DNA of 64,000 nucleotides from Methanomicrobia archaeon (GTDB lineage: Archaea > Methanobacteriota_B > Thermococci > Methanofastidiosales > NM3): contig JAUVXU010000008.1 in assembly GCA_030603445.1 (NCBI GenBank), forward strand, positions 18,146-82,145, given 5' to 3'. Positions 1-64,000 of this stretch are shown piece after piece. The stretch's first letter is position 1. Every line of letters starts with the position of its first letter. A program made the translations under genes and the position numbers. The notes under the pieces were generated by a model. It was not told the DNA's origin and searched no databases. It saw nothing but the letters and a program-made list of their open reading frames with translations.

Positions 1-1
1 T

Positions 2-472
2 GGTGTGTTAAAAGAAGTTTTCCACGGTCCAACATTTTTATATGGGCTTGATGATGGTACGCCTGTTAATCTAACAACAGAGAGCATCAAAAATGTGAAC
101 TGGGTAGCCAAGACCAGTGAGGAAGCTGTTGTAGTGGTCCATCACCTTACACTGATTAAAACACCAGGAATTGAAGACGGTTCAAAAGGACAGTTTGTGA
201 TGATGGCAGTTCAGGAGAAAGCAGGTGCTAACAAATCATCCAAGATCGTGGTTTCTACAGAAACACTATTTTGTTCATACAAGAACATGAACAAGGATGG
301 ACCTTCAGAAAAAGGAAATCATGAGATTCAGGGAGAAACTCTTCTAAAGAATACTCTTGAATGGATGCAACTAGAATCTGAAGAAGGATCAAACACAATG
401 CTTTATGCGGGGATCGTGATACTTGTATTAATCGTCCTTGGTGCGGCATCGTTCATGATGAAAAAGAAGTAA
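2..472 (+). CDS. C-terminal part of a membrane-anchored surface protein (5' end outside window)
   Basis: The frame is open from the first complete codon, so the true start probably lies upstream of the window. About 157 residues are visible. The end is a classic single membrane anchor: a hydrophobic stretch of about 20 residues followed by MMKKK, which puts the rest outside the cell. The segment KIVVSTETLF and a later ETLLKNTLEWM resemble the end of glutamine-amidotransferase-like folds in archaeal membrane proteins (a beta strand, then a helix ending in N-x-L-x-W), but this is weak. No function can be assigned. A T-rich run after the stop (482-520) is a likely archaeal terminator. Confidence 0.7.
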   Translation, partial: GVLKEVFHGPTFLYGLDDGTPVNLTTESIKNVNWVAKTSEEAVVVVHHLTLIKTPGIEDGSKGQFVMMAVQEKAGANKSSKIVVSTETLFCSYKNMNKDGPSEKGNHEIQGETLLKNTLEWMQLESEEGSNTMLYAGIVILVLIVLGAASFMMKKK

Positions 473-591
473 ACAACCTCTCTTCTTTTATTTTTTATTT
501 TATATTTTTACTTTTTTTCGACCATTTTTGTATAAATTGAACTAATAAAAAATAATGCCAAAATTAAATAACAAAAACGTATGGTGAGGGT

Positions 592-960
592 ATGCAACTT
601 GAGACAATCCTACAAAATATTACAAATGATAAAATAGAGAAGATATATGGGGCAGTAGATGGTAAAAGAACGCCAATAGAAGGCATTGCAACATTAGAAG
701 AGATAAAAAGCATACTTATCGTTTTTGAGAATGAATATAGGAAAAAAAACGTTGGCACTTCACTTCACAGATCTTATGTGTCCCTAATAAACAAACTAAA
801 GCTGATATTTCCACAGTTGGATAGGATTGTAAGAGAGCTTCATGAAGGGAAAAATCCAAAAACCACAGGTGCTGATGCGCGTAATATTGTATCCAATTTT
901 CACCTGTTAATAAACAGTTTGAAAGAAGTGGCAAGATCTATTGATAAAAACACTAAATAG
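592..960 (+). CDS. Small hypothetical helical protein
   Basis: This is a 122-residue soluble protein, rich in charged and leucine/isoleucine residues and predicted by eye to be mostly alpha-helical. It has no signal peptide, membrane segment, cysteine cluster or known motif that I recognise. The ATG follows GGTGAGGGT with suitable spacing, which supports real translation. It stands alone between two surface-protein genes and has its own upstream AT-rich region. Function unknown. Confidence 0.7.
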   Translation: MQLETILQNITNDKIEKIYGAVDGKRTPIEGIATLEEIKSILIVFENEYRKKNVGTSLHRSYVSLINKLKLIFPQLDRIVRELHEGKNPKTTGADARNIVSNFHLLINSLKEVARSIDKNTK

Positions 961-1108
961 TTTTTATGAATTATAATTTTTCAACAAACAATATTGTACA
1001 ATGATATATAATATTGTAATAATATTCTATTAATATAGCCATATTCCATTGAAACTACTCTATCCAACATAAACATAATAAATTCATATAGAGTAGGAGT
1101 AATTACAT

Positions 1109-2149
1109 ATGAAAAAGAAGACAAAAATAATATGTCTGCCCTTTCTTATTTTCGCTTTTATGGCGCTAGCCATGCCAATGCTGTATGCAGAAAGCGGAAA
1201 CATCACGGCCACAGCACAGATAAACCCTATTGCACCAGGTATCAATAGCATTGCTATTCTTGACACCAATCATGATGTATGCACAACTTTGGATGTTAAC
1301 AAAGAGTACTTTCTCAAAGTATCAATAATAGAGAAGAATGGCATGCAAGACATAAATTCTATTACAGCTAATATATATTATGCAAAAGACGGCATGTTCC
1401 AACCTGCTGGAATCGACAAGCGATCAAATTATGTATTTGTTTGGAACAATTCTCAGTCTGGAGGCACATGGGGCTGCACACCAGGCGGCTATCTCAATGA
1501 GGCAGCTTGTACTTATGAGATAGAATCTCCGTATATAACATCTTTTTTCTTTGTATTCAAGTTAGACAAGACAGCTATGCCTTCTGGACAACAAAAAACA
1601 TGGAAAGCAGTTGTGAATATTATAGATACGGCATCTTTGAATTCTACAAGTGAATCATTTCTCTTTGATGTAAATGATTATATAGAATGGTCTGGAATCC
1701 CGGCAGAAGTGAATCTAACAACCACAGGTTTAGATCCTGAAAGCACATGGGATCTCACATCCCCCATTTCAATTAATGCAACTGTAATATCAAATACAGA
1801 AGTAACTACCTGTTTTCAGGCAAGTAACTTGCAATTAGGATCATCCCTCATTGAAGCAGACAATTACTTTATAATACAGGCCACGAGCATCCTAACTGGT
1901 GGAACCATCGTCAACGATTATTTAATTGCACATCCTGTGCCAATGACTAAAACAGCTATCTACATAGGCGTTTATGATACTCAATGCCTCCTAGACCCTT
2001 CTGTAAAAGGATATTCAGAAGGAAATATCCCTCTAATCTCATTTATTGTAGACGCAGCAGAAGGAAAATTAGTGCCAAATATCCCTGCCGGGACCTACGT
2101 AGCTACATGGACATTTAGTTTAGAAAGGGGAGAAGGAGCCACTGCTTAA
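1109..2149 (+). CDS. Secreted hypothetical protein
   Basis: The 346-residue product starts with a lysine-rich n-region (MKKKTK), a hydrophobic core and a likely cleavage after MPMLYA, so it is exported. The mature part is rich in Ser, Thr, Asn and beta-branched residues with several N-x-S/T sequons, typical of beta-sandwich archaeal surface proteins. Four cysteines lie near residues 57, 125, 135 and 235. It has no C-terminal anchor. The gene 24 bases downstream encodes another exported protein, so the two probably form one transcription unit. No family was recognised. Confidence 0.75.
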   Translation: MKKKTKIICLPFLIFAFMALAMPMLYAESGNITATAQINPIAPGINSIAILDTNHDVCTTLDVNKEYFLKVSIIEKNGMQDINSITANIYYAKDGMFQPAGIDKRSNYVFVWNNSQSGGTWGCTPGGYLNEAACTYEIESPYITSFFFVFKLDKTAMPSGQQKTWKAVVNIIDTASLNSTSESFLFDVNDYIEWSGIPAEVNLTTTGLDPESTWDLTSPISINATVISNTEVTTCFQASNLQLGSSLIEADNYFIIQATSILTGGTIVNDYLIAHPVPMTKTAIYIGVYDTQCLLDPSVKGYSEGNIPLISFIVDAAEGKLVPNIPAGTYVATWTFSLERGEGATA

Positions 2150-2173
2150 AAATACTATCTATGGAGCACTTAT

Positions 2174-3091
2174 ATGAAATATAAGTATCTGATAATACAT
2201 TGCACTATTTTTTTTATAATGATGCAATGTGCTATGGCCCAAGCCGATATAGGTTTAGGGATATCTGGCAACAATCAAGCTCTTGTCATAGAATCATTCC
2301 CTTTTACATATTCTAACTCAATAAGTATCCACAATGCTGGCGACGAAAAAAGCATATATTGTGTTAAAATTGTAGGCGAATACACAGATATAGTGGGATG
2401 GATTGACGTTAATCCTAAAATTATGGTAATAGAACCAGGGGGTTATGCCAACGTACAATACAGCGTTTATGCAGAGGAAGGGTATACAGGAACGTATATT
2501 ACTTATCTGGAAATCACTGCTTATAAAGAAAGTGTTAAGAGCGCTACGCTGCAAGAAACTCCAATGTCATATGTACAATCAAGCGGGATAATCCGTATAT
2601 CTATTGAAGTAAGTGAGGAAGCAGGATTAAACTCAATGGGAATTCAACATCCGTCGCTTAACTATGAAGAGATGCCATCTGGGCCCTTTAAACTAGTGGT
2701 GGAGAATATAGAATCATGCTCTTCTGGAGTATCTATTGAAACATTCGATCGCCCATTATATATTGACATTCCCCATCAAGTGATAAAAAACAAACTAATT
2801 CCTTTATCAGGAGGATATATCGGAGAAGGGGAACCTGAAAGCATGAAAATTATCCTCAATGCCCCAAGCGGAGAAACGTATACTCTCGCCCCATCCACAT
2901 CATTTATCTTCAACGAGGAAGGCACGTGGCATGCTATACTCGTTTTAGGAAATCAGCCGATTATAGGGAAAGCAATAGAAGTCCTCCCCGAAAAAAGAGG
3001 GATATGGCCATACGTGGGAAAGAGTTCTTTAATAGCCATATCACTTTTTGCAGCAATTATGTGTATTAAAAAATATCATTTGCCTCATTAG
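2174..3091 (+). CDS. Secreted membrane-anchored Ig-like surface protein
   Basis: The 305-residue product has an N-terminal signal peptide ending near CAMAQA and a C-terminal hydrophobic segment (SSLIAISLFAAIM) followed by KK, so it is probably an externally displayed, C-terminally anchored protein. Residues about 30-110 read as an immunoglobulin-like beta domain with a late PGG turn, as in COG1470-type surface proteins. It follows another exported protein closely. The orphan ABC ATPase gene begins about 100 bases downstream, which may or may not be functionally linked. Precise role unknown. Confidence 0.7.
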   Translation: MKYKYLIIHCTIFFIMMQCAMAQADIGLGISGNNQALVIESFPFTYSNSISIHNAGDEKSIYCVKIVGEYTDIVGWIDVNPKIMVIEPGGYANVQYSVYAEEGYTGTYITYLEITAYKESVKSATLQETPMSYVQSSGIIRISIEVSEEAGLNSMGIQHPSLNYEEMPSGPFKLVVENIESCSSGVSIETFDRPLYIDIPHQVIKNKLIPLSGGYIGEGEPESMKIILNAPSGETYTLAPSTSFIFNEEGTWHAILVLGNQPIIGKAIEVLPEKRGIWPYVGKSSLIAISLFAAIMCIKKYHLPH

Positions 3092-3188
3092 TAGGCGCGA
3101 TATCATAAAATATTCAATCAATCAAAAAGGTTTATATATTCTTATAAAGGGACTATATATATCAGTTATACGGCTTGGAGGATATTAT

Positions 3189-4259
3189 ATGGTAATTGTC
3201 CGTCTCAAAGAAGTGACAAAGAAATTTTCTGACGTAATTGCTGTTAATAATGTAACATTAGAAATAAATGATGGGGAACTATTTACTCTCTTAGGTCCAA
3301 GTGGTTGTGGCAAAACTACATTGCTAAGATCAATTGCAGGATTCTATTTAGCTGAAGATGGAAAAATATTCTTTGACGATCTTGATGTTACAAATATACC
3401 CCCTAATTTGAGGGAAACCGGGATGGTATTTCAAAATTATGCCCTTTGGCCACACATGTCCGTTTTTGATAACGTAGCCTATGGCCTTAAAATACGTAAA
3501 ATGGAAAAAACTGAAATCGAAAAGAAAGTAAATGAGATACTTGAACTTGTAAAACTTGAAGGCATGGCAAAACGTTACCCTTACCAACTTTCAGGGGGGC
3601 AGCAGCAGCGTGTTGCTCTGGCCCGTGCCCTTGTAATAGAACCTAAAGTGTTGTTATTAGACGAGCCCCTCTCAAATCTCGATGCAAAACTAAGAATAGA
3701 GATGAGAAATGAGATATCCCGCATACAAAAACGGCTTGGTATAACTACTATCTACGTAACCCACGACCAGGAAGAAGCATTGGCTATATCAGACAGGTTA
3801 AGTATAATGGATAGGGGAATATTACAACAAATAGGTACACCCCATGAGATTTACTCCTTGCCCAAGAATCTATTTGTAGCAGACTTCGTTGGTGAATGCA
3901 ACATCATCAAAGGAAAAATAACGTCTGTAGGAAAATACATAGAACTTGAAACAGATTCAGGGGCTAAGCTTACCGGTATTGCAGAAGAGTACAGAAGAGA
4001 CGAATATAAGGTGGGCGATGAAGCATATGCAACAATACGCCCAGAGAACTTTGAACTTGTAAATACAACGAAAAAAGACAATCACGTTACAGGCTATGTA
4101 AAGTATACACAGTACTTCGGTAAGATTAACAGGCTTTTTATTGATGCCCTAAACATGCATATAATGGTCGATGCAGATCCTATAAAGACGCGTGATGTCG
4201 CGCATAAAAACATCGATATATACGCAACTCCAGAATCAACTCTCATCCTTCCTAAATGA
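3189..4259 (+). CDS. ABC transporter ATP-binding protein, MalK/PotA/FbpC type
   Basis: This 356-residue ATPase would energise an importer. It has Walker A (GPSGCGKTT), a Q-loop (VFQNYALWPH), the signature LSGGQQQR, Walker B (VLLLDEP), a D-loop and an H-loop (YVTHDQEEA). A C-terminal TOBE-like beta domain follows residue about 240, as in sugar, polyamine and Fe3+ importers. I place the start at 3189 because GGAGG lies just upstream and upstream in-frame codons do not look like protein. No permease or substrate-binding gene is visible nearby, so the substrate is open. Its 3' end overlaps the convergent gene by 24 bases. Confidence 0.93.
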   Translation: MVIVRLKEVTKKFSDVIAVNNVTLEINDGELFTLLGPSGCGKTTLLRSIAGFYLAEDGKIFFDDLDVTNIPPNLRETGMVFQNYALWPHMSVFDNVAYGLKIRKMEKTEIEKKVNEILELVKLEGMAKRYPYQLSGGQQQRVALARALVIEPKVLLLDEPLSNLDAKLRIEMRNEISRIQKRLGITTIYVTHDQEEALAISDRLSIMDRGILQQIGTPHEIYSLPKNLFVADFVGECNIIKGKITSVGKYIELETDSGAKLTGIAEEYRRDEYKVGDEAYATIRPENFELVNTTKKDNHVTGYVKYTQYFGKINRLFIDALNMHIMVDADPIKTRDVAHKNIDIYATPESTLILPK

Positions 4260-5492
4260 TGAACAAGTGCATTCTTGTTTTACCTGCACTATCGTCCATG
4301 GCATTACATTTTTTTCAACAATTACTCCTGGGCCAATTCCACAATCATTGCCTATTTTTCTTCCCTCATATATTGTAACATTGATGCCTGTTTTTGTGTT
4401 ATCCCCAATAATAACGCCCAACTTACGTCTGCCTGAAGAGATGACCTTACCACGTATCTCCATCTTCACGGGATCCTTCTTGTGGCGAAGATTAGCAATA
4501 AGAGTGCCAGCGCCAATGTTACAGTTTGAACCTATCACCGAATCTCCCACATATGATAAATGCGCAGCGTTCGTGTTATCAAACAACACGGAGTTCTTTA
4601 TCTCTGTGGCATTGCCTATATGGCAGTTGTTCCCCACTGTAGTAAATGGCCTTATGAAACAGTTTGGGCCTATATCGCAGTGCTCTCCTATTCGTACTGG
4701 CCCTATTATATAAGCGCCATTGCGAATTATAGTTCCCTTTCCAACATGGATATTGCCTGAGTATGTTACATTCTTCTCAATAACGCCTTCAATACGTTCT
4801 TCTTGATTTTTAACCATATACTCATTTACATCAAGTAATGACCAAGGGTAACCTATGTCATTCCAATACCCCGAATACTTCACTACGGCGAAATCCTCTT
4901 TTTGCATCAGTATAGAGTCTGTAAGTTCATACTCGCCACGTACAGAAAGAGGGGTGTCCCTTATTGCAGAAAAAATATTTGGTTTAAATACATATACTCC
5001 TATGTTGACCAATGATTTTTTGGACAATCCTGTTTTCTCAAAAATGTTATCAAGTTTTCCATGCCTTTCCACAACTGAACCATAACTTCCATCATTGTCC
5101 ATATTCTTTACGGATATTACCTGGTTCCCTGTTTTTTTGAATACCTCTATTGCATTTTTTATGCAATCCCTCTCCACAAAAACATCGCCATTTAAGCATA
5201 CAAATGGTTCTTTTATATCTTGGGCAGACATTACTGCTGTAGCAGTGCCATTCACATCCTTTTGGACTACGTAACGTACATGCAAGCCTGGGTGAAACTG
5301 AGTAACGTAATCCCTTATCATGTCTTGTTTATAATTTATAACAAAGACAAATTCATCAACCATTCCTTCAAGTGACATGATGACATGCTCTATTAAAGGT
5401 ATGTTTCCAAGGGGGATTAATGCTTTTGGCCTTGTGTTTGTAATAGGATGAAGCCTTTCACCCTTTCCCGCCATAAGAATAACAGCTTTCAT
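4236..5492 (-). CDS. Bifunctional sugar-1-phosphate nucleotidylyltransferase/acetyltransferase (GlmU-like)
   Basis: Predicted cytoplasmic enzyme of 418 residues making a UDP-sugar, probably UDP-GlcNAc. The N-terminal half is a nucleotidyltransferase with the MAGKGERLHPITN signature at residues 7-19 and the LNGDVF metal-binding segment. From residue about 235 on it is a left-handed beta-helix of hexapeptide repeats (IGPVRIG, IGAGTLIANLRH), as in archaeal Sugar-1-P acetyl/nucleotidyl transferases such as the Sulfolobus ST0452 family. It overlaps glmM by ATGA, so the two are translated together and supply glucosamine-1-phosphate to UDP-GlcNAc. Specificity for glucose or galactosamine phosphates cannot be excluded. 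Confidence 0.9.
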   Translation of the reverse strand: MKAVILMAGKGERLHPITNTRPKALIPLGNIPLIEHVIMSLEGMVDEFVFVINYKQDMIRDYVTQFHPGLHVRYVVQKDVNGTATAVMSAQDIKEPFVCLNGDVFVERDCIKNAIEVFKKTGNQVISVKNMDNDGSYGSVVERHGKLDNIFEKTGLSKKSLVNIGVYVFKPNIFSAIRDTPLSVRGEYELTDSILMQKEDFAVVKYSGYWNDIGYPWSLLDVNEYMVKNQEERIEGVIEKNVTYSGNIHVGKGTIIRNGAYIIGPVRIGEHCDIGPNCFIRPFTTVGNNCHIGNATEIKNSVLFDNTNAAHLSYVGDSVIGSNCNIGAGTLIANLRHKKDPVKMEIRGKVISSGRRKLGVIIGDNTKTGINVTIYEGRKIGNDCGIGPGVIVEKNVMPWTIVQVKQECTCSSFRKDES

Positions 5493-6823
5493 AGTAACGC
5501 ACTGACCTTTTTTCTTGCTAAAACTAATAATTCTTTCGCCCTTTCTCTAGAACATGCCTCAACGGTTATTCTAAATGCCGGTTCTGTACCAGAGAAACGA
5601 TAAAGAACCCAAGAATCTCCATAGTCCATACGTATGCCATCAATTGTAAGCATAGACTCATGCTCTTCACTATACAAACTCTCAGAAAGTCTTACTTCAA
5701 ACGCTTCTCTATCAATATCCCCCATAGTTATCTTATCTCGTAGTGTCACAAGTGGTGGGACGTTCTTACGCTCTTTGGAAAGTATGATGCCAGAATCCTT
5801 CATTTCAAGCAGTTTAACTGCAGACAACACGCCATCTGGAGTAAGCCAATGCGAAGGAAATATCCAAGTGCCGCTAGGTTCTCCACCAAAAATAGCCTTA
5901 TGGCCAACAACATCCCTAGCCAATGCCACATCGCCCACGCAACTACGAACTACTTTTCCTCCAAAAGATTCGACATATTTATCTATGCACATAGATGCAT
6001 CAACAGTTGTTACAATTATTGGATGTGCTTTCTTTGAAATGCTGCATTCGAATCCTGCGATGAGTGAAAGTAAAATATCGTAGTCTATGTACTTGCCTTC
6101 TTCATCTATTGCACCTATCCTGTCCGCATCCCCATCATTTGCAATCCCGATGTCGCAATTAAATGACGAAACGGCATGCGATAAACTTTGGAGATTTACG
6201 CAGCTAGGTTCTAGGCCTCGAGAAAAAAATCCTGTCGGTTGACAATTTAATGAAAAGACCTGCATTCCCAAACGCTCGAGTAAATAAGGTGTAATAACAC
6301 TTCCAGCGCCGCCGCCACAATCAACAGCAACACGATAGGAACCATCGAATGAAACTGTGTTAATTATTTTATCAATATGTAGATTTATAGAGGGCCGTTT
6401 GATTATATCGCCCATAGATTTCCATGATGAATTAGAATAAGCGCCTGTTGAAATTATTTGCTCTATTTGTTCTTCTAAAGAAAAATAAGCAACCCCATCC
6501 TTATCCCATATCTTCATGCCATTATATTCTGGGGGATTGTGTGAAGCAGTGATTATAATTCCTGCATTGCACCCGTATTCGCGAATAGCTACACCCAAAG
6601 TAGGTGTCGGTGCTAATCCAATATCATAGACAGTATTGCCTTGTGAAACGATCCCTGCAATCAAGGAGTTTTTAAGGCTTGGTCCTGAAGTACGAGAATC
6701 CATCCCTACAGCCACCGAACCATCTAGAAGAGTTCCAATAGCTTTTCCAACGTTAAGTGCCAAACTCTCAGTGATCTCTTGTCCGTATAAACCACGAATT
6801 CCGGATGTTCCAAAAAGTTTCAT
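5489..6823 (-). CDS. glmM: Phosphoglucosamine mutase (phosphohexomutase)
   Basis: A 444-residue alpha-D-phosphohexomutase that should interconvert glucosamine-6-phosphate and glucosamine-1-phosphate. The phosphoserine loop TASHNP places the catalytic Ser at residue 94. The metal loop (DGDADR), the sugar-binding loop (GGEPSG) and the C-terminal phosphate-binding loop (RFSGTEP) are all present and in order. I start at 6823 because the family begins with (M)KLFGTSGIRG; the upstream in-frame extension is not conserved in character. The downstream GlmU-like gene overlaps by four bases, which favours glucosamine over mannose or glucose as substrate. Confidence 0.93.
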   Translation of the reverse strand: MKLFGTSGIRGLYGQEITESLALNVGKAIGTLLDGSVAVGMDSRTSGPSLKNSLIAGIVSQGNTVYDIGLAPTPTLGVAIREYGCNAGIIITASHNPPEYNGMKIWDKDGVAYFSLEEQIEQIISTGAYSNSSWKSMGDIIKRPSINLHIDKIINTVSFDGSYRVAVDCGGGAGSVITPYLLERLGMQVFSLNCQPTGFFSRGLEPSCVNLQSLSHAVSSFNCDIGIANDGDADRIGAIDEEGKYIDYDILLSLIAGFECSISKKAHPIIVTTVDASMCIDKYVESFGGKVVRSCVGDVALARDVVGHKAIFGGEPSGTWIFPSHWLTPDGVLSAVKLLEMKDSGIILSKERKNVPPLVTLRDKITMGDIDREAFEVRLSESLYSEEHESMLTIDGIRMDYGDSWVLYRFSGTEPAFRITVEACSRERAKELLVLARKKVSALL

Positions 6824-6914
6824 GTTATCATTTTTCGTATCATGTATGAAAAATATATACTTTTCCACTACAATCCCCATAAAATTTTAAAGCAATGCTC
6901 AAAGACAATATATA

Positions 6915-8012
6915 ATGGCAAGGGATTTGAAAAAGAGAATACTCATATTTGTTATTGCATACCTAATAATGTCAACCATCTTAGCATACTACTTTAGAGA
7001 AGATAGCTTAAACTCCATAAATGAAACAATAGAATCCAATGGCAAGAAGGTCAATATAAAAGTTTTCTTTTCAGAGAATGAAGAAATTTGGGCTCAAGAA
7101 ACCCTGGCCTTAGCAAGTGGCACTATAGAATCATTGATAAAAGGGTATGATAAAAATTCTCCCCATAATACAATATCGATTTATGCTTCGTCACTTGATA
7201 AAACAAACAACTATCCCTTTAAGCTAGAATACTCCTCCGATCGCTTAACCATGGCAAAAGATTACCCTATAAATCCTGTTGTATGGGGAATATCCCAAAT
7301 GTGGCTAAAAGATGGAAATACTCGCCTTCCGGATTGGATAGTACATGGTCAATCTGCATATATAACATACTGGGCGCTTGATGATGCAGGATTCTCACAA
7401 GATGCATGCTTATTCAAAGAAATGCTTGCAACAAATGCTAAAGGATTTGAGGATATATTTGCATTAGATGAATACGTTCTACCAAAAAATGCAGATGAGA
7501 AAGAAGTACATTATTTATTTTATGAATCTTTTCAAGTCTTTGAATCCCTTTATCAACAAACATCACTTGCCACCATGGCCTCTATCACAAAAGATGTGAT
7601 GTCTTCTCAAAACACACAATGGGATACAACCCGTTACATATCATTTGTCAATGAACATGCCGAGATAGATGTTGAAGCCATATTTTCACCTGTCTTTTTA
7701 GGAGATGTTAGCCATAAGATTTCAACATGGAAACTTTATCACTACTTGGAACTTGCTGGTGCGGCAATTGTAGTTTTGCTTATATTCATATGGGCCTTCT
7801 GGAACAAGATAAAACAAAGACTATCATTTTTAGCCATACTAAAGGAAAGAAATCCCATGAAAAGAGAACTAATAAAAAAGTATAGGACAAAGGAACGCAT
7901 ACTTATGGAGCTAGAAAGTTACTTTAAAATGAGAATACCTGAAGATCAGTTCGACTTATTCGTCAAAAGGTTCTACTATGAAAAACATACAAAAGACCAG
8001 GAACAATCATAA
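6915..8012 (+). CDS. Membrane protein with degenerate peptidase_MA-like domain
   Basis: The 365-residue product has an N-terminal membrane segment (residues about 9-26) and a second one near 280-298, giving a large extracytoplasmic domain and a basic cytoplasmic tail. The middle contains VVWGISQMWL followed by RLPDWIVHGQSAYI. The latter resembles the LPxWLxEGxAxY helix of gluzincin peptidases (peptidase_MA/M61 types), but the zinc-binding HExxH helix that should precede it reads GISQM, so it is probably non-catalytic. It is divergent from glmM and sits 46 bases before lonB. The start is nearly leaderless. Confidence 0.75.
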   Translation: MARDLKKRILIFVIAYLIMSTILAYYFREDSLNSINETIESNGKKVNIKVFFSENEEIWAQETLALASGTIESLIKGYDKNSPHNTISIYASSLDKTNNYPFKLEYSSDRLTMAKDYPINPVVWGISQMWLKDGNTRLPDWIVHGQSAYITYWALDDAGFSQDACLFKEMLATNAKGFEDIFALDEYVLPKNADEKEVHYLFYESFQVFESLYQQTSLATMASITKDVMSSQNTQWDTTRYISFVNEHAEIDVEAIFSPVFLGDVSHKISTWKLYHYLELAGAAIVVLLIFIWAFWNKIKQRLSFLAILKERNPMKRELIKKYRTKERILMELESYFKMRIPEDQFDLFVKRFYYEKHTKDQEQS

Positions 8013-8058
8013 CGATATATTTTTAAACTAATTTATATTATTTTAGGGTACGATATAT

Positions 8059-9930
8059 ATGTCAAATTCTAATAAAAAGACTGTTGAGGTAGATGATGGT
8101 ATTGGTTACAAGTTCAAACATACAGGAGAACTTGAAATTCCAAAACGTATCATTGACCAGGTAGTTGGCCAAGACGAAGCAGTCGAAATCATCAAAATTG
8201 CCGCAAAACAGCGCAGAAATGTATTATTAATAGGAGAGCCAGGTACCGGTAAATCCATGCTAGGGCAAGCTATGGCAGAACTACTACCTCGTGAAGAGTT
8301 AGAAGATATTATCTGTTATCCAAATATTGAAGACCCTAATACACCTAAGGTAAGGGCTGTGCGTGCCAATGACGGAAAAGCCATCGTTAAACATCATAAA
8401 CAACGTGCCAGTCAGCAGGAAAACGGCAAGTATATAGTTCTTTTCTTTGTTATAGCAATAGTAATGTTCTTGTCATTCACATCAGGGCAACTACTCACAG
8501 GCATCCTGATTGTGGTGCTTTTGATTTTCCTCATGCAGAATATGACGCGCTCAAAAGGAACCGCACTTATACCAAAATTATTAATTGATAATTCAGAAAA
8601 AATCATATCTCCATTTATTGATGGAACTGGTGCACACGCAGGAGCGCTTCTTGGAGATGTGCGTCACGATCCATTTCAATCAGGAGGGCTAGGAACTCCG
8701 CCGCATGAGCGTGTTGAAGCTGGAATGATTCATCGGGCGCATAAAGGCGTTCTTTTCATTGACGAGATATCCACATTCCAGATCAAGATGCAGCAAGCAA
8801 TACTTACTTCCTTGCAGGAAAAGAAATACTCTATCACAGGACAAAGCGAGATGTCATCCGGTGCGATGGTACGCACCGAAGTTTGTCCATGTGATTATGT
8901 ACTTATTGCAGCAGGCAACCTTGAAACTGTTAGTGGTATGCACCCTGCACTCAGATCTCGTATTCGTGGATATGGATATGAGATATTTATGAATGATGTG
9001 ATGAAGGACACATTAGAAAACAGAAGAAGGATTGTCCAAGTCGTAGCTCAAGAAGTTACAAAAGATAAGAAAATTCCCCAATTTACCTATGATGCCGTAG
9101 TAGAAATAGTAAATGAAGCACGAAGACGTGCAGGCAGAAAAGGATACATTACGATGAAGATGCGTGAACTTGGCGGACTTATTCGCACAGCAGGTGATCA
9201 TGCTCAAAAGAAAGGAAAAGAACTTGTTGAAGTAGAAGATATCTTAGAAGCAAAGAACAAAGCAAGAACATTAGAACACCAGCTAGCCGACAAGTACATT
9301 GAGAAAAGAAAAGAGTATCAAATAATTAGGACAAAAGGCCAGGCAATTGGTAGGATAAACGGTCTTGCTGTTGTTGGTGATAGTGGTATCATCTCAACAA
9401 TTGAGGCAGAAGCCGCTCCTTCTGCAAGCAAGGAAGAAGGAAAGATCATTGCAGCTGGAAAATTAGGAGATATTGCAAAAGAATCTATTCAAAACGTTTC
9501 AGCGCTTGCAAAAAAATACATAGGAAAAGACATATCCAATTATGACATACATGTCCAATTCATACAAGCTTATGAAGGGGTGGAAGGCGATTCAGCATCC
9601 ATATCAATCGCCACTGCAGTAATATCTGCCCTTACTGGCATCCCAATACGACAAGACATCGCTATGACTGGTTCACTGTCTGTTAGAGGAGAAGTACTCC
9701 CGATAGGAGGAGTAAACGCAAAGATTGAGGCTGCAATAGATGCAGGAATAAAAGAAATAATAGTCCCTGACTCGAACAAAGCAGATATACTACTTGATGC
9801 AAGACATAAGAAACGGGCAAAAATTAGGACTGTAAAGACAGTTGCAGAAGTTTTTGAATATGCTTTCGCAGGTGAGAAAAAAGAAGAGCTCGTGAAGAAA
9901 ATCAAGACTCTCATGACAGATAATATATAA
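8059..9930 (+). CDS. lonB: Archaeal ATP-dependent Lon protease (LonB)
   Basis: Membrane-anchored AAA+ protease of 623 residues that degrades misfolded and regulatory proteins. Walker A (GEPGTGKS) is at residues 59-66. A pair of hydrophobic segments inserted within the AAA+ module around residues 128-160 anchors it to the membrane, as is typical of LonB. Walker B is the LFIDEI stretch. The C-terminal protease domain has the Ser-Lys dyad: Ser512 in EGDSAS and Lys555 in GVNAKIEAA. Length and architecture match archaeal LonB. A TATA-like stretch precedes the start. Function is confident. Confidence 0.96.
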   Translation: MSNSNKKTVEVDDGIGYKFKHTGELEIPKRIIDQVVGQDEAVEIIKIAAKQRRNVLLIGEPGTGKSMLGQAMAELLPREELEDIICYPNIEDPNTPKVRAVRANDGKAIVKHHKQRASQQENGKYIVLFFVIAIVMFLSFTSGQLLTGILIVVLLIFLMQNMTRSKGTALIPKLLIDNSEKIISPFIDGTGAHAGALLGDVRHDPFQSGGLGTPPHERVEAGMIHRAHKGVLFIDEISTFQIKMQQAILTSLQEKKYSITGQSEMSSGAMVRTEVCPCDYVLIAAGNLETVSGMHPALRSRIRGYGYEIFMNDVMKDTLENRRRIVQVVAQEVTKDKKIPQFTYDAVVEIVNEARRRAGRKGYITMKMRELGGLIRTAGDHAQKKGKELVEVEDILEAKNKARTLEHQLADKYIEKRKEYQIIRTKGQAIGRINGLAVVGDSGIISTIEAEAAPSASKEEGKIIAAGKLGDIAKESIQNVSALAKKYIGKDISNYDIHVQFIQAYEGVEGDSASISIATAVISALTGIPIRQDIAMTGSLSVRGEVLPIGGVNAKIEAAIDAGIKEIIVPDSNKADILLDARHKKRAKIRTVKTVAEVFEYAFAGEKKEELVKKIKTLMTDNI

Positions 9931-10019
9931 AAATAACAACATTTTAAATTTATATCTCTTTTTTAATTTTTTTTATTTTGTAGAAAAAATCTTTAAAGCC
10001 AAAAAATTACTACAAGATA

Positions 10020-10625
10020 ATGATATATGAGATTATTTCATCCACATACAGCTCGAATTCGTATATTCTTACAGGAGAGTATACCATACTTATAGACCCT
10101 GGGCTTCCAGAAAATATTCCTTTAAAATCATTTCTGCAAAAGAAGATGCTTACAATAAACTGCATTATAAACACACACTGCCACTATGATCATATTGGAG
10201 GAAATTTTGGAGAAGAAATATATGTGCATGAGAACGATGCCAATGCCATTGAGACAGGAAACTACAAGACAGCATATATGAATTTTATTTCAGAATTTAA
10301 TGGATTTCCTGTTAAACGCCGATTGAAGGAAAACGACGTTATATCCGCCGGAGATCATTCGCTTAAAGTATTACATACTCCTGGCCACACGTCAGGAAGC
10401 ATATGCCTTTTAGATGCCAACACCAACACATTATTTAGCGGCGATACGTGGTTTATGAATGGGATAGGTAGAACAGACCTTCCATCAGGGAATCTCAACG
10501 ACCTAGAAAAAAGCCTCATGAAACTAGCAAAGATAGATGCAAAACATATATGCCCCGGACATGGCATGCCTTTTGAGAACAATATTGAAAATATTATTCG
10601 TAACTTCTTCCCGGAGGATTGGTGA
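10020..10625 (+). CDS. Metallo-beta-lactamase-fold hydrolase (glyoxalase II-like)
   Basis: A 201-residue cytoplasmic hydrolase of the glyoxalase-II-like branch. The zinc-binding motif THCHYDHIGG, the later TPGHTSGS, LFSGDTWF and a C-terminal PGHG provide the full set of metal ligands for a binuclear site. It is shorter than true glyoxalase II, which carries an extra C-terminal substrate domain, so the thioester substrate is unknown. The stop codon overlaps the next start as TGATG, so it is translationally coupled to nadE. That arrangement suggests co-expression but no specific pathway. Confidence 0.88.
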   Translation: MIYEIISSTYSSNSYILTGEYTILIDPGLPENIPLKSFLQKKMLTINCIINTHCHYDHIGGNFGEEIYVHENDANAIETGNYKTAYMNFISEFNGFPVKRRLKENDVISAGDHSLKVLHTPGHTSGSICLLDANTNTLFSGDTWFMNGIGRTDLPSGNLNDLEKSLMKLAKIDAKHICPGHGMPFENNIENIIRNFFPEDW

Positions 10626-11401
10626 TGAGGGAGTTATCAAAAAAAGAACTAATATCTGTAATAAAACTACTTCAAGAAGATATTACAAAAAGAGTAAAAA
10701 AATCTGGTTCAAATGGTGTAGTCATTGGCATATCGGGAGGGATAGATTCAGCAGTTACGTGCGCATTGTGTGCAGGGGTAGTTGATACCCTGGGACTTTT
10801 TATGCCTGAAAAAGAAATTACACCTCCGGAGGACGCAGATGATGCGCTTTTCCTTTGTAGGTCTTTGGACGTGCCATACAGAAAGATAGATATAACTAAA
10901 CCTTTGCATTGCATGATTGACGCATATCCCTTACCTTTAAACAAATATTGTATATCAAACATCACACCCAGACTTAGGATGTCTTATCTATATGCCACCG
11001 CAAACCTCGAGAAAAGAATAGTGGCCGGGACGTCTAACAAAACAGAACGTTTACTTGGATATTCCACTAAATGGGGGGACAATGCATCTGATTTTTGCTC
11101 TATAGGAAATTTATGGAAGACAGAAGTTTTCAAAATTGGGAAGATACTTGGCATCCAAAAATCAATACTAGAAAAAGCTCCTTCTGCCAGATTATTTGTC
11201 GGTCAGACTGATGAGAATGATCTCGGAGGAAAATATGAAGTAATAGATGAAATACTCTACTTGATGACCGAGAAAAACAAAACTCCAGAAGAAGCCGGAA
11301 GACGTGTTGAAAACATAACACTTGCCATTTCACTTAACAAAAGAATAAAAGATAACGCCCACAAACGTGTTATGCCCCCGTGTCCTGAAGTGGGGCTGTA
11401 A
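10625..11401 (+). CDS. nadE: NAD+ synthetase, ammonia-dependent
   Basis: Amidates nicotinic acid adenine dinucleotide to NAD+. The ATP-pyrophosphatase P-loop GISGGIDSAV is near residues 32-41, followed by the family segments TSNKTERLLGY and a GDN-like ATP/NaAD site (KWGDNASDF). At 258 residues and without a nitrilase-type glutaminase domain it is the short, ammonia-using form normal in archaea. I start at the ATG at 10625, seven bases behind GGAGG; a TTG two codons upstream is less likely. The 3' end overlaps the convergent alaS by 32 bases. Confidence 0.93.
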   Translation: MRELSKKELISVIKLLQEDITKRVKKSGSNGVVIGISGGIDSAVTCALCAGVVDTLGLFMPEKEITPPEDADDALFLCRSLDVPYRKIDITKPLHCMIDAYPLPLNKYCISNITPRLRMSYLYATANLEKRIVAGTSNKTERLLGYSTKWGDNASDFCSIGNLWKTEVFKIGKILGIQKSILEKAPSARLFVGQTDENDLGGKYEVIDEILYLMTEKNKTPEEAGRRVENITLAISLNKRIKDNAHKRVMPPCPEVGL

Positions 11402-14030
11402 CAACGCCTTGGGCAAATTCATCAGTTCCTCCACCTTTTCCATAGTCACATATGACCTTGTTTGCCTTGAATCCCTTCTTTTGTGCATTTATTCCGCATA
11501 CAATCACAAGAAGCTTCCCATTTGAAAGAACAACAATAGAATCATCATCGGCAAGTGAGAAAGCTGTTTTTCGCAATACTTCCGAATCACCCTCAATAGT
11601 AGCTATTAATTGGCGAATGCCATCCTTTTCCACGAACGCATCCCCAAGAGAGGATTGCTTAATCTTTGAGAGTTCGAGTTTGAGGCCTTCTATCTCTTTT
11701 ACGCCTTTTTTCCATTCTTTGAAGAAACGATCGCACGTAGCTACAAGATGCATCTTGTCAACACGAAAAATAGATGCTGATTTCCTGATGATGCGAGCAT
11801 CCTCCTGCATTGAGCGCACCGCCTGCAATCCTGCCGTGTACTCAAGGCGCACTATGCCATCTTGTATCTTTTCAGATTTTATTATTTTAATAGGCCCAAC
11901 TTCGCTTGTTGAATTGCAGTGAGTCCCACCACACGCTTCCACATCAAGGCCTTCAATAGAAACAATACGCAACACGCGGCCTGGTACAGCCCCACCCTGA
12001 TAAATCCTAAATCCATAGCGCTTTTCCGCCTCGTCCCTTTCCATAAAAGTCTTGACAACAGGCTTATCATCCAGTACATATTTGTTGGACAGATACTCTA
12101 TTTCCTCTAGTTCTGTATCTGTTAACGATACGTAGTGTGTAATATCTAATCGCGCCTTCTCTACTGTCTTTTCGGCGCCTGCCTGCCAGATATGATTACC
12201 CAACACTTTACGCGCAGCAGCATTTATTATGTGTGTTGCAGTATGATGGCGGGTAAGTGCCCTCCTGCGCTCCTTATTAACAGTGCAAAAGACTTTTTCA
12301 CCTACAGAGAAGATGGCCTCATCAACTGTATGAATCACAATAGGCCCATATTTTTTAACTGATAAAACATTAGCAGCACCTATGGTCCCTAAATCTTGTT
12401 CCTGCCCTCCCCCCACAGGATAAAAACATGTCCTGTCAAGCGCTATCTCGTTGCCCTTAATCCATAATATCTCTGCTTCAAAATCATATTTGTCATCATT
12501 ATCATAATAGAGCAACTTAGTTGGAAGCACATCGAACTGGCGTTGTTGTTTTTTCTTTTTTTCAGGTTTTTGGGCCTCGTGTCGCTCAGTTACCTGAATA
12601 TAAAAATCGTTGGGAATATCAACTTTAACTCCAAGCTCATCCGCCTGTGCCTTTACAAGCTCTGGTGTTACCCCATGTGAATCGTACATCTCTATGAGCT
12701 TGTCTGATGATATCTTATTTTTTGTAAGCATTGATCGAACTATTTTCTTTGCTTTTGTCTTGGAATTCCCATATTTTTCTTCTTCTACTTTTAATATGCG
12801 TTCTACATCGTCGATTGTCTCATCAGAGAAGGGAAACTCCTTTTCAAGATACTCTGCATGCAGCCTGCACAGTTCACCTATGGATGTATCAAACCCATAC
12901 ATGTCTATGAAATACTGGGCACGCCTAAATAACACGCGAAGATTATAACCACCCCCCACATTAGATGGCAAAGCCCCATCAGCCAATGCAAACAATAGTG
13001 AACGTGAATGATCAGCAATGGAATAATTCGCAGCAATTGGAAGCACTACATTTTTAAGAGTATCAACATCGCATCCAATAGACTGCGCTATATTTGCCCA
13101 GGTGGTTTTTATATCTTCATTCTCATCTACATTTAACATGCCTGAGTATGGGGCAAACTTCTTAAAAATGTCAAAATCTGGTTCTAAAGACGAATGTTTG
13201 TACAGGTGGTCTATAACTGTGGGGAATACAGAATCATAAATTGATGGGGTTCCTTGGGAAAACCATGTGAATCGCTCCTGGCCTGCCCCCATATCTAAAA
13301 CTTTAAGATCAAGTTCCCTGTATCCAGAAGATGTCATTTCGTAAAGGATGTAGACTTGATTGCCAAGCTCAACGCCATGGGAGAAAAATTCCATACATGG
13401 GCCAAAATTTCCGCCGCCAGCCCAGCCATCTTCATGAAATATTAAATCTTTTTTTGGTATTTCCATTCCTGATGTAAGCCAAAAATATATGTCCCGGAAA
13501 TATTTTTCTTGGTCGAACTCATGTTTTTTTGTAAATGCATGTTGTCCTATCATGACAAAACCTGTAAAGGATCTTCCAGAGATTCCAACATTGTCCGTAT
13601 CAAGGAAACGTAAGCAAAATTGTGGTACAACAAGGGGATTTGCAGGAGGAGTAATAGAACCTGAAACAACATGTGGTTGGAAATCGTATATTGATGCTTG
13701 GACAAAATCCGTGTCATCTCTCCATCTAGCAACCACAGGATATCGGGGAATAGTTTTATACCCCATATCTCCAAAAGCATTTGAGAATCTCTCCCATGTT
13801 TCTATATAATCCATGGAACGGGCAGGAGAGTTGCCTATGAATGAATATCCTCCCTCACAATCAGGATCGCCACACACTTCGCGATCACTAGTTGACCAGA
13901 AATATTTGCCACATTTCTTACAAATACCTCTTTGAAATCCTTTTTCTTCTAAAACATCGACCGCAAAATACTTTTTATAGTCCTTAGATGCCTTCTCTCT
14001 GAACTTAGCCTTCAATGTCTTTGTATCCAT
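11370..14030 (-). CDS. alaS: Alanyl-tRNA synthetase, archaeal type
   Basis: Charges tRNA-Ala. The 886-residue protein starts with the archaeal-specific N-terminal domain carrying a Cys pair and CGDPDC zinc ligands, then the class II catalytic core, the tRNA recognition region, the editing domain with HHTATHI and CGGTHC zinc-binding motifs (hydrolyses Ser- and Gly-tRNA-Ala), and a DHHA1 oligomerisation domain ending in GKGGGTDEFAQG. Length is normal for archaea. It is transcribed alone, towards nadE. A stand-alone AlaX editing protein elsewhere in the window (49867-51054) is a second line of defence. Confidence 0.97.
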   Translation of the reverse strand: MDTKTLKAKFREKASKDYKKYFAVDVLEEKGFQRGICKKCGKYFWSTSDREVCGDPDCEGGYSFIGNSPARSMDYIETWERFSNAFGDMGYKTIPRYPVVARWRDDTDFVQASIYDFQPHVVSGSITPPANPLVVPQFCLRFLDTDNVGISGRSFTGFVMIGQHAFTKKHEFDQEKYFRDIYFWLTSGMEIPKKDLIFHEDGWAGGGNFGPCMEFFSHGVELGNQVYILYEMTSSGYRELDLKVLDMGAGQERFTWFSQGTPSIYDSVFPTVIDHLYKHSSLEPDFDIFKKFAPYSGMLNVDENEDIKTTWANIAQSIGCDVDTLKNVVLPIAANYSIADHSRSLLFALADGALPSNVGGGYNLRVLFRRAQYFIDMYGFDTSIGELCRLHAEYLEKEFPFSDETIDDVERILKVEEEKYGNSKTKAKKIVRSMLTKNKISSDKLIEMYDSHGVTPELVKAQADELGVKVDIPNDFYIQVTERHEAQKPEKKKKQQRQFDVLPTKLLYYDNDDKYDFEAEILWIKGNEIALDRTCFYPVGGGQEQDLGTIGAANVLSVKKYGPIVIHTVDEAIFSVGEKVFCTVNKERRRALTRHHTATHIINAAARKVLGNHIWQAGAEKTVEKARLDITHYVSLTDTELEEIEYLSNKYVLDDKPVVKTFMERDEAEKRYGFRIYQGGAVPGRVLRIVSIEGLDVEACGGTHCNSTSEVGPIKIIKSEKIQDGIVRLEYTAGLQAVRSMQEDARIIRKSASIFRVDKMHLVATCDRFFKEWKKGVKEIEGLKLELSKIKQSSLGDAFVEKDGIRQLIATIEGDSEVLRKTAFSLADDDSIVVLSNGKLLVIVCGINAQKKGFKANKVICDYGKGGGTDEFAQGVVTAPLQDTGA

Positions 14031-14178
14031 GGTCGCACCACAATGTATTCTTAATCATGGTAAATAATTGTTATTAATAAACCTTTTTATTTTTATTAGA
14101 TTTATTGCTAGATTAGTTAATTTTTGTAAATAATTATTAAAAAAAGCTAATTCGGGGGATGTTAATAAATAGAAAAAA

Positions 14179-14874
14179 TTATTGTCTCTCCAATATGTAT
14201 TTACGTTCAAGCATTTCAAGCACAATAGAGACTTCTCCCTCATCAACTCTTAGTCTGTTAGATAGGTCTTTAGAGGATAATGTTCCTCCTGCATTGACTA
14301 CCTCTAATACCACCCGTTTCTCAATATCAGTTAATCCGAGCTTCTCACATAAAATTAATGCCTGTTGGCGAACTTGTTCTACCTTATATTCTAGATACTC
14401 TTTTGCCTGTATTATCTTTTCAAGTTCACTGATCAAAGAGGACATAACAAGAGAAAGCTCCCCTATCTCATGAATATGTTGCGTCTTCTTAACTTCATCT
14501 TCAAATGTTTTAAGTTGGGGGAATTCTATAAAAATATCTGAAAAATCGGAATCTAAAAGGTCCTCAAGGTTTGTATCGAAACGATATGGCCCAACTGAAA
14601 ACTCCATATGAACTCTCTTGTTTATCTTAAAATATTTCCTTGGGCTTCCGCGACTTTGTTTCTTTATATAAAGTTCAACTATATCGGCTTCCTGCAAAAG
14701 CCTCATATGCTCATTTATGGCTTTTTGTCCAATATTTAGTTTATCTGCAATCTCTGTGGTGTAACATGGCCCCGAAGCAAGCATCTTTAGTATCAGTCTC
14801 CTGGTCTCGTTTCCCATAAGATTAAAAAGAATGTCCTCATCCATCAGATCATCGCCATATTTACCCGCAATCAC
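14179..14874 (-). CDS. Transcriptional regulator with two winged-helix domains
   Basis: A 231-residue predicted DNA-binding protein. Residues about 15-75 form an ArsR-type winged helix (NETRRLILKMLASGP, then TTEIADKLNIGQKAINEHMRL). The middle is a long helical segment that probably dimerises, and residues about 180-231 form a second HTH (LSSKDLSNRLRVDEGEVSIV). The GTG at 14874 lies about 25 bases after a TATA-like CTTATACTTTA on the minus strand, fitting a leaderless message; an ATG at 14844 is the alternative start. The effector is unknown; it lies between alaS and the purine region but nothing ties it to either. Confidence 0.82.
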   Translation of the reverse strand: MIAGKYGDDLMDEDILFNLMGNETRRLILKMLASGPCYTTEIADKLNIGQKAINEHMRLLQEADIVELYIKKQSRGSPRKYFKINKRVHMEFSVGPYRFDTNLEDLLDSDFSDIFIEFPQLKTFEDEVKKTQHIHEIGELSLVMSSLISELEKIIQAKEYLEYKVEQVRQQALILCEKLGLTDIEKRVVLEVVNAGGTLSSKDLSNRLRVDEGEVSIVLEMLERKYILERQ

Positions 14875-15040
14875 GAGTATTCTTATCTAAAGTATAAGTT
14901 AACTTTATGTTCATTTAAATATTTTATATAATTTATTTATAAAACTTTTGGTAGATATAGTATTAAGACAAAATTATGATAAGATTTATATACAACATCG
15001 ATGTTTTAAAAATAATAACTATCTTTAATTGGTGTTTTAT

Positions 15041-15727
15041 ATGGAACAGGAAAAAAGTGTGACCCATATAGTGCATGAAATCCTTGATTCGCTCCCTCTT
15101 ATAAGCGATTACCTCCTTAACAATATTATCAACTACAAGGGGCTTGCAAGATGGATACAAAAAGATGTGGAAAAGAGAATAAAAAAAGAAGTATCTATAG
15201 AGTCCATATCTGTCGCAATCCAAAGATATCATTTTAAAGAAGGTTTAGGCGAGGACAAAAAACTTACAAATGCCATTTCTCGTACAAAACTTATCCTGAA
15301 AAATGATATAACAAATGTCGCATTTTTAAAAAATTATGAACTAATAAAGAAAATAGATTCATTTTCCGAAAAAATAAGGTGGGAATATGGTGAAACATTC
15401 TTCACTGTACAGTCATCCCAAGAGCTTTCCGTTGTTTTGGAGCATGATAGATTATCTGAGTTCTTGACATTCACAACAGCATATAAACCATTATCAGTAG
15501 TAGAGGATGTCACCACAATAAACTGCAAGTATCCTGAGCATATAGTCCATATACCCGGATACCTCTATTCTCTTCTCAGAGCCATAACAATGGCAAAAGT
15601 GAATGTAATTGATATATTCTCAACATTCACCGAGTTCGTCTTCTTGTTCAGGAAATCCGATGCCCTTAAAGCATACGGGGTACTTGAGCAGCTCATCAAC
15701 GAAGCACGAGAAAGAGAATTACGATAA
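15041..15727 (+). CDS. ACT-domain-like regulatory protein, hypothetical
   Basis: The 228-residue protein starts with a helical region that resembles a DNA-binding helical bundle (residues about 5-70) and ends with a segment reading as a pair of ACT-like folds (residues about 120-228: FFTVQSSQELS..., then PGYLYSLLRAITMAKVNVIDIFSTFTEFVFLF). ACT domains bind small ligands, often amino acids. The start at 15041 is preceded by GGTG. It converges on and overlaps the PurP paralogue by nine bases. Proteins of this kind recur in archaea without a known role; a sensor function is an inference. Confidence 0.7.
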   Translation: MEQEKSVTHIVHEILDSLPLISDYLLNNIINYKGLARWIQKDVEKRIKKEVSIESISVAIQRYHFKEGLGEDKKLTNAISRTKLILKNDITNVAFLKNYELIKKIDSFSEKIRWEYGETFFTVQSSQELSVVLEHDRLSEFLTFTTAYKPLSVVEDVTTINCKYPEHIVHIPGYLYSLLRAITMAKVNVIDIFSTFTEFVFLFRKSDALKAYGVLEQLINEARERELR

Positions 15728-16873
15728 GATCTCATCCAAACGCTCTTCTTCCAAGCCCCGTTTTATTTCCATTGCAATTCTTCTACCTGTGGACATGGTT
15801 GTCCTGTATAGCGAGTTTCCGTATGGGTGCCCTACAGCAAGATGCACATTAGTGCCCCCTCCAACTCGTGGCGCAACGTCATATATATGATAATTCAAGT
15901 CCTTATCTATGCACGTCTGCAAACAAAAAGGTCCTATTACTCCTGGATTATAATGTTCCTGGGCTACTTTAACGAATTTTTCTGCAAGGTCAAATGCACT
16001 CTCAAGCAAAGATTCTCGCACTGTTGCAGAATTATGGCCACAGACAGTATACTCTGGAAGGAACTGTTTCTCGTTGAGGTTAATCTGTTGGTCTGCAGGA
16101 AGTCTCACATGTCCATCAAGAGATGTTTCAAATCTCCAATCCACCCCAAGAAGCTCGATTTTAGAATACTCCTCCTCCAAAGGAGAATAGAAGAAGTCGA
16201 AGTTGAAAACTGGGCCTATAATATAGCGTTCAATACGGGCAGTTTTGAGATCATCTGCTGTAATTACGCCTTGTTTTATCAATTTTTCTGATTTTTCAAC
16301 ATATTCCTCATATGAGGCTGCTGTAAAGAACCCACGTTCTAGTTTTTTCTTTGCATGGTGCAACTTCACAACGACAAGTTCATCAATATCAGCTGGATTT
16401 TTTATCTCTTCTGGGAAGGGAAGGCCGCCTTTTTCAAGCACCCAATAATAAGACTGTTGTTCAGTGCGTTCTTCCATTCGCAACATGTCACGAGACCCGA
16501 ACATAGGAACTTTGAACCCATCCTCTACAACATCCATAGGGATATAAGAGGTAAAGGATCTATTGGGAATAAATATTACGCTGTCATTAATCATTCTTTG
16601 TTGTTCTTGTGGGGCTACCATATCCTTAAATTTGTCATATACATAAAATTTGTCGATCATTCCCCTGACAATCTTCCCATCGATGCGTTTTGCCTTAAAA
16701 TATTTCCCATAAGTATTTTCTCTTCCTTTTTGACAGTAAAGTACTGTGTGAAATCCCTCTTCAATCGCACCATCTGCAATATCAAGGGCAGAGTGTGAGG
16801 CAAGAGCCCCCACCATGACCTTATTCTTATCATAGCGCTTAGCAATATCAATAATCTCAGTCTTATCTATCAT
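15719..16873 (-). CDS. PurP paralogue (formate-dependent FAICAR synthetase family)
   Basis: ATP-grasp enzyme of 384 residues related to PurP, which formylates AICAR to FAICAR with formate and ATP in archaeal purine synthesis. The N-terminal DUF1246-type domain carries ALASHSALDI, and the C-terminal DUF1297-type domain ends with APRVGGGTN. It differs from the neighbouring PurP at a conserved spot: PNRSF replaces PHGSF. It also carries a longer insertion around residues 60-90. It may therefore be a subfunctionalised partner rather than a redundant copy. The start is behind GGAGG, and it overlaps the upstream purP as ATGA, so both are co-translated. Confidence 0.88.
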   Translation of the reverse strand: MIDKTEIIDIAKRYDKNKVMVGALASHSALDIADGAIEEGFHTVLYCQKGRENTYGKYFKAKRIDGKIVRGMIDKFYVYDKFKDMVAPQEQQRMINDSVIFIPNRSFTSYIPMDVVEDGFKVPMFGSRDMLRMEERTEQQSYYWVLEKGGLPFPEEIKNPADIDELVVVKLHHAKKKLERGFFTAASYEEYVEKSEKLIKQGVITADDLKTARIERYIIGPVFNFDFFYSPLEEEYSKIELLGVDWRFETSLDGHVRLPADQQINLNEKQFLPEYTVCGHNSATVRESLLESAFDLAEKFVKVAQEHYNPGVIGPFCLQTCIDKDLNYHIYDVAPRVGGGTNVHLAVGHPYGNSLYRTTMSTGRRIAMEIKRGLEEERLDEILS

Positions 16874-17865
16874 GTAGTAACCTCCTTTAGACTATCTGTG
16901 GCAATTGCATCTTTTATCTCCATCGCTATGCGCCTGCCACAACTTATGTCTTTCCCATACTTTGCATATGTATAAGGTGATGATGGAACAAATGGATTAG
17001 TGCCTGCAACTATACGTGCCGATATTTCGAACGTTATTATGTCAAGATCAGCTGTGCATATAGTTTCTAGACAAAACGGCCCTAAAATTCCCTTCTCACT
17101 TATATTTTGTGATTCTTTTACCACCCTCTCACCTATATCAAATACATCCTCCAATAACGACTCCCTAGCAACTATAGGGAAGTTTCCCACAACAGAATAT
17201 GAAGGTGATAGACCAAGGTGCTTCTGATCCGCACCAGGTATGCGTCCTATAGCGTCTACATTTGACTCATAACGCTTGTCGATGGATAGTAGTTCCAACT
17301 CTCTTTTAAGAGGCGAATAAAAGAAGTGAAAGTACATTGGAACACCTACAATATACTCTTGGATCTGATAACTGCCCTTGATACCTTTGATCTTTCTTTC
17401 AAAGTCTTCATGATCATATGCAACAAAATACCCCATTCCGCCTTTTGCACCAAATAATTTTATTATAACAGGCCTGTCTATCTCCAAAGGATTTTCAAAA
17501 GACATAGGGATTTTTATGCCTGCACCTTCCAACCATTTTCTCTCTAGATGCCTATCAGACTCCCATTTGAATAGGTATTTATTACCTGCCATCGGTACCG
17601 AAAATATATTTTCTATAAAATCAAGTGACAAGTATGAAATAAAGCTACCATGGGGTACCATTATGGTGTCTTCAGGAATCTCATCAGAACAATTATGCAA
17701 AAATTCACCCATATTATCAGTATATATTATATCGTCTGCTACACCAAATCTTTCATAGAAAGTCCTGCTTCTAGAAGCTATTAGAAGTGTACTTAACCCT
17801 TCATCTTTTGCCCCTCGCAGTATATTGAGTGCAGAGTGTGAACCAATGGTTGCTACGGTTGTTAT
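16870..17865 (-). CDS. purP: PurP, formate-dependent FAICAR synthetase, apparent AUA start
   Basis: This copy has the canonical PHGSF, the ATP-grasp KLFGAKGGMGY segment and the family C-terminus (FEISARIVAGTNPF). The first in-frame ATG (17712) would remove the conserved GSHSALNI nucleotide-binding segment, so translation must start upstream. The frame is open only to about 17895 and contains no ATG, GTG or TTG in that part. A strong GGTGAT ribosome-binding site at 17869-17874 places an ATA codon at 17865 with the same 5-base gap seen before the GTG of purM and the TTG of the DUF4430 gene. With that start the protein has 331 residues and lacks the short N-terminal helix of homologues. A one-base sequence error upstream is the alternative. 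Confidence 0.88.
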   Translation of the reverse strand: MTTVATIGSHSALNILRGAKDEGLSTLLIASRSRTFYERFGVADDIIYTDNMGEFLHNCSDEIPEDTIMVPHGSFISYLSLDFIENIFSVPMAGNKYLFKWESDRHLERKWLEGAGIKIPMSFENPLEIDRPVIIKLFGAKGGMGYFVAYDHEDFERKIKGIKGSYQIQEYIVGVPMYFHFFYSPLKRELELLSIDKRYESNVDAIGRIPGADQKHLGLSPSYSVVGNFPIVARESLLEDVFDIGERVVKESQNISEKGILGPFCLETICTADLDIITFEISARIVAGTNPFVPSSPYTYAKYGKDISCGRRIAMEIKDAIATDSLKEVTT

Positions 17866-17924
17866 AGTATCACCTGCTTTAATTACCTCATTTTAGATTA
17901 TTATAAAAAGTTTTGCCTAAATTA

Positions 17925-17960
17925 TACATATTTATGTAAAAAAAGATTTAAATACATAAA
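17925..17960. promoter_or_regulatory. Dyad-rich divergent promoter region between purP and purC
   Basis: The 125-base space between the divergent purine units contains TACATA at 17925, its mirror TATGTA at 17933 (a 14-base perfect palindrome with a TT centre) and a further TACATAAA at 17953. The last pairs with TTTATGTA at 17931-17938. The third site sits next to the TTTAAATA box expected for purC (17946-17953). Such spacing is what one expects of an operator for a dimeric repressor acting on both directions. No regulator is identified. Confidence 0.5.
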
Positions 17961-17995
17961 TTTTTCCTCACATATATGAGTATGGTGGTATGATT

Positions 17996-18895
17996 ATGAG
18001 TTCACAAAAATCCGGTTCTGTAAAGGAGATTATATTTATAGATGATAACACGTTAGAGTTTGAATTTACTGATAGAATTTCTATTTTTGATAAGCTTATC
18101 CCCTCAACTATTCCGGGAAAAGGTACTACCTTATGTAATGAAGGCGTATTTTGGTTTCAGAAGGTAGAAAATTTAGACATAAAAACACATTTTATAAAAC
18201 AAGTTGCCCCAAACAGGATGCGTGTAAAAAGAGTGAGAATAATTAGAGATTATAACAAGATAGACACGACATCTACAAATTATCTAATACCCTTAGAATT
18301 TATAGCACGCCACTACGTAGCAGGTTCACTTTATGAACGGGTCAAAAAGAAGAATATTTCTGCAGAAACACTTGGTTTTAAGCCAGGTCATGTTGTTACT
18401 TATGGCGAGAAACTTCCAACACCATACATCGAAACGTCTACAAAGCTAGAAGCAGTTGACAGACTACTTGATAAGGAAGAAGCACTAGCCATATCAGGAT
18501 TAACTGAGAAGGAATATAATACCATATTTGACACCATACTAAAAATAGACGAATTAATCGAACATGAAGTATCAAAGCGCGGATTAATCCATGTTGATGG
18601 TAAGAAGGAATTCGCATTTGACGATAATAGGGAATTAATGGTAATCGATGTATTTGGAACTGCTGATGAGGACAGATTTTGGGACAGGTCTGTTTGGGAA
18701 AATGGAGAATGTGTTGAAATGTCAAAAGAATTTGTACGAAAATACTACGAACTCATAGGATATAAGAAGGCCCTTTACAAAGCTCGTGACGAAAAAGCAC
18801 CTGAACCAGATATGCCCGTCCCGCCTGATGAATTAATTGAGCAAGCAGTGCAGCTGTATAAACTAATGCAATACAAAATCATGGGTGTTGAGTAA
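17996..18895 (+). CDS. purC: SAICAR synthetase
   Basis: Joins CAIR and aspartate with ATP to form SAICAR. The protein has the PurC core: GKGTTLCNEGVFWF near the N-terminus, RRVRIIRDY-like sugar/phosphate-binding region, the PLEFIARHYVAGSLYER signature and the DVFGTADEDRFW metal/ATP segment. Two start codons lie close together (17990 and 17996); GGTGG at 17984-17988 is spaced normally only for the second, giving 299 residues, usual for archaea. It is the first gene of the plus-strand purine operon and ends one base before purS. Confidence 0.96.
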   Translation: MSSQKSGSVKEIIFIDDNTLEFEFTDRISIFDKLIPSTIPGKGTTLCNEGVFWFQKVENLDIKTHFIKQVAPNRMRVKRVRIIRDYNKIDTTSTNYLIPLEFIARHYVAGSLYERVKKKNISAETLGFKPGHVVTYGEKLPTPYIETSTKLEAVDRLLDKEEALAISGLTEKEYNTIFDTILKIDELIEHEVSKRGLIHVDGKKEFAFDDNRELMVIDVFGTADEDRFWDRSVWENGECVEMSKEFVRKYYELIGYKKALYKARDEKAPEPDMPVPPDELIEQAVQLYKLMQYKIMGVE

Positions 18896-18896
18896 G

Positions 18897-19142
18897 ATGG
18901 GAAAAAAAGAAGTTATTGTCACAGTCGGTCTTAAAGAAGGCATTTCGGATCCTGAAGGAAAAAATGTCAAGAAAGCTCTTTCATTGCTTGGATTCAAAGA
19001 AGTTGAAGAAGTAAAGATTCTAAAAAGTTATAAAATAACGATAAATGAAAATAAATGTAAAGATATAGATGAAAAAGTTAAGGCTATGGCAGAGGGCCTC
19101 CTCACAAATCCAGTAGTGCATGACTATGAGATCTCCTGGTGA
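18897..19142 (+). CDS. purS: FGAM synthetase subunit PurS
   Basis: A small bridging subunit (81 residues) that holds PurL and PurQ together in the formylglycinamidine ribonucleotide synthetase complex. The sequence shows the standard PurS pattern: VTVGLKEGISDPEGKNVKKAL, then a GF-V-V-type segment and the terminal NPVVHDYEI. The start at 18897 gives the normal family length. It lies directly between purC and purL, and its stop is four bases before the purL start, as expected for a stoichiometric complex. Confidence 0.95.
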   Translation: MGKKEVIVTVGLKEGISDPEGKNVKKALSLLGFKEVEEVKILKSYKITINENKCKDIDEKVKAMAEGLLTNPVVHDYEISW

Positions 19143-19146
19143 AAAA

Positions 19147-21447
19147 ATGAGTGATGTTGCAGAGATAAATCTAGAAGTATCTGATTTTGAACTAAAAAAA
19201 ATTAGCGAAGAAACAGGGATAGGATTATCTGTAGATGAACTTAAAGTTGTGCAAGAATATTTTCAAAAAAAAGGAAGAAAACCTACTGACATAGAACTAC
19301 AAGCACTCGGTCAAGCATGGTCAGAACACTGTTGTTATAAATCCTCTAAATACTATTTAAAGAAATACCTATTCCACCTTAAAGCGCCACAAAACATCAA
19401 CGTTATCAAAGAGGATGCAGGAATTATCGAATTTGACAAAGATCATGCTTACGCAGTAGCATTAGAAAGCCACAACCACCCCTCTGCAATTGAACCATAT
19501 GGGGGCGCTGCAACAGGGATAGGGGGCATACTCAGGGACGTAGTATGTATGGGGGCTCAACCAATTGCACTTATCGACCCAATATTTTTCGCTCTTCCTA
19601 CTACTAAATCCTCAGTAATTCCAAAAAGTGTCAAACATCCCAAATTCATATTTTCTGGTGTTGTTGATGGCATACGTGACTATGGCAACAGGGTGGGTAT
19701 CCCAACAATTGCTGGGATGACTTGCTTCCATTCAGGATATTTGGGAAACTGCCTGGTAAATGTTGGCTGTGTAGGCATAGTTAACAAAAAAGACATCATA
19801 TACTCAAAAGTAGGAAACGTTAGTGATTACTTCGTGTTGGCAGGAGGAGGAACTGGCAGGGATGGTATCCACGGTGTCACTTTCGCTTCAAAGGAATTAG
19901 ACGATGATTCTGCAACAGCTTCACGTTCTGCAGTGCAAGTTGGAGATCCAATAACAAAAGAACCGTTAATACATGCTTGCCTGGAAGCTAATGAAAAAAA
20001 GCTTCTCACAGGCATGAAAGACCTAGGCGGTGGTGGCCTTTCTTGTGTAGTGGGTGAAATGGCGCTTGCAGCAGGTTTTGGTGCAAAAGTACAACTAGAA
20101 AATGTCCACCTCAAAGAAAAAGATCTCAAACCATGGGAAATTTGGGTAAGCGAATCACAGGAACGCATGATGATGTCAGTACGAGAAGAGCATCTAAAAG
20201 AAGTGCTAAAGATATTTGAGAAATGGGATGTCCCTGCAGTAATAATAGGTCAAGTAATCCCAGAAAAACGAATGGAACTCACCTGGAAAGGAGATAAAAT
20301 TTATGATATGGACCTAGAGTTCGTTACTACTGGTCCCTCATACAAGAGACCCATACGACCTGTGCGCATCAACAATGAACACAATAACTACTCTGAACCA
20401 GAAAATTATGAAGTAATGATAAAAACTATTATTAATTCACTCAATTGTGCTTCAAAAGACTGGGTAATACGTCAATATGACTTTGAAGTGCGTGCAAGAA
20501 CCATATCTTCCTCACTTGTAGGCCATATCAATAATGAGACGCACGCTGATGCAGCAGTCATAAAGCCTCTTGAATCCTCGCAAAGAGGACTTGTATTCAC
20601 ATCTGATGTAAATCCAAACACTGTAGCAATTGACCCGTTTTGGGGTAGTGCAGGAGCAGTGGACGAATGTGTAAGAAATATCGTTGCCACAGGTGCAAGG
20701 CCCCATTCGTTCGCAGATTGCCTCAACTTTGGAAATCCTGAAAAACCAGATAAAATGTGGGAGTTCTCACAAGCTGTGCAAGGGCTTGCTCATGTTGCCG
20801 GAAAGATTGGAGCCACGTTTGTTTCAGGTAATGTGTCCCTTTACAATGAAGGTCCCGCAGGCGCTTGCCCGCCTACTCCAACTATACTTGGAATAGGCAT
20901 AATAGATGATGTAGACGACATAATCACCGTTCCTTTCAAAAAAGAAGGAAACCTTGTTTACCTTGTAGGAAAAACACGTGATGAAATGGCTGGTAGTGTC
21001 TACTTCAATCTTAGATCACTTGAAGGAGGAAAAGTCCCGAAGGTCAATCCATATGAACTTGCAAACGCTTCAGCAGGACTACTTGAACTAGCAAATATGA
21101 ATAAAATATCATCATGCCACGACATTTCAGAAGGAGGATTGATCCTGGCCCTAGCAGAAATGTGCATAGGTAATGGCATAGGCGCATCCATCCACATAAA
21201 AGACCTGCTTAGAGGTGACATATCACTGTTCTCTGAATCCAACACAAGATGGATTTGTGAAGTAGAAAGCAAGGATAGCGATGCTTTTGAAAGCAACTTA
21301 CAAGCACACTGCACCTCATTCGCCCTAATAGGCACAACAGGCGGGACATCACTTTCAATAACACATAACAAAAGGAAGCTAGCTGACCTTCCTATCTCTG
21401 AACTAATAAAAGAGTGGCAGGCGCCACTCTGGGAAATAATGGGATGA
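19147..21447 (+). CDS. purL: FGAM synthetase subunit PurL (small type)
   Basis: Catalytic ATP-dependent subunit (766 residues) that converts FGAR to FGAM using ammonia from PurQ. Diagnostic segments are EHCCYKSSK (catalytic His), ESHNHPSAIEPYGGAATG, GMKDLGGGGLSCVVGEMA and, in the second half, the duplicated PurM-like fold with FVSGNVSLYNE and SCHDISEGGLILALAE. The length is that of the short PurL that needs PurS and PurQ, both encoded alongside. Start chosen at 19147 behind GGTG with five bases between. Confidence 0.96.
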   Translation: MSDVAEINLEVSDFELKKISEETGIGLSVDELKVVQEYFQKKGRKPTDIELQALGQAWSEHCCYKSSKYYLKKYLFHLKAPQNINVIKEDAGIIEFDKDHAYAVALESHNHPSAIEPYGGAATGIGGILRDVVCMGAQPIALIDPIFFALPTTKSSVIPKSVKHPKFIFSGVVDGIRDYGNRVGIPTIAGMTCFHSGYLGNCLVNVGCVGIVNKKDIIYSKVGNVSDYFVLAGGGTGRDGIHGVTFASKELDDDSATASRSAVQVGDPITKEPLIHACLEANEKKLLTGMKDLGGGGLSCVVGEMALAAGFGAKVQLENVHLKEKDLKPWEIWVSESQERMMMSVREEHLKEVLKIFEKWDVPAVIIGQVIPEKRMELTWKGDKIYDMDLEFVTTGPSYKRPIRPVRINNEHNNYSEPENYEVMIKTIINSLNCASKDWVIRQYDFEVRARTISSSLVGHINNETHADAAVIKPLESSQRGLVFTSDVNPNTVAIDPFWGSAGAVDECVRNIVATGARPHSFADCLNFGNPEKPDKMWEFSQAVQGLAHVAGKIGATFVSGNVSLYNEGPAGACPPTPTILGIGIIDDVDDIITVPFKKEGNLVYLVGKTRDEMAGSVYFNLRSLEGGKVPKVNPYELANASAGLLELANMNKISSCHDISEGGLILALAEMCIGNGIGASIHIKDLLRGDISLFSESNTRWICEVESKDSDAFESNLQAHCTSFALIGTTGGTSLSITHNKRKLADLPISELIKEWQAPLWEIMG

Positions 21448-21451
21448 TCAT

Positions 21452-22222
21452 ATGAAACCTGAAGATATCAACATATGCATCCTTCGTATAGAAGGGACGA
21501 ACAATGAACAAGAGATGTATGACGCATTCAAACGCTTAGGTACTAAACCACATCTAGTACATCTTAACGAACTTTCTTCCCTTAAACCTTATCAATGTCT
21601 AATGATACCTGGAGGATTCTCGGCAGGAGATTATATCCGCGCAGGTACTATCTTTGCCTCACGCATAAAAAGCAATTTCATGGACGAACTCAATAACTTT
21701 ATCAAAGAAGGATATGCGGTAGGAGGGATATGTAATGGTTTTCAGGTCTTAGTGGAATTGGGCCTTCTACCAGGAAACCCAAAAGGTAACGGGACCATAA
21801 CAGCCTGCCTATCTCGAAACGATTCTGCACGTTTTGAGTGCAGACACAGCATTCTTAAACATGTCTCTTCTAAAAAATGTGTTTTTACATCACTGCTTCC
21901 GCAAAATGAGCAGCTTATCGTGCCTTCCGCACATGCAGAAGGAAAGTTTCTACTCTCTGGCGGTAAGAAAGCGTATGAAAAATTGGAAAAAAACGGGCAG
22001 ATAATATTCAAATATGTGAATTATAAAGGAGAAACGAATGCCCCATATCCATGGAATCCAAATGGGTCCCCATATAATATCGCAGGAATATGCAACAAAA
22101 GAGGAAATGTATTTGGTATGATGCCCCATCCAGAAAGATCATTTTTTTCCAAAAACGAGCACGGGTATTCTGGAAAAATCCTGTTTGAATCAGTAGTAAA
22201 ATACATAGGAGGAACGTTCTAA
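21452..22222 (+). CDS. purQ: FGAM synthetase glutaminase subunit PurQ
   Basis: Class I glutamine amidotransferase of 256 residues that supplies ammonia to PurL. The nucleophile elbow GGICNGFQVL holds the catalytic Cys, and FGMMPHPERS near the C-terminus supplies the His-Glu pair. The loop MIPGGFSAGDYIRAG is typical of PurQ. It is slightly longer than bacterial PurQ, as in archaea. Its stop overlaps the purF start (TAATG), so translation is coupled. Confidence 0.95.
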   Translation: MKPEDINICILRIEGTNNEQEMYDAFKRLGTKPHLVHLNELSSLKPYQCLMIPGGFSAGDYIRAGTIFASRIKSNFMDELNNFIKEGYAVGGICNGFQVLVELGLLPGNPKGNGTITACLSRNDSARFECRHSILKHVSSKKCVFTSLLPQNEQLIVPSAHAEGKFLLSGGKKAYEKLEKNGQIIFKYVNYKGETNAPYPWNPNGSPYNIAGICNKRGNVFGMMPHPERSFFSKNEHGYSGKILFESVVKYIGGTF

Positions 22223-23637
22223 TGTGTGGAGTTATCGGCTTGAGCAGTGACAATGTAGCCTGGGAGGCGTACAGGGGACTTCTTTCCATCCAACACAGGG
22301 GGCAAAATTCAGCAGGGATTGTGACATTAAACAATAAATTTTATCGAAAACAGGGAAATGGACTCGTATCTAAGGTCTTTGAAAACTTCGAGTTAGATGA
22401 ATTAAAAGGAAATATTGGAATTGCGCATGTTCGCTACCCGACCTCCGGGAACGGGCCTGTAAGTGAATCACAACCTCTTTTTATCAATTACCCATATGGC
22501 CTAGCCTTGGCACACAATGGAAATCTTACGAATTATAAGGAGTTAAAACAGTTCTTACATGATAAAAAAAGATCTTTGCAGACGGATTCTGATACTGAGG
22601 TGTTGCTTAATCTGCTTGCACATCAAATCTCAAGACACGACATAGACACTGCACTAGAGCATACTATGAACAATGCAGAAGGTTCCTATTCTGCTGCCAT
22701 GTTGTTATGCAAAAATGGTGGCAAAATGATAGCATTCAGAGACCCAAATGGCATTCGTCCACTTATTATTGGAAAACGTGAAACGGAAACTGGATGTAAC
22801 TATATTGTATGTAGCGAAAGTGTTGGGCTTGATGTAACTGGCTATGAAACAATACGTGATGTCAAGCCAGGAGAAGCCGTTTCGTTCTCCCGTGACGGGA
22901 TAGAATTCAAGCAAATACGGCCCGCACGCCCTGCACACTGTATGTTTGAGTATGTTTATTTTTCACGACCAGATTCGATAATAGAAGGAAAAAGCGTGTA
23001 TGAAGTACGCTTCAAACTAGGAGAAAACTTAGAATTTGACAAAGACATTGATACTGTTATACCTGTGCCAGATACGTCACGTACAGCAGCACTAGGATTT
23101 GCATTAAAATATAATATACCTTACAGAGAAGGCCTCATAAAAAATAGGTATATAGGTAGAACATTCATCATGCCAACGCAGCCGTATAGGGAATCAGCAG
23201 TCATTGAAAAGCTTAATGTGATAAAAAAAGAGGTAAGTGGCAAGCGCATAGCGCTAGTTGATGACAGTATAGTAAGAGGAACTACGTCCAGAAGACTAGT
23301 CAATCTGCTTAGGCGCAACGGCGCAAAGGAAGTACATTTCATTTCCAGTTGCCCACCTATCAAATATCCCTGTTTCTATGGCATAGACATGACAATGAAG
23401 AATGAACTAATAGCATCAAGCTACATTGAGGATATTAAAAATAAAATTGGTGCAGATTCGGTAACATACCAATCGATAGAAGGATTGGTAAAATCAATAG
23501 GATTACCAAAATCGCACATGTGCCTCGCATGTCTTAACGGTGATTATCCGACAGGAATAACATGCGAAAAAGCTGAAATACTTGGCAAGAATCGAGAAAA
23601 GGAAAGAAAAAATTGGAAAGGAATTAGGAGCAAATAA
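22222..23637 (+). CDS. purF: Glutamine PRPP amidotransferase
   Basis: First committed enzyme of purine synthesis: PRPP plus glutamine gives phosphoribosylamine. Cys2 directly after Met is the N-terminal nucleophile. The glutamine site is complete (HVRYPTSG, AHNGNLTNY, TDSDTE). The PRPP loop is VDDSIVRGTT. Cysteines in HCMFEYVYF, SSCPP and MCLAC match the ligands of the oxygen-sensitive 4Fe-4S cluster known in Bacillus-type PurF. The enzyme is 471 residues long. A second, divergent PurF begins one base after its stop. Confidence 0.96.
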   Translation: MCGVIGLSSDNVAWEAYRGLLSIQHRGQNSAGIVTLNNKFYRKQGNGLVSKVFENFELDELKGNIGIAHVRYPTSGNGPVSESQPLFINYPYGLALAHNGNLTNYKELKQFLHDKKRSLQTDSDTEVLLNLLAHQISRHDIDTALEHTMNNAEGSYSAAMLLCKNGGKMIAFRDPNGIRPLIIGKRETETGCNYIVCSESVGLDVTGYETIRDVKPGEAVSFSRDGIEFKQIRPARPAHCMFEYVYFSRPDSIIEGKSVYEVRFKLGENLEFDKDIDTVIPVPDTSRTAALGFALKYNIPYREGLIKNRYIGRTFIMPTQPYRESAVIEKLNVIKKEVSGKRIALVDDSIVRGTTSRRLVNLLRRNGAKEVHFISSCPPIKYPCFYGIDMTMKNELIASSYIEDIKNKIGADSVTYQSIEGLVKSIGLPKSHMCLACLNGDYPTGITCEKAEILGKNREKERKNWKGIRSK

Positions 23638-23638
23638 T

Positions 23639-24889
23639 ATGGCAGGAATTTGTGGGATTTATGCATTTGATGAAATATGGGATGTTTCACGATTCATATA
23701 CTATCAATTGATAGCAACCCAATCAAGGGGACAGGAAAGCGTGGGCATATCTATCTCTGATTTCAAAAAAATAAACAGTATTGCTACAAAAGGGACTGTT
23801 CAAGAGAAATTGGATTCAGAGCAAGTTAACAAACTCATTGGAAGTGCGGGCGTAGGAGGGGTTTTTACCCGTGATATCGGAGGATATCTTTCTGATGATA
23901 TTTCCATATATTATGATGGAAGTATTACTATTACTGAGAAATCAGTTCAAAAGTTTCGCCAAAATTTAGAAAATATGAAAGATGAAGATGCAGTGAAAGC
24001 TTTTCTTGAAACACTCAAGGGGGCTTATTCGATGCTAATTCTAACTAAAGATAAGATGATTGCAACACGAGACAAGAGAGGTATAAAACCAATGGTTATC
24101 GGTGGTGTTGGATTTGACCTAGCAATTGTTGCATCAGAAACAGCAGCACTTGATGTTATAGGGGCAGAACTCTCGCGTGACATAGAACCAGGTGAAATAG
24201 TCATAATAGACCGTAACTACATAGAAGAGATCAAAAAAGATAATCTCCCCTCGCCTGCGAACTGTATATTTGAGTACGTATACCTCTCTCGCATAGATTC
24301 CAAGATAAACGGCACCTACATTCATGATATACGAAGCAAGATAGGCAAACTTTTGGCAAAAGAAAAGCCTGTTGAAGCTGATGTCGTTATAGGGGTGCCG
24401 GAAACTGCAATCCCATTTGCCATGGCCTATGCAAATGAGGCTTCTATACCAATAGATGTGGGTTTTATGAGGACCGGAAAGCATATACGAACAGCCATTC
24501 GTCCAACGCAAATGGAACGAATGATTGGAGTACAGCTCAAACTCAATCCTATAAGAACGGCAATACGTGGAAAACGCGTTGTCCTAATAGACGACTCTGT
24601 AGTAAGAGGCACTACCATGCGTAACATAGTCACTCTTCTAAGAAAGCGTGGTGCAAAAGAAGTGCACGTGCGCATAGGAAGCCCAAAACTAATCTCATCC
24701 TGCCCATTCGGAACAGAAGTACCAACAATAGATGAACTTATCGCAGTGGAAAATACAGAGGATGAGATTGCAAGGATAATCGATGCTGATAGCTTTGGAT
24801 ACCTTGATTTAAAAGACCTAAAAGAAACGCTTGGAAGTGAGAATTTCTGTACAGGATGTATGTCTGGAATATATCCCGAGGTGGACTAA
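23639..24889 (+). CDS. Second PurF-like protein with degenerate glutaminase domain
   Basis: A 416-residue paralogue of PurF. The phosphoribosyltransferase half is intact (VVLIDDSVVRGTT) and the four Fe-S cysteines are kept (NCIFEYVYL, SSCPF, FCTGC). The N-terminal half is eroded: the candidate nucleophile is Cys5 in MAGICGIY rather than Cys2, HNGNLTN reads YDGSITI, the loop before it is shortened, and the aspartate segment TDSDTE is missing. It may use free ammonia, act as a non-glutaminase partner of PurF, or regulate it. The start at 23639 is one base after purF and behind GGAG. Confidence 0.85.
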   Translation: MAGICGIYAFDEIWDVSRFIYYQLIATQSRGQESVGISISDFKKINSIATKGTVQEKLDSEQVNKLIGSAGVGGVFTRDIGGYLSDDISIYYDGSITITEKSVQKFRQNLENMKDEDAVKAFLETLKGAYSMLILTKDKMIATRDKRGIKPMVIGGVGFDLAIVASETAALDVIGAELSRDIEPGEIVIIDRNYIEEIKKDNLPSPANCIFEYVYLSRIDSKINGTYIHDIRSKIGKLLAKEKPVEADVVIGVPETAIPFAMAYANEASIPIDVGFMRTGKHIRTAIRPTQMERMIGVQLKLNPIRTAIRGKRVVLIDDSVVRGTTMRNIVTLLRKRGAKEVHVRIGSPKLISSCPFGTEVPTIDELIAVENTEDEIARIIDADSFGYLDLKDLKETLGSENFCTGCMSGIYPEVD

Positions 24890-26326
24890 ATGAAGTTTAT
24901 GATAGTAGGAAGTGGAGCTCGTGAGCATGCCATTGCCGAAAACGCAATTTCTTGTGGATATGAAGTTTATGCGGCTAGTGAGATACGAAACCCAGGTTTG
25001 CTCAATCTTTCAAAAAAGCTTTACGAAGTAAACATTCTTGATAGCGATGCCGTAACAAACGTTGCAAAAAAAGTCATGCCAGATGCGATATTTATAGGCA
25101 GTGAAGAATCCCTATTTGCAGGTGTTTCTGATGCTTTGCGCGCAGCTGGATTCTTCGTTATAGGGGCATCGAAAAAAACCGCAGACATAGAAAAGTCAAA
25201 AGGTTTTATGAGAAATCTTATGGAAAAATACAATTTATATGGGAGATTAAGATTCAAGACTTTTTCAAACATAGAAGAAGCCATAATATATATTGACGAA
25301 TATGCAGGATCAGTTGCTATAAAACCAACGCGACAAGCCGGGGGAAAAGGAGTAAAGGTCATAGCAGACCTGCAAGCATACCTAAAAGAAGAGAAAAATG
25401 CTGCAAAGAAACGCCACGTTTCTGATATCGTAGAGCAAAATCTCTCCCAGGATTTAGAAGATCCCATCCTTATAGAAGAGAGGGTAGAGGGTGTTGAATA
25501 CACTATGCAGTGCTTTACTGATGGGAAGAACATAATCCCATTAAAGATAGTTGAGGACCATCCCCATGCCTTCGTAGAGGACATAGGACCAGAGACAGGA
25601 GGTATGGGGTCTATATCAGGCGATCAGGACAACTTGCCTTTCCTATCTGAAAAAGACTACCAAACCTCATACGAAATAATAGAAAAAGTTATCCATGCTA
25701 TAGAAAAGGAAACAGGAGAACCATATTTTGGAGTGCTTTCTGGGCAATTTATGCTAACAGACAAGTGGGGGCCTACGGTAATAGAGTTCTATTCTAGGCT
25801 TGGTGACCCAGAAACAGTAAATATAATGCCCCAACTACAAAACTTTGATGAAATAGTTGAAGGGATGAAAAGAGGGAACCTAGAAAATGTGGTTGCTCGA
25901 TTTGAACAAAAAGCAACAGTAGTAAAGATAATCTCACCGAAAGGCTACCCCAACAACAGGGACATCGGCAAAGGACACGAGATTCATATAGACATAGAGG
26001 CTATTGAAAAGATTGGTGCTAAGGCATATTTTGGTTCTATTTACGAAAAAGATGGGAAATACTACACAGGCGGTTCGCGCGCTTTAGAAATATATGCTGC
26101 AGCTGACAGCATAGAAGAGGCTAGTGCCATCGTTGATAAGGCTGCTACATTTGTGAAGTCTGACTGGAAGCTTTTCTACCGAAAAGACATAGGGACAAAA
26201 GCCTTGCTTAAAAAGCGATTTGAGCAGGCAAATCTTGCAAGAGACATATTCCATTATAGGGCAGAAAGAGGACTAATCGGAAAGACGATAGATTGGATAC
26301 CCGGAATAGGAAAGATTGAAACATGA
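24890..26326 (+). CDS. purD: Phosphoribosylamine-glycine ligase (GAR synthetase)
   Basis: ATP-grasp enzyme of 478 residues that couples phosphoribosylamine to glycine. The N-terminus has VGSGAREHAIAENA, the ATP-grasp core IKPTRQAGGKGVKV, then ETGGMGSIS and YFGVLSGQFMLT with metal ligands in IEFYSRLGDPET. It is longer than bacterial PurD (about 425) by inserts and a C-terminal tail, as in several archaea. The ATG follows the purF2 stop without a gap, so coupling is likely. Confidence 0.95.
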   Translation: MKFMIVGSGAREHAIAENAISCGYEVYAASEIRNPGLLNLSKKLYEVNILDSDAVTNVAKKVMPDAIFIGSEESLFAGVSDALRAAGFFVIGASKKTADIEKSKGFMRNLMEKYNLYGRLRFKTFSNIEEAIIYIDEYAGSVAIKPTRQAGGKGVKVIADLQAYLKEEKNAAKKRHVSDIVEQNLSQDLEDPILIEERVEGVEYTMQCFTDGKNIIPLKIVEDHPHAFVEDIGPETGGMGSISGDQDNLPFLSEKDYQTSYEIIEKVIHAIEKETGEPYFGVLSGQFMLTDKWGPTVIEFYSRLGDPETVNIMPQLQNFDEIVEGMKRGNLENVVARFEQKATVVKIISPKGYPNNRDIGKGHEIHIDIEAIEKIGAKAYFGSIYEKDGKYYTGGSRALEIYAAADSIEEASAIVDKAATFVKSDWKLFYRKDIGTKALLKKRFEQANLARDIFHYRAERGLIGKTIDWIPGIGKIET

Positions 26327-26338
26327 GGTGTAATTGTT

Positions 26339-27643
26339 ATGGCAAAATACGATAGGAAGAAAAGAGAGGTTCTTGGAACACCCCTTACTAAAAACAGGGC
26401 AAAAATAATGCTGCTTGGGTCAGGCGAAATCGGAAAAGAAATAATAATCGAAGCACAACGCCTTGGTATTGAGACCGTTGCTATTGACAGGTATGCACGC
26501 GCGCCGGCACAACAAGTGGCACATAAGAGCTACACAATAGATATGAAAGATGCAAATGCACTTCGCTCTATTATCGAATGCGAACAACCTGATGCCATAG
26601 TCCCCGAGATAGAAGCAATAAATCTAGACTGCTTGCAGGAACTTGAGAATGATGGATACAACATCATTCCAAACGCGCGGGCAACATATATCACCATGCA
26701 CCGTGAACGCTCACGAGAAATGATATCAAAAGATGCGGGTGTAAAGGCATCAAAGTACGAATATGCAAGAAGTTTGGATGAATTAAAGGAAGTTTGTGAA
26801 AAGATAGGTTATCCTTGTTGGTCAAAAGCGATAATGTCATCCTCTGGATATGGCTCCTACTTCGTAGAAGGCCCAGAAGATGTGGAGAAAGCATGGAAAG
26901 CGGCTAATGAGAAAGCACGAGGCCATGGAGACTGGGTCATCGTAGAAGAGCATATTGAATTTGACATTGAGATAACAGAACTCGCAATACGCCATTTTGA
27001 TGAGAATGGCAACATTACCACCACTTTCCCAAAACCTGTAGGACACTATCAGATAGAAGGAGACTACCACGCGTCATGGCAGCCAGCAGAAGTAAGCGAC
27101 AAAGCGGAAAAAAACATCTACAAGACAACTGAGAAGATTACAAATACCCTTGGAGGTCTAGGCCTGTTTGGTTGTGAGCTCTTCGTTAAGGGAGATGATG
27201 TCTGGGCAAATGAGATTTCACCCCGACCACATGACACAGGTATGGTAACCATGATGACCCATGCACCAGGTTTCTCAGAACAAGGATTACACGTACGCGC
27301 TATTATGGGACTACCGATACCATCCATAAAAAAAGATGGATTCAACATTATAGAGCCACTCAAGGCAGGTGCCTCGCATGTTATTAAATCCCCTTACGAA
27401 GGGTGGGATGCAGAGTTTGGCAATATCTATAATGCGATGAATATGTACCCTGAGTCTTCAATAAGGCTCTTTGGTAAGACACAGGCACGAATGCACCGCA
27501 GGATGGGTGTAGCGCTTGCTTTAGCAGATACTGTCCAAGAAGCAAAGATACGCGCTGAGAAGATGGCACATGCAGTCGAGATGCGCATCCCGGGAAGCCC
27601 CATGTTGTCACAAGACGAAAAGAGAAAGCATTTGGTGCAGTAA
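26339..27643 (+). CDS. purT: Formate-dependent GAR transformylase
   Basis: Uses formate and ATP to formylate GAR, avoiding folate-dependent PurN. This fits methanogens, where formyl-tetrahydrofolate is often lacking. The 434-residue ATP-grasp protein shows LGSGEIGKEIIIEAQRLG at the N-terminus, PEIEAINLDCLQELE, and the terminal active-site segments ANEISPRPHDTGMVT and LFGKTQARMHRRMG. The start is behind GAGGTG. Together with PurP it makes both formylation steps of the pathway formate-dependent. Confidence 0.96.
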   Translation: MAKYDRKKREVLGTPLTKNRAKIMLLGSGEIGKEIIIEAQRLGIETVAIDRYARAPAQQVAHKSYTIDMKDANALRSIIECEQPDAIVPEIEAINLDCLQELENDGYNIIPNARATYITMHRERSREMISKDAGVKASKYEYARSLDELKEVCEKIGYPCWSKAIMSSSGYGSYFVEGPEDVEKAWKAANEKARGHGDWVIVEEHIEFDIEITELAIRHFDENGNITTTFPKPVGHYQIEGDYHASWQPAEVSDKAEKNIYKTTEKITNTLGGLGLFGCELFVKGDDVWANEISPRPHDTGMVTMMTHAPGFSEQGLHVRAIMGLPIPSIKKDGFNIIEPLKAGASHVIKSPYEGWDAEFGNIYNAMNMYPESSIRLFGKTQARMHRRMGVALALADTVQEAKIRAEKMAHAVEMRIPGSPMLSQDEKRKHLVQ

Positions 27644-28027
27644 ATGGAAGACATACTAATAATTGCTGGTAGTGCATCGGATATGCCTATTATCGAAAAG
27701 ATAGAGCAGACCCTAAAGGATTATGATGTCAGTTATTCTGTGGAAATCGCATCTGCACATCGCAATCCTGAAAAGGTATCGGAACTATCGCAAAGGGACG
27801 TGAAGGTCTTCATAGCTGTTGCAGGCCTATCGGCCGCACTTCCTGGAGTAATCGCCTCACAAACGAATAAACCTGTAATAGGGGTCCCTGTTGATTCTGC
27901 ACTAGGGGGGCTTGATGCCCTCCTTTCCATTGTGCAGATGCCAAAGGGTGTCCCTGTTGCCTGTGTTGGTATAAATAATGGCCAAAATGCCGCATACCTT
28001 GCCTTGCGCATCCTTGGAAAACTATAG
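27644..28027 (+). CDS. purE: N5-CAIR mutase / AIR carboxylase PurE
   Basis: Small (127 residues) PurE that places the carboxyl group on the imidazole ring. GSASDMPI forms the phosphate loop, SAHRNPE carries the catalytic His, and [10 protein letters not shown] completes the active site. It directly abuts purT. No purK is present in the window; many archaea have PurE without PurK, so either bicarbonate/CO2 is used directly or purK is elsewhere. The sequence alone does not settle class I versus class II. Confidence 0.94.
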
Positions 28028-28035
28028 GTGATAAC

Positions 28036-29031
28036 GTGGATTATGCAACGTCTGGAGTAGACATAAAAAAAGAAGAAGATGCTATAGCCTCCCTTTCCAA
28101 ATATGTGAAGCAGACATTGCAACTACGTGATGGAAAAGTAGGGGCGGCCCTAACAGGGCTTGGACATTTTTCCGGCTTAGTAGACCTAGGAGATAAGGCT
28201 CTAGCCATCTCAACAGATGGTGTTGGAACAAAGATCCTCGTAGGAAAAGAACTTGGTAGATATGAAACACTATCAATTGACCTAATGGCTATGAATGTTA
28301 ACGACATAATATGTATTGGTGCAACACCAATAACGTTCGTGGATACCATATCGGTGCAGACCCCGAATAACAAGATAATGGCAGATATAGGAAAAGGATT
28401 GCTAGAAGCCGCACGCCAGGCCGAAGTTACAATAGTTGGTGGAGAAACAGCAACAGTCCCTGAACTACTTGAAGGTAACGGGGACGGGATAGATCTCATG
28501 GGAACAGCTGTTGGAATAGTTGATAAAGATAAGATAATCACAGGCAAAGATATCTCCCCTGGAGACACAGTTCTCGGGGTTGAAAGCTCGGGCATCCACT
28601 CCAACGGCCTAACTCTTGCAAGAAAGGTAGTTCCAAAGAGCAAGTATCCTCTTCTTCTTGAACCCACGCGTATATATGTTGGGGCAATACTAGAATTGCT
28701 GGAGCATATAAGGCCTAATGGGTTGGTGCATATAACGGGAGGGGGGCTTCTAAACCTCAAACGCCTAAAGGAAAATGTAGGTTTCTCGCTTCTTATGCCC
28801 CAGTACCCGGATGTTTTTCAGATAATAAAACAAAATGCCAATATAAGCAACGAGGAGATGTACAAAACATTCAATATGGGGATAGGATTTATGGTAATAG
28901 TTAAAGAAGAAGATGCAAAAAAATCCTACACTATATTAAACAAGCACTTTCCGACATTTGAGTTGGGAAAAGTAACTGAGACAGGCATAATAGAGGCATC
29001 TTTACCTGATGGAACAACAATAAAGCTTTAA
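28036..29031 (+). CDS. purM: AIR synthetase (phosphoribosylformylglycinamidine cyclo-ligase)
   Basis: Closes the imidazole ring of FGAM to give AIR. The 331-residue protein shows STDGVGTKILVG, DLMAMNVNDIICIGA, VGGETATVPELL and GIHSNGLTLAR, all diagnostic of PurM. The start codon is GTG at 28036, five bases after GGTG, the same geometry as the unusual purP start. It is the last gene of the purine operon; purB and the final IMP cyclohydrolase are not in the window. Confidence 0.96.
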   Translation: MDYATSGVDIKKEEDAIASLSKYVKQTLQLRDGKVGAALTGLGHFSGLVDLGDKALAISTDGVGTKILVGKELGRYETLSIDLMAMNVNDIICIGATPITFVDTISVQTPNNKIMADIGKGLLEAARQAEVTIVGGETATVPELLEGNGDGIDLMGTAVGIVDKDKIITGKDISPGDTVLGVESSGIHSNGLTLARKVVPKSKYPLLLEPTRIYVGAILELLEHIRPNGLVHITGGGLLNLKRLKENVGFSLLMPQYPDVFQIIKQNANISNEEMYKTFNMGIGFMVIVKEEDAKKSYTILNKHFPTFELGKVTETGIIEASLPDGTTIKL

Positions 29032-29055
29032 TATTTATTCTTTTAATTTATACCA

Positions 29056-29724
29056 ATGATAACCACCATATTTTTCGATCTCGACGACACCTTGCACAAT
29101 TCTACTAGACTAGCACGCCTAGCACGTAATGCAGCAGTACATATCATGGTGGATAAAGGGTTGCCTCTCACATTTGATAGGGGATGCAATATACTTGCTT
29201 CCATAATAAAAGAAAAAGGATCCAACTATCCCCGCCACTTTGATATGCTTGTTGAGCAGACCATGAACAAAAAAGACTACAAGATAATATCGGCTGGTGT
29301 AATAGGCTACCATAATACAAAATTCGCAAATATGCACCCATTTAGTGACACAATATCCACCCTCATAAAACTCAAACAGATGCAGATGCAACTTAACATC
29401 ATCACTAATGGGCGTGCAATAAAACAATGGGAAAAAGTACTACGCCTGGGGTTGGAATCGTTTTTTGATAATATTATAATATCCGAGATAATTGGGCACA
29501 ACAAACCTGAACCAGAAATCTACAAAAAATCACTAGATATTTCCAATTGCACTGCAGAAGAAGCGCTCTTTGTCGACAATGACCCAGAATGTATTATGGG
29601 GGCAAAGAAATGCGGCATGCACACAATCTTAATGAACAAGCTGCAAAAGGAGGAGCCCACGATTTATTGTGATCATGTCATAACAAGCCTGTCACAAATA
29701 CCTGCCATAATAAATAATCTTTAA
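29056..29724 (+). CDS. HAD-superfamily phosphatase
   Basis: A 222-residue hydrolase with the HAD motifs: FFDLDDTLHNS (motif I, nucleophile Asp), ITNGRA (motif II), the lysine in HNKPEPEIYKKS (motif III) and LFVDNDPECIMGAKKCG (motif IV). The cap lies between motifs I and II (HAD-IA). The start sits 24 bases after purM in an AT-rich gap and probably yields a nearly leaderless message. The substrate is unknown; proximity to purine genes could hint at a nucleotide phosphatase, but this is inference. Confidence 0.88.
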   Translation: MITTIFFDLDDTLHNSTRLARLARNAAVHIMVDKGLPLTFDRGCNILASIIKEKGSNYPRHFDMLVEQTMNKKDYKIISAGVIGYHNTKFANMHPFSDTISTLIKLKQMQMQLNIITNGRAIKQWEKVLRLGLESFFDNIIISEIIGHNKPEPEIYKKSLDISNCTAEEALFVDNDPECIMGAKKCGMHTILMNKLQKEEPTIYCDHVITSLSQIPAIINNL

Positions 29725-29972
29725 ATGTTCCTGCCAAAGAACTTGAAAAATGTTCAAAGATAGGATTGTTATTTGTGGTCATTGAAAAGGGAACTAAAAA
29801 AATCTATAAAAAGAAATATTATGTTTTTTTCTCCAGATCACTAACTTTTATACAAAAGAGGCCAATTAATCCTGCAGGAGACAGACTGCATGCCCGTAGG
29901 ACTGGGGGTTTCTAATATTACAAATATTTAAATAAATTCTACTTATTATTAATTATATATGGGGAAATTAAA
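29725..29972. other. Intergenic region, no gene found
   Basis: I see no credible coding frame here. Most of it is AT-rich, but 29873-29912 is noticeably G/C-rich and contains the 10-base palindrome TCCTGCAGGA. The last 50 bases look like a promoter (TATTTAAATA-like box near 29926-29933) for the oxidoreductase gene. The G/C-rich island has no motif I recognise. Confidence 0.5.
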
Positions 29973-30974
29973 ATGAAAGCAGCTATTTGTACAAAATATG
30001 GCCCCCCAGATGTTCTTCAGCTTAAAGAAATAGAAAAACCTATTCCTAGGGACAATGAAATACTGGTAAAAGTATATGCAACAACAGTAACGGCAGGGGA
30101 CGTGAGACTTCGAAGTTCCACATTTCCTCCCTTGTTCTGGCTCCCCGCGCGAATAATGTTTGGTCTCAGAAAACCAAAAAGACCCATATTAGGGATGGAG
30201 CTATCCGGGGAAATTGAAATAGTAGGCAAGGACGTAAAACGATTTAAGAAAGGTGACCAAGTTTTTGGAACCACCACAGGATTGAGTTCTGGTTCTTATG
30301 CCGAGTATATTTGTATACCTGAAGAACCTTTATCCGCAGGTATGTTTGGAGCTAATGTGGTAACACTAAAACCGACTAATATGGACTATGAGGAAGCTGC
30401 CGCCGTTCCTATTGGAGGGCTTACAGCACTGCATTTTCTTAGAAAAGGAGATATCCAAAGCGGACAAAAAATTCTTATCTATGGGGCTTCGGGAAGTGTA
30501 GGCACTTTTGCGGTACAGCTTGCCAAGTACTTTGGAGCAGAAGTTACCGGGGTATGCAGTACCGCAAATTTAGAATTAGTGAAATCTCTGGGAGCCGATA
30601 AGGTGATTGATTACACTAAAGAGGATTTTAACAAAAGCGGCGAGACCTATGATGTTATTTTTGACACGGTAGGTAAGAGTTCGTTTTCAGATTGTAAAAG
30701 ATCGCTAAAGAAAAATGGGTTCATTCTTTTAACCACCCCGAGGCTGTCATATATTGTTCAAGGCCTTTGGTCTTCAATGAAAGTAATAACAGGGGGAGCA
30801 TCCGAAAAGCCCGAAGATTTAAACTTCCTCAAAGAGCTTATTGAAGCGGGAAAGATAAAATCAGCCATAGATAGACGCCATCCGTTGGAACAAATTGTCG
30901 AGGCTCACCGGTATGTTGACAAAGGACACAAAAAAGGAAATGTAGTAATCACTGTGGGACATAATAACAAATAA
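29973..30974 (+). CDS. Zinc-independent MDR-family NAD(P)H:quinone reductase-like protein
   Basis: The 333-residue protein belongs to the medium-chain dehydrogenase/reductase superfamily. The nucleotide-binding motif is [21 protein letters not shown], and the N-terminal GroES-like domain lacks the zinc ligands of alcohol dehydrogenases, as in quinone reductases. It shares a strand with a flavodoxin 12 bases downstream, suggesting a small redox unit. Genes of this type are widespread in bacteria and Methanosarcinales, and with the array to its right it may be acquired DNA. Confidence 0.9.
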
Positions 30975-30986
30975 ATAATAAAAAGG

Positions 30987-31442
30987 ATGGGAACAAAAGT
31001 GAAAACGTTAATAATATGTAAATCCATACATAACGGGAACACAGAAAGAATTGCTAAAAAGATGGCTAAAATATTGAATGCTGATTTGATAGAACCTGAA
31101 GAATTAAACAATATTATGGAATATGATCTAATAGGTTTTGGTTCTGGCATTTATAATTCTAAACATCATCAATCTCTATTAGATCTAGCAGATAAATTAC
31201 CAGACTTCAAAGAGAAAAAAGTTTTTGTTTTTTCAACATCAGGTGTAATACAAAAGCGATTTCACAGAAGTTTAAAGGGAAAACTAGAGGAAAAAAATGC
31301 GGTAATAGTTGATGAATTCTTTTGTAAAGGGTTTAATAAAAACAGTGTGTTGAAATATATTGGTGGAATGAATAAAGGGAGACCTAATGAAGATGATCTC
31401 AAAAAAGCAGAGGATTTCGCAAAGAAAATGAAAGAGAAATGA
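30987..31442 (+). CDS. Flavodoxin-family protein
   Basis: The 151-residue product has a flavodoxin-like fold: an FMN phosphate loop SIHNGNTERIAKKM near residue 12, DLIGFGSGIYNSKHH around residue 47 and FSTSGV near residue 82. It would carry electrons through FMN. ATG at 30987 follows AAAAGG; a GTG four codons later is possible. It is probably co-transcribed with the upstream reductase gene. Its partner in vivo is unknown. Confidence 0.88.
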   Translation: MGTKVKTLIICKSIHNGNTERIAKKMAKILNADLIEPEELNNIMEYDLIGFGSGIYNSKHHQSLLDLADKLPDFKEKKVFVFSTSGVIQKRFHRSLKGKLEEKNAVIVDEFFCKGFNKNSVLKYIGGMNKGRPNEDDLKKAEDFAKKMKEK

Positions 31443-31459
31443 TATACTAATTTTTGAAA

Positions 31460-31549
31460 TTAATTTCTAATCTTAAATAAATGAAAGTCAATTGCCACAA
31501 TAGGAATTCCTCCTTCACTTTCTAGTAAAATCTTTCCAGCATGACCCGT
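31460..31549 (-). pseudogene. Remnant of an endonuclease III (HhH-GPD) gene
   Basis: A short minus-strand open stretch encodes about 29 residues ending in a stop. It contains GHAGKILLE followed by GIPIVAIDFHLFKI. This matches the active-site region of endonuclease III, where the family reads G-x-x-K-T-A and then GIP-x-VAVDTHVFRV, including the catalytic Asp. Both ends are cut: a stop precedes it at 31550 and the C-terminal Fe-S part is absent. It lies beside repeat site 1, so it may be debris left by recombination. Confidence 0.5.
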
Positions 31550-31628
31550 TTAATGCAATAGCATTAAGCAAATGAGTTTACTCTCTCTTGGCCTCTTTTG
31601 TCGCTGGTAAATTAATGGCGCTACGAAC

Positions 31629-31713
31629 GGTTAACACCAGGATTATGAGGGATCTGCGAAACAAACTTGAGTGAGAGAGTACAACGAATCGGGCCTCATA
31701 AGCCGTGTTATAT
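31629..31713. repeat. attC-like structured site 1
   Basis: Two nested inverted boxes: TAACAC (31632-31637) pairs with GTGTTA (31705-31710), and TTATGAGG (31643-31650) with CCTCATAA (31694-31701). The unpaired spacers between boxes are 5 and 3 bases. The central loop is about 43 bases. This R-L-loop-L-R layout is that of integron attC sites. The ends are GGTTAAC and GTTATAT, near the consensus RYYYAAC/GTTRRRY but not exact. A conserved flank with AGAGTGCA continues to about 31760. Confidence 0.6.
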
Positions 31714-31794
31714 GAAGTGAACGAAGCGCGAGGAATAAGAGTGCAGTATCCCGGGGCGACTGAAATGAACGAAAGCGTTGGACTGGGAGCAAAT

Positions 31795-32319
31795 TTAGGT
31801 TTCTGCAATCCCATTATATTTTTTAACCAATTCTTTGTAGAGGACTTCATCTTTTATTACGTCTCTAGAATTTTCAATGAAATACTTCAATTTTTCAAAC
31901 AGCCATTTTGATAATTCTTTTGTTGAAGCAAGATGATAATAATCAATATTATCAAAAAAATCAGCAGTTTTAATGATTAAAGCATCTTTTCCAGCTTTGC
32001 GACAACGCATGAAATTCTCTTTGTATCTTTCAGTTTTATCCTTAATACTTTCGTCAAAGCTATTTGCTTCAACTAACTTAGCAATTTTACTGCCGAATTT
32101 TGATTTAACTTCCTCAATTTTTGTGTCAGTATCCTCAACCACATCATGCAAAATAGCTGCGACCACAATGTCTTCATCATATCCTAAATTATAAAGATGA
32201 AGTCCGATTCTAATACTATGCAAAATTACTGGCTTAGGATTTTTCCCAGATTCATGGATTGTAAAAACTAGAAACTTTATTGCTTCTTCAATTTGTTTAT
32301 CAACTTCAGGACTTTTCAC
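31795..32319 (-). CDS. HD-domain phosphohydrolase, RelA/SpoT hydrolase-like
   Basis: A 174-residue single-domain protein with HSIRIGLHL and AAILHDVVEDT, the metal-binding H...HD pattern of (p)ppGpp hydrolases of the SpoT/MESH1 kind, followed by FGSKIAKLVEANS. The synthetase domain is absent. It could hydrolyse (p)ppGpp or a related nucleotide. The gene fills the interval between attC-like sites 1 and 2 almost completely, with its 3' end toward site 1, which is the organisation of a mobile gene cassette. A bacterial origin is plausible. Confidence 0.85.
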   Translation of the reverse strand: MKSPEVDKQIEEAIKFLVFTIHESGKNPKPVILHSIRIGLHLYNLGYDEDIVVAAILHDVVEDTDTKIEEVKSKFGSKIAKLVEANSFDESIKDKTERYKENFMRCRKAGKDALIIKTADFFDNIDYYHLASTKELSKWLFEKLKYFIENSRDVIKDEVLYKELVKKYNGIAET

Positions 32320-32370
32320 AAGTATTAGATAAATTGATAGGTATTATAAAAATTGTTCTAGTCCAATACC

Positions 32371-32458
32371 GTATAACATCAAGATTATGAGAAATTTACA
32401 CAGCAAATTTGAGTGGAACGAGATGCAACCGAGCGTAACGACATAATCCTTGTTAAGT
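32371..32458. repeat. attC-like structured site 2
   Basis: TAACA (32374-32378) pairs with TGTTA (32451-32455), and GATTATG (32383-32389) with CATAATC (32442-32448). Spacers are 4 bases on the left and 2 on the right; the loop is about 52 bases. The right end GTTAAGT fits GTTRRRY exactly; the left end GTATAAC fits RYYYAAC except at one base. The loop shares AAATTTGAGTG and the right flank shares AGAGTGCAACGTCCCG with the other sites. Confidence 0.65.
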
Positions 32459-32518
32459 GAGGCGAAGCTAGAGTGCAACGTCCCGAAGGGCTGGCGAGAG
32501 TTTAAAAAAATAAAATCG

Positions 32519-32908
32519 CTACTCTTTTAGTTCAGAGAAAACCAAAATATACCCATTGAGATCTCTTACGGCAAACTCTTTTGCCCCGTAAAATGTCTCT
32601 CTCATATCTCTGACAATTTCAACTTTCTCTTTAACAGAATCATACAAGGATTGCACATCTTCTACTTCGATATAAAACGTTAAGCTTGCGCCAATTTTCT
32701 TTCCCTTGAGAACAGGCATCTCTTTGACCAAGCTTTCTTCTTTCTGAAAGAAAATTTGTACACCATCTGCTTTCACAACAGCCCAGTCAAGTGGTTCATC
32801 AAGAGAATCCCCCTTGTTTGCAAACTTAAAGTTGAAAATGTCTTTATACCATTTTACGGTTGCATTTACATCGGCGACCATAATATTTGGCGTGAGTGTT
32901 TTGTACAT
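32519..32908 (-). CDS. VOC-family (glyoxalase/bleomycin resistance-like) protein
   Basis: A 129-residue protein with two beta-alpha-beta-beta-beta modules of the vicinal oxygen chelate fold: TLTPNIMVADVNATVKWYKD at the start and a second module ending in FAVRDLNGYILVFSE. Such proteins bind metal and act in detoxification or antibiotic sequestration; the substrate is not predictable. It is the only gene between attC-like sites 2 and 3, oriented with its 3' end toward site 2, exactly like the HD gene in its unit. Probably acquired from bacteria. Confidence 0.85.
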   Translation of the reverse strand: MYKTLTPNIMVADVNATVKWYKDIFNFKFANKGDSLDEPLDWAVVKADGVQIFFQKEESLVKEMPVLKGKKIGASLTFYIEVEDVQSLYDSVKEKVEIVRDMRETFYGAKEFAVRDLNGYILVFSELKE

Positions 32909-32960
32909 ATTATTTAGTTAATACCTTAAATATAATAAATGTTTTGTTTTTTTAAATTTC

Positions 32961-33050
32961 ACTTAACATCACGATTAAAAGAAGTTCGGCGCAACCAAAT
33001 TTGGATGAAGAAACCTACAAGTTTTCGGAATCTTTTAATCGCTGTTAAGC
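32961..33050. repeat. attC-like structured site 3
   Basis: The best preserved copy. CTTAACA (32962-32968) pairs with TGTTAAG (33043-33049) and the 11-base CGATTAAAAGA (32972-32982) with TCTTTTAATCG (33031-33041). Spacers are 3 and 1 bases; the loop is 48 bases. The ends ACTTAAC and GTTAAGC match RYYYAAC and GTTRRRY exactly. A conserved flank (TAGTGCAACGTTCCG) follows at about 33070-33085. A small open frame that runs through the site is a by-product. Confidence 0.7.
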
Positions 33051-33392
33051 TCTCCACAGGATTGAATTTTAGTGCAACGTTCCGTAGCGAAGCGGAGGAA
33101 AAATTCAAAGTAAATTTGAAGTCCGTTCCTTTCAAAGAGCTTTATCGATACATCAAGAACAAGAATCAAAGGGTAGTTTTCTTATAATTATCTTCTATAT
33201 CATAAAAAAAAATCCCGATTTTTTCAGGAGTTGTTTTTATTTTTGTTGAAGATTTGATTATGTACTTATAACCCTAACTACGCTCTTTTTATCTCCTATA
33301 AGCATTGAATCATTTTTTGTTGCCATCAAAAAAAGTATGCCATCAGTAAGGTATATATATGAATAAAATTTACATATTTAAGAGGTGTACTA
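33051..33392. other. Intergenic region with repeat flank and promoter
   Basis: The left part is the conserved flank of repeat site 3. From 33110 to 33187 a short plus-strand frame continues to a stop (ending in NKNQRVVFL) and might be the broken end of a lost gene, but I recognise nothing in it. The right end holds a TATA-like TATATATA near 33352-33359, about 25 bases before the presumed start of the lipoprotein message, and an AGGTG ribosome-binding site. Confidence 0.45.
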
Positions 33393-34313
33393 ATGAAAAA
33401 AGCACTATTTTTAAGTTTACTTATCATAGCACCATTACTTACATTATCAGGATGTATTAGTGGTGACGAGAATATAGATGCCTGGAATGACCAGATAGGA
33501 ACTATCAATTCGTATATAGATACGGCCAATTCCATGCAAGGCGAGATAAATGATGCTCTAGACCAAGGACATTACGACCTTGCGATTAGCAAGATAAATG
33601 ATGCGATCTCAAAATATCAGACCGCCCTAAACGAGATAATAAAACTAGAGCCCATAGCCCAAGACCTTGACAAGGATTTCCTTGATGATTATGTTGATGT
33701 GTGGCAGCTCCAAACAAACAAAGTTATAGAGAGCATTGAACATCTTAAAAAAATGGTATATACTGAACAATTTAGCATTGAACTTGATAATCTTATCCTT
33801 ATCTTTAGTGGTGCCGACCAGCAGTACGTTGATGCAGTAGGATACTTCAATAATAGCAATTATGCTGCATGCGTATCTACAGCTGAACTTGCAAAACAAA
33901 AGTACAATATGATGGCAGGATATGCAGACAAGATGTCGGAGTTATCCCAACTACTCAATGTTGATCATGTGAAGCAATATGCATCATATTGTGTATCAAT
34001 GATTGAGAATGCAGACATATCATTAGACAATCTTATGCTAAGTGCAAATGCCGCCTACGTCTCTGATTGGGACAATGCAAACTATTACCTTGGATTACAA
34101 AATACATATAACTCTGCTTACAATGCAGATTACGATAAAATAATTGGAATCGAGAATACGTATCCTGAAGACTTCCCTGCACAAGGTAAAGCATTGCAAT
34201 CTCTTTACAATATGTATTTTTCAAAGAAAGAACAGGCAGAACAGGCAGCTACAAGTTACACAAACACTATGAATAATATAGAAGAAGAGAATTCTGACTT
34301 CTTTGAGGAATAA
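33393..34313 (+). CDS. Lipoprotein, hypothetical helical
   Basis: A 306-residue predicted lipoprotein: the signal peptide ends in the lipobox LSGC (Cys21 would carry the lipid), so it is attached to the outer face of the membrane. The mature part is almost all alpha-helix with TPR-like spacing (ALDQGHYDLAISKINDAISKY and a later repeat of the same kind) and ends in acidic residues. TPR-like helical repeats suggest protein binding. No known family was recognised. AGGTG precedes the ATG. Confidence 0.8.
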   Translation: MKKALFLSLLIIAPLLTLSGCISGDENIDAWNDQIGTINSYIDTANSMQGEINDALDQGHYDLAISKINDAISKYQTALNEIIKLEPIAQDLDKDFLDDYVDVWQLQTNKVIESIEHLKKMVYTEQFSIELDNLILIFSGADQQYVDAVGYFNNSNYAACVSTAELAKQKYNMMAGYADKMSELSQLLNVDHVKQYASYCVSMIENADISLDNLMLSANAAYVSDWDNANYYLGLQNTYNSAYNADYDKIIGIENTYPEDFPAQGKALQSLYNMYFSKKEQAEQAATSYTNTMNNIEEENSDFFEE

Positions 34314-34381
34314 TACTCCTCTTTTTTCCTTATTTTTAATAATTTAAAAAATTGCCCTTATTTTAAATATTTACAAAATAG

Positions 34382-34455
34382 TGGGCCTAAGGGGATTTGA
34401 ACCCCTGACCGCCCGGTTATGAGCCGGGAGCTCCACCAAACTAAGCTATAGGCCC
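34382..34455 (-). tRNA. tRNA with CAU anticodon (Ile2 or elongator Met)
   Basis: A 74-base cloverleaf on the minus strand. The acceptor GGGCCTA pairs with TAGGCCC, discriminator A. The anticodon stem is CCCGG/CCGGG around loop CTCATAA. The T-arm is AGGGG/CCCCT. CCA is not encoded. A GGGCC-type acceptor with CAU is usual for archaeal tRNA-Ile2, whose C34 becomes agmatidine, but elongator Met cannot be excluded by eye. Confidence 0.93.
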
Positions 34456-34557
34456 AAATAATAGCGTGAATCATTCTTGCATATAGGATATAAAAGGCTT
34501 TCGGACAAGGAAAAAACAAGGAAACCAAAGCCATATATCATCAAAAAAAAACGTGCA

Positions 34558-34633
34558 TGGCGCCGTCAGCAGGACTCGAACCTGCGACCATCCGCTTAAC
34601 AGGCGGGCGCTCTACCAACTGAGCTATGACGGC
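34558..34633 (-). tRNA. tRNA-Asn (GUU)
   Basis: Minus-strand cloverleaf starting GCCGTCATAGCTCAG. The anticodon stem-loop is CCGCCTGTTAAGCGG, so the anticodon is GUU. The T-arm is GCAGG TTCGAGT CCTGC, discriminator G, and the CCA end is encoded at 34558-34560. It lies about 100 bases from the CAU tRNA on the same strand, with no intron. Confidence 0.95.
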
Positions 34634-34803
34634 ATAAATAAGAAAACAATTTTTTTAATTTAAAAAGTTTTCGTAGGTGTTGCTATTTTATTTTATTTAA
34701 TAATATTTTCGCTTCCACCTAACTGTGTTTAGGGTATTTCTTAAAAAAACTTTCATTATTTTCAATAGTCAAATATTTAAAAGAGAAATATCCAAAAATA
34801 ATC

Positions 34804-36033
34804 ATGTTAATTAAATTCAAACCTGAAGAATTCAGGGTTGAAGAAGTAAGCACTACTCGTCACGAAAAAAACGACTGTACAATCTTCACAGTTGAAAAAA
34901 CAAACTGGGACACTACACTACTTGTAAAAGAGATTGCGAAAAGAGCTGGTGTTTCACAAAAAAGGGTAGGATATGCAGGACTAAAAGATAAAACAGCGCA
35001 TTCGACCCAGAAGATGTCAATATATGGAATTGGTGAAGATGTACTACGCTTGATAAAAATCCCAAATGTTCTATTATGTGAGTTCGAAAAAGGAGACCGA
35101 ATTCAAATTGGTGACCTTAAAGGTAACCAATTTTCAGTTGTGGTCCGAGACATCAATATGGATAAATCCTCAATAGAATCCGCCATAAAGCGCTCCAATG
35201 AAAGATTCAACGCATATTATGGTTTCATAAATTACTTCGGCTACCAAAGATTCGGTATTCAGCGCCCAGTAACAGCAGAAGTTGGAAAATATATTGTTAA
35301 GAAAGACTATGAACAAGCCGCCATGACGTACCTGGCCAAACCATACCCTCTTGACCCCAACAAAGAATTGCGACAAGAGCTTCTCAATGATTATGATTTT
35401 AAGAAGGCATATGAAACATTTCCTCCCTCTCTTAAATATGAGAGATCAATGTTATTTATGCTAGCCAACGAAGGAAAAGATTTCAAGCAGTGTTTCAATG
35501 CGCTTCCTGAGCGCCTCCAAACACTTTTCGTGCATGCGTACCAAGCTGAAATATTTAACAGAATAGTTAAAAAAAGAATAAAAGACATACCTCCAAATGA
35601 GGCAGAAATCGGCGATATCATCATGATAGATAAATTTGAGAAAAACGCTATTACCAAAGTTAACGCTTTTAACTTTAGCAAAGTTCAAAAAATGTTAAAG
35701 GAAAACGTATCTGTAGCAGTCCCATTGGTAGGATCAAAAACAAAAATTCCTTGTTCTCGTATAGGGGAGATAACAAAAGAAGTAATGGATTTCGAAAATA
35801 TTACATTTGAAGATTTTCATGATCCAGACTCCAAAACATTCTCATCTGCAGGTTTTTATAGAGGAATGCTGGGAAGATTTTCAAATCTTTGTTACGAAAT
35901 ATCAGAAGATGAACAATTTGGGGCAAATAAATGCATTTTTTCATTCTATCTTCAGAAAGGCCAATATGCAACAGTGTTCTTGCAACAGATATTTGATGAA
36001 GAAATCATCCCATATAGGAGCATAACGTTATGA
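34804..36033 (+). CDS. truD: tRNA pseudouridine synthase TruD
   Basis: Makes pseudouridine 13 in tRNA. The 409-residue protein has the TruD catalytic motif GYAGLKDKTA with nucleophile Asp62, an N-terminal FRVEEV segment, FINYFGYQRFG and the FYRGMLGRF segment near the C-terminus. Archaeal TruD is longer than bacterial TruD through a larger insertion domain, as here. It starts in an AT-rich region behind two tRNAs on the other strand and overlaps the next gene by ATGA. Confidence 0.95.
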   Translation: MLIKFKPEEFRVEEVSTTRHEKNDCTIFTVEKTNWDTTLLVKEIAKRAGVSQKRVGYAGLKDKTAHSTQKMSIYGIGEDVLRLIKIPNVLLCEFEKGDRIQIGDLKGNQFSVVVRDINMDKSSIESAIKRSNERFNAYYGFINYFGYQRFGIQRPVTAEVGKYIVKKDYEQAAMTYLAKPYPLDPNKELRQELLNDYDFKKAYETFPPSLKYERSMLFMLANEGKDFKQCFNALPERLQTLFVHAYQAEIFNRIVKKRIKDIPPNEAEIGDIIMIDKFEKNAITKVNAFNFSKVQKMLKENVSVAVPLVGSKTKIPCSRIGEITKEVMDFENITFEDFHDPDSKTFSSAGFYRGMLGRFSNLCYEISEDEQFGANKCIFSFYLQKGQYATVFLQQIFDEEIIPYRSITL

Positions 36034-36917
36034 ACTACTTACCTTTTCTCATATTAATATTATTTTTATCAATAACATATATAGCGGGAAATTATCTTTG
36101 GTTAAAGATAATACACAAAGATACATATTACTTCAATTTACTATATTGTGGATTTGCAACAATATGCCTGATAATAGCATTAACATTAGTAACGCTTACA
36201 CCTGAAGCAGGAGACATGTTCAAACAGCGCCTTATTATAGATTGTATCCAAAGCGCTATTGCAATAATGCTCTTAATCATGCTGCATAAGAAAGTTGTGT
36301 GGAAAGACCTACTACGCCAAATAAATAAAGATAGACAATTCATATTAATAACAACAATATTTCTATTAGTTGGCATACTTCTTGGATTTGTTATACAAGA
36401 ACAAGTGCTTGAATTTGTGGAACAACCATTTGAAAGCCTTGAAGAACTTGCAAATTTGGCAGAAGGAAAACCATTTTGGGAAATTAGTATCCTCCTTTTT
36501 GGAAACAACTCTAGAGCTGCAATAAATATGAGCCTTGTTTTTCCCTTGATCCCGGTTATAGGTGGAATATACGTAATATTTTCTATGTTACTTAACGGCG
36601 CCATTATCGGGATTATTGGAGGAATAATAGACAAACCCGCCCTTTATCTTATTGTTGGCCTTATGCCACACGGGATATTTGAGATACCTGCAATCATACT
36701 TGCAGCAAGTATTGGTTTAAAACTAAGTATTTTTTTATCAAAAGGTATTATTAGAGCGATTCAAGATAAGGAAAGAAACGCTACATCAATTCTTATCGAG
36801 CATCTGCGTTATGGCACAGAATCTTTTAAAGTCTTATATATTGTTATCTTATTATTGATCATAGCCGCCATTTTAGAATCCACCATCACCCCTGCACTCC
36901 TTGCATATTTAGATTAA
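36030..36917 (+). CDS. SpoIIM/DUF95-family membrane protein
   Basis: A 295-residue integral membrane protein with about seven hydrophobic segments. The region LFGNNSRAAINMSLVFPLIP, followed by LLNGAIIGIIGG and LMPHGIFEIPAIILAAS, is the hallmark of the stage II sporulation M family, which in archaea has no sporulation role and an unknown function. The C-terminal third holds the conserved part; the N-terminal third is a less conserved membrane extension. Co-translated with truD by a four-base overlap. Confidence 0.88.
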   Translation: MNYLPFLILILFLSITYIAGNYLWLKIIHKDTYYFNLLYCGFATICLIIALTLVTLTPEAGDMFKQRLIIDCIQSAIAIMLLIMLHKKVVWKDLLRQINKDRQFILITTIFLLVGILLGFVIQEQVLEFVEQPFESLEELANLAEGKPFWEISILLFGNNSRAAINMSLVFPLIPVIGGIYVIFSMLLNGAIIGIIGGIIDKPALYLIVGLMPHGIFEIPAIILAASIGLKLSIFLSKGIIRAIQDKERNATSILIEHLRYGTESFKVLYIVILLLIIAAILESTITPALLAYLD

Positions 36918-37185
36918 TAAAAGGGGAAAACATTAAATTTGAAACTGTTAATTAATCCATATAAAGAAAAATAATATACAAAAACCATAAATCTTAAATA
37001 CAAGCCATATAAAAAGAGAATAAACAGAATATAGTTCGATATATTAAAACACAAAATATATAAATAAAACATTAATAAAGCTAAATTACCAAGTTAACAT
37101 GACGAACTACATTGTGCTTTTGAATGTTTAAAACGTATGATTTTGTCTACAAGAAAATAAGCATCAGAAACACAAAGGTGAGAGT

Positions 37186-38685
37186 ATGAAAGAAATAAAA
37201 AAAACAAAATCTATATGCCCCGAATGTTTTCAAGTTATTGATGCAACGCTCTATGAAAAAAACGGGAAAATAATAATGGAAAAAGAGTGTAGCGAACATG
37301 GTCATTTTAGCGATATTGTCTGGTCTGATGCAAAATATTACCACTGGGCAGAATCGTATATGCATGATGGAACAGGTTTATCTAATCCACAAACAAAAGG
37401 AGATGATAACTGCCCATATGCATGTGGCATATGCAACAATCACCTTACATCCACATTACTTGCAAATATTGATATAACAAACAGATGCAATATGCACTGC
37501 CCAATTTGTTTTGCAAATGCAGCTGCTGCAGGATATGTATTAGAACCATCAAAAAGCGAGATAACAACTATTTTAGAAAATCTGGTAAATGAGAAACCAG
37601 TACGTTGCTGGGGAGTTCAATTCTCTGGGGGAGAGCCTACAATACGAGACGATTTTCCAGAAATAATTGCTGAGGCAAAACGTCTAGGCTTTACACAAAT
37701 TCAAATTGCAACAAATGGCAAGAGATTTTCAAAAGACCCAGAATTTGCCAAAAAAGTTCTAGATTCCGGAGTAAACACAGTATACTTACAATTCGATGGC
37801 ATTAATGAAGCCCCATATATTGCAGCTAGAGGGTACAACGCACTTCCAGAAAAATTGAAGGCAATTAAGAACATGCGTGACGTGGGATATACTTCTGTGG
37901 TGTTAGTTCCGACACTTGTAAAAGGAGTAAATGATGATCAAGTGGGAGATATTGTTCGCTTCGCAATGGACAATGGAGACATTATAAAAGGCGTGAACTT
38001 TCAACCAGTTTCTTTTTCAGGAAGAATCGACAAAGAAGAATTAGAGAAGAAGCGTATCACGATTCCAGATCTTGGCAATCTTCTGGAAGAACAGACAAAA
38101 GGACAAATAGGGAAAAAGGACCTATATCCTGTACCCAGCGTCTCAGTTGTTTCGGACATTATTGCTAAATGGAAACAAACACCCCAAGTAAGCCTTACAT
38201 GCCATGCACACTGTGGTGTTGGTACTTATCTGTTCAAAAATAATGGAGATATAATCCCAATTACACGATTTGTCGATGTTGATGGCTTGTTCAGTCTTTT
38301 AAAAGAAGTAAATGATGATATGGGAAATGGCGGGAAAATCGCAAAAGTAAAAGCTGTCACGAAGTTAAGCCGAGAAATACCTAAACTAATAGACAACTCG
38401 AAAGCACCAGATGGCCTCAATCTTAGAAACCTGCTGCTAAATATTATAACAAACGGCACAGTAGAGGATACTGCTGCTTTCCACAACAATACTTTGTTCC
38501 TTGGAGCTATGCACTTTATGGACCCATATAACTTTGACTTAGAACGTGTGTGTCGTTGTGGGATCCATTACGGCCTTCTTGATGGACGTGTTATACCATT
38601 TTGTACGTACAATACTTTGCATAGAGAAAAATTCGAAAAGAAGTATGGCATACCTCTTTCTGAATGGAAAAAACACAATAAATAA
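37186..38685 (+). CDS. tes: Radical SAM tetraether lipid synthase homologue
   Basis: The 499-residue protein closely follows the radical SAM family of MJ0619/MA_1486, where Tes joins the phytanyl chains of archaeal lipids to make GDGT tetraethers. The radical SAM site is NRCNMHCPICFANA (CxxxCxxC). N-terminal CPECF, CSEHGHF and DNCPYACGICNNH provide the extra cysteine clusters, and a C-terminal CRCGIHYG segment gives further ligands. QFSGGEPTIRDD is the SAM-binding GGE motif. It stands alone behind AGGTGAGAG. This predicts a membrane containing tetraether lipids. Confidence 0.9.
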   Translation: MKEIKKTKSICPECFQVIDATLYEKNGKIIMEKECSEHGHFSDIVWSDAKYYHWAESYMHDGTGLSNPQTKGDDNCPYACGICNNHLTSTLLANIDITNRCNMHCPICFANAAAAGYVLEPSKSEITTILENLVNEKPVRCWGVQFSGGEPTIRDDFPEIIAEAKRLGFTQIQIATNGKRFSKDPEFAKKVLDSGVNTVYLQFDGINEAPYIAARGYNALPEKLKAIKNMRDVGYTSVVLVPTLVKGVNDDQVGDIVRFAMDNGDIIKGVNFQPVSFSGRIDKEELEKKRITIPDLGNLLEEQTKGQIGKKDLYPVPSVSVVSDIIAKWKQTPQVSLTCHAHCGVGTYLFKNNGDIIPITRFVDVDGLFSLLKEVNDDMGNGGKIAKVKAVTKLSREIPKLIDNSKAPDGLNLRNLLLNIITNGTVEDTAAFHNNTLFLGAMHFMDPYNFDLERVCRCGIHYGLLDGRVIPFCTYNTLHREKFEKKYGIPLSEWKKHNK

Positions 38686-38785
38686 TCGTGGAGTAATCAT
38701 TACTTCCCCATATTTTTTTAATATTGACAAATAAAGGAACGAAACATTTATAATCATGGATAGATTATCCATCCATGGTGATACT

Positions 38786-39178
38786 TTGGAAAAAAGAAAC
38801 ATGATGATGGCCGCCATAGTCGCTTTTGTTGTAATAGTCTCTATTGTAGGAACATATAATTACACTCAAAGGGACTCGGATAAAGCAACAGTAACGCTAA
38901 TTATAGATTTCAACGGGTTTGGAGAAAACGTAACATATGAAAACGTCAAGATGCCAGAAAGTTCCACAGTGCTTGATTTGCTCAATAATAAGACGGACCT
39001 ACAAACTGAAGATACGTCATTTGGAAAGATGGTAGTATCGATTAATGATGTAGCGCAAGATGCAGACAGTAACTTGTGGTGGACATACACCATAAACGAT
39101 GAGTACGCTGCAGCTGGGGCAGAAGTACAGTTGCTCAACGATGGGGACATCATAAAATGGACTCTGAGTCAGTTCTAA
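38786..39178 (+). CDS. DUF4430 membrane-tethered protein, probable vitamin/corrinoid capture
   Basis: One N-terminal membrane segment (MMMAAIVAFVVIVSIVGTY) then a small beta-grasp-like external domain with the DUF4430 pattern: SSTVLDLLN, DSNLWWTYTINDEYAA and LLNDGDIIKW. The same fold forms part of cobalamin-binding transcobalamin-like proteins. The next gene encodes an ECF-type membrane component, so a capture role for a corrinoid or similar vitamin is likely. I favour the TTG at 38786 as start because GGTG lies exactly five bases upstream; an in-frame ATG at 38756 would add ten residues. Confidence 0.8.
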   Translation: MEKRNMMMAAIVAFVVIVSIVGTYNYTQRDSDKATVTLIIDFNGFGENVTYENVKMPESSTVLDLLNNKTDLQTEDTSFGKMVVSINDVAQDADSNLWWTYTINDEYAAAGAEVQLLNDGDIIKWTLSQF

Positions 39179-39708
39179 AATATAATGGTAGCAAAAAAAT
39201 TGTACTGCTCTCAATATTCGTGGCATTGGGGGCAGTCTTTAAAGTATTCCTAGCAGTGATACCAAACGTAGAACTGGTAACTTTTTGGGTATTTGTAGTA
39301 ACAATGGTCTACGGGGTAAAAATGGGATTCCTTACAGGATTTCTCTCAAATATCCTAGCTGATACGTATATCGGCGCAGGACCGTGGACCCCTTTTATTT
39401 CTCTTGCCTTTGGAATTGTAGCAATAATAACCCACTTTTATGCAAAAGCAGGATTTAACTCTAAAAAAGATTATATTTATTGTGGCATCCTTGTAACAGT
39501 AGTTTTCGATCTTTTTACAGTAGTAACAACAACGTGGCTAATACTCGGCGTCCCACTCCCTGTAGCACTATATATGCAATATGGCATAATGCCGCCCCTA
39601 TTCTATCCTTTTGGTATTGTGCATACTGTCTCCAATGCCGCAATATTCTCAATTGCCAGTGTGAAGATTATAAGTGTGCTAAAAACGAATTCCAGCATTT
39701 TTTATTAA
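39157..39708 (+). CDS. ECF transporter S-component-like membrane protein
   Basis: A 183-residue membrane protein with five to six hydrophobic segments, reading as a substrate-binding (S) component of an energy-coupling factor transporter (GVKMGFLTGFLSNILADTYIGAGPWTPF is the characteristic region). The overlap of 22 bases with the DUF4430 gene indicates joint expression. The ATPase and T components are not in the window. The nearby YcaO suggests a methanogen, where corrinoid uptake would be useful, but the ligand is not shown by the sequence. Confidence 0.8.
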   Translation: MDSESVLKYNGSKKIVLLSIFVALGAVFKVFLAVIPNVELVTFWVFVVTMVYGVKMGFLTGFLSNILADTYIGAGPWTPFISLAFGIVAIITHFYAKAGFNSKKDYIYCGILVTVVFDLFTVVTTTWLILGVPLPVALYMQYGIMPPLFYPFGIVHTVSNAAIFSIASVKIISVLKTNSSIFY

Positions 39709-39721
39709 ATAATACATAACA

Positions 39722-40915
39722 TCACTTAAGTAATGTCCTTGCTCTATCTCCAATTCTATCAGAATCAACATAGCATTGCTCAAGTCCAGGGACAACTACT
39801 CTCACAACAGATACGCCAACATCCTTGTTAGTGAGATCTACAACAGAAACTATGGGAAATCCCTTAGAAGATAATATACTTACCAACGCTTCTATATCAT
39901 CACGCACATATTCTGTAGACAAAGAGGCAGTCTCTGAAAAAGATAATTTCTGATCACTTGAAGAATACCACATCTTATTCATGCGTTTGATACGATCATA
40001 GCCTAGTTTTCTTTTGAAGGCGGATGCACTTGGATTTTCAGAATTAATCTTTATCTGGGTAAGCCTGCTTTGGGCAACTTCGGTTATGGCCCTTAAAAGT
40101 GCCACCCGGGGGTCTAAATGGGTGCCAACACCGATGTTTAAAAGAGTTGGATCTTTTAGCTTCACATCATCAGAAACTGCCACAAATGTTGGAATTCCAA
40201 GATCTGAAGTGATATCTTTTATACCAATCTCTACATCTGCATCAGAGAATTTATCAATCAATTTACATGTTTGGTTATCATTCGTATCAATCTTTACATC
40301 AAATGGTGTTCTTTTCACAATTTCTGCAAGAGACCATGCATCACGCTCTATAACTTCACATAAGGCATGCAAAATAGCTTCCTCAATACAATTGCCTGAT
40401 GCCAAGCCGTTAGTATTTGAGCGAAATATCCATCCGTATCTGGGTGGAAACGGATGAAAGACTGCATTAGAAGGAATATAAACGCCTTGTTTATCCACAA
40501 GATTAAAACCCTTGGTCCAACCAATTGTCATCCCCTCACTATAAGAATAAGGGTTTGGAAGCACCAAAGATGCGGGACGAATATAGTTAATAGGCAACTG
40601 TGAAGCTGCAGCAATTGTCACCATGTCCTCGTTTAACTCAGAACTCTGGCGTTCGATAGCTTCCATCATTGCAGAGACTTTTGCCTCAATAGCTGTTGTT
40701 CCTTTGCCATTGTATACTTGTACTCCATTCCCATTAGAAACTGTTCTGCAAGATATAAAAACAGGTATTCCAATCCTGTCAAGATGAGTAATCTCCTCAA
40801 CGTTAGTAACGCCGATAGCAGACATCTTATTTTTTATCCTCGTGTATGTCTCTTCAGGATCAATTACCCTATGGGTGGTATCGACATATTTTTTTCTACA
40901 TCGAGAAAGTTCCAT
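39722..40915 (-). CDS. ycaO: YcaO protein, methanogenesis marker 1 type (McrA thioamidation)
   Basis: ATP-dependent YcaO enzyme of 397 residues. In methanogens this protein, called methanogenesis marker protein 1, installs thioglycine in methyl-coenzyme M reductase together with TfuA. The sequence shows the YcaO ATP-binding features (KGTTAIEAKVSAMMEAIERQS, LASGNCIEEAILHALCEVIERDAW, then LLRAITEVAQSRLTQI). No tfuA is adjacent. Its presence is one of the best arguments that the organism has Mcr. It is transcribed alone, convergent with the ECF gene. Confidence 0.9.
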   Translation of the reverse strand: MELSRCRKKYVDTTHRVIDPEETYTRIKNKMSAIGVTNVEEITHLDRIGIPVFISCRTVSNGNGVQVYNGKGTTAIEAKVSAMMEAIERQSSELNEDMVTIAAASQLPINYIRPASLVLPNPYSYSEGMTIGWTKGFNLVDKQGVYIPSNAVFHPFPPRYGWIFRSNTNGLASGNCIEEAILHALCEVIERDAWSLAEIVKRTPFDVKIDTNDNQTCKLIDKFSDADVEIGIKDITSDLGIPTFVAVSDDVKLKDPTLLNIGVGTHLDPRVALLRAITEVAQSRLTQIKINSENPSASAFKRKLGYDRIKRMNKMWYSSSDQKLSFSETASLSTEYVRDDIEALVSILSSKGFPIVSVVDLTNKDVGVSVVRVVVPGLEQCYVDSDRIGDRARTLLK

Positions 40916-41037
40916 AGAAAATACAAAAACAAAACACTATAATAATCTTCCCTTTTAACATAGGGACATATCTATGTATTTCCTTAACAACTAGCTATAT
41001 CATGCAATGAAGTAGAAATATTAAATAGTTTCTACAA

Positions 41038-41292
41038 TTAGATGTTATATATATAATTTGACGATGTAACATCCTTTTGATGCATAGCACCTTTTGATAT
41101 AGATGTTTTCATAGGTGTCCATGAATTCATCCTATAGTCGCTTACTCTTGTCGTTGCAATTGTACCAAGACTCAATAACGCAGCACCAATGTATAACATC
41201 CAAAAAGTATTAGCTACAACTACTGGATTTTTGAATGCTAGAAATAACATTCCTGCTAAAACCGAGAACACAAACAGCATTTTTGATAACAT
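41038..41292 (-). CDS. Small membrane protein, hypothetical
   Basis: An 84-residue protein with two hydrophobic helices (residues about 4-22 and 27-46) and a polar C-terminal tail. GGGTGGG lies before the ATG. Two clean palindromes lie upstream (41313-41334 and about 41351-41370), which suggests regulated expression and argues that the gene is real. No family was recognised. Confidence 0.6.
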   Translation of the reverse strand: MLSKMLFVFSVLAGMLFLAFKNPVVVANTFWMLYIGAALLSLGTIATTRVSDYRMNSWTPMKTSISKGAMHQKDVTSSNYIYNI

Positions 41293-41312
41293 TCTTTTCC
41301 CACCCTGTATTT

Positions 41313-41370
41313 GTATAATGAAGACTCATTATACTAAATTTAATGTATATATTGGTATTACAATACCTAT
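41313..41370. promoter_or_regulatory. Two palindromic operator-like sites
   Basis: GTATAATG (41313-41320) and CATTATAC (41327-41334) form a perfect 8-base inverted repeat with a 6-base centre. Further out, GGTATT (41354-41359) and AATACC (41362-41367) form a second, with the symmetry continuing into flanking TATA. The first overlaps the likely TATA box of the small membrane protein gene on the minus strand, as expected of a repressor site. Confidence 0.45.
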
Positions 41371-41844
41371 ATACATATAGATATGAAGATATGTTATATT
41401 TAAATCTTTCGATAGAAAAGGTATATTAAGACCAATATTCTTTAATATACTCTAGCATGTGATACAAAATGGCATTACACTCTCTAAAAAATATGTGTCA
41501 CTAGGAAAAAAATTATATAAAAACATTTTATTATCATTTTTTCAAAACTGTTACTAAACATTATATTGAATTAAAATACTAAAAAAATAAAAATAGATAA
41601 GAGGAACAGTGAGTCCATCGCGACTTGAACGCGAGGCTTTCTTCATGTCAAGTCCTGATATGACGTGATCGAATCATCTCTTGACTGCCTTTGTATATTA
41701 TGTCAAATACAACAATATCTCCAAAAATATTTGATGATTTCCGGTGTTCGCCTCCTATGACGAAGGCATGAATTCTGATAATGGATAATAAGGAATAAGC
41801 GATATTCTTGGAAATCTAGCAGAAATACTGAAAATAATAAGAAA
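41371..41844. other. Gene-free region with a tRNA remnant
   Basis: AT-rich and without a credible coding frame. It contains the tRNA-like remnant listed separately (41610-41690). The short hairpin GCCT/AGGC near 41750-41767 is the only other structure I could see. The rest is unassigned. Confidence 0.5.
41610..41690 (-). pseudogene. Degenerate tRNA, Val(GAC)-like
   Basis: The minus strand has an intact T-arm (TCGCG TTCAAGT CGCGA), a 3' acceptor half TGGACTC with discriminator A, and TTGACAT, the anticodon loop of the tRNA-Val(GAC) gene about 150 bases away. The anticodon stem no longer pairs, the 5' acceptor (near CAGTCAA) pairs at only five of seven positions, and CCA is missing. It looks like a decayed duplicate of the neighbouring tRNA-Val gene. 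Confidence 0.5.
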
Positions 41845-41921
41845 TGGTGGGCCCGTCGAGATTTGAACTCGAGACCTCCGCCATGTCAAGGCGACGTCAT
41901 AGCCAACTAGACCACGGGCCC
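41845..41921 (-). tRNA. tRNA-Val (GAC)
   Basis: Minus-strand cloverleaf with acceptor GGGCCCG/CGGGCCC, anticodon stem TCGCC/GGCGG around loop TTGACAT (anticodon GAC, valine), and T-arm TCGAG TTCAAAT CTCGA. The discriminator is A and CCA is encoded at 41845-41847. No intron. Confidence 0.94.
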
Positions 41922-41984
41922 AATGTTATCAAGCAAAATAGGATTTTTATTTGTCTTTAAAAAACTTACTATTTGATAGCGAGC

Positions 41985-42164
41985 CTATTCTATTTTAGCC
42001 ATAACAAATGCAAATATCCCTGCAAACAGCAATGCAATGATCACTGCACCTTTAAGGAAATAAATTAATTGTTGAGACCAATCAACAATACCATATGGCA
42101 CCGCCAAATAAAGAGACACCGCAATCATTAATAAACCAATTATAACCCACAAAATTTTATTCAT
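41985..42164 (-). CDS. Small two-helix membrane protein
   Basis: A 59-residue product with two hydrophobic segments (residues about 4-24 and 34-54) separated by a polar VDWSQQ loop. The start at 42164 is chosen because GGAGGGTG lies six bases upstream, one of the strongest ribosome-binding sites in the region. No family was recognised; small membrane proteins of this kind often modulate larger complexes. Confidence 0.65.
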   Translation of the reverse strand: MNKILWVIIGLLMIAVSLYLAVPYGIVDWSQQLIYFLKGAVIIALLFAGIFAFVMAKIE

Positions 42165-42320
42165 AGTTAACACCCTCCAATATTTTATGGACTATGTATT
42201 TATTAGTGCTTATAAATTTACTCCCTAATAACCTATAAAATATGAATTATAATTTTATTTAAAAGATATAAAAGCCATAAAAAGAAAATACTTTAATACT
42301 AAGATTATACAATACTTAAT

Positions 42321-43286
42321 ATGCTCCCAATTACCTTCTCATCCCCGGCGCGGGTTGATTTATCCGGTGGTGCAGCAGACATCTTCGGACTTAGCACTCT
42401 TTCGGTTGCTATTGACATAAGAGCGTACTGTACTATCAAACAGAATGAACAAGGAACGATTGTGGCAAATATTGGAAAAGGCGAAATACCTATCTCAATG
42501 GCATATGCGCCACCATACGCGATATTAAAGCATATTGTTCAGCATTTCTCATTAAATGAAGCAATAACAATTGAGATAAAAACGGATATTCCGATGTCTG
42601 GCGGGCTTGGTGGATCAGCCTCCATTTCAGTTGCAGTGATTAGCGCCTTGAATAAATGGAAAAATTGGGGGTTGACACGCTACCATATTGCAGAACATGC
42701 TCAAAGGGTGGAAACTGTTGAGATGAAGTTAAAAAATGGTTATCAAGATCAGTACTGCTCGGCCTTTGGTAAATGTGTTTTTATGGACTTCAAAAATAAA
42801 GAGAATAGGGATATAGGGGAAGAACCATATGCTATAGTAGAACAGTTGCCAATTCCATACACGATTGTTGTGGCACATACAGGGATCAAACATAACTCGG
42901 GAGATGTGAATGCACAGACATATAATCTCTATCATAAAGGCGATACGAGCACTATAAAAAACATCATGCGTCTGGACACCATAACACGAGAACTTAGGTC
43001 GGCCCTAATAGATAAAGATTTTTCTAAAACATGTAATATCATATCAGAAAATCAAGAAATAATAAAAAAGTTTAAACGATCCCTCCCAGAGAATGAAAAA
43101 CTTATAGATGTAGCTATGAACTCGGGTGCTGGTGCTGCAAAGGTAACTGGAGCAGGATGCGGGGGATCGATTGCAGCACTGTGTGAAACTCCAGATATTG
43201 CACAAAATGTGGCATCTGCATTAAGAAAACATTCACAGTTTGTAAAAATATGTTCTGTTGCAGAAGGTGTGAGATATGAAGTATGA
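42321..43286 (+). CDS. GHMP-family sugar kinase
   Basis: A 321-residue kinase of the GHMP family. The N-terminus has SSPARVDLSGGAADI, the ATP-binding motif 2 reads PMSGGLGGSASISVA, and motif 3 is TGAGCGGSIAAL. The N-terminal signature resembles D-glycero-D-manno-heptose-7-phosphate kinases and related sugar-1-kinases more than mevalonate kinases. The next gene, overlapping by 11 bases, is a HAD phosphatase, so the two likely handle one phosphorylated sugar. The substrate is open. Confidence 0.87.
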   Translation: MLPITFSSPARVDLSGGAADIFGLSTLSVAIDIRAYCTIKQNEQGTIVANIGKGEIPISMAYAPPYAILKHIVQHFSLNEAITIEIKTDIPMSGGLGGSASISVAVISALNKWKNWGLTRYHIAEHAQRVETVEMKLKNGYQDQYCSAFGKCVFMDFKNKENRDIGEEPYAIVEQLPIPYTIVVAHTGIKHNSGDVNAQTYNLYHKGDTSTIKNIMRLDTITRELRSALIDKDFSKTCNIISENQEIIKKFKRSLPENEKLIDVAMNSGAGAAKVTGAGCGGSIAALCETPDIAQNVASALRKHSQFVKICSVAEGVRYEV

Positions 43287-44025
43287 TACAGTAGTCTTTG
43301 ACTTAGATGGCGTTCTTTTAGAAGAAGGGAAGCTTACTTCCGAGGGAAAAATAGGAATAGAAATGCTTTTTGAGAAAGGCGTTCGTGTTATCTATTCATC
43401 CGGGAAAAATTATTGGTACACGGCCGGAGGCATCTCCTTCTCAAATATTATCAAGGACGACACAATAATCATAGCAGAAAATGGAGGCATCATATTCTTT
43501 CCATTGACAAAGGAGAAGTTGGTCTTGTCACAAGGATATGGCAATATTGCAAAATTAGCAGAATATTTCTATAAGGAACACTGCACAAAAGATGGCAACC
43601 ATACTGTGTTTAAAGACACAGGCGGTATCATATGGCAGGAGCCCAAGGAAACAATATTTACATTATTCCCCAAAGATAAAAACACGATCCCCATACTAAA
43701 AAAAGTACTTGAAGATATCATAATTCACTTGAATTTCCCTGTTTATGCAATAGACCACTCTGATGCAGTTGACATAATGCCATTAAAGCAGCACAAAGGA
43801 AATGCACTCAAATACCTATCTAATAAAGGAATTATCAATATGGAAAAAACTGTAGCCTTTGGCGATGGAAACAACGATAAAGAGATGCTTGAGGAAGTTG
43901 GTATGCCAGTAACCGTTGACAACGCAAGTGACGCCATAAAACATATTGTAAGAAGTAGAGAAGGAATAATAACATCAAAAGGATATGGTAAAGGCGTGCT
44001 AGAAGCAATAGAACACTTGTTTTAA
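43276..44025 (+). CDS. HAD-superfamily hydrolase, Cof/SPP-like (type IIB)
   Basis: The 249-residue protein has motif I VVFDLDGVLL, motif II YSSGKN and the C-terminal motif AFGDGNNDKEML of type IIB HAD phosphatases (sucrose-phosphate-phosphatase-like or archaeal phosphoglycolate phosphatase-like). It starts inside the GHMP kinase gene, so co-translation is likely. It probably dephosphorylates a sugar phosphate. Confidence 0.87.
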   Translation: MKYDTVVFDLDGVLLEEGKLTSEGKIGIEMLFEKGVRVIYSSGKNYWYTAGGISFSNIIKDDTIIIAENGGIIFFPLTKEKLVLSQGYGNIAKLAEYFYKEHCTKDGNHTVFKDTGGIIWQEPKETIFTLFPKDKNTIPILKKVLEDIIIHLNFPVYAIDHSDAVDIMPLKQHKGNALKYLSNKGIINMEKTVAFGDGNNDKEMLEEVGMPVTVDNASDAIKHIVRSREGIITSKGYGKGVLEAIEHLF

Positions 44026-44032
44026 GCAATCT

Positions 44033-45613
44033 CTATCTAATCTCAACCTCTACTGTGAAAAATACTGGGCCACGAACATCTATTTTGTTGTTCTTCATCT
44101 GGATAAAAGTGCGCATCTCATCAGGTATTGCAAGATTGACGTCTTTTAGGCGTTTTGCCATGCCAAAATAATACTGCTTTTTTCCAGTAAAAGAGGACTT
44201 GAGCAGTTCCTCTACGTCCTTTGCAACCTTAAATAGGAACGCATCGATATATGTAGTACCAGTAGAAACTCCATTCTCAGCAACATTTTCTAGCTTTCCT
44301 GACAACCCTTCCGGAGGTATTCCATATATGTTTCCCTGGTATGCATAAACCATATTGAATGCAGCTGGTCCAAGGAGATTCTTGTTCTCCTCCTTTTCAC
44401 TGATGCGGACCACTACGTTCTTTGCATACAAATCGCCCTCGAAAACCACATATTCACAAGGGCTTTTCTCATTTCCATACTTCCTTGCTGCAGAAGATAT
44501 TATTTCAATCAATGGGGCCATTTCATCTGTTTGTGGTTTCTCGATAAATGATATTGAATTGGCTATCTCCTCATCTGTAAAAGATAATGAATAAAACTCA
44601 GGATGATGCAACTGCCGCAAATCATCCTCATCCTCAAGTAACATTATCAAGCGGCCCAATCCCGGGCCAGAATTAAACACAGGGTATGGTATGCCATAAT
44701 GCGCAAGCGCGATAGGGGAGTACATTCCCACTTCTGTAACCTCAACCCATCCAAAACGATCATCTTTCACAAATACCTCATAATTAGTGCCATAAGCATA
44801 GTAAATGGCTTGATTGGGTTTTTTCTTGAATTTCAGTTTTTTGAATCCCATCCTGTTGAAAAATTCCTTTGTAATGTATATTCCGTCTGCAATATTTAGA
44901 TTCTCGTCCATAGCCACCATTGAAAGATTGTAATGGGCACGCAGATGCATAGGGTCCTCACGTTGCTCCCTGCGGTAACGCCAGCCGGAAGTAAATAGCA
45001 TCACCGGCAGTGATACCTTTTTAACAAATTGTGCAAGTGTGGGGAACCATGCTGTCGTGAAATGAGAGTTTAGCACCATATCTGTAGCCAATGGTTTGAT
45101 ATCTAACACTTCAGGGAATGCCTCATTAATAATATACATCGCATCCTCGGGAGAAACTTTTAATCGCTTTGCTATCTCTTCGCTAAGGTCTCCAGGATCT
45201 ATTTTATCAAGTTTATAATCTCTAAATATATTTTTTAGTTTCCCCATATCAAGAGAAGGCACTTTTTTAAATACTTCATTTTTTTTATCATCAGATATGC
45301 CAATATCTGGTCTTGGGAGAGTTGCAAGAAAATATAATCTATCAAGTATCGCAGGTGACTCGGGCCCATATTGCATTTCCACGTGCTTTTTAGAGAAAAA
45401 TTGTTTTAGATAAACTTCATCAAAACCCATATCCAATAAAATATCACGAGATTTCAATGCATATTTGGATAGGAGATGTTCTTTTCCTTTTTTTTCAGGA
45501 AAATTAAATGTGCGTTTTCCTTCAAAATAAGATCCTGTGTTTTTCCACTCTTTAAAAAAATCTTCCTTAGAGCGTTTCAGGATATCTTCAATAGGAAACA
45601 TTGTTATTCTCAC
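44033..45613 (-). CDS. sepS: O-phosphoserine-tRNA(Cys) ligase
   Basis: Class II synthetase of 526 residues that charges tRNA-Cys with phosphoserine, the first step of the indirect cysteine route of methanogens and relatives. The sequence shows EVYLKQFFSKKHVEMQYGPESPAILD, the motif 2 region TSGWRYRREQREDPMHLRAHYNLSMVAM in its family form, and the motif 3-type GPGLGRLIMLLED. SepCysS is not in the window. The gene is last in a minus-strand operon and overlaps the upstream gene by ATGA. It is a strong lineage marker. Confidence 0.95.
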   Translation of the reverse strand: MRITMFPIEDILKRSKEDFFKEWKNTGSYFEGKRTFNFPEKKGKEHLLSKYALKSRDILLDMGFDEVYLKQFFSKKHVEMQYGPESPAILDRLYFLATLPRPDIGISDDKKNEVFKKVPSLDMGKLKNIFRDYKLDKIDPGDLSEEIAKRLKVSPEDAMYIINEAFPEVLDIKPLATDMVLNSHFTTAWFPTLAQFVKKVSLPVMLFTSGWRYRREQREDPMHLRAHYNLSMVAMDENLNIADGIYITKEFFNRMGFKKLKFKKKPNQAIYYAYGTNYEVFVKDDRFGWVEVTEVGMYSPIALAHYGIPYPVFNSGPGLGRLIMLLEDEDDLRQLHHPEFYSLSFTDEEIANSISFIEKPQTDEMAPLIEIISSAARKYGNEKSPCEYVVFEGDLYAKNVVVRISEKEENKNLLGPAAFNMVYAYQGNIYGIPPEGLSGKLENVAENGVSTGTTYIDAFLFKVAKDVEELLKSSFTGKKQYYFGMAKRLKDVNLAIPDEMRTFIQMKNNKIDVRGPVFFTVEVEIR

Positions 45614-46044
45614 CTATAATCAAGTTTATTATCCATTGCAGGCGTTTTCTGTTCTTGTTTTGCACCTACCGAAGGCATTGGTATTGGGGGTATTAGTTCT
45701 AATTGCTTTGCAATAATTACCAATTCTGGCATGCAAAATCTTAATATGGCCGTATGTATCTCTTGAGAAAGCGCAGCCGGAATCTTCTTGCTCTCTGGTT
45801 CGATGCTTGAAGTGTCAATATCCCCATACACTAGTTCTCCCTCTATTTTTACACTGGCAAAATTTGGAAAATAGTCAACAGAATACACAAAACCCACAAT
45901 AAGGAGATCATCTGTTACCTGCAAGGACGTGATTCCTGAGCTATTTGTAATCTTTATATTTTTTAAGGCCCCATTTCCCTTTATGAAACGTTTCGCATCT
46001 ATTGAACGAATAGATATTTTCTTTATTATTGTTCTCACCCGCAC
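45610..46044 (-). CDS. Hypothetical protein, possibly SecB-like
   Basis: A 144-residue protein translated together with sepS. It alternates beta strands with short turns, then has a helix (QEIHTAILRFCMPELVIIAK) and a proline-rich end (PPIPMPSVG). This pattern is reminiscent of archaeal SecB-like holdases, such as the Methanocaldococcus MJ0357 type, but the resemblance is by eye only. Location between taw1 and sepS suggests a housekeeping role. Confidence 0.75.
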   Translation of the reverse strand: MRVRTIIKKISIRSIDAKRFIKGNGALKNIKITNSSGITSLQVTDDLLIVGFVYSVDYFPNFASVKIEGELVYGDIDTSSIEPESKKIPAALSQEIHTAILRFCMPELVIIAKQLELIPPIPMPSVGAKQEQKTPAMDNKLDYR

Positions 46045-46075
46045 GTTACGTCAAAGTTATGCTTTAAATAGATTA

Positions 46076-46993
46076 TTATTCCCTACTAAGCAGGACGACC
46101 CTACTCTCAGGAGATTCGTTGACTATTTTGTATGAGCAAAGAGATTCAATCTCTTCTGCAAACGTCCTAATCTCCTCATGGGACGGCATGTTCTCTATAG
46201 TTAGCCTATTACGTGAAAACCCAACAAACATGTACGCCTTCATCTCGACATACGTTGGGCTCCCTTTCTCTATTAATTTGGCATATTCCTGTGGTTCGCA
46301 CATATTGTAGCCTTTTACGAGTGTTAGGCGCATAACCTTTTGAGTATCAAGAGAAGGAAAGAGCGAAATAGTTTCATTTAAGCGTTCCCACCCATCAGAT
46401 ATAATCGGGTTACATAGCTTAGAATATATTTTCTTATTTGGTGCAGCCACAGTTACATAAAGATTCCATGGTAGTGAATCCATATGTTCCAATATATCTG
46501 GGTTCGTTCCATTTGTTACAAGAAATGTTGTAAATCCGCCCTGCTTGAATTCATTGATAAGGTCAGAAAGAAGGGGATAGCACGTTGGTTCGCCTGATAA
46601 GGAAATAGCAACGTTGTTAGGATTGTTTGCCTCTTCTAGTTTTTTTGCGTCGATGCGATCAAGAACCCCCTGATATCCTGAAAGAAGGATTCTCTGTGCC
46701 TTTATGGATTGTTCAACAATATACTGTGGGGCATCTACATTAGCAGGTACATCTTCAGTGAATCGGACTGGGCGCCAGCAAAAGAGGCATTTTTGTGTAC
46801 ACCAGTTTACTGCAGGAGTCATCTGCAAACAACGATGGGACTGTATTCCATAAAATTTTTGTTTGTAACAGACACGATTGCGCATGATGCTTTCCTTTAG
46901 CCAATGGCAAAGTTTTGCTGCAGAATGTTCTCCTATTAACTGGTATCGCTGTTTTCTTAACAAATCTCTTGTAGACTCTATAATATCAATCAC
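46076..46993 (-). CDS. taw1: 4-demethylwyosine synthase (Taw1/TYW1)
   Basis: Radical SAM enzyme of 305 residues that makes the tricyclic base of wyosine at G37 of tRNA-Phe. The core is CLQMTPAVNWCTQKCLFCWR, which contains the CxxxCxxC cluster, with SLSGEPTCYPLL as the GEP motif; additional upstream cysteines supply the second Fe-S cluster. The matching substrate tRNA-Phe (GAA) is encoded at 53678-53755 in the same window. It overlaps the DHH gene by eight bases in an operon of translation-related genes. Confidence 0.94.
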   Translation of the reverse strand: MIDIIESTRDLLRKQRYQLIGEHSAAKLCHWLKESIMRNRVCYKQKFYGIQSHRCLQMTPAVNWCTQKCLFCWRPVRFTEDVPANVDAPQYIVEQSIKAQRILLSGYQGVLDRIDAKKLEEANNPNNVAISLSGEPTCYPLLSDLINEFKQGGFTTFLVTNGTNPDILEHMDSLPWNLYVTVAAPNKKIYSKLCNPIISDGWERLNETISLFPSLDTQKVMRLTLVKGYNMCEPQEYAKLIEKGSPTYVEMKAYMFVGFSRNRLTIENMPSHEEIRTFAEEIESLCSYKIVNESPESRVVLLSRE

Positions 46994-47921
46994 CTTCTAA
47001 TACTTGACGAATTGCATCAATGATGTCGTCTGCTGCTTTCTTGAAATCATCAACGCCTTTGGAACCTGCCGCAGATGGATGTCCACCACCTTCGCCATTG
47101 TTAATTATACTGGATTCGTGCATAATAGTTGCAAGGTTTAGGCCTTTATTAGCTACACGCCTTCCGGCACGAGCAACAATGCGAGATCCCCTCTTCTCAT
47201 TGACTATTATCACTACATCTGCGCCAATGTTAAGAATAGACCTGGCTATAAAAGATTCAAAAGACCCTATTGAAGTCCTCACTATAATATAATCCTTTAC
47301 ACGTATGATACGCATGCGCTGCAATGCCTTCATAAGTGCGATACGTTGTGATAATTCGGATTCTTTTCTAAATAAAGAAAATATGTCCTCAAACAGTATG
47401 TCATCACCAATCATCTCGGACAAAGTGATAAATGTTTGTCTATTTGCATATTTCAAATGTCCTGTGTCGGCCATTATGCCGGCCAATAATGCTTTTCGTA
47501 TAAATATATCATTAGGCTTTTCCAAAACTTCCCACACAAGTTCTGCATTAGATGTTGCGCACTTGCGGTATGCTAATTTAGGTGTGAAATCTGTTGTGGT
47601 ATGATGATCGATTACAGCCAGATTATCAGTCTTCTCAAGTAACGCCATGCATTTTCCAAGAAGGCTTGGGGATGATGTATCTAACACGAGTATAGCATCT
47701 GGTTCAGCTTCAAGTTCTCCCAACGACCCACCTAAAGAATCAAGTATATATTTAGCTTGTTTGGATATCCCATCACAACATATGGAAATGTCCTTATTTT
47801 TAAAATAATGTTTAACAGATAATGCACAGCCTAATGCATCCGGATCTGCGTTGCTATGGCACAAAATTAAAAGATGTTGGCTCTTCTCTATGAAGAACCT
47901 AATATCATTACTAGAAAACAT
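46986..47921 (-). CDS. DHH/DHHA1 phosphoesterase (NrnA/RecJ-like)
   Basis: A 311-residue phosphoesterase. The N-terminal DHH domain has CHSNADPDALGCALS, VLDTSSPS and the DHH signature in IDHHTTTDFT; the DHHA1 domain ends with GGGHPSAAG. Such proteins degrade nanoRNA or pAp, or act as RecJ-like nucleases in archaea. I choose 47921 as start because it lies one base after the prefoldin stop and the upstream in-frame codons overlap that gene. The exact substrate is open. Confidence 0.9.
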   Translation of the reverse strand: MFSSNDIRFFIEKSQHLLILCHSNADPDALGCALSVKHYFKNKDISICCDGISKQAKYILDSLGGSLGELEAEPDAILVLDTSSPSLLGKCMALLEKTDNLAVIDHHTTTDFTPKLAYRKCATSNAELVWEVLEKPNDIFIRKALLAGIMADTGHLKYANRQTFITLSEMIGDDILFEDIFSLFRKESELSQRIALMKALQRMRIIRVKDYIIVRTSIGSFESFIARSILNIGADVVIIVNEKRGSRIVARAGRRVANKGLNLATIMHESSIINNGEGGGHPSAAGSKGVDDFKKAADDIIDAIRQVLEGD

Positions 47922-47922
47922 C

Positions 47923-48282
47923 CTAACTTCCTTGTGCAAACTTTCCGGACCCAATAAGCTCCTGTATTTTTTTCTGGGATTCTTGGAGTTTTGTCCTTAA
48001 ACGGGTTTCCTGGCGTTCGAGAGTAGTCTTCCTAAGGGAAAGTGTTTCCTTTCTTTTAGTCATATCCTCTTCCACAGTGGCCTTATCGCTCTTGAAAAGA
48101 ATTGACCCTGCGCTCTTGTATACCTCTTCCTCACTAACGGCCTTAAGTGCCTCAAGCGTGTCTTCTAATTCTTTTAATTCAACAGTTACTGATTGTAATT
48201 GTGAAGCTATCATTTGGTATTGTTGTTCCACCTGCTGGAACTGTGTAATTTCATTTTGTACATTTGGCGGTATGTTCTGCAA
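47923..48282 (-). CDS. pfdB: Prefoldin beta subunit
   Basis: Chaperone subunit of 119 residues that holds unfolded proteins and passes them to the thermosome. It is a long helical hairpin: N-terminal coiled coil (residues about 5-45), a central beta hairpin region with VYKSAGSILFKSDK, and a C-terminal coiled coil. The start MQNIPPNVQNEI is typical of archaeal beta subunits. The alpha subunit is elsewhere. Confidence 0.94.
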   Translation of the reverse strand: MQNIPPNVQNEITQFQQVEQQYQMIASQLQSVTVELKELEDTLEALKAVSEEEVYKSAGSILFKSDKATVEEDMTKRKETLSLRKTTLERQETRLRTKLQESQKKIQELIGSGKFAQGS

Positions 48283-48331
48283 ATTATCACCATCAGAAAA
48301 TATTACTTATTCTTTTAAAAATTTTGGCGTT

Positions 48332-49216
48332 CTAAGTGTAGACTTCTGCTCCATCTGCAGTTATAATCATTGAATGCTCAGACTGCGAGACATTACCTCC
48401 ATCCATCTCCTTAAGTACGCTGTAAGCGTAAATAGATGATGAACGTACAAGGTACTTTAATGCGAACTCGGTTTTTCGTTTTGTATAAATTTCAGAAAGC
48501 CAGCGTTGTGCAAAGGGCAGATTTGAATAGTTCCTCTTTATGGTTTGCATTACTTTTCTTGCAAGAGGAAGCCTTATGGGTCTGTCCGCTAGGTACTTGA
48601 AGATAAGATACTGCTCATCGTCCATTACTCGTCCCGCACCATCAGTTGCGAAAGGCTCTATAGCTATTATGTCACCTTCCTTCAGTGCCACGCCCTGCCC
48701 TGTATCTACGTTTGGTATTGAGGGGGAGCTATGCGTAAGATAACGGTCAAGCCCATGGCCAGTGAGGTTCTCGATAGGCTTAAATCCATATCCTGTTATG
48801 GTCTCGTTTATGACCCTGCCAATTTCATTTGTCTTTACTCCTGGCCTAACCATATCTATGGCCGCAGATAGAGCTTCTTTGCTAGCAATTATCAAATCAT
48901 CGTCTGATTCTCCCACCTTGACTGTGAATGCTGTATCAGAAATGTAACCATCTACGTGCGCGCCAATATCTACCTTCACATAATCGCCTTTTGCAAATGT
49001 TTTTGCATCATCTATTGTGGGAGTATAATGTGCTGAAATGTTATTGACAGAAATGTTCACTGGGAATGCTGGTGCACCGCCATATTCTTTTATCTTAGAT
49101 TCTATAAACTTGGCAACGTCAACATACTTCGCCCCTTGTTTTATAATGTCATGAGATTCAGTCTTTACTTTTCGTGCAATCTCTCCTGCTTTCAGATATT
49201 GGTCATGAGGATCCAT
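48332..49216 (-). CDS. map: Methionine aminopeptidase, type II
   Basis: Removes N-terminal Met from nascent proteins. The 294-residue protein has the pita-bread fold ligands: VDIGAHVDGYISDTAFT (two Asp), the His in LTGHGLDRY, IAIEPFATDG (Glu) and the final Glu in SQSEHSM. The insert after the His ligand marks the type II (archaeal/eukaryal) form. First gene of the minus-strand operon running to sepS. Confidence 0.96.
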   Translation of the reverse strand: MDPHDQYLKAGEIARKVKTESHDIIKQGAKYVDVAKFIESKIKEYGGAPAFPVNISVNNISAHYTPTIDDAKTFAKGDYVKVDIGAHVDGYISDTAFTVKVGESDDDLIIASKEALSAAIDMVRPGVKTNEIGRVINETITGYGFKPIENLTGHGLDRYLTHSSPSIPNVDTGQGVALKEGDIIAIEPFATDGAGRVMDDEQYLIFKYLADRPIRLPLARKVMQTIKRNYSNLPFAQRWLSEIYTKRKTEFALKYLVRSSSIYAYSVLKEMDGGNVSQSEHSMIITADGAEVYT

Positions 49217-49346
49217 AATATTTCACTGAATTGAATACAATTAGTATCTTAAAAAACTTTTGCAATCTGTTTGACTATGGAAAATACTTTTAATAAACGA
49301 GTATGAATAATAAATATCTAGTTTCCACATAATTGGTGAAAGCGCT

Positions 49347-49862
49347 ATGAATATACTTCCACCTAAAGAAAAATATGTAAAAATGGCACTTGAATTAGGT
49401 GCCTTGCATGCTATGATAATTAAGCCACAAGACGTAGTGCTAGATCCACGATGCTACTTGAAATGTATGTATGGGTGTGATGAATGGGGGAAAAAATGGA
49501 CATGCCCATCCGCTCCCGGTGCAATTGATATTTGGGAATTTGAAAAAATTCTACAGCGCTATAAAAACATACTTTTAATACATGTACCAGACAAATACTC
49601 CAACCAATCCATATCATTTGCCATTGAACAACAAGCTTTTGTAGACGGTTATTACTTCGCATTTTCAATCTCAGATTGCTCATTATGCAAAGACTCCTGC
49701 GCTTATCCAAAACCATGCAGTAACCCTAACAAAGCCAGACCATCAATGCAATCGTTGGGAATAGACGTCTTTGCCACAGTACAAAGCAAATCCCTGCCCT
49801 TGTCCACATTGAAAAATGAAGAGGAAAATCAGAATTGGTATTCTCTTGTTTTAATAGAGTGA
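49347..49862 (+). CDS. DUF2284 predicted metal-binding protein
   Basis: A 171-residue cysteine-rich protein. CYLKCMYGCDEWGKKWTCPSAP and CSLCKDSCAYPKPCSN match the metal-binding pattern of the DUF2284 family, common in methanogens and anaerobic bacteria; function unknown, possibly Fe-S or zinc. It is five bases upstream of the AlaX gene, which may share expression. Confidence 0.87.
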   Translation: MNILPPKEKYVKMALELGALHAMIIKPQDVVLDPRCYLKCMYGCDEWGKKWTCPSAPGAIDIWEFEKILQRYKNILLIHVPDKYSNQSISFAIEQQAFVDGYYFAFSISDCSLCKDSCAYPKPCSNPNKARPSMQSLGIDVFATVQSKSLPLSTLKNEEENQNWYSLVLIE

Positions 49863-49866
49863 TATA

Positions 49867-51054
49867 ATGACAGAAAAGCTATACTTTATAGACAGTTACA
49901 ATCTTGAGTTTGAATCTCCGATTATCTCAATTTTAGAAAATGGCAAAGTATCTGAAATAATCCTTGAAAAAACTTGCTTTTATCCTGCATCTGGAGGACA
50001 ACCTGCAGACATTGGCCACATAAATGGGTGCCCAGTTGTTGACGTGCGTATAGAAAACGGAAAAATCATACATACAATTGAAGGAATTATTAATGGAAAT
50101 GTTGTCCAGGGGATTGTAGATAAGAAAAGGCGTCTTGATAATATGCAGCAGCACACCGGCCAACATATTATCTCCCAGATTATTTTTCGATTATATGGAA
50201 AAAACACAGAATCATTGCATATAGGAAGAAAAATATCAACAATTGATATTCCTATAGAAAATTTATCTGAAGACGACATCTGTTCTATCGAAGATAAATC
50301 AAATAACATAGTCAATATGAATATACCCGTAATAATATATACAGCAAATAATGCTAGTGACCCTACCTACAGAAAAAAATCTGGGCTCAAGGGAGATATT
50401 CGTATCGTTGAGATAAAGAATTTTGATAAGACCCCTTGTGGAGGAACGCACTGTAGATCAACTAGCGAAGTGGGATTAATAAAGATACCAAACTATTACA
50501 AAAAAGGGGCACTTTGGAGAATTGAATTTATATGCGGAATGCGTTGCCTTAAACGGATGCAAGACCTCGAGAGCATATTACGTTTGGTTGTTGCAGACCT
50601 TATGGTGCCTGAAAAACATATAACATCTGCAATAAAGGAAAAGCTCGACGAAATGAAACGCTTGGCCAAACAAAATGAGCTTTTGACGCAAAGATTAGCT
50701 GCTCTTGAACTTGATCAAATTAGAAAAGAGGGCATCATCCATAAAGGATGTACCATTATTGCAAAACAGCTGAATGATGCGGCAGTTGCACAAGCAATGG
50801 CAAAGATAGTGCCAGATAGCCCAAAGACCATTCTTCTTACAGGATTTATCACAAAAAAAGGCGCTACCCTGTTATTTGCATGTTCGAAAGATAGCGGCAT
50901 GTGTGCAGATAAGCTTCTCAAAGTTGCACTTCCAATAATAGATGGAAAGGGGGGAGGAAATCCTTATGTTGCTACTGGTTCAGGTCCTAACCAAAAATTC
51001 TTGAAAGCCGCACTAGACTCTGCAATACGATACATTGAGGAGGGTCCTTGCTGA
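49867..51054 (+). CDS. alaX: Alanyl-tRNA editing protein AlaX, long form
   Basis: A stand-alone trans-editing protein (395 residues) that removes Ser (or Gly) from mischarged tRNA-Ala. It has the AlaRS editing module: CFYPASGGQPADIG, HTGQHI and CGGTHCRSTSEVG (zinc ligands), then a coiled coil (LAKQNELLTQRLAALE) and a DHHA1 domain ending in GKGGGNPYVATG. That C-terminal part marks the long AlaX form. Full-length AlaRS is encoded separately at 11370-14030. Confidence 0.94.
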   Translation: MTEKLYFIDSYNLEFESPIISILENGKVSEIILEKTCFYPASGGQPADIGHINGCPVVDVRIENGKIIHTIEGIINGNVVQGIVDKKRRLDNMQQHTGQHIISQIIFRLYGKNTESLHIGRKISTIDIPIENLSEDDICSIEDKSNNIVNMNIPVIIYTANNASDPTYRKKSGLKGDIRIVEIKNFDKTPCGGTHCRSTSEVGLIKIPNYYKKGALWRIEFICGMRCLKRMQDLESILRLVVADLMVPEKHITSAIKEKLDEMKRLAKQNELLTQRLAALELDQIRKEGIIHKGCTIIAKQLNDAAVAQAMAKIVPDSPKTILLTGFITKKGATLLFACSKDSGMCADKLLKVALPIIDGKGGGNPYVATGSGPNQKFLKAALDSAIRYIEEGPC

Positions 51055-52214
51055 CAAGCCAAAAAAATGTTCTTTTGATTTCATCACTAGCCCATGCCTA
51101 CAGCCATGCCTGCATGCTGTCAATACCGCCAATTCTGTTGCTAATAAAATATGAATTCTCACTAAATTTTACGATGCTCTCACTTGTGGTTGCCGGATCC
51201 GGACTCCTGTTTGGCATTGGTGCCCTGCCTTTTGGAGCGCTCTCAGACAAGATTGGCCCTATCAAAGTAAACATCATGGGTGTTGTACTAGCAATACTTT
51301 CATGTATTGGCATATACATTACACACGATATCTACTCGTTTGTAATATTTTTGCTCTTGCTCGGTCTTGCCTCAAGCACTTATCATCCATCTGCGTTCAA
51401 ATTGATTTCTTGCCTCTTTTCAAAAAATATAGGACGAGCCTTTGGCATTAATGGTCTTATAGGGAGCTCTGGCCAAATATTAGCCCCCATTAGTTCTGCA
51501 TTCATTGCTTACAAGTGGGGATGGAGGCCAGTGTTTTTGATGCTTGCCATAATGGGGATTATAACACTTCTATTTCTCCTTAGAACTTATAACTATAATA
51601 TCAGCATCCCTAAAATTGCAGAAAAGCAAAAATTTAGAATCTCACGAGAAATAGTCCTCATACTTGCTATCTCAACGCTAGGGGGACTATCATATCGCAG
51701 CATCGTAACAATGCTTCCGGCATATACATCGATAATTTATGGGAAAGATACGCTTCAGGCTGGTGCACTTGTAACCCTCATGTTAGTCACAGGCGGCATC
51801 TCTCAAGTAGTTGCCGGGGAAATAAATGACAGATATGGATCAATAAAACCCTTTCTTATAGCAACAATCATTTCATTTATAAGCATCGTAGTTATCATGA
51901 TGAAGAATTATTCTTTTTTTATGATGGGACTTGTTATATTTGGTTCAGCATACTTTGCCATTAACTTGTTTATCAACTCATTAATAGGCACAAATACACC
52001 ACATATTCACAGAGGAAAAATATATGGCATAACCTTCTTCACACGATTTGGGTTAGGATTCTTAGCACCAGTTATCGTAGGTATAGTAACAGATCTTTAC
52101 TCAATAAGTTACCTCTTTCATATAGTGATAATATTTATGGCAATGCTCGTGCTGCTTACAATGTACCTTTACCGTAACTCTTATCATGTGCCATGTCGCC
52201 AGGAAGATAAGTAG
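51048..52214 (+). CDS. Major facilitator superfamily transporter
   Basis: A 388-residue permease with about 12 hydrophobic segments. The loop between segments 2 and 3 reads [13 protein letters not shown], the usual MFS signature, and a related [13 protein letters not shown] recurs in the second half. The start is a TTG at 51048 behind GGAGG, inside the end of the AlaX gene. The substrate is unknown. Its 3' end overlaps the adenosylhomocysteinase gene by 31 bases, tail to tail. Confidence 0.9.
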
Positions 52215-53425
52215 TCCTCCTGTTCGGGCGTTAGAACATCTATAGACATAGACTCAGATTCCAGTTTCATCCTGGCAACGCTTTTGTCTATATATTCTGG
52301 AACAGGATATACGCGTTTTTCAAGATGTGCTAAAAGCAAGTACTCGGCCGATAATAGTTGAAGTGCAAAACTCATATCCATAATCTCTGCAGGATGGCCA
52401 TCAGCACATGCTAAGTTCACCAATCTGCCTTCACCAAGAACATGCAGCCATGAGTCATCTAAACGGTAACTGGTGATATTTGTACGAGCAATACGCTTTT
52501 CCTTTGAGATCTCTTCAAGTCCGGCAACGTCTACCTCAACATCAAAATGCCCCGCGTTAGCTAAGATAGCCCCATCTTTCATTAGTTTGAAATGGTCTTT
52601 GGTAATAACATTGTTGCACCCTGTGGCTGTGATGAATATATCTCCCCTCACTGCCGCATCTTTCATAATCATCACCCTAAATCCATCCATATGCGCCTCT
52701 ATTGCTTTTATTGGATCCACTTCCGTCACTATGATATTTGCACCCATGCCCTTGGCACGCATGGCAATTCCCCTGCCACACCACCCATATCCTGCAATGA
52801 CAACTGTTTTTCCTGCTATAATTAGATTAGTGGTGCGCATAATGCCATCTAATGTAGACTGGCCTGTGCCATATCGGTTATCGAAAAGATATTTACAACA
52901 AGCATCATTAACAGCAATAGCGGGAAAACACAGAGCGCCTTCTCTTTCCATTGCATTTAGCCTAACTACCCCTGTTGTAGTCTCTTCACACAACCCCTTA
53001 ACGTCTGGAAGAAGCTCTCTTCTATGTGTATGAAGGGCATATGCAAGGTCTCCGCCATCATCAATTACCAAAGCTGGCGATATATCAAGTGTCTTGTTCA
53101 GATTTTCAAAATAATCCTCCGACGACTGACCATACCTTGCATTCACTTTAACGCCACGATTTTTCAATGCGGCGGCAACATCGTCTTGTGTAGTAAGAGG
53201 ATTACTGCCACATATAGATACTTTTGCACCTGCCTCATGCAATACAAATGCAGCAAAAGCTGTCTTTGCCTCAAGATGCAAACAACAAGCAACAGGTACC
53301 CCTTCAAATGGTCGCTCTTCCTTGAATCTTAGAAGCACTTTATTCACAACAGGCATATGGGACTCAACCCATTTCATCTTACGTTCTCCTGAAGCAATAA
53401 CATCGTTCATAATACCCCAATACAT
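52184..53425 (-). CDS. ahcY: Adenosylhomocysteinase / S-inosylhomocysteine hydrolase
   Basis: Clears S-adenosylhomocysteine (or in methanogens S-inosylhomocysteine) after methyl transfer. The 413-residue protein shows [19 protein letters not shown], the NAD-binding [18 protein letters not shown] and [10 protein letters not shown]. The C-terminus is that of the archaeal form. Because SAH deaminase-dependent recycling is known in Methanocaldococcus, the inosyl variant is plausible here; the sequence alone does not decide. Confidence 0.93.
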
Positions 53426-53508
53426 TCAATACTTTTTAATGTTACCAATTATAAAGATTAAATGACAGCAAAATTTATAAACAAAGAATAATCCTTTTTT
53501 TTAGTACT

Positions 53509-53585
53509 GCCCCGATGGCTTAGCATGGTATAGCGTCCGCTTGGTAAGCGGGAGATCGCGGGTTCAAATCCCGCCCGGGGCTCCA
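53509..53585 (+). tRNA. tRNA-Thr (GGU)
   Basis: Plus-strand cloverleaf starting GCCCCGATGGCTTAG. The anticodon stem CCGCT/AGCGG encloses TTGGTAA, anticodon GGU. The T-arm is GCGGG TTCAAAT CCCGC, the acceptor closes with CGGGGC, discriminator T, and CCA is encoded at 53583-53585. Intron-free. Confidence 0.94.
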
Positions 53586-53677
53586 TTATAAAACGCGCAA
53601 AAATAAATACTTAGTAAAGATGTATCATTAAAAAACAGAAAACTTTTTATGGACCTTTAGATAGGATGTAACAATAT

Positions 53678-53755
53678 GCCCTGGTCGCCAAGCCTGGGAA
53701 GGCGCTAGACTGAAGATCTAGTATTTCGCCGGTTCAAATCCGGCCCAGGGCACCA
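53678..53755 (+). tRNA. tRNA-Phe (GAA)
   Basis: Plus-strand cloverleaf with acceptor GCCCTGG/CCAGGGC. The anticodon stem CTAGA/TCTAG encloses CTGAAGA, anticodon GAA with G37, the substrate position for Taw1. The T-arm is GCCGG TTCAAAT CCGGC, discriminator A, and CCA is encoded (53753-53755). Confidence 0.94.
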
Positions 53756-53857
53756 ATTCTATGCTATTTTTCCTATACTGGAAAGAGATTATAATATTTT
53801 TTATAAAATAATATAGATATATTTTTATATTTGCAACTAATCCGTTATATTGATAAT

Positions 53858-55678
53858 ATGTCAACAAAAGATAAAAAATCAATAGGTGTAATGATAATCT
53901 TATTCTTATTGATACTTCTTCCTCTAATTATTCCTAGTGAGTATGTAAAAATATATGAAGACGCGTTGACATTATTCTTGCCTACTTTCGCTTTTGCCGT
54001 AGGATTCATTGTCTTAAACGCATATATAAAAAAAGAAATGAAAGTATTGTTTAGCCTTCTAACATTAGCCCCCCTTATGTGGGCAATAGCGGAGTTTATG
54101 CGGTGGATTATAAATAAAGAAGGAGAATTTATTGCATACTCTCTATCCTTTGATTTGTTCTACACCATAGGCTTTATGTTTGTATTAAGTGCCCTTATCT
54201 ATCATTACTATAAACAACCTGAAAAGCAATTAATTAAGCATACGATAATCACAATAACACTTGTAGGGGCATTTGCTGGAGTACTTGCATACTACCTTTT
54301 TGTTTTTAAATCATTCTCCTTTAACGATTCAACGGTGCAGATAACATTAGCATATTTTGCTATAGATATATTCATACTCCTTTTTTCATTGCTTAATCTA
54401 GAACTTAATATCAAGAAAAGCACTTTCTCATTCTGGGTATGGATTGTTGCTTTTATTCTATTTACAATAGTGGGGGATTTAATATATGGTATAGGAGTAT
54501 TAGACCTCACATACGCCCCCAATGGAATCTCTGATATACTGTTTAACTTCTCATATGGGTGCATTGTTATGGCTTTTCTTTTCAGTACTGGAGCAAAGTC
54601 TGCTAAGATAAAAGATGTAGAGGAACGATACCTAACAATTTTCAATTACAGCGGTGCAGCAACGGTAATGGCTGATGAACACAACACAATCCTACTAGCC
54701 AACAATCAATTTATGGCTCTCACAAATTACCCTAAAGAAGAAATAATTGGTATAATGCACTGGCCAGATATAGTAGACGCCAAAGAAAGGAAATCTATAC
54801 TACTCATGCTTAACAGGATGAAAAATGTCGAGAGCACCAAACCCTTAACTAAAGACATTAAACTATATACAAAAAAAGGAAATGCCCTTTATTGTAACAT
54901 TATTTTTAGTTTCATACCCCATACCGATATTAAGGTTATAACAGTGGTTGATATAACAGAACGAAAGAAGCTCGAGGTTGAACTTAAAAAAATAAACGAA
55001 GATCTACAAAACTTCACCTTTACAGTTTCACACGATCTAAAAGAACCACTGCGCAATATATCTTCTCTCGCAACGTATCTTAAACGTGATTATGAAGATA
55101 AAATAGATGAAATGGGTGTGGAATTCTTAAACACACTAGTATATTCAGTATCTACTATGTCAAAACTTGTCGAAGATCTCCTAACGCTTTCTAGAATCGG
55201 GAGGAAGAATGCAAATTTCAGTTTTGTGGAGCTTAATGAACTTATTGAAGAAATATTGCACGATCTAAGCAAAACTATTGAAGAAAAAAATGTTGTTATC
55301 AACTATGAAAAACTCCCCAAAGCAATGGTACAGAAAACCTGGATGAAACAAGTATTCCAAAACCTTATAACAAATGCAATGAAGTTCAATGATTCTAAAC
55401 AGCCAACAATAGATATTACTTGTAAAGATTTCGATTTTTATTATGAATTCATAGTAAAGGACAATGGAATAGGGATACAGGATAACTACAAGGAACGTAT
55501 CTTCAAACTGTTCGAACAGTTGCACCCCCGTGAAAGTTATGGTGGTACAGGCGCCGGACTCGCAATTGTAAAGAAAATTATTAAAGAGCATAAGGGGGAT
55601 ATTTGGGTAGAGGGAAAAGAAGGGGAGGGATCCACTTTCCACTTTACTATTGAAAAATTCTTTATTGGTGAACTGTGA
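53858..55678 (+). CDS. Membrane sensor histidine kinase with PAS domain
   Basis: A 606-residue sensor. The first 250 residues carry about eight hydrophobic segments forming an integral-membrane sensor. A PAS domain follows (ERYLTIFNYSGAATVMADEHN onwards), then the HisKA phosphoacceptor FTVSHDLKEPLRN with its catalytic His, and the HATPase domain with NLITNAMKF (N box), DNGIGI (G1) and GGTGAGLAIVKKI (G2). The start at 53858 avoids a non-conserved extension. It is translated with two response regulators, so phosphate probably passes to one or both. Confidence 0.92.
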   Translation: MSTKDKKSIGVMIILFLLILLPLIIPSEYVKIYEDALTLFLPTFAFAVGFIVLNAYIKKEMKVLFSLLTLAPLMWAIAEFMRWIINKEGEFIAYSLSFDLFYTIGFMFVLSALIYHYYKQPEKQLIKHTIITITLVGAFAGVLAYYLFVFKSFSFNDSTVQITLAYFAIDIFILLFSLLNLELNIKKSTFSFWVWIVAFILFTIVGDLIYGIGVLDLTYAPNGISDILFNFSYGCIVMAFLFSTGAKSAKIKDVEERYLTIFNYSGAATVMADEHNTILLANNQFMALTNYPKEEIIGIMHWPDIVDAKERKSILLMLNRMKNVESTKPLTKDIKLYTKKGNALYCNIIFSFIPHTDIKVITVVDITERKKLEVELKKINEDLQNFTFTVSHDLKEPLRNISSLATYLKRDYEDKIDEMGVEFLNTLVYSVSTMSKLVEDLLTLSRIGRKNANFSFVELNELIEEILHDLSKTIEEKNVVINYEKLPKAMVQKTWMKQVFQNLITNAMKFNDSKQPTIDITCKDFDFYYEFIVKDNGIGIQDNYKERIFKLFEQLHPRESYGGTGAGLAIVKKIIKEHKGDIWVEGKEGEGSTFHFTIEKFFIGEL

Positions 55679-56106
55679 TGCCAAGAGAAGGGATTCTTAT
55701 CATAGACGACAATGTGACAGACGGATTTGTCATTAAAAGAACTTTATCATCTTTAACGCATGAAGAAATTACGATAGCACGCAATGGATTAGAAGCACTC
55801 TCGTTCTTTTCCCAAAGACTCAAAGGTGAAGAAGGAAGTGCCTTGCCGAGATTAATTACACTAGATCTCAATATGCCTAAGATGAATGGTTTTGAAGTTC
55901 TTGAACGCATTAAAAAAAACTCACAAACCAAAGATATCCCTATTATCATACTAACATCATCACAACTATCTGAAGAAGTAAAGCGCTCATACTATCTCGG
56001 GGCAAATAGCTATATTGTAAAACCTACAGATCATGATGAATTTGAAAAAATAATAGGATATATGTATAATTACTGGTTTGTATTCTCAAAAATACCATTG
56101 GAATGA
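55678..56106 (+). CDS. Single-domain response regulator (Rcp1-like)
   Basis: A 142-residue receiver domain. LIIDDNVTD provides the acidic pocket, LDLNMPKMNG contains the phosphoacceptor Asp, and the conserved Thr/Lys lie in LTSSQ and VKPTDHDE. It has no output domain. It starts inside the kinase stop codon (TGATG) and overlaps the next regulator by ATGA. It probably acts as phosphate sink or interacts with partners. Confidence 0.92.
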   Translation: MPREGILIIDDNVTDGFVIKRTLSSLTHEEITIARNGLEALSFFSQRLKGEEGSALPRLITLDLNMPKMNGFEVLERIKKNSQTKDIPIIILTSSQLSEEVKRSYYLGANSYIVKPTDHDEFEKIIGYMYNYWFVFSKIPLE

Positions 56107-56792
56107 GAAATATGGAAAAAGAAAACAACGAAGGCCCACGAATACTATATGTAGAAGATAATAGTACAGATGTTTTAATAATGAAAAGATTGCTTGAGGG
56201 CATTTTTCCCCAGGGATACGAACTAACAAATACACCTATTGGGTCAACAGGTATGTCCAAAGTAAAAAACGAATACTATGACTTTGTTATTCTTGACTAT
56301 AAATTGCCTCGTATGACGGGACTAGAAATATTAGAACAAATGAAAAAAGAGAGTATAGATATACCTGTTATTTTTGTTACGGGACAAGGCGATGATGAGA
56401 TAGCTGTCAAAGCACTTAAGATGGGTGCATATGATTACTTAATAAAAGGAAATCTTGATTCAAAGGAATCCAAACTCTCCATTCTAGAATTATGGAACCT
56501 TATTACTTATATGAAAAGGGACACCGGCGCGGACCTTCTATCCAGCCTTACCCAGAAAAGAACAACTTTTGATGTTATCTCCGACATACTGCAAAACTCA
56601 CTTTATGGTATTGGGAAAACGACACTTGTCTTCAAATCGAACATGAACTTTAAACGAATAGAAAAATATTTAGCATTCCTTATAGCAAAAGGATTTCTAC
56701 ATCACGACCCCGATGAACAATACACAACAACAGAAGATGGGAAAAAACTTATAAAAGCGATAATTGAGCTAAAAGCGCTTTTGAATAAATAA
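56103..56792 (+). CDS. Response regulator with C-terminal winged helix
   Basis: A 229-residue protein: receiver domain (residues about 13-130; phosphoacceptor in VILDYKLPRMTG, VTGQGDD and the Lys in DYLIKGN) and a C-terminal archaeal winged helix (residues about 150-225; FDVISDILQNSL, GIGKTTLVFKSNMNFKRIEKYL...). That output is typical of archaeal DNA-binding proteins, so it is likely the transcriptional output of the histidine kinase upstream. Confidence 0.88.
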   Translation: MRNMEKENNEGPRILYVEDNSTDVLIMKRLLEGIFPQGYELTNTPIGSTGMSKVKNEYYDFVILDYKLPRMTGLEILEQMKKESIDIPVIFVTGQGDDEIAVKALKMGAYDYLIKGNLDSKESKLSILELWNLITYMKRDTGADLLSSLTQKRTTFDVISDILQNSLYGIGKTTLVFKSNMNFKRIEKYLAFLIAKGFLHHDPDEQYTTTEDGKKLIKAIIELKALLNK

Positions 56793-56872
56793 AAAATCTG
56801 CTTTTTTCCCTTGACTAAATATCATTCAAAAATAATCATTGCAAACCATATGAAGATACGTAATAAAAAAAG

Positions 56873-57046
56873 TGGTGGGGACGGCGGGATTCGAACCCGA
56901 GTCCACGGGTTTCTCCGATTTCGCACTGTTTTGTGCGCGCTCCATAAATTCTTCATCCGCAAGCTTTTGATATGCGTCTGTAAACCCGTAGTATTAATCT
57001 ATTTATCTCTGGAGCCCATGATGATAGGCCTCTACACTACGTCCCC
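56873..57046 (-). tRNA. tRNA-Trp (CCA) with 98-base intron
   Basis: Minus-strand gene with acceptor GGGGACG/CGTCCCC, discriminator A and encoded CCA (56873-56875). The anticodon loop CTCCAGA holds anticodon CCA. The intron spans 56911-57008, at position 37/38. The boundaries form a textbook bulge-helix-bulge: CTCC pairs with GGAG, flanked by 3-base bulges AGA and AAA, with the next helix GAT/ATC. A hairpin CGCAC/GTGCG lies inside the intron. No clear C/D boxes are visible, unlike the guide-RNA introns of some haloarchaea. Confidence 0.93.
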
Positions 57047-57089
57047 TTGTACAAAAATAAAATATGAACAAAGTTTTTAAGTTTTTCCC

Positions 57090-58040
57090 TCATATGCAAA
57101 GTCTTCCCGGGACTTTAGGAAATGGCGCCGCATCCTCGATTCTTTTGAAACCACATATATAGCGAACTAACCTTTCAATACCTATGCCAAACCCTGCTGA
57201 TGGAACTAAACCCCTAGAAGCCATCTCAAGAAGAATAGAATAATCCTCCACATCTTGTTTCTTTTTGTTTATCCTATCTACAATTCTATCATGAGAGTAC
57301 TCTCTCTCCCCGCCAGATAATGCTTCACCAAATCCTTCAGGATATATTAAATCCATATCTAACAATATGCCTGGTTGTTCTGGATCTTCTTTATCATAGA
57401 ATTCTCTAGCGTCAAGAGGGATATCTATTAACCAGATAGGCTCATCATTATCGATAGATAAAGCGTCCTCAAAATCTGAACCATATTGTGCTTCTGCATC
57501 CAAATAACTAATTTTTTTGAATGGTGCACGAGGTGTTTTCAAATTACGTCCTAGTTCCTTTAGCTCATTTTGCAAATGCTCATTGCAATACTGCATAAGT
57601 CCAACATGCATGCGCTCCATTAAGCCCATGACATCTTCGCGTGTTGCATCTTTTACTTCAAGATCTAATTGGGTAAACTCAAATAGATGTCTTCCACTAT
57701 CTGCTTTTTCCTCGCATTCAAAACGAAGGTTTGGCGAAAAGCAGAATATTTTTGAATTAGCCAATAAAGCTAACTGTTTATGGAATATCATCGACTTTGT
57801 AAGCTGGTATTGATGCCCATAACATGATAGAACCGGATCTAAGGTAGGATGGTTCAAAGGATCTGTTATGGGGGATAAGATAACAGGGGGAATTTCGATA
57901 AAGTTCTCCTCAAACAAAAAATTTCCCAGATATCTTCGTGCGTATGTGTGAACTTTTAAAGCGATGCCCATATTTTTTGAAGAAAGCCTTGTATAATAGT
58001 ATTCAGAGGCTTTTTCTGTAAATTCATTGATTGTTATCAT
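57090..58040 (-). CDS. Archaeal asparagine synthetase A-like (AspRS-derived)
   Basis: A 316-residue class II synthetase catalytic domain without an anticodon-binding domain. The motif 2 region is RFECEEKADSGRHLFEFTQLDLE in the pattern of AspRS/AsnRS, and motif 3 is GFGIGIERLVRYICG. This matches the archaeal asparagine synthetase described from Pyrococcus abyssi, which amidates aspartate directly. An Lrp/AsnC regulator is divergent from it, which supports an amino-acid metabolism role. Confidence 0.85.
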   Translation of the reverse strand: MITINEFTEKASEYYYTRLSSKNMGIALKVHTYARRYLGNFLFEENFIEIPPVILSPITDPLNHPTLDPVLSCYGHQYQLTKSMIFHKQLALLANSKIFCFSPNLRFECEEKADSGRHLFEFTQLDLEVKDATREDVMGLMERMHVGLMQYCNEHLQNELKELGRNLKTPRAPFKKISYLDAEAQYGSDFEDALSIDNDEPIWLIDIPLDAREFYDKEDPEQPGILLDMDLIYPEGFGEALSGGEREYSHDRIVDRINKKKQDVEDYSILLEMASRGLVPSAGFGIGIERLVRYICGFKRIEDAAPFPKVPGRLCI

Positions 58041-58144
58041 AAGGGGCTAAATTATAAATTTCTATTTATATCTTTCGTCTTTTATTATGTCATAGTGTAA
58101 TATAATAGTAAAATTTATATATATGATTACGACAAAATGAAAAT

Positions 58145-58597
58145 ATGGAAACAAAACTATACGACGAAAAGGATTTAAGAATACTTGAAGCGCTAAAAAA
58201 AGATGGCAGGAAACCAACTTCAAAACTTTCTAAGGAACTTGGAATACCAAGAGTGACCATACACCAACGCATAAACAAGATGATTGCAAATGGAATTATA
58301 AAAAAATTCACTGTGCGACCAGACTATACAAAACTCAAAAAACCTGTAACTGCATTCGTACTCATTTCATTTATATCTAATCCCAAAGTAAGCCAAAGAG
58401 AGCTTGCATCAAAAATAGCCTTAATGGGTGGCGTAGAAGAATTATTCATAATATCTGGTGAATGGGACTTAATATTAAAGGTCAGGGCCAAATCTGCAGA
58501 AGATGTAGGGTCATTGATAATAGACAAATTACGAACCTTTGAGGGTGTAGGAAAAGCAACAACCTGTATAAGCTTTAGTGCTGTAAAGGAAGAATAA
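58145..58597 (+). CDS. Lrp/AsnC-family transcriptional regulator
   Basis: A 150-residue regulator: N-terminal HTH (DLRILEALKKDGRKPTSKL, then GIPRVTIHQRINKMIANGII) and a C-terminal RAM/ACT-like ligand domain (residues about 65-145; GVEELFIISGEWDLILKVRA). These proteins form dimers to octamers and usually sense amino acids. It is divergent from the asparagine synthetase gene, with a 104-base shared promoter region, so control of that gene is a natural hypothesis. Confidence 0.9.
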   Translation: METKLYDEKDLRILEALKKDGRKPTSKLSKELGIPRVTIHQRINKMIANGIIKKFTVRPDYTKLKKPVTAFVLISFISNPKVSQRELASKIALMGGVEELFIISGEWDLILKVRAKSAEDVGSLIIDKLRTFEGVGKATTCISFSAVKEE

Positions 58598-58606
58598 CAA
58601 AACAAT

Positions 58607-59626
58607 TTATTTTTCTTTTTCATTTTCTTTTGAATCTTCTGTTTTTATTATTGTGTGATAATATACATTCTTTCCATCTAATATGAAGTATATCTCCTTA
58701 TTTTGATCCAAAATAACTCTTTTCCTATAGTCAATAGCTATGTCCACTAAATCCTTTAGTTCAGGTATGAATATCTCTTTGTCCCACTTCCCTTTAGGAT
58801 ATGTTCCAATGCTAATCCAATCGTGGAATTTTTTATCTTCATCTTTACTTCCTTTGGTGTAGATGAAAAATCCAACGAGAACTATAACACAAGCCACGAT
58901 AACTCCAATAGGGATAAGTAAATCATTGAAAGTTTTCCTTCGTTCAATGATTTGTGACGTGAAATAGCTTTTTGTTGTTGGTGTAGGATTCTGTGAAACA
59001 TCAAATGCATAGTAGTCGTTTCCAAAAACTACGGGTAATTCATATATCTCCCTCCCCTCAAAAGGAGTAGAGGAAATGGAACCCTGGTAATCTACGCTCG
59101 TAATTATAACGCCATTACTTCGTCCAACAGACCTGCCAACGCTATCTGCTATTTCCTCGATTTTATCTCTTATGTCCCATGCATTTAATGTGAATGAGTC
59201 TGACATCTCCCATTTAGTTATATCAAAATGCTCCTTTGAGGAAAGGAAATATTTTTTCTCCCAAAATGGTATTCCATTTTCATTCGTCTCTGATAGTATG
59301 AGTTCTGTCTTAGTTGTGAAGAATATTGTTGCGTCAGATGTTGTGGGTTCAAACTCAAAGATAAATGAGATTGTTGAAATTGGAGATATTGTGTAAAAAT
59401 AACCCGCCATAGAGGAGAGCTGTGTTCCTAAAGGGTAAAGCGGATTGTCCTCCTGAACTGTAGAGTATTGCTCATAACACCCATTGTACGAGAAAGCATA
59501 ATCCAATACATTCTGATGTTCAGTGATGGGTTTAGTGTATTCTAGATAGGTCCACGCAAACGATGCTATTAAAGCAATTATTATAATTACAACAAAAGTC
59601 ACGCCCTTATTATTCATATTATTCAC
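58607..59626 (-). CDS. DUF5305-like membrane protein
   Basis: The 339-residue protein has an N-terminal membrane helix (residues about 8-28), a large external domain (beta-rich, about 30-220), a second membrane helix (near 240-260) and a cytoplasmic tail. This architecture, and its position directly after a SipW-like signal peptidase and DUF1102-like secreted proteins, match DUF5305 proteins that accompany the same partners in haloarchaea. It may help assembly or anchoring of the secreted subunits. The resemblance is by pattern and context. Confidence 0.7.
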   Translation of the reverse strand: MNNMNNKGVTFVVIIIIALIASFAWTYLEYTKPITEHQNVLDYAFSYNGCYEQYSTVQEDNPLYPLGTQLSSMAGYFYTISPISTISFIFEFEPTTSDATIFFTTKTELILSETNENGIPFWEKKYFLSSKEHFDITKWEMSDSFTLNAWDIRDKIEEIADSVGRSVGRSNGVIITSVDYQGSISSTPFEGREIYELPVVFGNDYYAFDVSQNPTPTTKSYFTSQIIERRKTFNDLLIPIGVIVACVIVLVGFFIYTKGSKDEDKKFHDWISIGTYPKGKWDKEIFIPELKDLVDIAIDYRKRVILDQNKEIYFILDGKNVYYHTIIKTEDSKENEKEK

Positions 59627-59654
59627 CTTTAATACATATACATAAATTATGTTA

Positions 59655-60794
59655 TTAAATATTACTTGGTTTATTATGGCCTTTTGAAGGCTTTCTTTCT
59701 ATTAATTTCATTTCATTTCTTAATGTCACGAAAATTGGGATTGATAACACCAAAGCCAATAAATCCATTATAACTATAGGAAGATATTTGCTTTGTTCTC
59801 GTAATGTTGTTGTGGTATTGTACGGGAGTATGCCCATATATACATCCATAGAAATATATTCTTGGTAGTATCCTGAGGTCATCGGTGCTGTTACTTCGTA
59901 CGCCACCCTTCTTGTCTCGCCATTACGTAGTGTAAATGATGTAGTGGAAAGGCTTATAATAGAATCCCTGCCTTGTACAAAAACATGTATGGGCAGAAAA
60001 CCTCTATTCTTTATATCTAAAAACTGTTCAACAGTATCACCCAAATGCACTGCGCGAGTATTTGTAATTCCTTCAGTAGCTATTAGGTCCACTTTGTTAG
60101 ATTGCGACATTGACATCATAGAAACTGTTGTAGCAAATACTATGAAAATAATAAAAAACAAATATATTGCATATTGTGATTTAGCCACATTCTTAACTTC
60201 TCTGTTGTACTTTGATTCCTTCTTTTTCAATGAGAACAAATCTGTAACAATGGCTATAAACGACAACAAGCCAAAGCCGACAATTAGTTGTCCTAATCTA
60301 TCACTACCAGGACTAACACCAATAAACAAAAATAATTTTGTGGCGAGTGAAGAAAGAAAATTTGAAAGAGAAAATATAATCGTTCCAAAGTAGGGAATAG
60401 TCACAATATTGCCATTGAACTGCAACACTTTTCCTACGATCTGTTCACGTTTTACATAAGGTTCAGCATACGTCCCGCCTTGATCTGTGAACGTATTTTT
60501 ATCCCCTTGTGTTATGAAACCTTGGGGCGTCTCGCCAACAATGCGATGCGTGAGAAATTTATATGGGTAATTTTCCGCATTGAATACAACAACATCTCCA
60601 ACAGAGAACGAAGACACAAACTGCGAAGGGACTATAAAGAACCCGTCTCCCTCTTTTAGTTGTGGTTCCATTGATGATGTCTCTACATAAGATATACCAA
60701 CAGGATACTGTAATAAGCCGCTAGCAATTACTGGAAAGAAGAAAAGAAGCAAAAGAACGTAAGCTAAGTCTTGTGCTGTCGAAGCTGCTTTCAT
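59655..60794 (-). CDS. SipW-like signal peptidase I
   Basis: A 379-residue membrane protease. Catalytic Ser41 is in SSMEPQLKEGD and the general base is His83 in LTHRIVGE, the Ser-His arrangement of archaeal and ER-type signal peptidases. Membrane segments lie near residues 12-30, 132-152, 167-187 and 210-230 and a last one near 355-370. The long C-terminal part (about residues 230-350) is an extra external beta domain not found in minimal peptidases. It is encoded next to two likely substrates. Confidence 0.9.
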   Translation of the reverse strand: MKAASTAQDLAYVLLLLFFFPVIASGLLQYPVGISYVETSSMEPQLKEGDGFFIVPSQFVSSFSVGDVVVFNAENYPYKFLTHRIVGETPQGFITQGDKNTFTDQGGTYAEPYVKREQIVGKVLQFNGNIVTIPYFGTIIFSLSNFLSSLATKLFLFIGVSPGSDRLGQLIVGFGLLSFIAIVTDLFSLKKKESKYNREVKNVAKSQYAIYLFFIIFIVFATTVSMMSMSQSNKVDLIATEGITNTRAVHLGDTVEQFLDIKNRGFLPIHVFVQGRDSIISLSTTSFTLRNGETRRVAYEVTAPMTSGYYQEYISMDVYMGILPYNTTTTLREQSKYLPIVIMDLLALVLSIPIFVTLRNEMKLIERKPSKGHNKPSNI

Positions 60795-60806
60795 ATTTGC
60801 ACCCGC

Positions 60807-61733
60807 TTAATAATATTCCCAAATAATTACTTCTTCGTAATTTCCTTTAATCTTTGCGTACCATTTAAGGGTATATACATCTAGATAGATGTATTGATTT
60901 TTATGAGTTGTGTAAAGGGTGTTATCCAAAGCCTTTACTTTAATAGTTCCTGTTTTAGGGGATAATTGAATAGCGGATACTTTTTCTGAACTTGTTAATT
61001 TTATTAGATCATATTTGTATGTGTAGCCGTTTATCGTTTTATTCCATATTTTTGGATCAAGCCCCATGTCTGTATAATTATAATCTCCCCATGTGCGGAT
61101 TTTTACTCCGTTTGAAAGCGCATCATACGCAACTCCCCTTATAAACTCAGCGTTTTCTGGCATAGTATTGTCATTAGGATCATACCCTTCAGGAGATTCG
61201 TATTCTTCTATTAATATTTCAGCAGTTCTTGTAAGTGTTATGAATGGGGTGCCCTCTGCGTTAGAAGCAACGATATCAATGACACTGATAAGTGACTCAT
61301 CGCTAGTGATATCTATTGCATCTATAAAAACATCCACAGTAATAACATTGCCTACAGGTATTGTGATGCCTCCGGTTTCCAGATTGCTCAAGCTAGATGT
61401 GAAAGTTACATTGTCCGGATAATTGCCATCATCAAATATCTTTACAAAAATAGTCTCATTTAAGTCATTCTCTATTTTAAAAATACTTTGTATTTCAACT
61501 TTTTCTCCCTGTGGCACATCAAGAATATGAAGCTCAAATGCACCATTATTATCTGAATCATGAAAATATTCTGGGTTCTCAGTTGTTGGATAAAGAGATA
61601 CAACTCCTGACGTATCATCTACCAATTGTAATGAAACATCGCGCTCAATAGATAATGTAGTATAGGCGCCTGAACTTATGATTATCATTATTAAAGCCAG
61701 CATAGAAAAACCGGCCAATACATATCCTTTCAT
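60807..61733 (-). CDS. Secreted DUF1102-like protein
   Basis: A 308-residue exported protein. Its N-terminus (hydrophobic core then ISSGAYTTLSIERDVSLQLVDD) has the same layout as the neighbouring 158-residue protein, with a SipW-type cleavage site expected near GA-Y. The mature part is beta-rich and reads like a Greek-key sandwich followed by a C-terminal beta domain. It has no membrane anchor. It is a likely substrate of the adjacent peptidase and possibly a cap or adhesin for a fibre. Confidence 0.78.
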   Translation of the reverse strand: MKGYVLAGFSMLALIMIIISSGAYTTLSIERDVSLQLVDDTSGVVSLYPTTENPEYFHDSDNNGAFELHILDVPQGEKVEIQSIFKIENDLNETIFVKIFDDGNYPDNVTFTSSLSNLETGGITIPVGNVITVDVFIDAIDITSDESLISVIDIVASNAEGTPFITLTRTAEILIEEYESPEGYDPNDNTMPENAEFIRGVAYDALSNGVKIRTWGDYNYTDMGLDPKIWNKTINGYTYKYDLIKLTSSEKVSAIQLSPKTGTIKVKALDNTLYTTHKNQYIYLDVYTLKWYAKIKGNYEEVIIWEYY

Positions 61734-61836
61734 ATAATCGACCTTACATTTTCTCTTTTTTCACTTTAATAAATATATGCTACATAATTTATATTATTGC
61801 ATCGAATTGATAAAATTAAAAAGATAATAAAATTGT

Positions 61837-61858
61837 AAAAGGGGGCAATACCCCTTTT
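61837..61858 (-). terminator. Hairpin terminator after the DUF1102 gene
   Basis: AAAAGGGG (61837-61844) and CCCCTTTT (61851-61858) form a perfect 8-base stem with a 6-base loop, just after the stop of the small DUF1102-like gene on the minus strand, followed by T-rich sequence in that direction. A strong terminator fits a highly expressed surface-protein gene. Confidence 0.6.
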
Positions 61859-61865
61859 TACAGTA

Positions 61866-62342
61866 TTATACTGCAGTGGCGTTTATGTTTATGCTTGTAA
61901 GCACGCTGTCTCCCTCGGAGAGGCCTTCTGTATCCATCTTCATTGATACTGACTGCATCTGTCCTGGAGCAAGGGTGAATGATGTAGTGCTTAGGCTAAC
62001 GTTGCTTACAGCAGATTCCCCGTTAAATGGCAGAAGTGTAACAAGCACGTCCTGCGTGCCGTTGTTTGTTATTGTGAATAAATCCTCTATTAGTATTTCT
62101 GCATCGGCGTTGACGCCTTTTGCGACGTTTCCTATATCGATGAAGAACTTGCCGGATTCATCGAATCCTGCATACTTTCCGTTTGGCCCTTCTGCAGGGT
62201 TTATCCCGAGGATAGCTGATGCGTCCCCGACGACGTTAATTGTTGCGCTACGATCCGCCGTAACGGATGTGAAGGCCCCGGTGGACATGACCAGAATGGC
62301 AGCCACAAGGATTCCGAAGAGAGGCAATAGTTTTTTCATCAT
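61866..62342 (-). CDS. DUF1102-like secreted fibre subunit
   Basis: A 158-residue secreted protein with a signal peptide ending in VMSTGAF and a mature start (TSVTADRSATINVVGD) of the DUF1102/camelysin-TasA style seen in haloarchaea. The rest is a single beta sandwich (NVSLSTTSFTLAPGQMQSV). Such subunits polymerise by donor-strand exchange in related fibres; this is an inference here. GGTG precedes the ATG. Its G/C content looks higher than the neighbours', which may reflect high expression or transfer. It is a likely substrate of the SipW-like peptidase. Confidence 0.85.
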   Translation of the reverse strand: MMKKLLPLFGILVAAILVMSTGAFTSVTADRSATINVVGDASAILGINPAEGPNGKYAGFDESGKFFIDIGNVAKGVNADAEILIEDLFTITNNGTQDVLVTLLPFNGESAVSNVSLSTTSFTLAPGQMQSVSMKMDTEGLSEGDSVLTSININATAV

Positions 62343-62383
62343 GATTCATACACCTTTGAAGTGATATGAACTTAGTTGTCCTC

Positions 62384-62495
62384 TTTCCTTTAAAAAGGAA
62401 ACGAACTTAAGGTAAGGAACAGTGTTCTTTTTTAACAAATCCCCCTTTAGGGGATTTGTATTGTTATAAGCAGAATTCAAGCCTAATTCTTGCTT
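62384..62495. promoter_or_regulatory. Cluster of four dyad symmetries between DUF1102 gene and cas1
   Basis: Four inverted repeats lie within about 110 bases: TTTCCTTTAAAAAGGAAA (62384-62401, perfect), GAAC/GTTC around AGT (62417-62427), ACAAATCCCC/GGGGATTTGT (62435-62459, 10-base stem, 5-base loop) and AAGCAGAATT/AATTCTTGCTT (62468-62495, one bulge). The first overlaps the probable TATA box of the DUF1102 gene on the minus strand. Such density is not seen elsewhere in the window. Confidence 0.55.
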
Positions 62496-62542
62496 CTTTT
62501 ATTAATTTCATAATAACATGTCCAAAATTCATATACTATCAT

Positions 62543-63547
62543 ATGCCTCAAGCAAAAAAGAGAATAATCCTATGTGTTGGATACGGCAACTACCTGGGAG
62601 TAAATAAGAAGGAAGGAAGCTTCGTACTGCAAAAGGAATATAAGATCGTTGACAAGGTGCCTTTCCACCTCTGCTCGATTGCCTACGTCTCGGATGGGAA
62701 CAGCATCTCGTCTGATGCCCTGTTCTATGCAGGGGTGTATGGGATTGATGTTGTCCTTATGTCCCAGACTGGACGGCTCATCTCCATGATGAGGCCGTTG
62801 AACACGGACTTTGATGCAGATGTGCGAATAGCCCAGTATGATGCGTACACCAAGGCTAAGGGTGTCAGGATAGCTAAAGATATATTGCTGGCCAAGGTGC
62901 AGACGCAGATTGAGTTTTTAGAGAAACACAAGCTGGATTCCTCCAAGATTTATCCCCATATCGGTAGGATAAGGGGAATCAGGGCCAGGAATCTGGATGA
63001 TGCTAGGATTATGCTTGTGATGATGGAGGCAAACTGCACCAAGGTATATTTCCATGAATACGCCTCCCTGTTTGGATTTGAAAAGATGCCGAGCAGGAAA
63101 AAAGCGAACAAGCACGGTGCAAAGGACATATTCAACAATGTGCTCAATCTAAGCTACGAGGTCTTGAGGGCTGAATGTTTCAGGGCTTGTTACAACGCCC
63201 ACCTGGATCCCTATCTGGGATACTTGCATTCCACAAAACATGGCAAGCCTGCCCTGGTGTGCGATCTGCAGGAGTTCTTCAGGGTCGAGATAAACGGGTT
63301 CCTCTACAGGAAGAGGAAGCTGATAGATTACCAAAGGATAGAGGACGTCTCTGGAAGAAAGTTCCTCCACTGCGATGAGGCTCTGAAGCTTATCACCATG
63401 CTCAATGAGTTTCTTGACTCAAAGAGGAAGACAAGGATTAAGTTCGGCACGTCCCCACAGTACACAAGAAGAAGCATCATAAAGTTCCAGGCTAGGATGA
63501 TTGCAGGCTACTTGAAAGGGGAGAGGAAGAGCATTATTTCAATTTAA
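62543..63547 (+). CDS. cas1: Cas1 integrase, orphan
   Basis: A 334-residue Cas1. The N-terminal beta domain (DALFYAGVYGIDVVLMSQTGRL) is followed by the helical domain with all three catalytic residues: Glu162 in MMEANC, His229 in GYLHSTKHG and Asp241 in VCDLQEFFR. It should integrate short DNA as a new spacer (or mediate related DNA integration). No cas2, cas4, effector gene or repeat array is visible on either side within the window, and it has no extra HTH domain of the kind in casposases. Start at 62543 by homology; G/C content and codon use look unlike the neighbours. Confidence 0.9.
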   Translation: MPQAKKRIILCVGYGNYLGVNKKEGSFVLQKEYKIVDKVPFHLCSIAYVSDGNSISSDALFYAGVYGIDVVLMSQTGRLISMMRPLNTDFDADVRIAQYDAYTKAKGVRIAKDILLAKVQTQIEFLEKHKLDSSKIYPHIGRIRGIRARNLDDARIMLVMMEANCTKVYFHEYASLFGFEKMPSRKKANKHGAKDIFNNVLNLSYEVLRAECFRACYNAHLDPYLGYLHSTKHGKPALVCDLQEFFRVEINGFLYRKRKLIDYQRIEDVSGRKFLHCDEALKLITMLNEFLDSKRKTRIKFGTSPQYTRRSIIKFQARMIAGYLKGERKSIISI

Positions 63548-64000
63548 GTATTTTTGAAATAATTCTTCTCCTTTTTCTTTACTCATTTTTAATTTACCAT
63601 AATATATTCTGTTTCTACTCTCCCCCTCTTTGATATTACTCATCAATTTAAAATTTTCTTTATATGGTATAACCAATATTTTAATAAAAGATTCTTGATA
63701 TTCACTTATAAAAAATGATAATTTTAATTTATATAGTAACTCAACAATACTCACATATTGTTCATATACAATATTAATGAATTTGTAAATAAAGAGGTAG
63801 TCTTTATTTTCATCTCTTTCATCCCTTATTACATTTATTGTATCATTAATAAATAATATCATATATTCTTCTACATGGAAAAGACTAGCTCTTATTTCCG
63901 ATATCTCTCGCATATCAATTGAATTGTAAACGGTATTAAACATATCAATAATCTTTTCTTGTATTTCATTAGTATATATCTCCGATTCCCATAATTTTTC
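63539..64000 (-). CDS. Hypothetical protein, partial (5' end outside window)
   Basis: The minus-strand frame is open to the window edge, so the protein continues beyond it; the ATG at 63943 is internal or only a candidate start. About 153 residues are visible, AT-rich, with long helical segments (YLFIYKFINIVYEQYVSIVELLYKLKL) and a basic C-terminus (YYGKLKMSKEKGEELFQKYLN). No family was recognised. Its stop overlaps the end of cas1 by nine bases, tail to tail. Confidence 0.65.
   Translation of the reverse strand, partial: EKLWESEIYTNEIQEKIIDMFNTVYNSIDMREISEIRASLFHVEEYMILFINDTINVIRDERDENKDYLFIYKFINIVYEQYVSIVELLYKLKLSFFISEYQESFIKILVIPYKENFKLMSNIKEGESRNRIYYGKLKMSKEKGEELFQKYLN

Follow-up and report, generated by a model that had tools for sequence, protein, structure and literature searches.

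Matching ends between neighbouring sites point to an integrase-less cluster of integron-type cassettes in an archaeal chromosome

The chromosome of a Methanomicrobia archaeon probably carries a small, integrase-less cluster of integron-type cassettes, CALIN-like in its organization and belonging to an integron-like system with a XerA-type integrase. The cluster lies within the 64-kb stretch of DNA analysed here (hereafter the window), and each cassette is one gene with a recombination site at its 3′ end (Table 1). The sites are homologous, structured and covarying, the block that contains them is absent from relatives, and viral contigs hold arrays of the same kind, some with a linked tyrosine recombinase. 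Judged by their sequences, the complementary ends of neighbouring sites are exactly those expected after excision of cassettes at G|TTRRRY. The initial annotation, made from the sequence alone, had suggested either a CALIN or a related, undescribed family of recombination sites. Support for this suggestion came from the end matching, from the absence of the block in a same-genus genome and from the integrase-linked arrays.

Throughout, sequences are read on the minus strand, which is the direction of the genes, so that the array runs in the order s3-[VOC]-s2-[HD]-s1. The three sites are homologous, aligning with one another over their full length on this strand, the strand of both genes. Their positions, outer boxes and inner boxes were as initially described, and the two-base asymmetry of the spacers was also found, the longer spacer being the right one when read in gene direction. 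The ends of s3 (R″ GCTTAAC, R′ GTTAAGT) fit the attC consensus RYYYAAC/GTTRRRY exactly in both directions, and those of s2 (R″ ACTTAAC, R′ GTTATAC) and s1 (R″ ATATAAC, R′ GTTAACC) come near to it, in agreement with the first reading. A separate scanner, given nothing but the layout of attC, ranked s3 as the top attC-like inverted repeat of the 64 kb (score 17.8; shuffled windows average 1.6 hits scoring 13 or more). The single-strand folding energy was significant for s3 only (z = −4.1), s1 and s2 lying close to their shuffles, and folding alone is therefore insufficient as evidence.

One minus-strand gene occupies the interval between each pair of sites, VOC between s3 and s2 and HD between s2 and s1, with its 3′ end facing its site, as had been noted at the outset. 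The sites of the family lie directly downstream of genes, and some overlap the stop codon. The closest plasmid relatives of the HD protein are haloarchaeal (45–48%), and BLAST searches of plasmids and phages, with either the whole region or individual sites as query, returned nothing useful.

Table 1 Features of the putative cassette array and the surrounding block (window coordinates)
Feature	Coordinates	Strand	Details
Site s3	32958..33051	minus	R″ 33051-33044 (AGCTTAAC); R′ 32967-32958 (G|TTAAGTGAA)
Inferred VOC cassette, 590 bp	32377..32966	minus	TTAAGT... to ...TGATG; includes s2 up to its G
VOC gene (glyoxalase/bleomycin-resistance superfamily), 129 aa	32519..32908	minus	PF00903, E 3e-10
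Site s2	32368..32459	minus	R″ 32459-32452 (CACTTAAC); R′ 32377-32368 (G|TTATACGGT)
Inferred HD cassette, 742 bp	31635..32376	minus	TTATACGG... to ...CTGGTG; includes s1 up to its G
HD-domain hydrolase gene (RelA/SpoT-type HD), 174 aa	31795..32319	minus	PF13328, E 6e-13
Site s1	31626..31714	minus	R″ 31714-31707 (CATATAAC); R′ 31635-31626 (G|TTAACCGTT); final site in the array
Lineage-specific block	29725..33392		Between HAD-like gene and lipoprotein-like gene

A pattern overlooked in the first reading is that ends match between adjacent sites and not inside one site. The TTRRRY hexamer that comes after the G of an integron site is part of the following cassette, and complementarity is therefore expected between this hexamer and the left end of the site that comes next. 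Within the window, R′ of s3 pairs with R″ of s2 at 6/6 variable bases and R′ of s2 with R″ of s1 at only 4/6, and the two ends of a single site match at 2–3/6. Across 29 neighbour pairs from 13 arrays, a list that excludes neighbours with a probable undetected site in between, R′ of one site matched R″ of the next at a mean of 5.45/6, compared with 3.31 within the same site, 2.79 for the reverse neighbour and 2.58 for other arrays (permutation P = 5e-5). With no pair omitted, 21 of 26 scored 5 or more, versus 8% at random. The base pair next to the crossover covaries within sites (C-G in 11, T-A in 13, another pair in 3), which is expected if the break falls just after that pair. End matching and the covarying inner pair together place the likely break between G (or A) and TT, the crossover used in integrons; in s3 it would fall between 32967 and 32966. 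By its sequence pattern, the family thus shares TTRRRY with the neighbouring cassette, a feature of integron attC sites. The end-matching test requires no site model and could reveal such arrays in any genome.

Further copies, which the initial annotation had proposed to look for, were found on another contig of the same genome (C11) and on viral contigs. A model built from s1–s3 only (R1) was used to scan the source genome together with 25 relatives. Apart from the window sites, it detected two sites on C11 (E = 4.9e-9 and 1.6e-6) and gave only weak matches elsewhere. Viral contigs, searched first with two DNA patterns derived from sites on C11 and in G020 and then with R1, yielded more family members (best R1 E = 2.4e-8). 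The first viral pattern had matched genes only and was dropped once the sequences were read. An alignment of 27 members has one structure, with an R stem of 8, an L stem of 11 and a three-way junction with two hairpins. Pairing is present in 84% of the alignment cells, versus 63% after shuffling, a control in which relatedness persists, and ~40% with slid partners, a control that removes it. Changes on both sides, that is, compensatory changes, occur in 26 of the 29 pairs, and the L stem is present and covaries. The site interior, which had been called an unpaired loop, is in fact branched and conserved, keeping a CACYCAAAT...ACTTC motif and two hairpins. The word GTTGCACT (or TGCACT) occurs ~20–31 bases before R″ in s1, s2 and s3, in one C11 site and in one viral site (window 31683–31745, 32479–32490 and 33071–33080; L152 near 10569); being limited to these four sites of the source genome and the one viral site, it was rejected as a family feature.

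The window lies on contig C24 of a 1.62-Mb genome (G000; 96% complete, 0.02% contamination). Its relatives indicate an archaeon of one class with a family of closed 2-Mb genomes, and suggest Methanofastidiosales and Thermococcales. The genes on both sides of the array are syntenic in relatives, which indicates that the array sits in an archaeal chromosome and not on a stray bacterial contig. A tRNA-Met and a tRNA-Asn lie beside the flanking genes, and their order is kept in G003 and G004. In the same-genus genome G001, the HAD-like and lipoprotein-like genes are ~230 bp apart and the block between them is absent. Conservation at fixed positions in all relatives, which the initial annotation had named as evidence against its proposal, is thus not what the syntenic locus of G001 displays. 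Neither R1 nor a further model, R3, found a site in G001–G004. The block also holds quinone-oxidoreductase-like and flavodoxin-like genes on the plus strand (29973–31442), outside the cassettes.

The array on C11 is older and more degenerate, with five confident matches over ~10 kb (at 25991, 27170, 31657, 33258 and 36096), all on the minus strand. Its genes (L195 6992–17194, corresponding to G000:C11:25991–36193) are a methyltransferase, a VOC gene, DUF6144 and DUF4332. The adjoining conserved genes are syntenic in G001–G003, where the array genes were not found. Single copies of the family are present on contigs C8 and C41 of the same genome.

The search for an integrase gene, also proposed initially, had a divided outcome: the window contig gave no integrase match, with none beside the array, and a relic was found on C8. 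This relic (L196 10053–10922) is a frameshifted remnant of a tyrosine recombinase that retains the C-terminal part only. Behind it come an attI-like TTG|TTATAT, a single gene and a single family site with R″ CATATAAC; the locus represents the remains of an integron-like element within the source genome. On contig L034 (G020:C115, 1–3970), an integrase end is followed by an attI-like G|TTAGGCGA and three genes, with DNA methyltransferase genes carried in the first cassette. Next come a site (R″ TCGCCTAAC, R′ GTTATGTGC), a gene and the next R″ (GCACATAAC). The far end of L034 looks like a recF fragment, which would make the contig chimeric, bacterial or a contaminant. A nearly full XerA-type integrase on L035 (G005:C90, 3351–4260), broken near its C terminus and without the IntI insertion, is followed by an attI-like GAACGAG|TTGTGCG. 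L034, L035 and L196 each have an attI-like G|TT downstream of their integrase piece, and the window has none.

These three integrase pieces share 59–78% identity over their overlaps (59% over 41 codons for the C8 relic) and are ~33–35% identical to IntI. Where the relevant region is visible, in broken copies from two related bins and in intact viral integrases, the IntI-specific insertion is missing; the spacing from KDR to HxLRH is 53–60 residues in the viral and Bacteroidota plasmid relatives versus 100 in IntI. By size and domain make-up, the closest enzyme type is the chromosome-dimer resolvase XerA, from which the associated integrases differ in accompanying cassette arrays and in forming a group of their own, at modest support (86/68) in a tree with several long branches. 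In the same tree, a 100/100 branch splits IntI from the associated integrases and XerA. A search of 61 related genomes for IntI (TIGR02249) gave no match over the cut-off, nearly all matches being XerA. These sequences suggest that the enzyme of the system would be a XerA-type tyrosine recombinase lacking the IntI-specific insertion.

Viral contigs provided a second view of the linkage between integrase and sites. The G005 integrase as sole query found nothing there, and an alignment query did find viral relatives. In 80 viral loci chosen by their integrase only, R3, whose training includes the window sites, gave 32 matches with E below 1, individually weak (lowest E 2.9e-5). Every one of them is on the opposite strand from the integrase, and almost all lie upstream of this gene, which is the classical integron layout. 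Five close site pairs in these loci (270–680 bp apart) match at 6/6. Because the individual R3 matches are weak, the argument from the viral loci rests on layout and end matching. The link between the sites and an integrase is indirect, being drawn from the 41-codon C8 relic, from contigs that are short and whose hosts are uncertain, and from these viral loci. Candidate attI words downstream of the viral integrases occurred at chance level and were not retained; in these loci the arrays are found upstream of the gene.

In the mechanism that we propose, the site would fold as a single-stranded hairpin, the integrase would cut a single strand at the G|TT step, and cassettes would enter or leave there as circles. 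The cassettes are probably immobile now unless the enzyme is supplied in trans, because the genome keeps only the degraded integrase piece on C8.

Alternatively, the array might be an ordinary CALIN, made of canonical attC cassettes that a classical IntI of a bacterium or another archaeon moves in trans. The R boxes of the RYYYAAC/GTTRRRY type, the G|TT crossover and the single-gene cassettes would fit, and archaeal CALINs are known from nine phyla, with archaeal attCs that work with IntI1 (PMC9668308). A CALIN is recognized by at least two attC sites that lie within 4 kb without a neighbouring intI; the window has three sites within 1.4 kb on a contig without an integrase match, and the label presupposes that these sites are attC. 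On this point the comparison with canonical sites is unfavourable, making the reading rather unlikely. A model of 29 bacterial attC sites taken from 80 IntI loci (R2) found other bacterial attCs on the expected strand but was silent on the window sites, even with filters off, and on C11 and L034. Background scores had been named in the initial annotation as evidence against its proposal, but R2 is narrow and found the Vibrio superintegron repeats (VCRs) only weakly (13–22 bits), so that its silence alone would still allow attC membership. The family has no extrahelical bulge of the attC L″ type, its asymmetry residing in the spacers, and in place of the variable terminal structure of attC it has a conserved, branched interior. 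The 61 related genomes without IntI above the cut-off and the short KDR–HxLRH spacing of the linked integrases also speak against a classical IntI.

We therefore prefer a related but separate site family, which appears to fit better than a CALIN in view of the background-level R2 scores of the window sites, their branched and conserved interior, and integrases that have no IntI insertion. It was placed outside the IntI/attC family because tests for two traits of attC sites and for the IntI domain came out negative. Archaeal integrons and CALINs have been published from 75 genomes in nine phyla, with an IntI that has the extra domain and with attI downstream of intI (PMC9668308); the main text of that report does not mention the taxonomic order of the host archaeon studied here. 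The array shares with these systems its attC-like R boxes, the putative G|TT crossover and co-oriented single-gene cassettes, and the candidate attI-like sites of the family occupy the position given for attI in archaeal integrons, immediately downstream of the integrase (PMC9668308). The branched interior without an L″ bulge, the silence of R2 and the integrase type set the family apart. VCRs likewise share the R boxes and the cassette logic, but they are longer, have L″ extrahelical bases and are not found by R3.

Two further readings are much less probable. A structured RNA or terminator at gene 3′ ends would explain the position of the sites, including the overlaps with stop codons, and their conserved fold. 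No curated Rfam family matches the sites, which leaves the initial concern about a structural RNA unsupported, and an RNA function predicts neither pairing with the next site over pairing of a site's own ends nor a linked integrase and attI-like sites. We consider this reading very unlikely; a transcript-level role could coexist with recombination. Less likely still is a miniature transposon or other dispersed inverted repeat, which would account for several genome copies with palindromic ends, since the copies are diverged, arrayed in one orientation and one per gene, their ends covary between neighbours, and inspection showed no target duplications and no transposase among the neighbouring genes listed as ORFs.

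An integron-like system thus remains the favoured reading, and its wider extent can be considered. The IntI-specific domain has been held necessary for integron recombination, and integron gene capture has been tied to IntI with this extra domain. We see about an even chance that the arrays represent a distinct integron-like class in viruses, archaea and Bacteroidota, with branched conserved sites, [G/A]|TT exchange and XerA-type recombinases without the IntI domain. If so, cassette capture would be served by another integrase type that has a site family of its own and would be broader than present searches reveal, and standard attC and IntI models would miss arrays in archaea and viruses.

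A related case may be the rAID clusters of Bacteroidales (recombinase-associated acquired interbacterial defence), whose first description reportedly compared them with integrons. In these clusters, a tyrosine recombinase lies upstream of orphan immunity genes that share one orientation, and motifs in the intergenic regions are conserved (PMC12247911). Their recombinase belongs to the same NCBIfam group (NF040815), and the co-oriented short genes with conserved intergenic motifs are a further likeness. They differ in having A|TT instead of G|TT in most sites, an interior that R3 does not recognize and a content of immunity genes; the window array has no adjoining recombinase, and its genes are HD and VOC. 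On a Bacteroides ovatus plasmid (NZ_CP081918; L203 5834–10469), ends matched in 8/8 neighbours, at 5 or 6 of 6 bases, in regions downstream of a site-specific integrase and between SMI1/KNR4, Imm26 and other short genes. This pattern suggests that rAID-type arrays may be cassette arrays, and end matching would give a simple reading of their intergenic repeats.

On five viral contigs (L150, L157, L163, L167 and L171), we also observed a site subtype in which AAT/ATT replaces AAC/GTT at the crossover. This subtype represents an altered crossover base in an integron-like system; its arrays contain as many as eight sites, whose ends again match from cassette to cassette.
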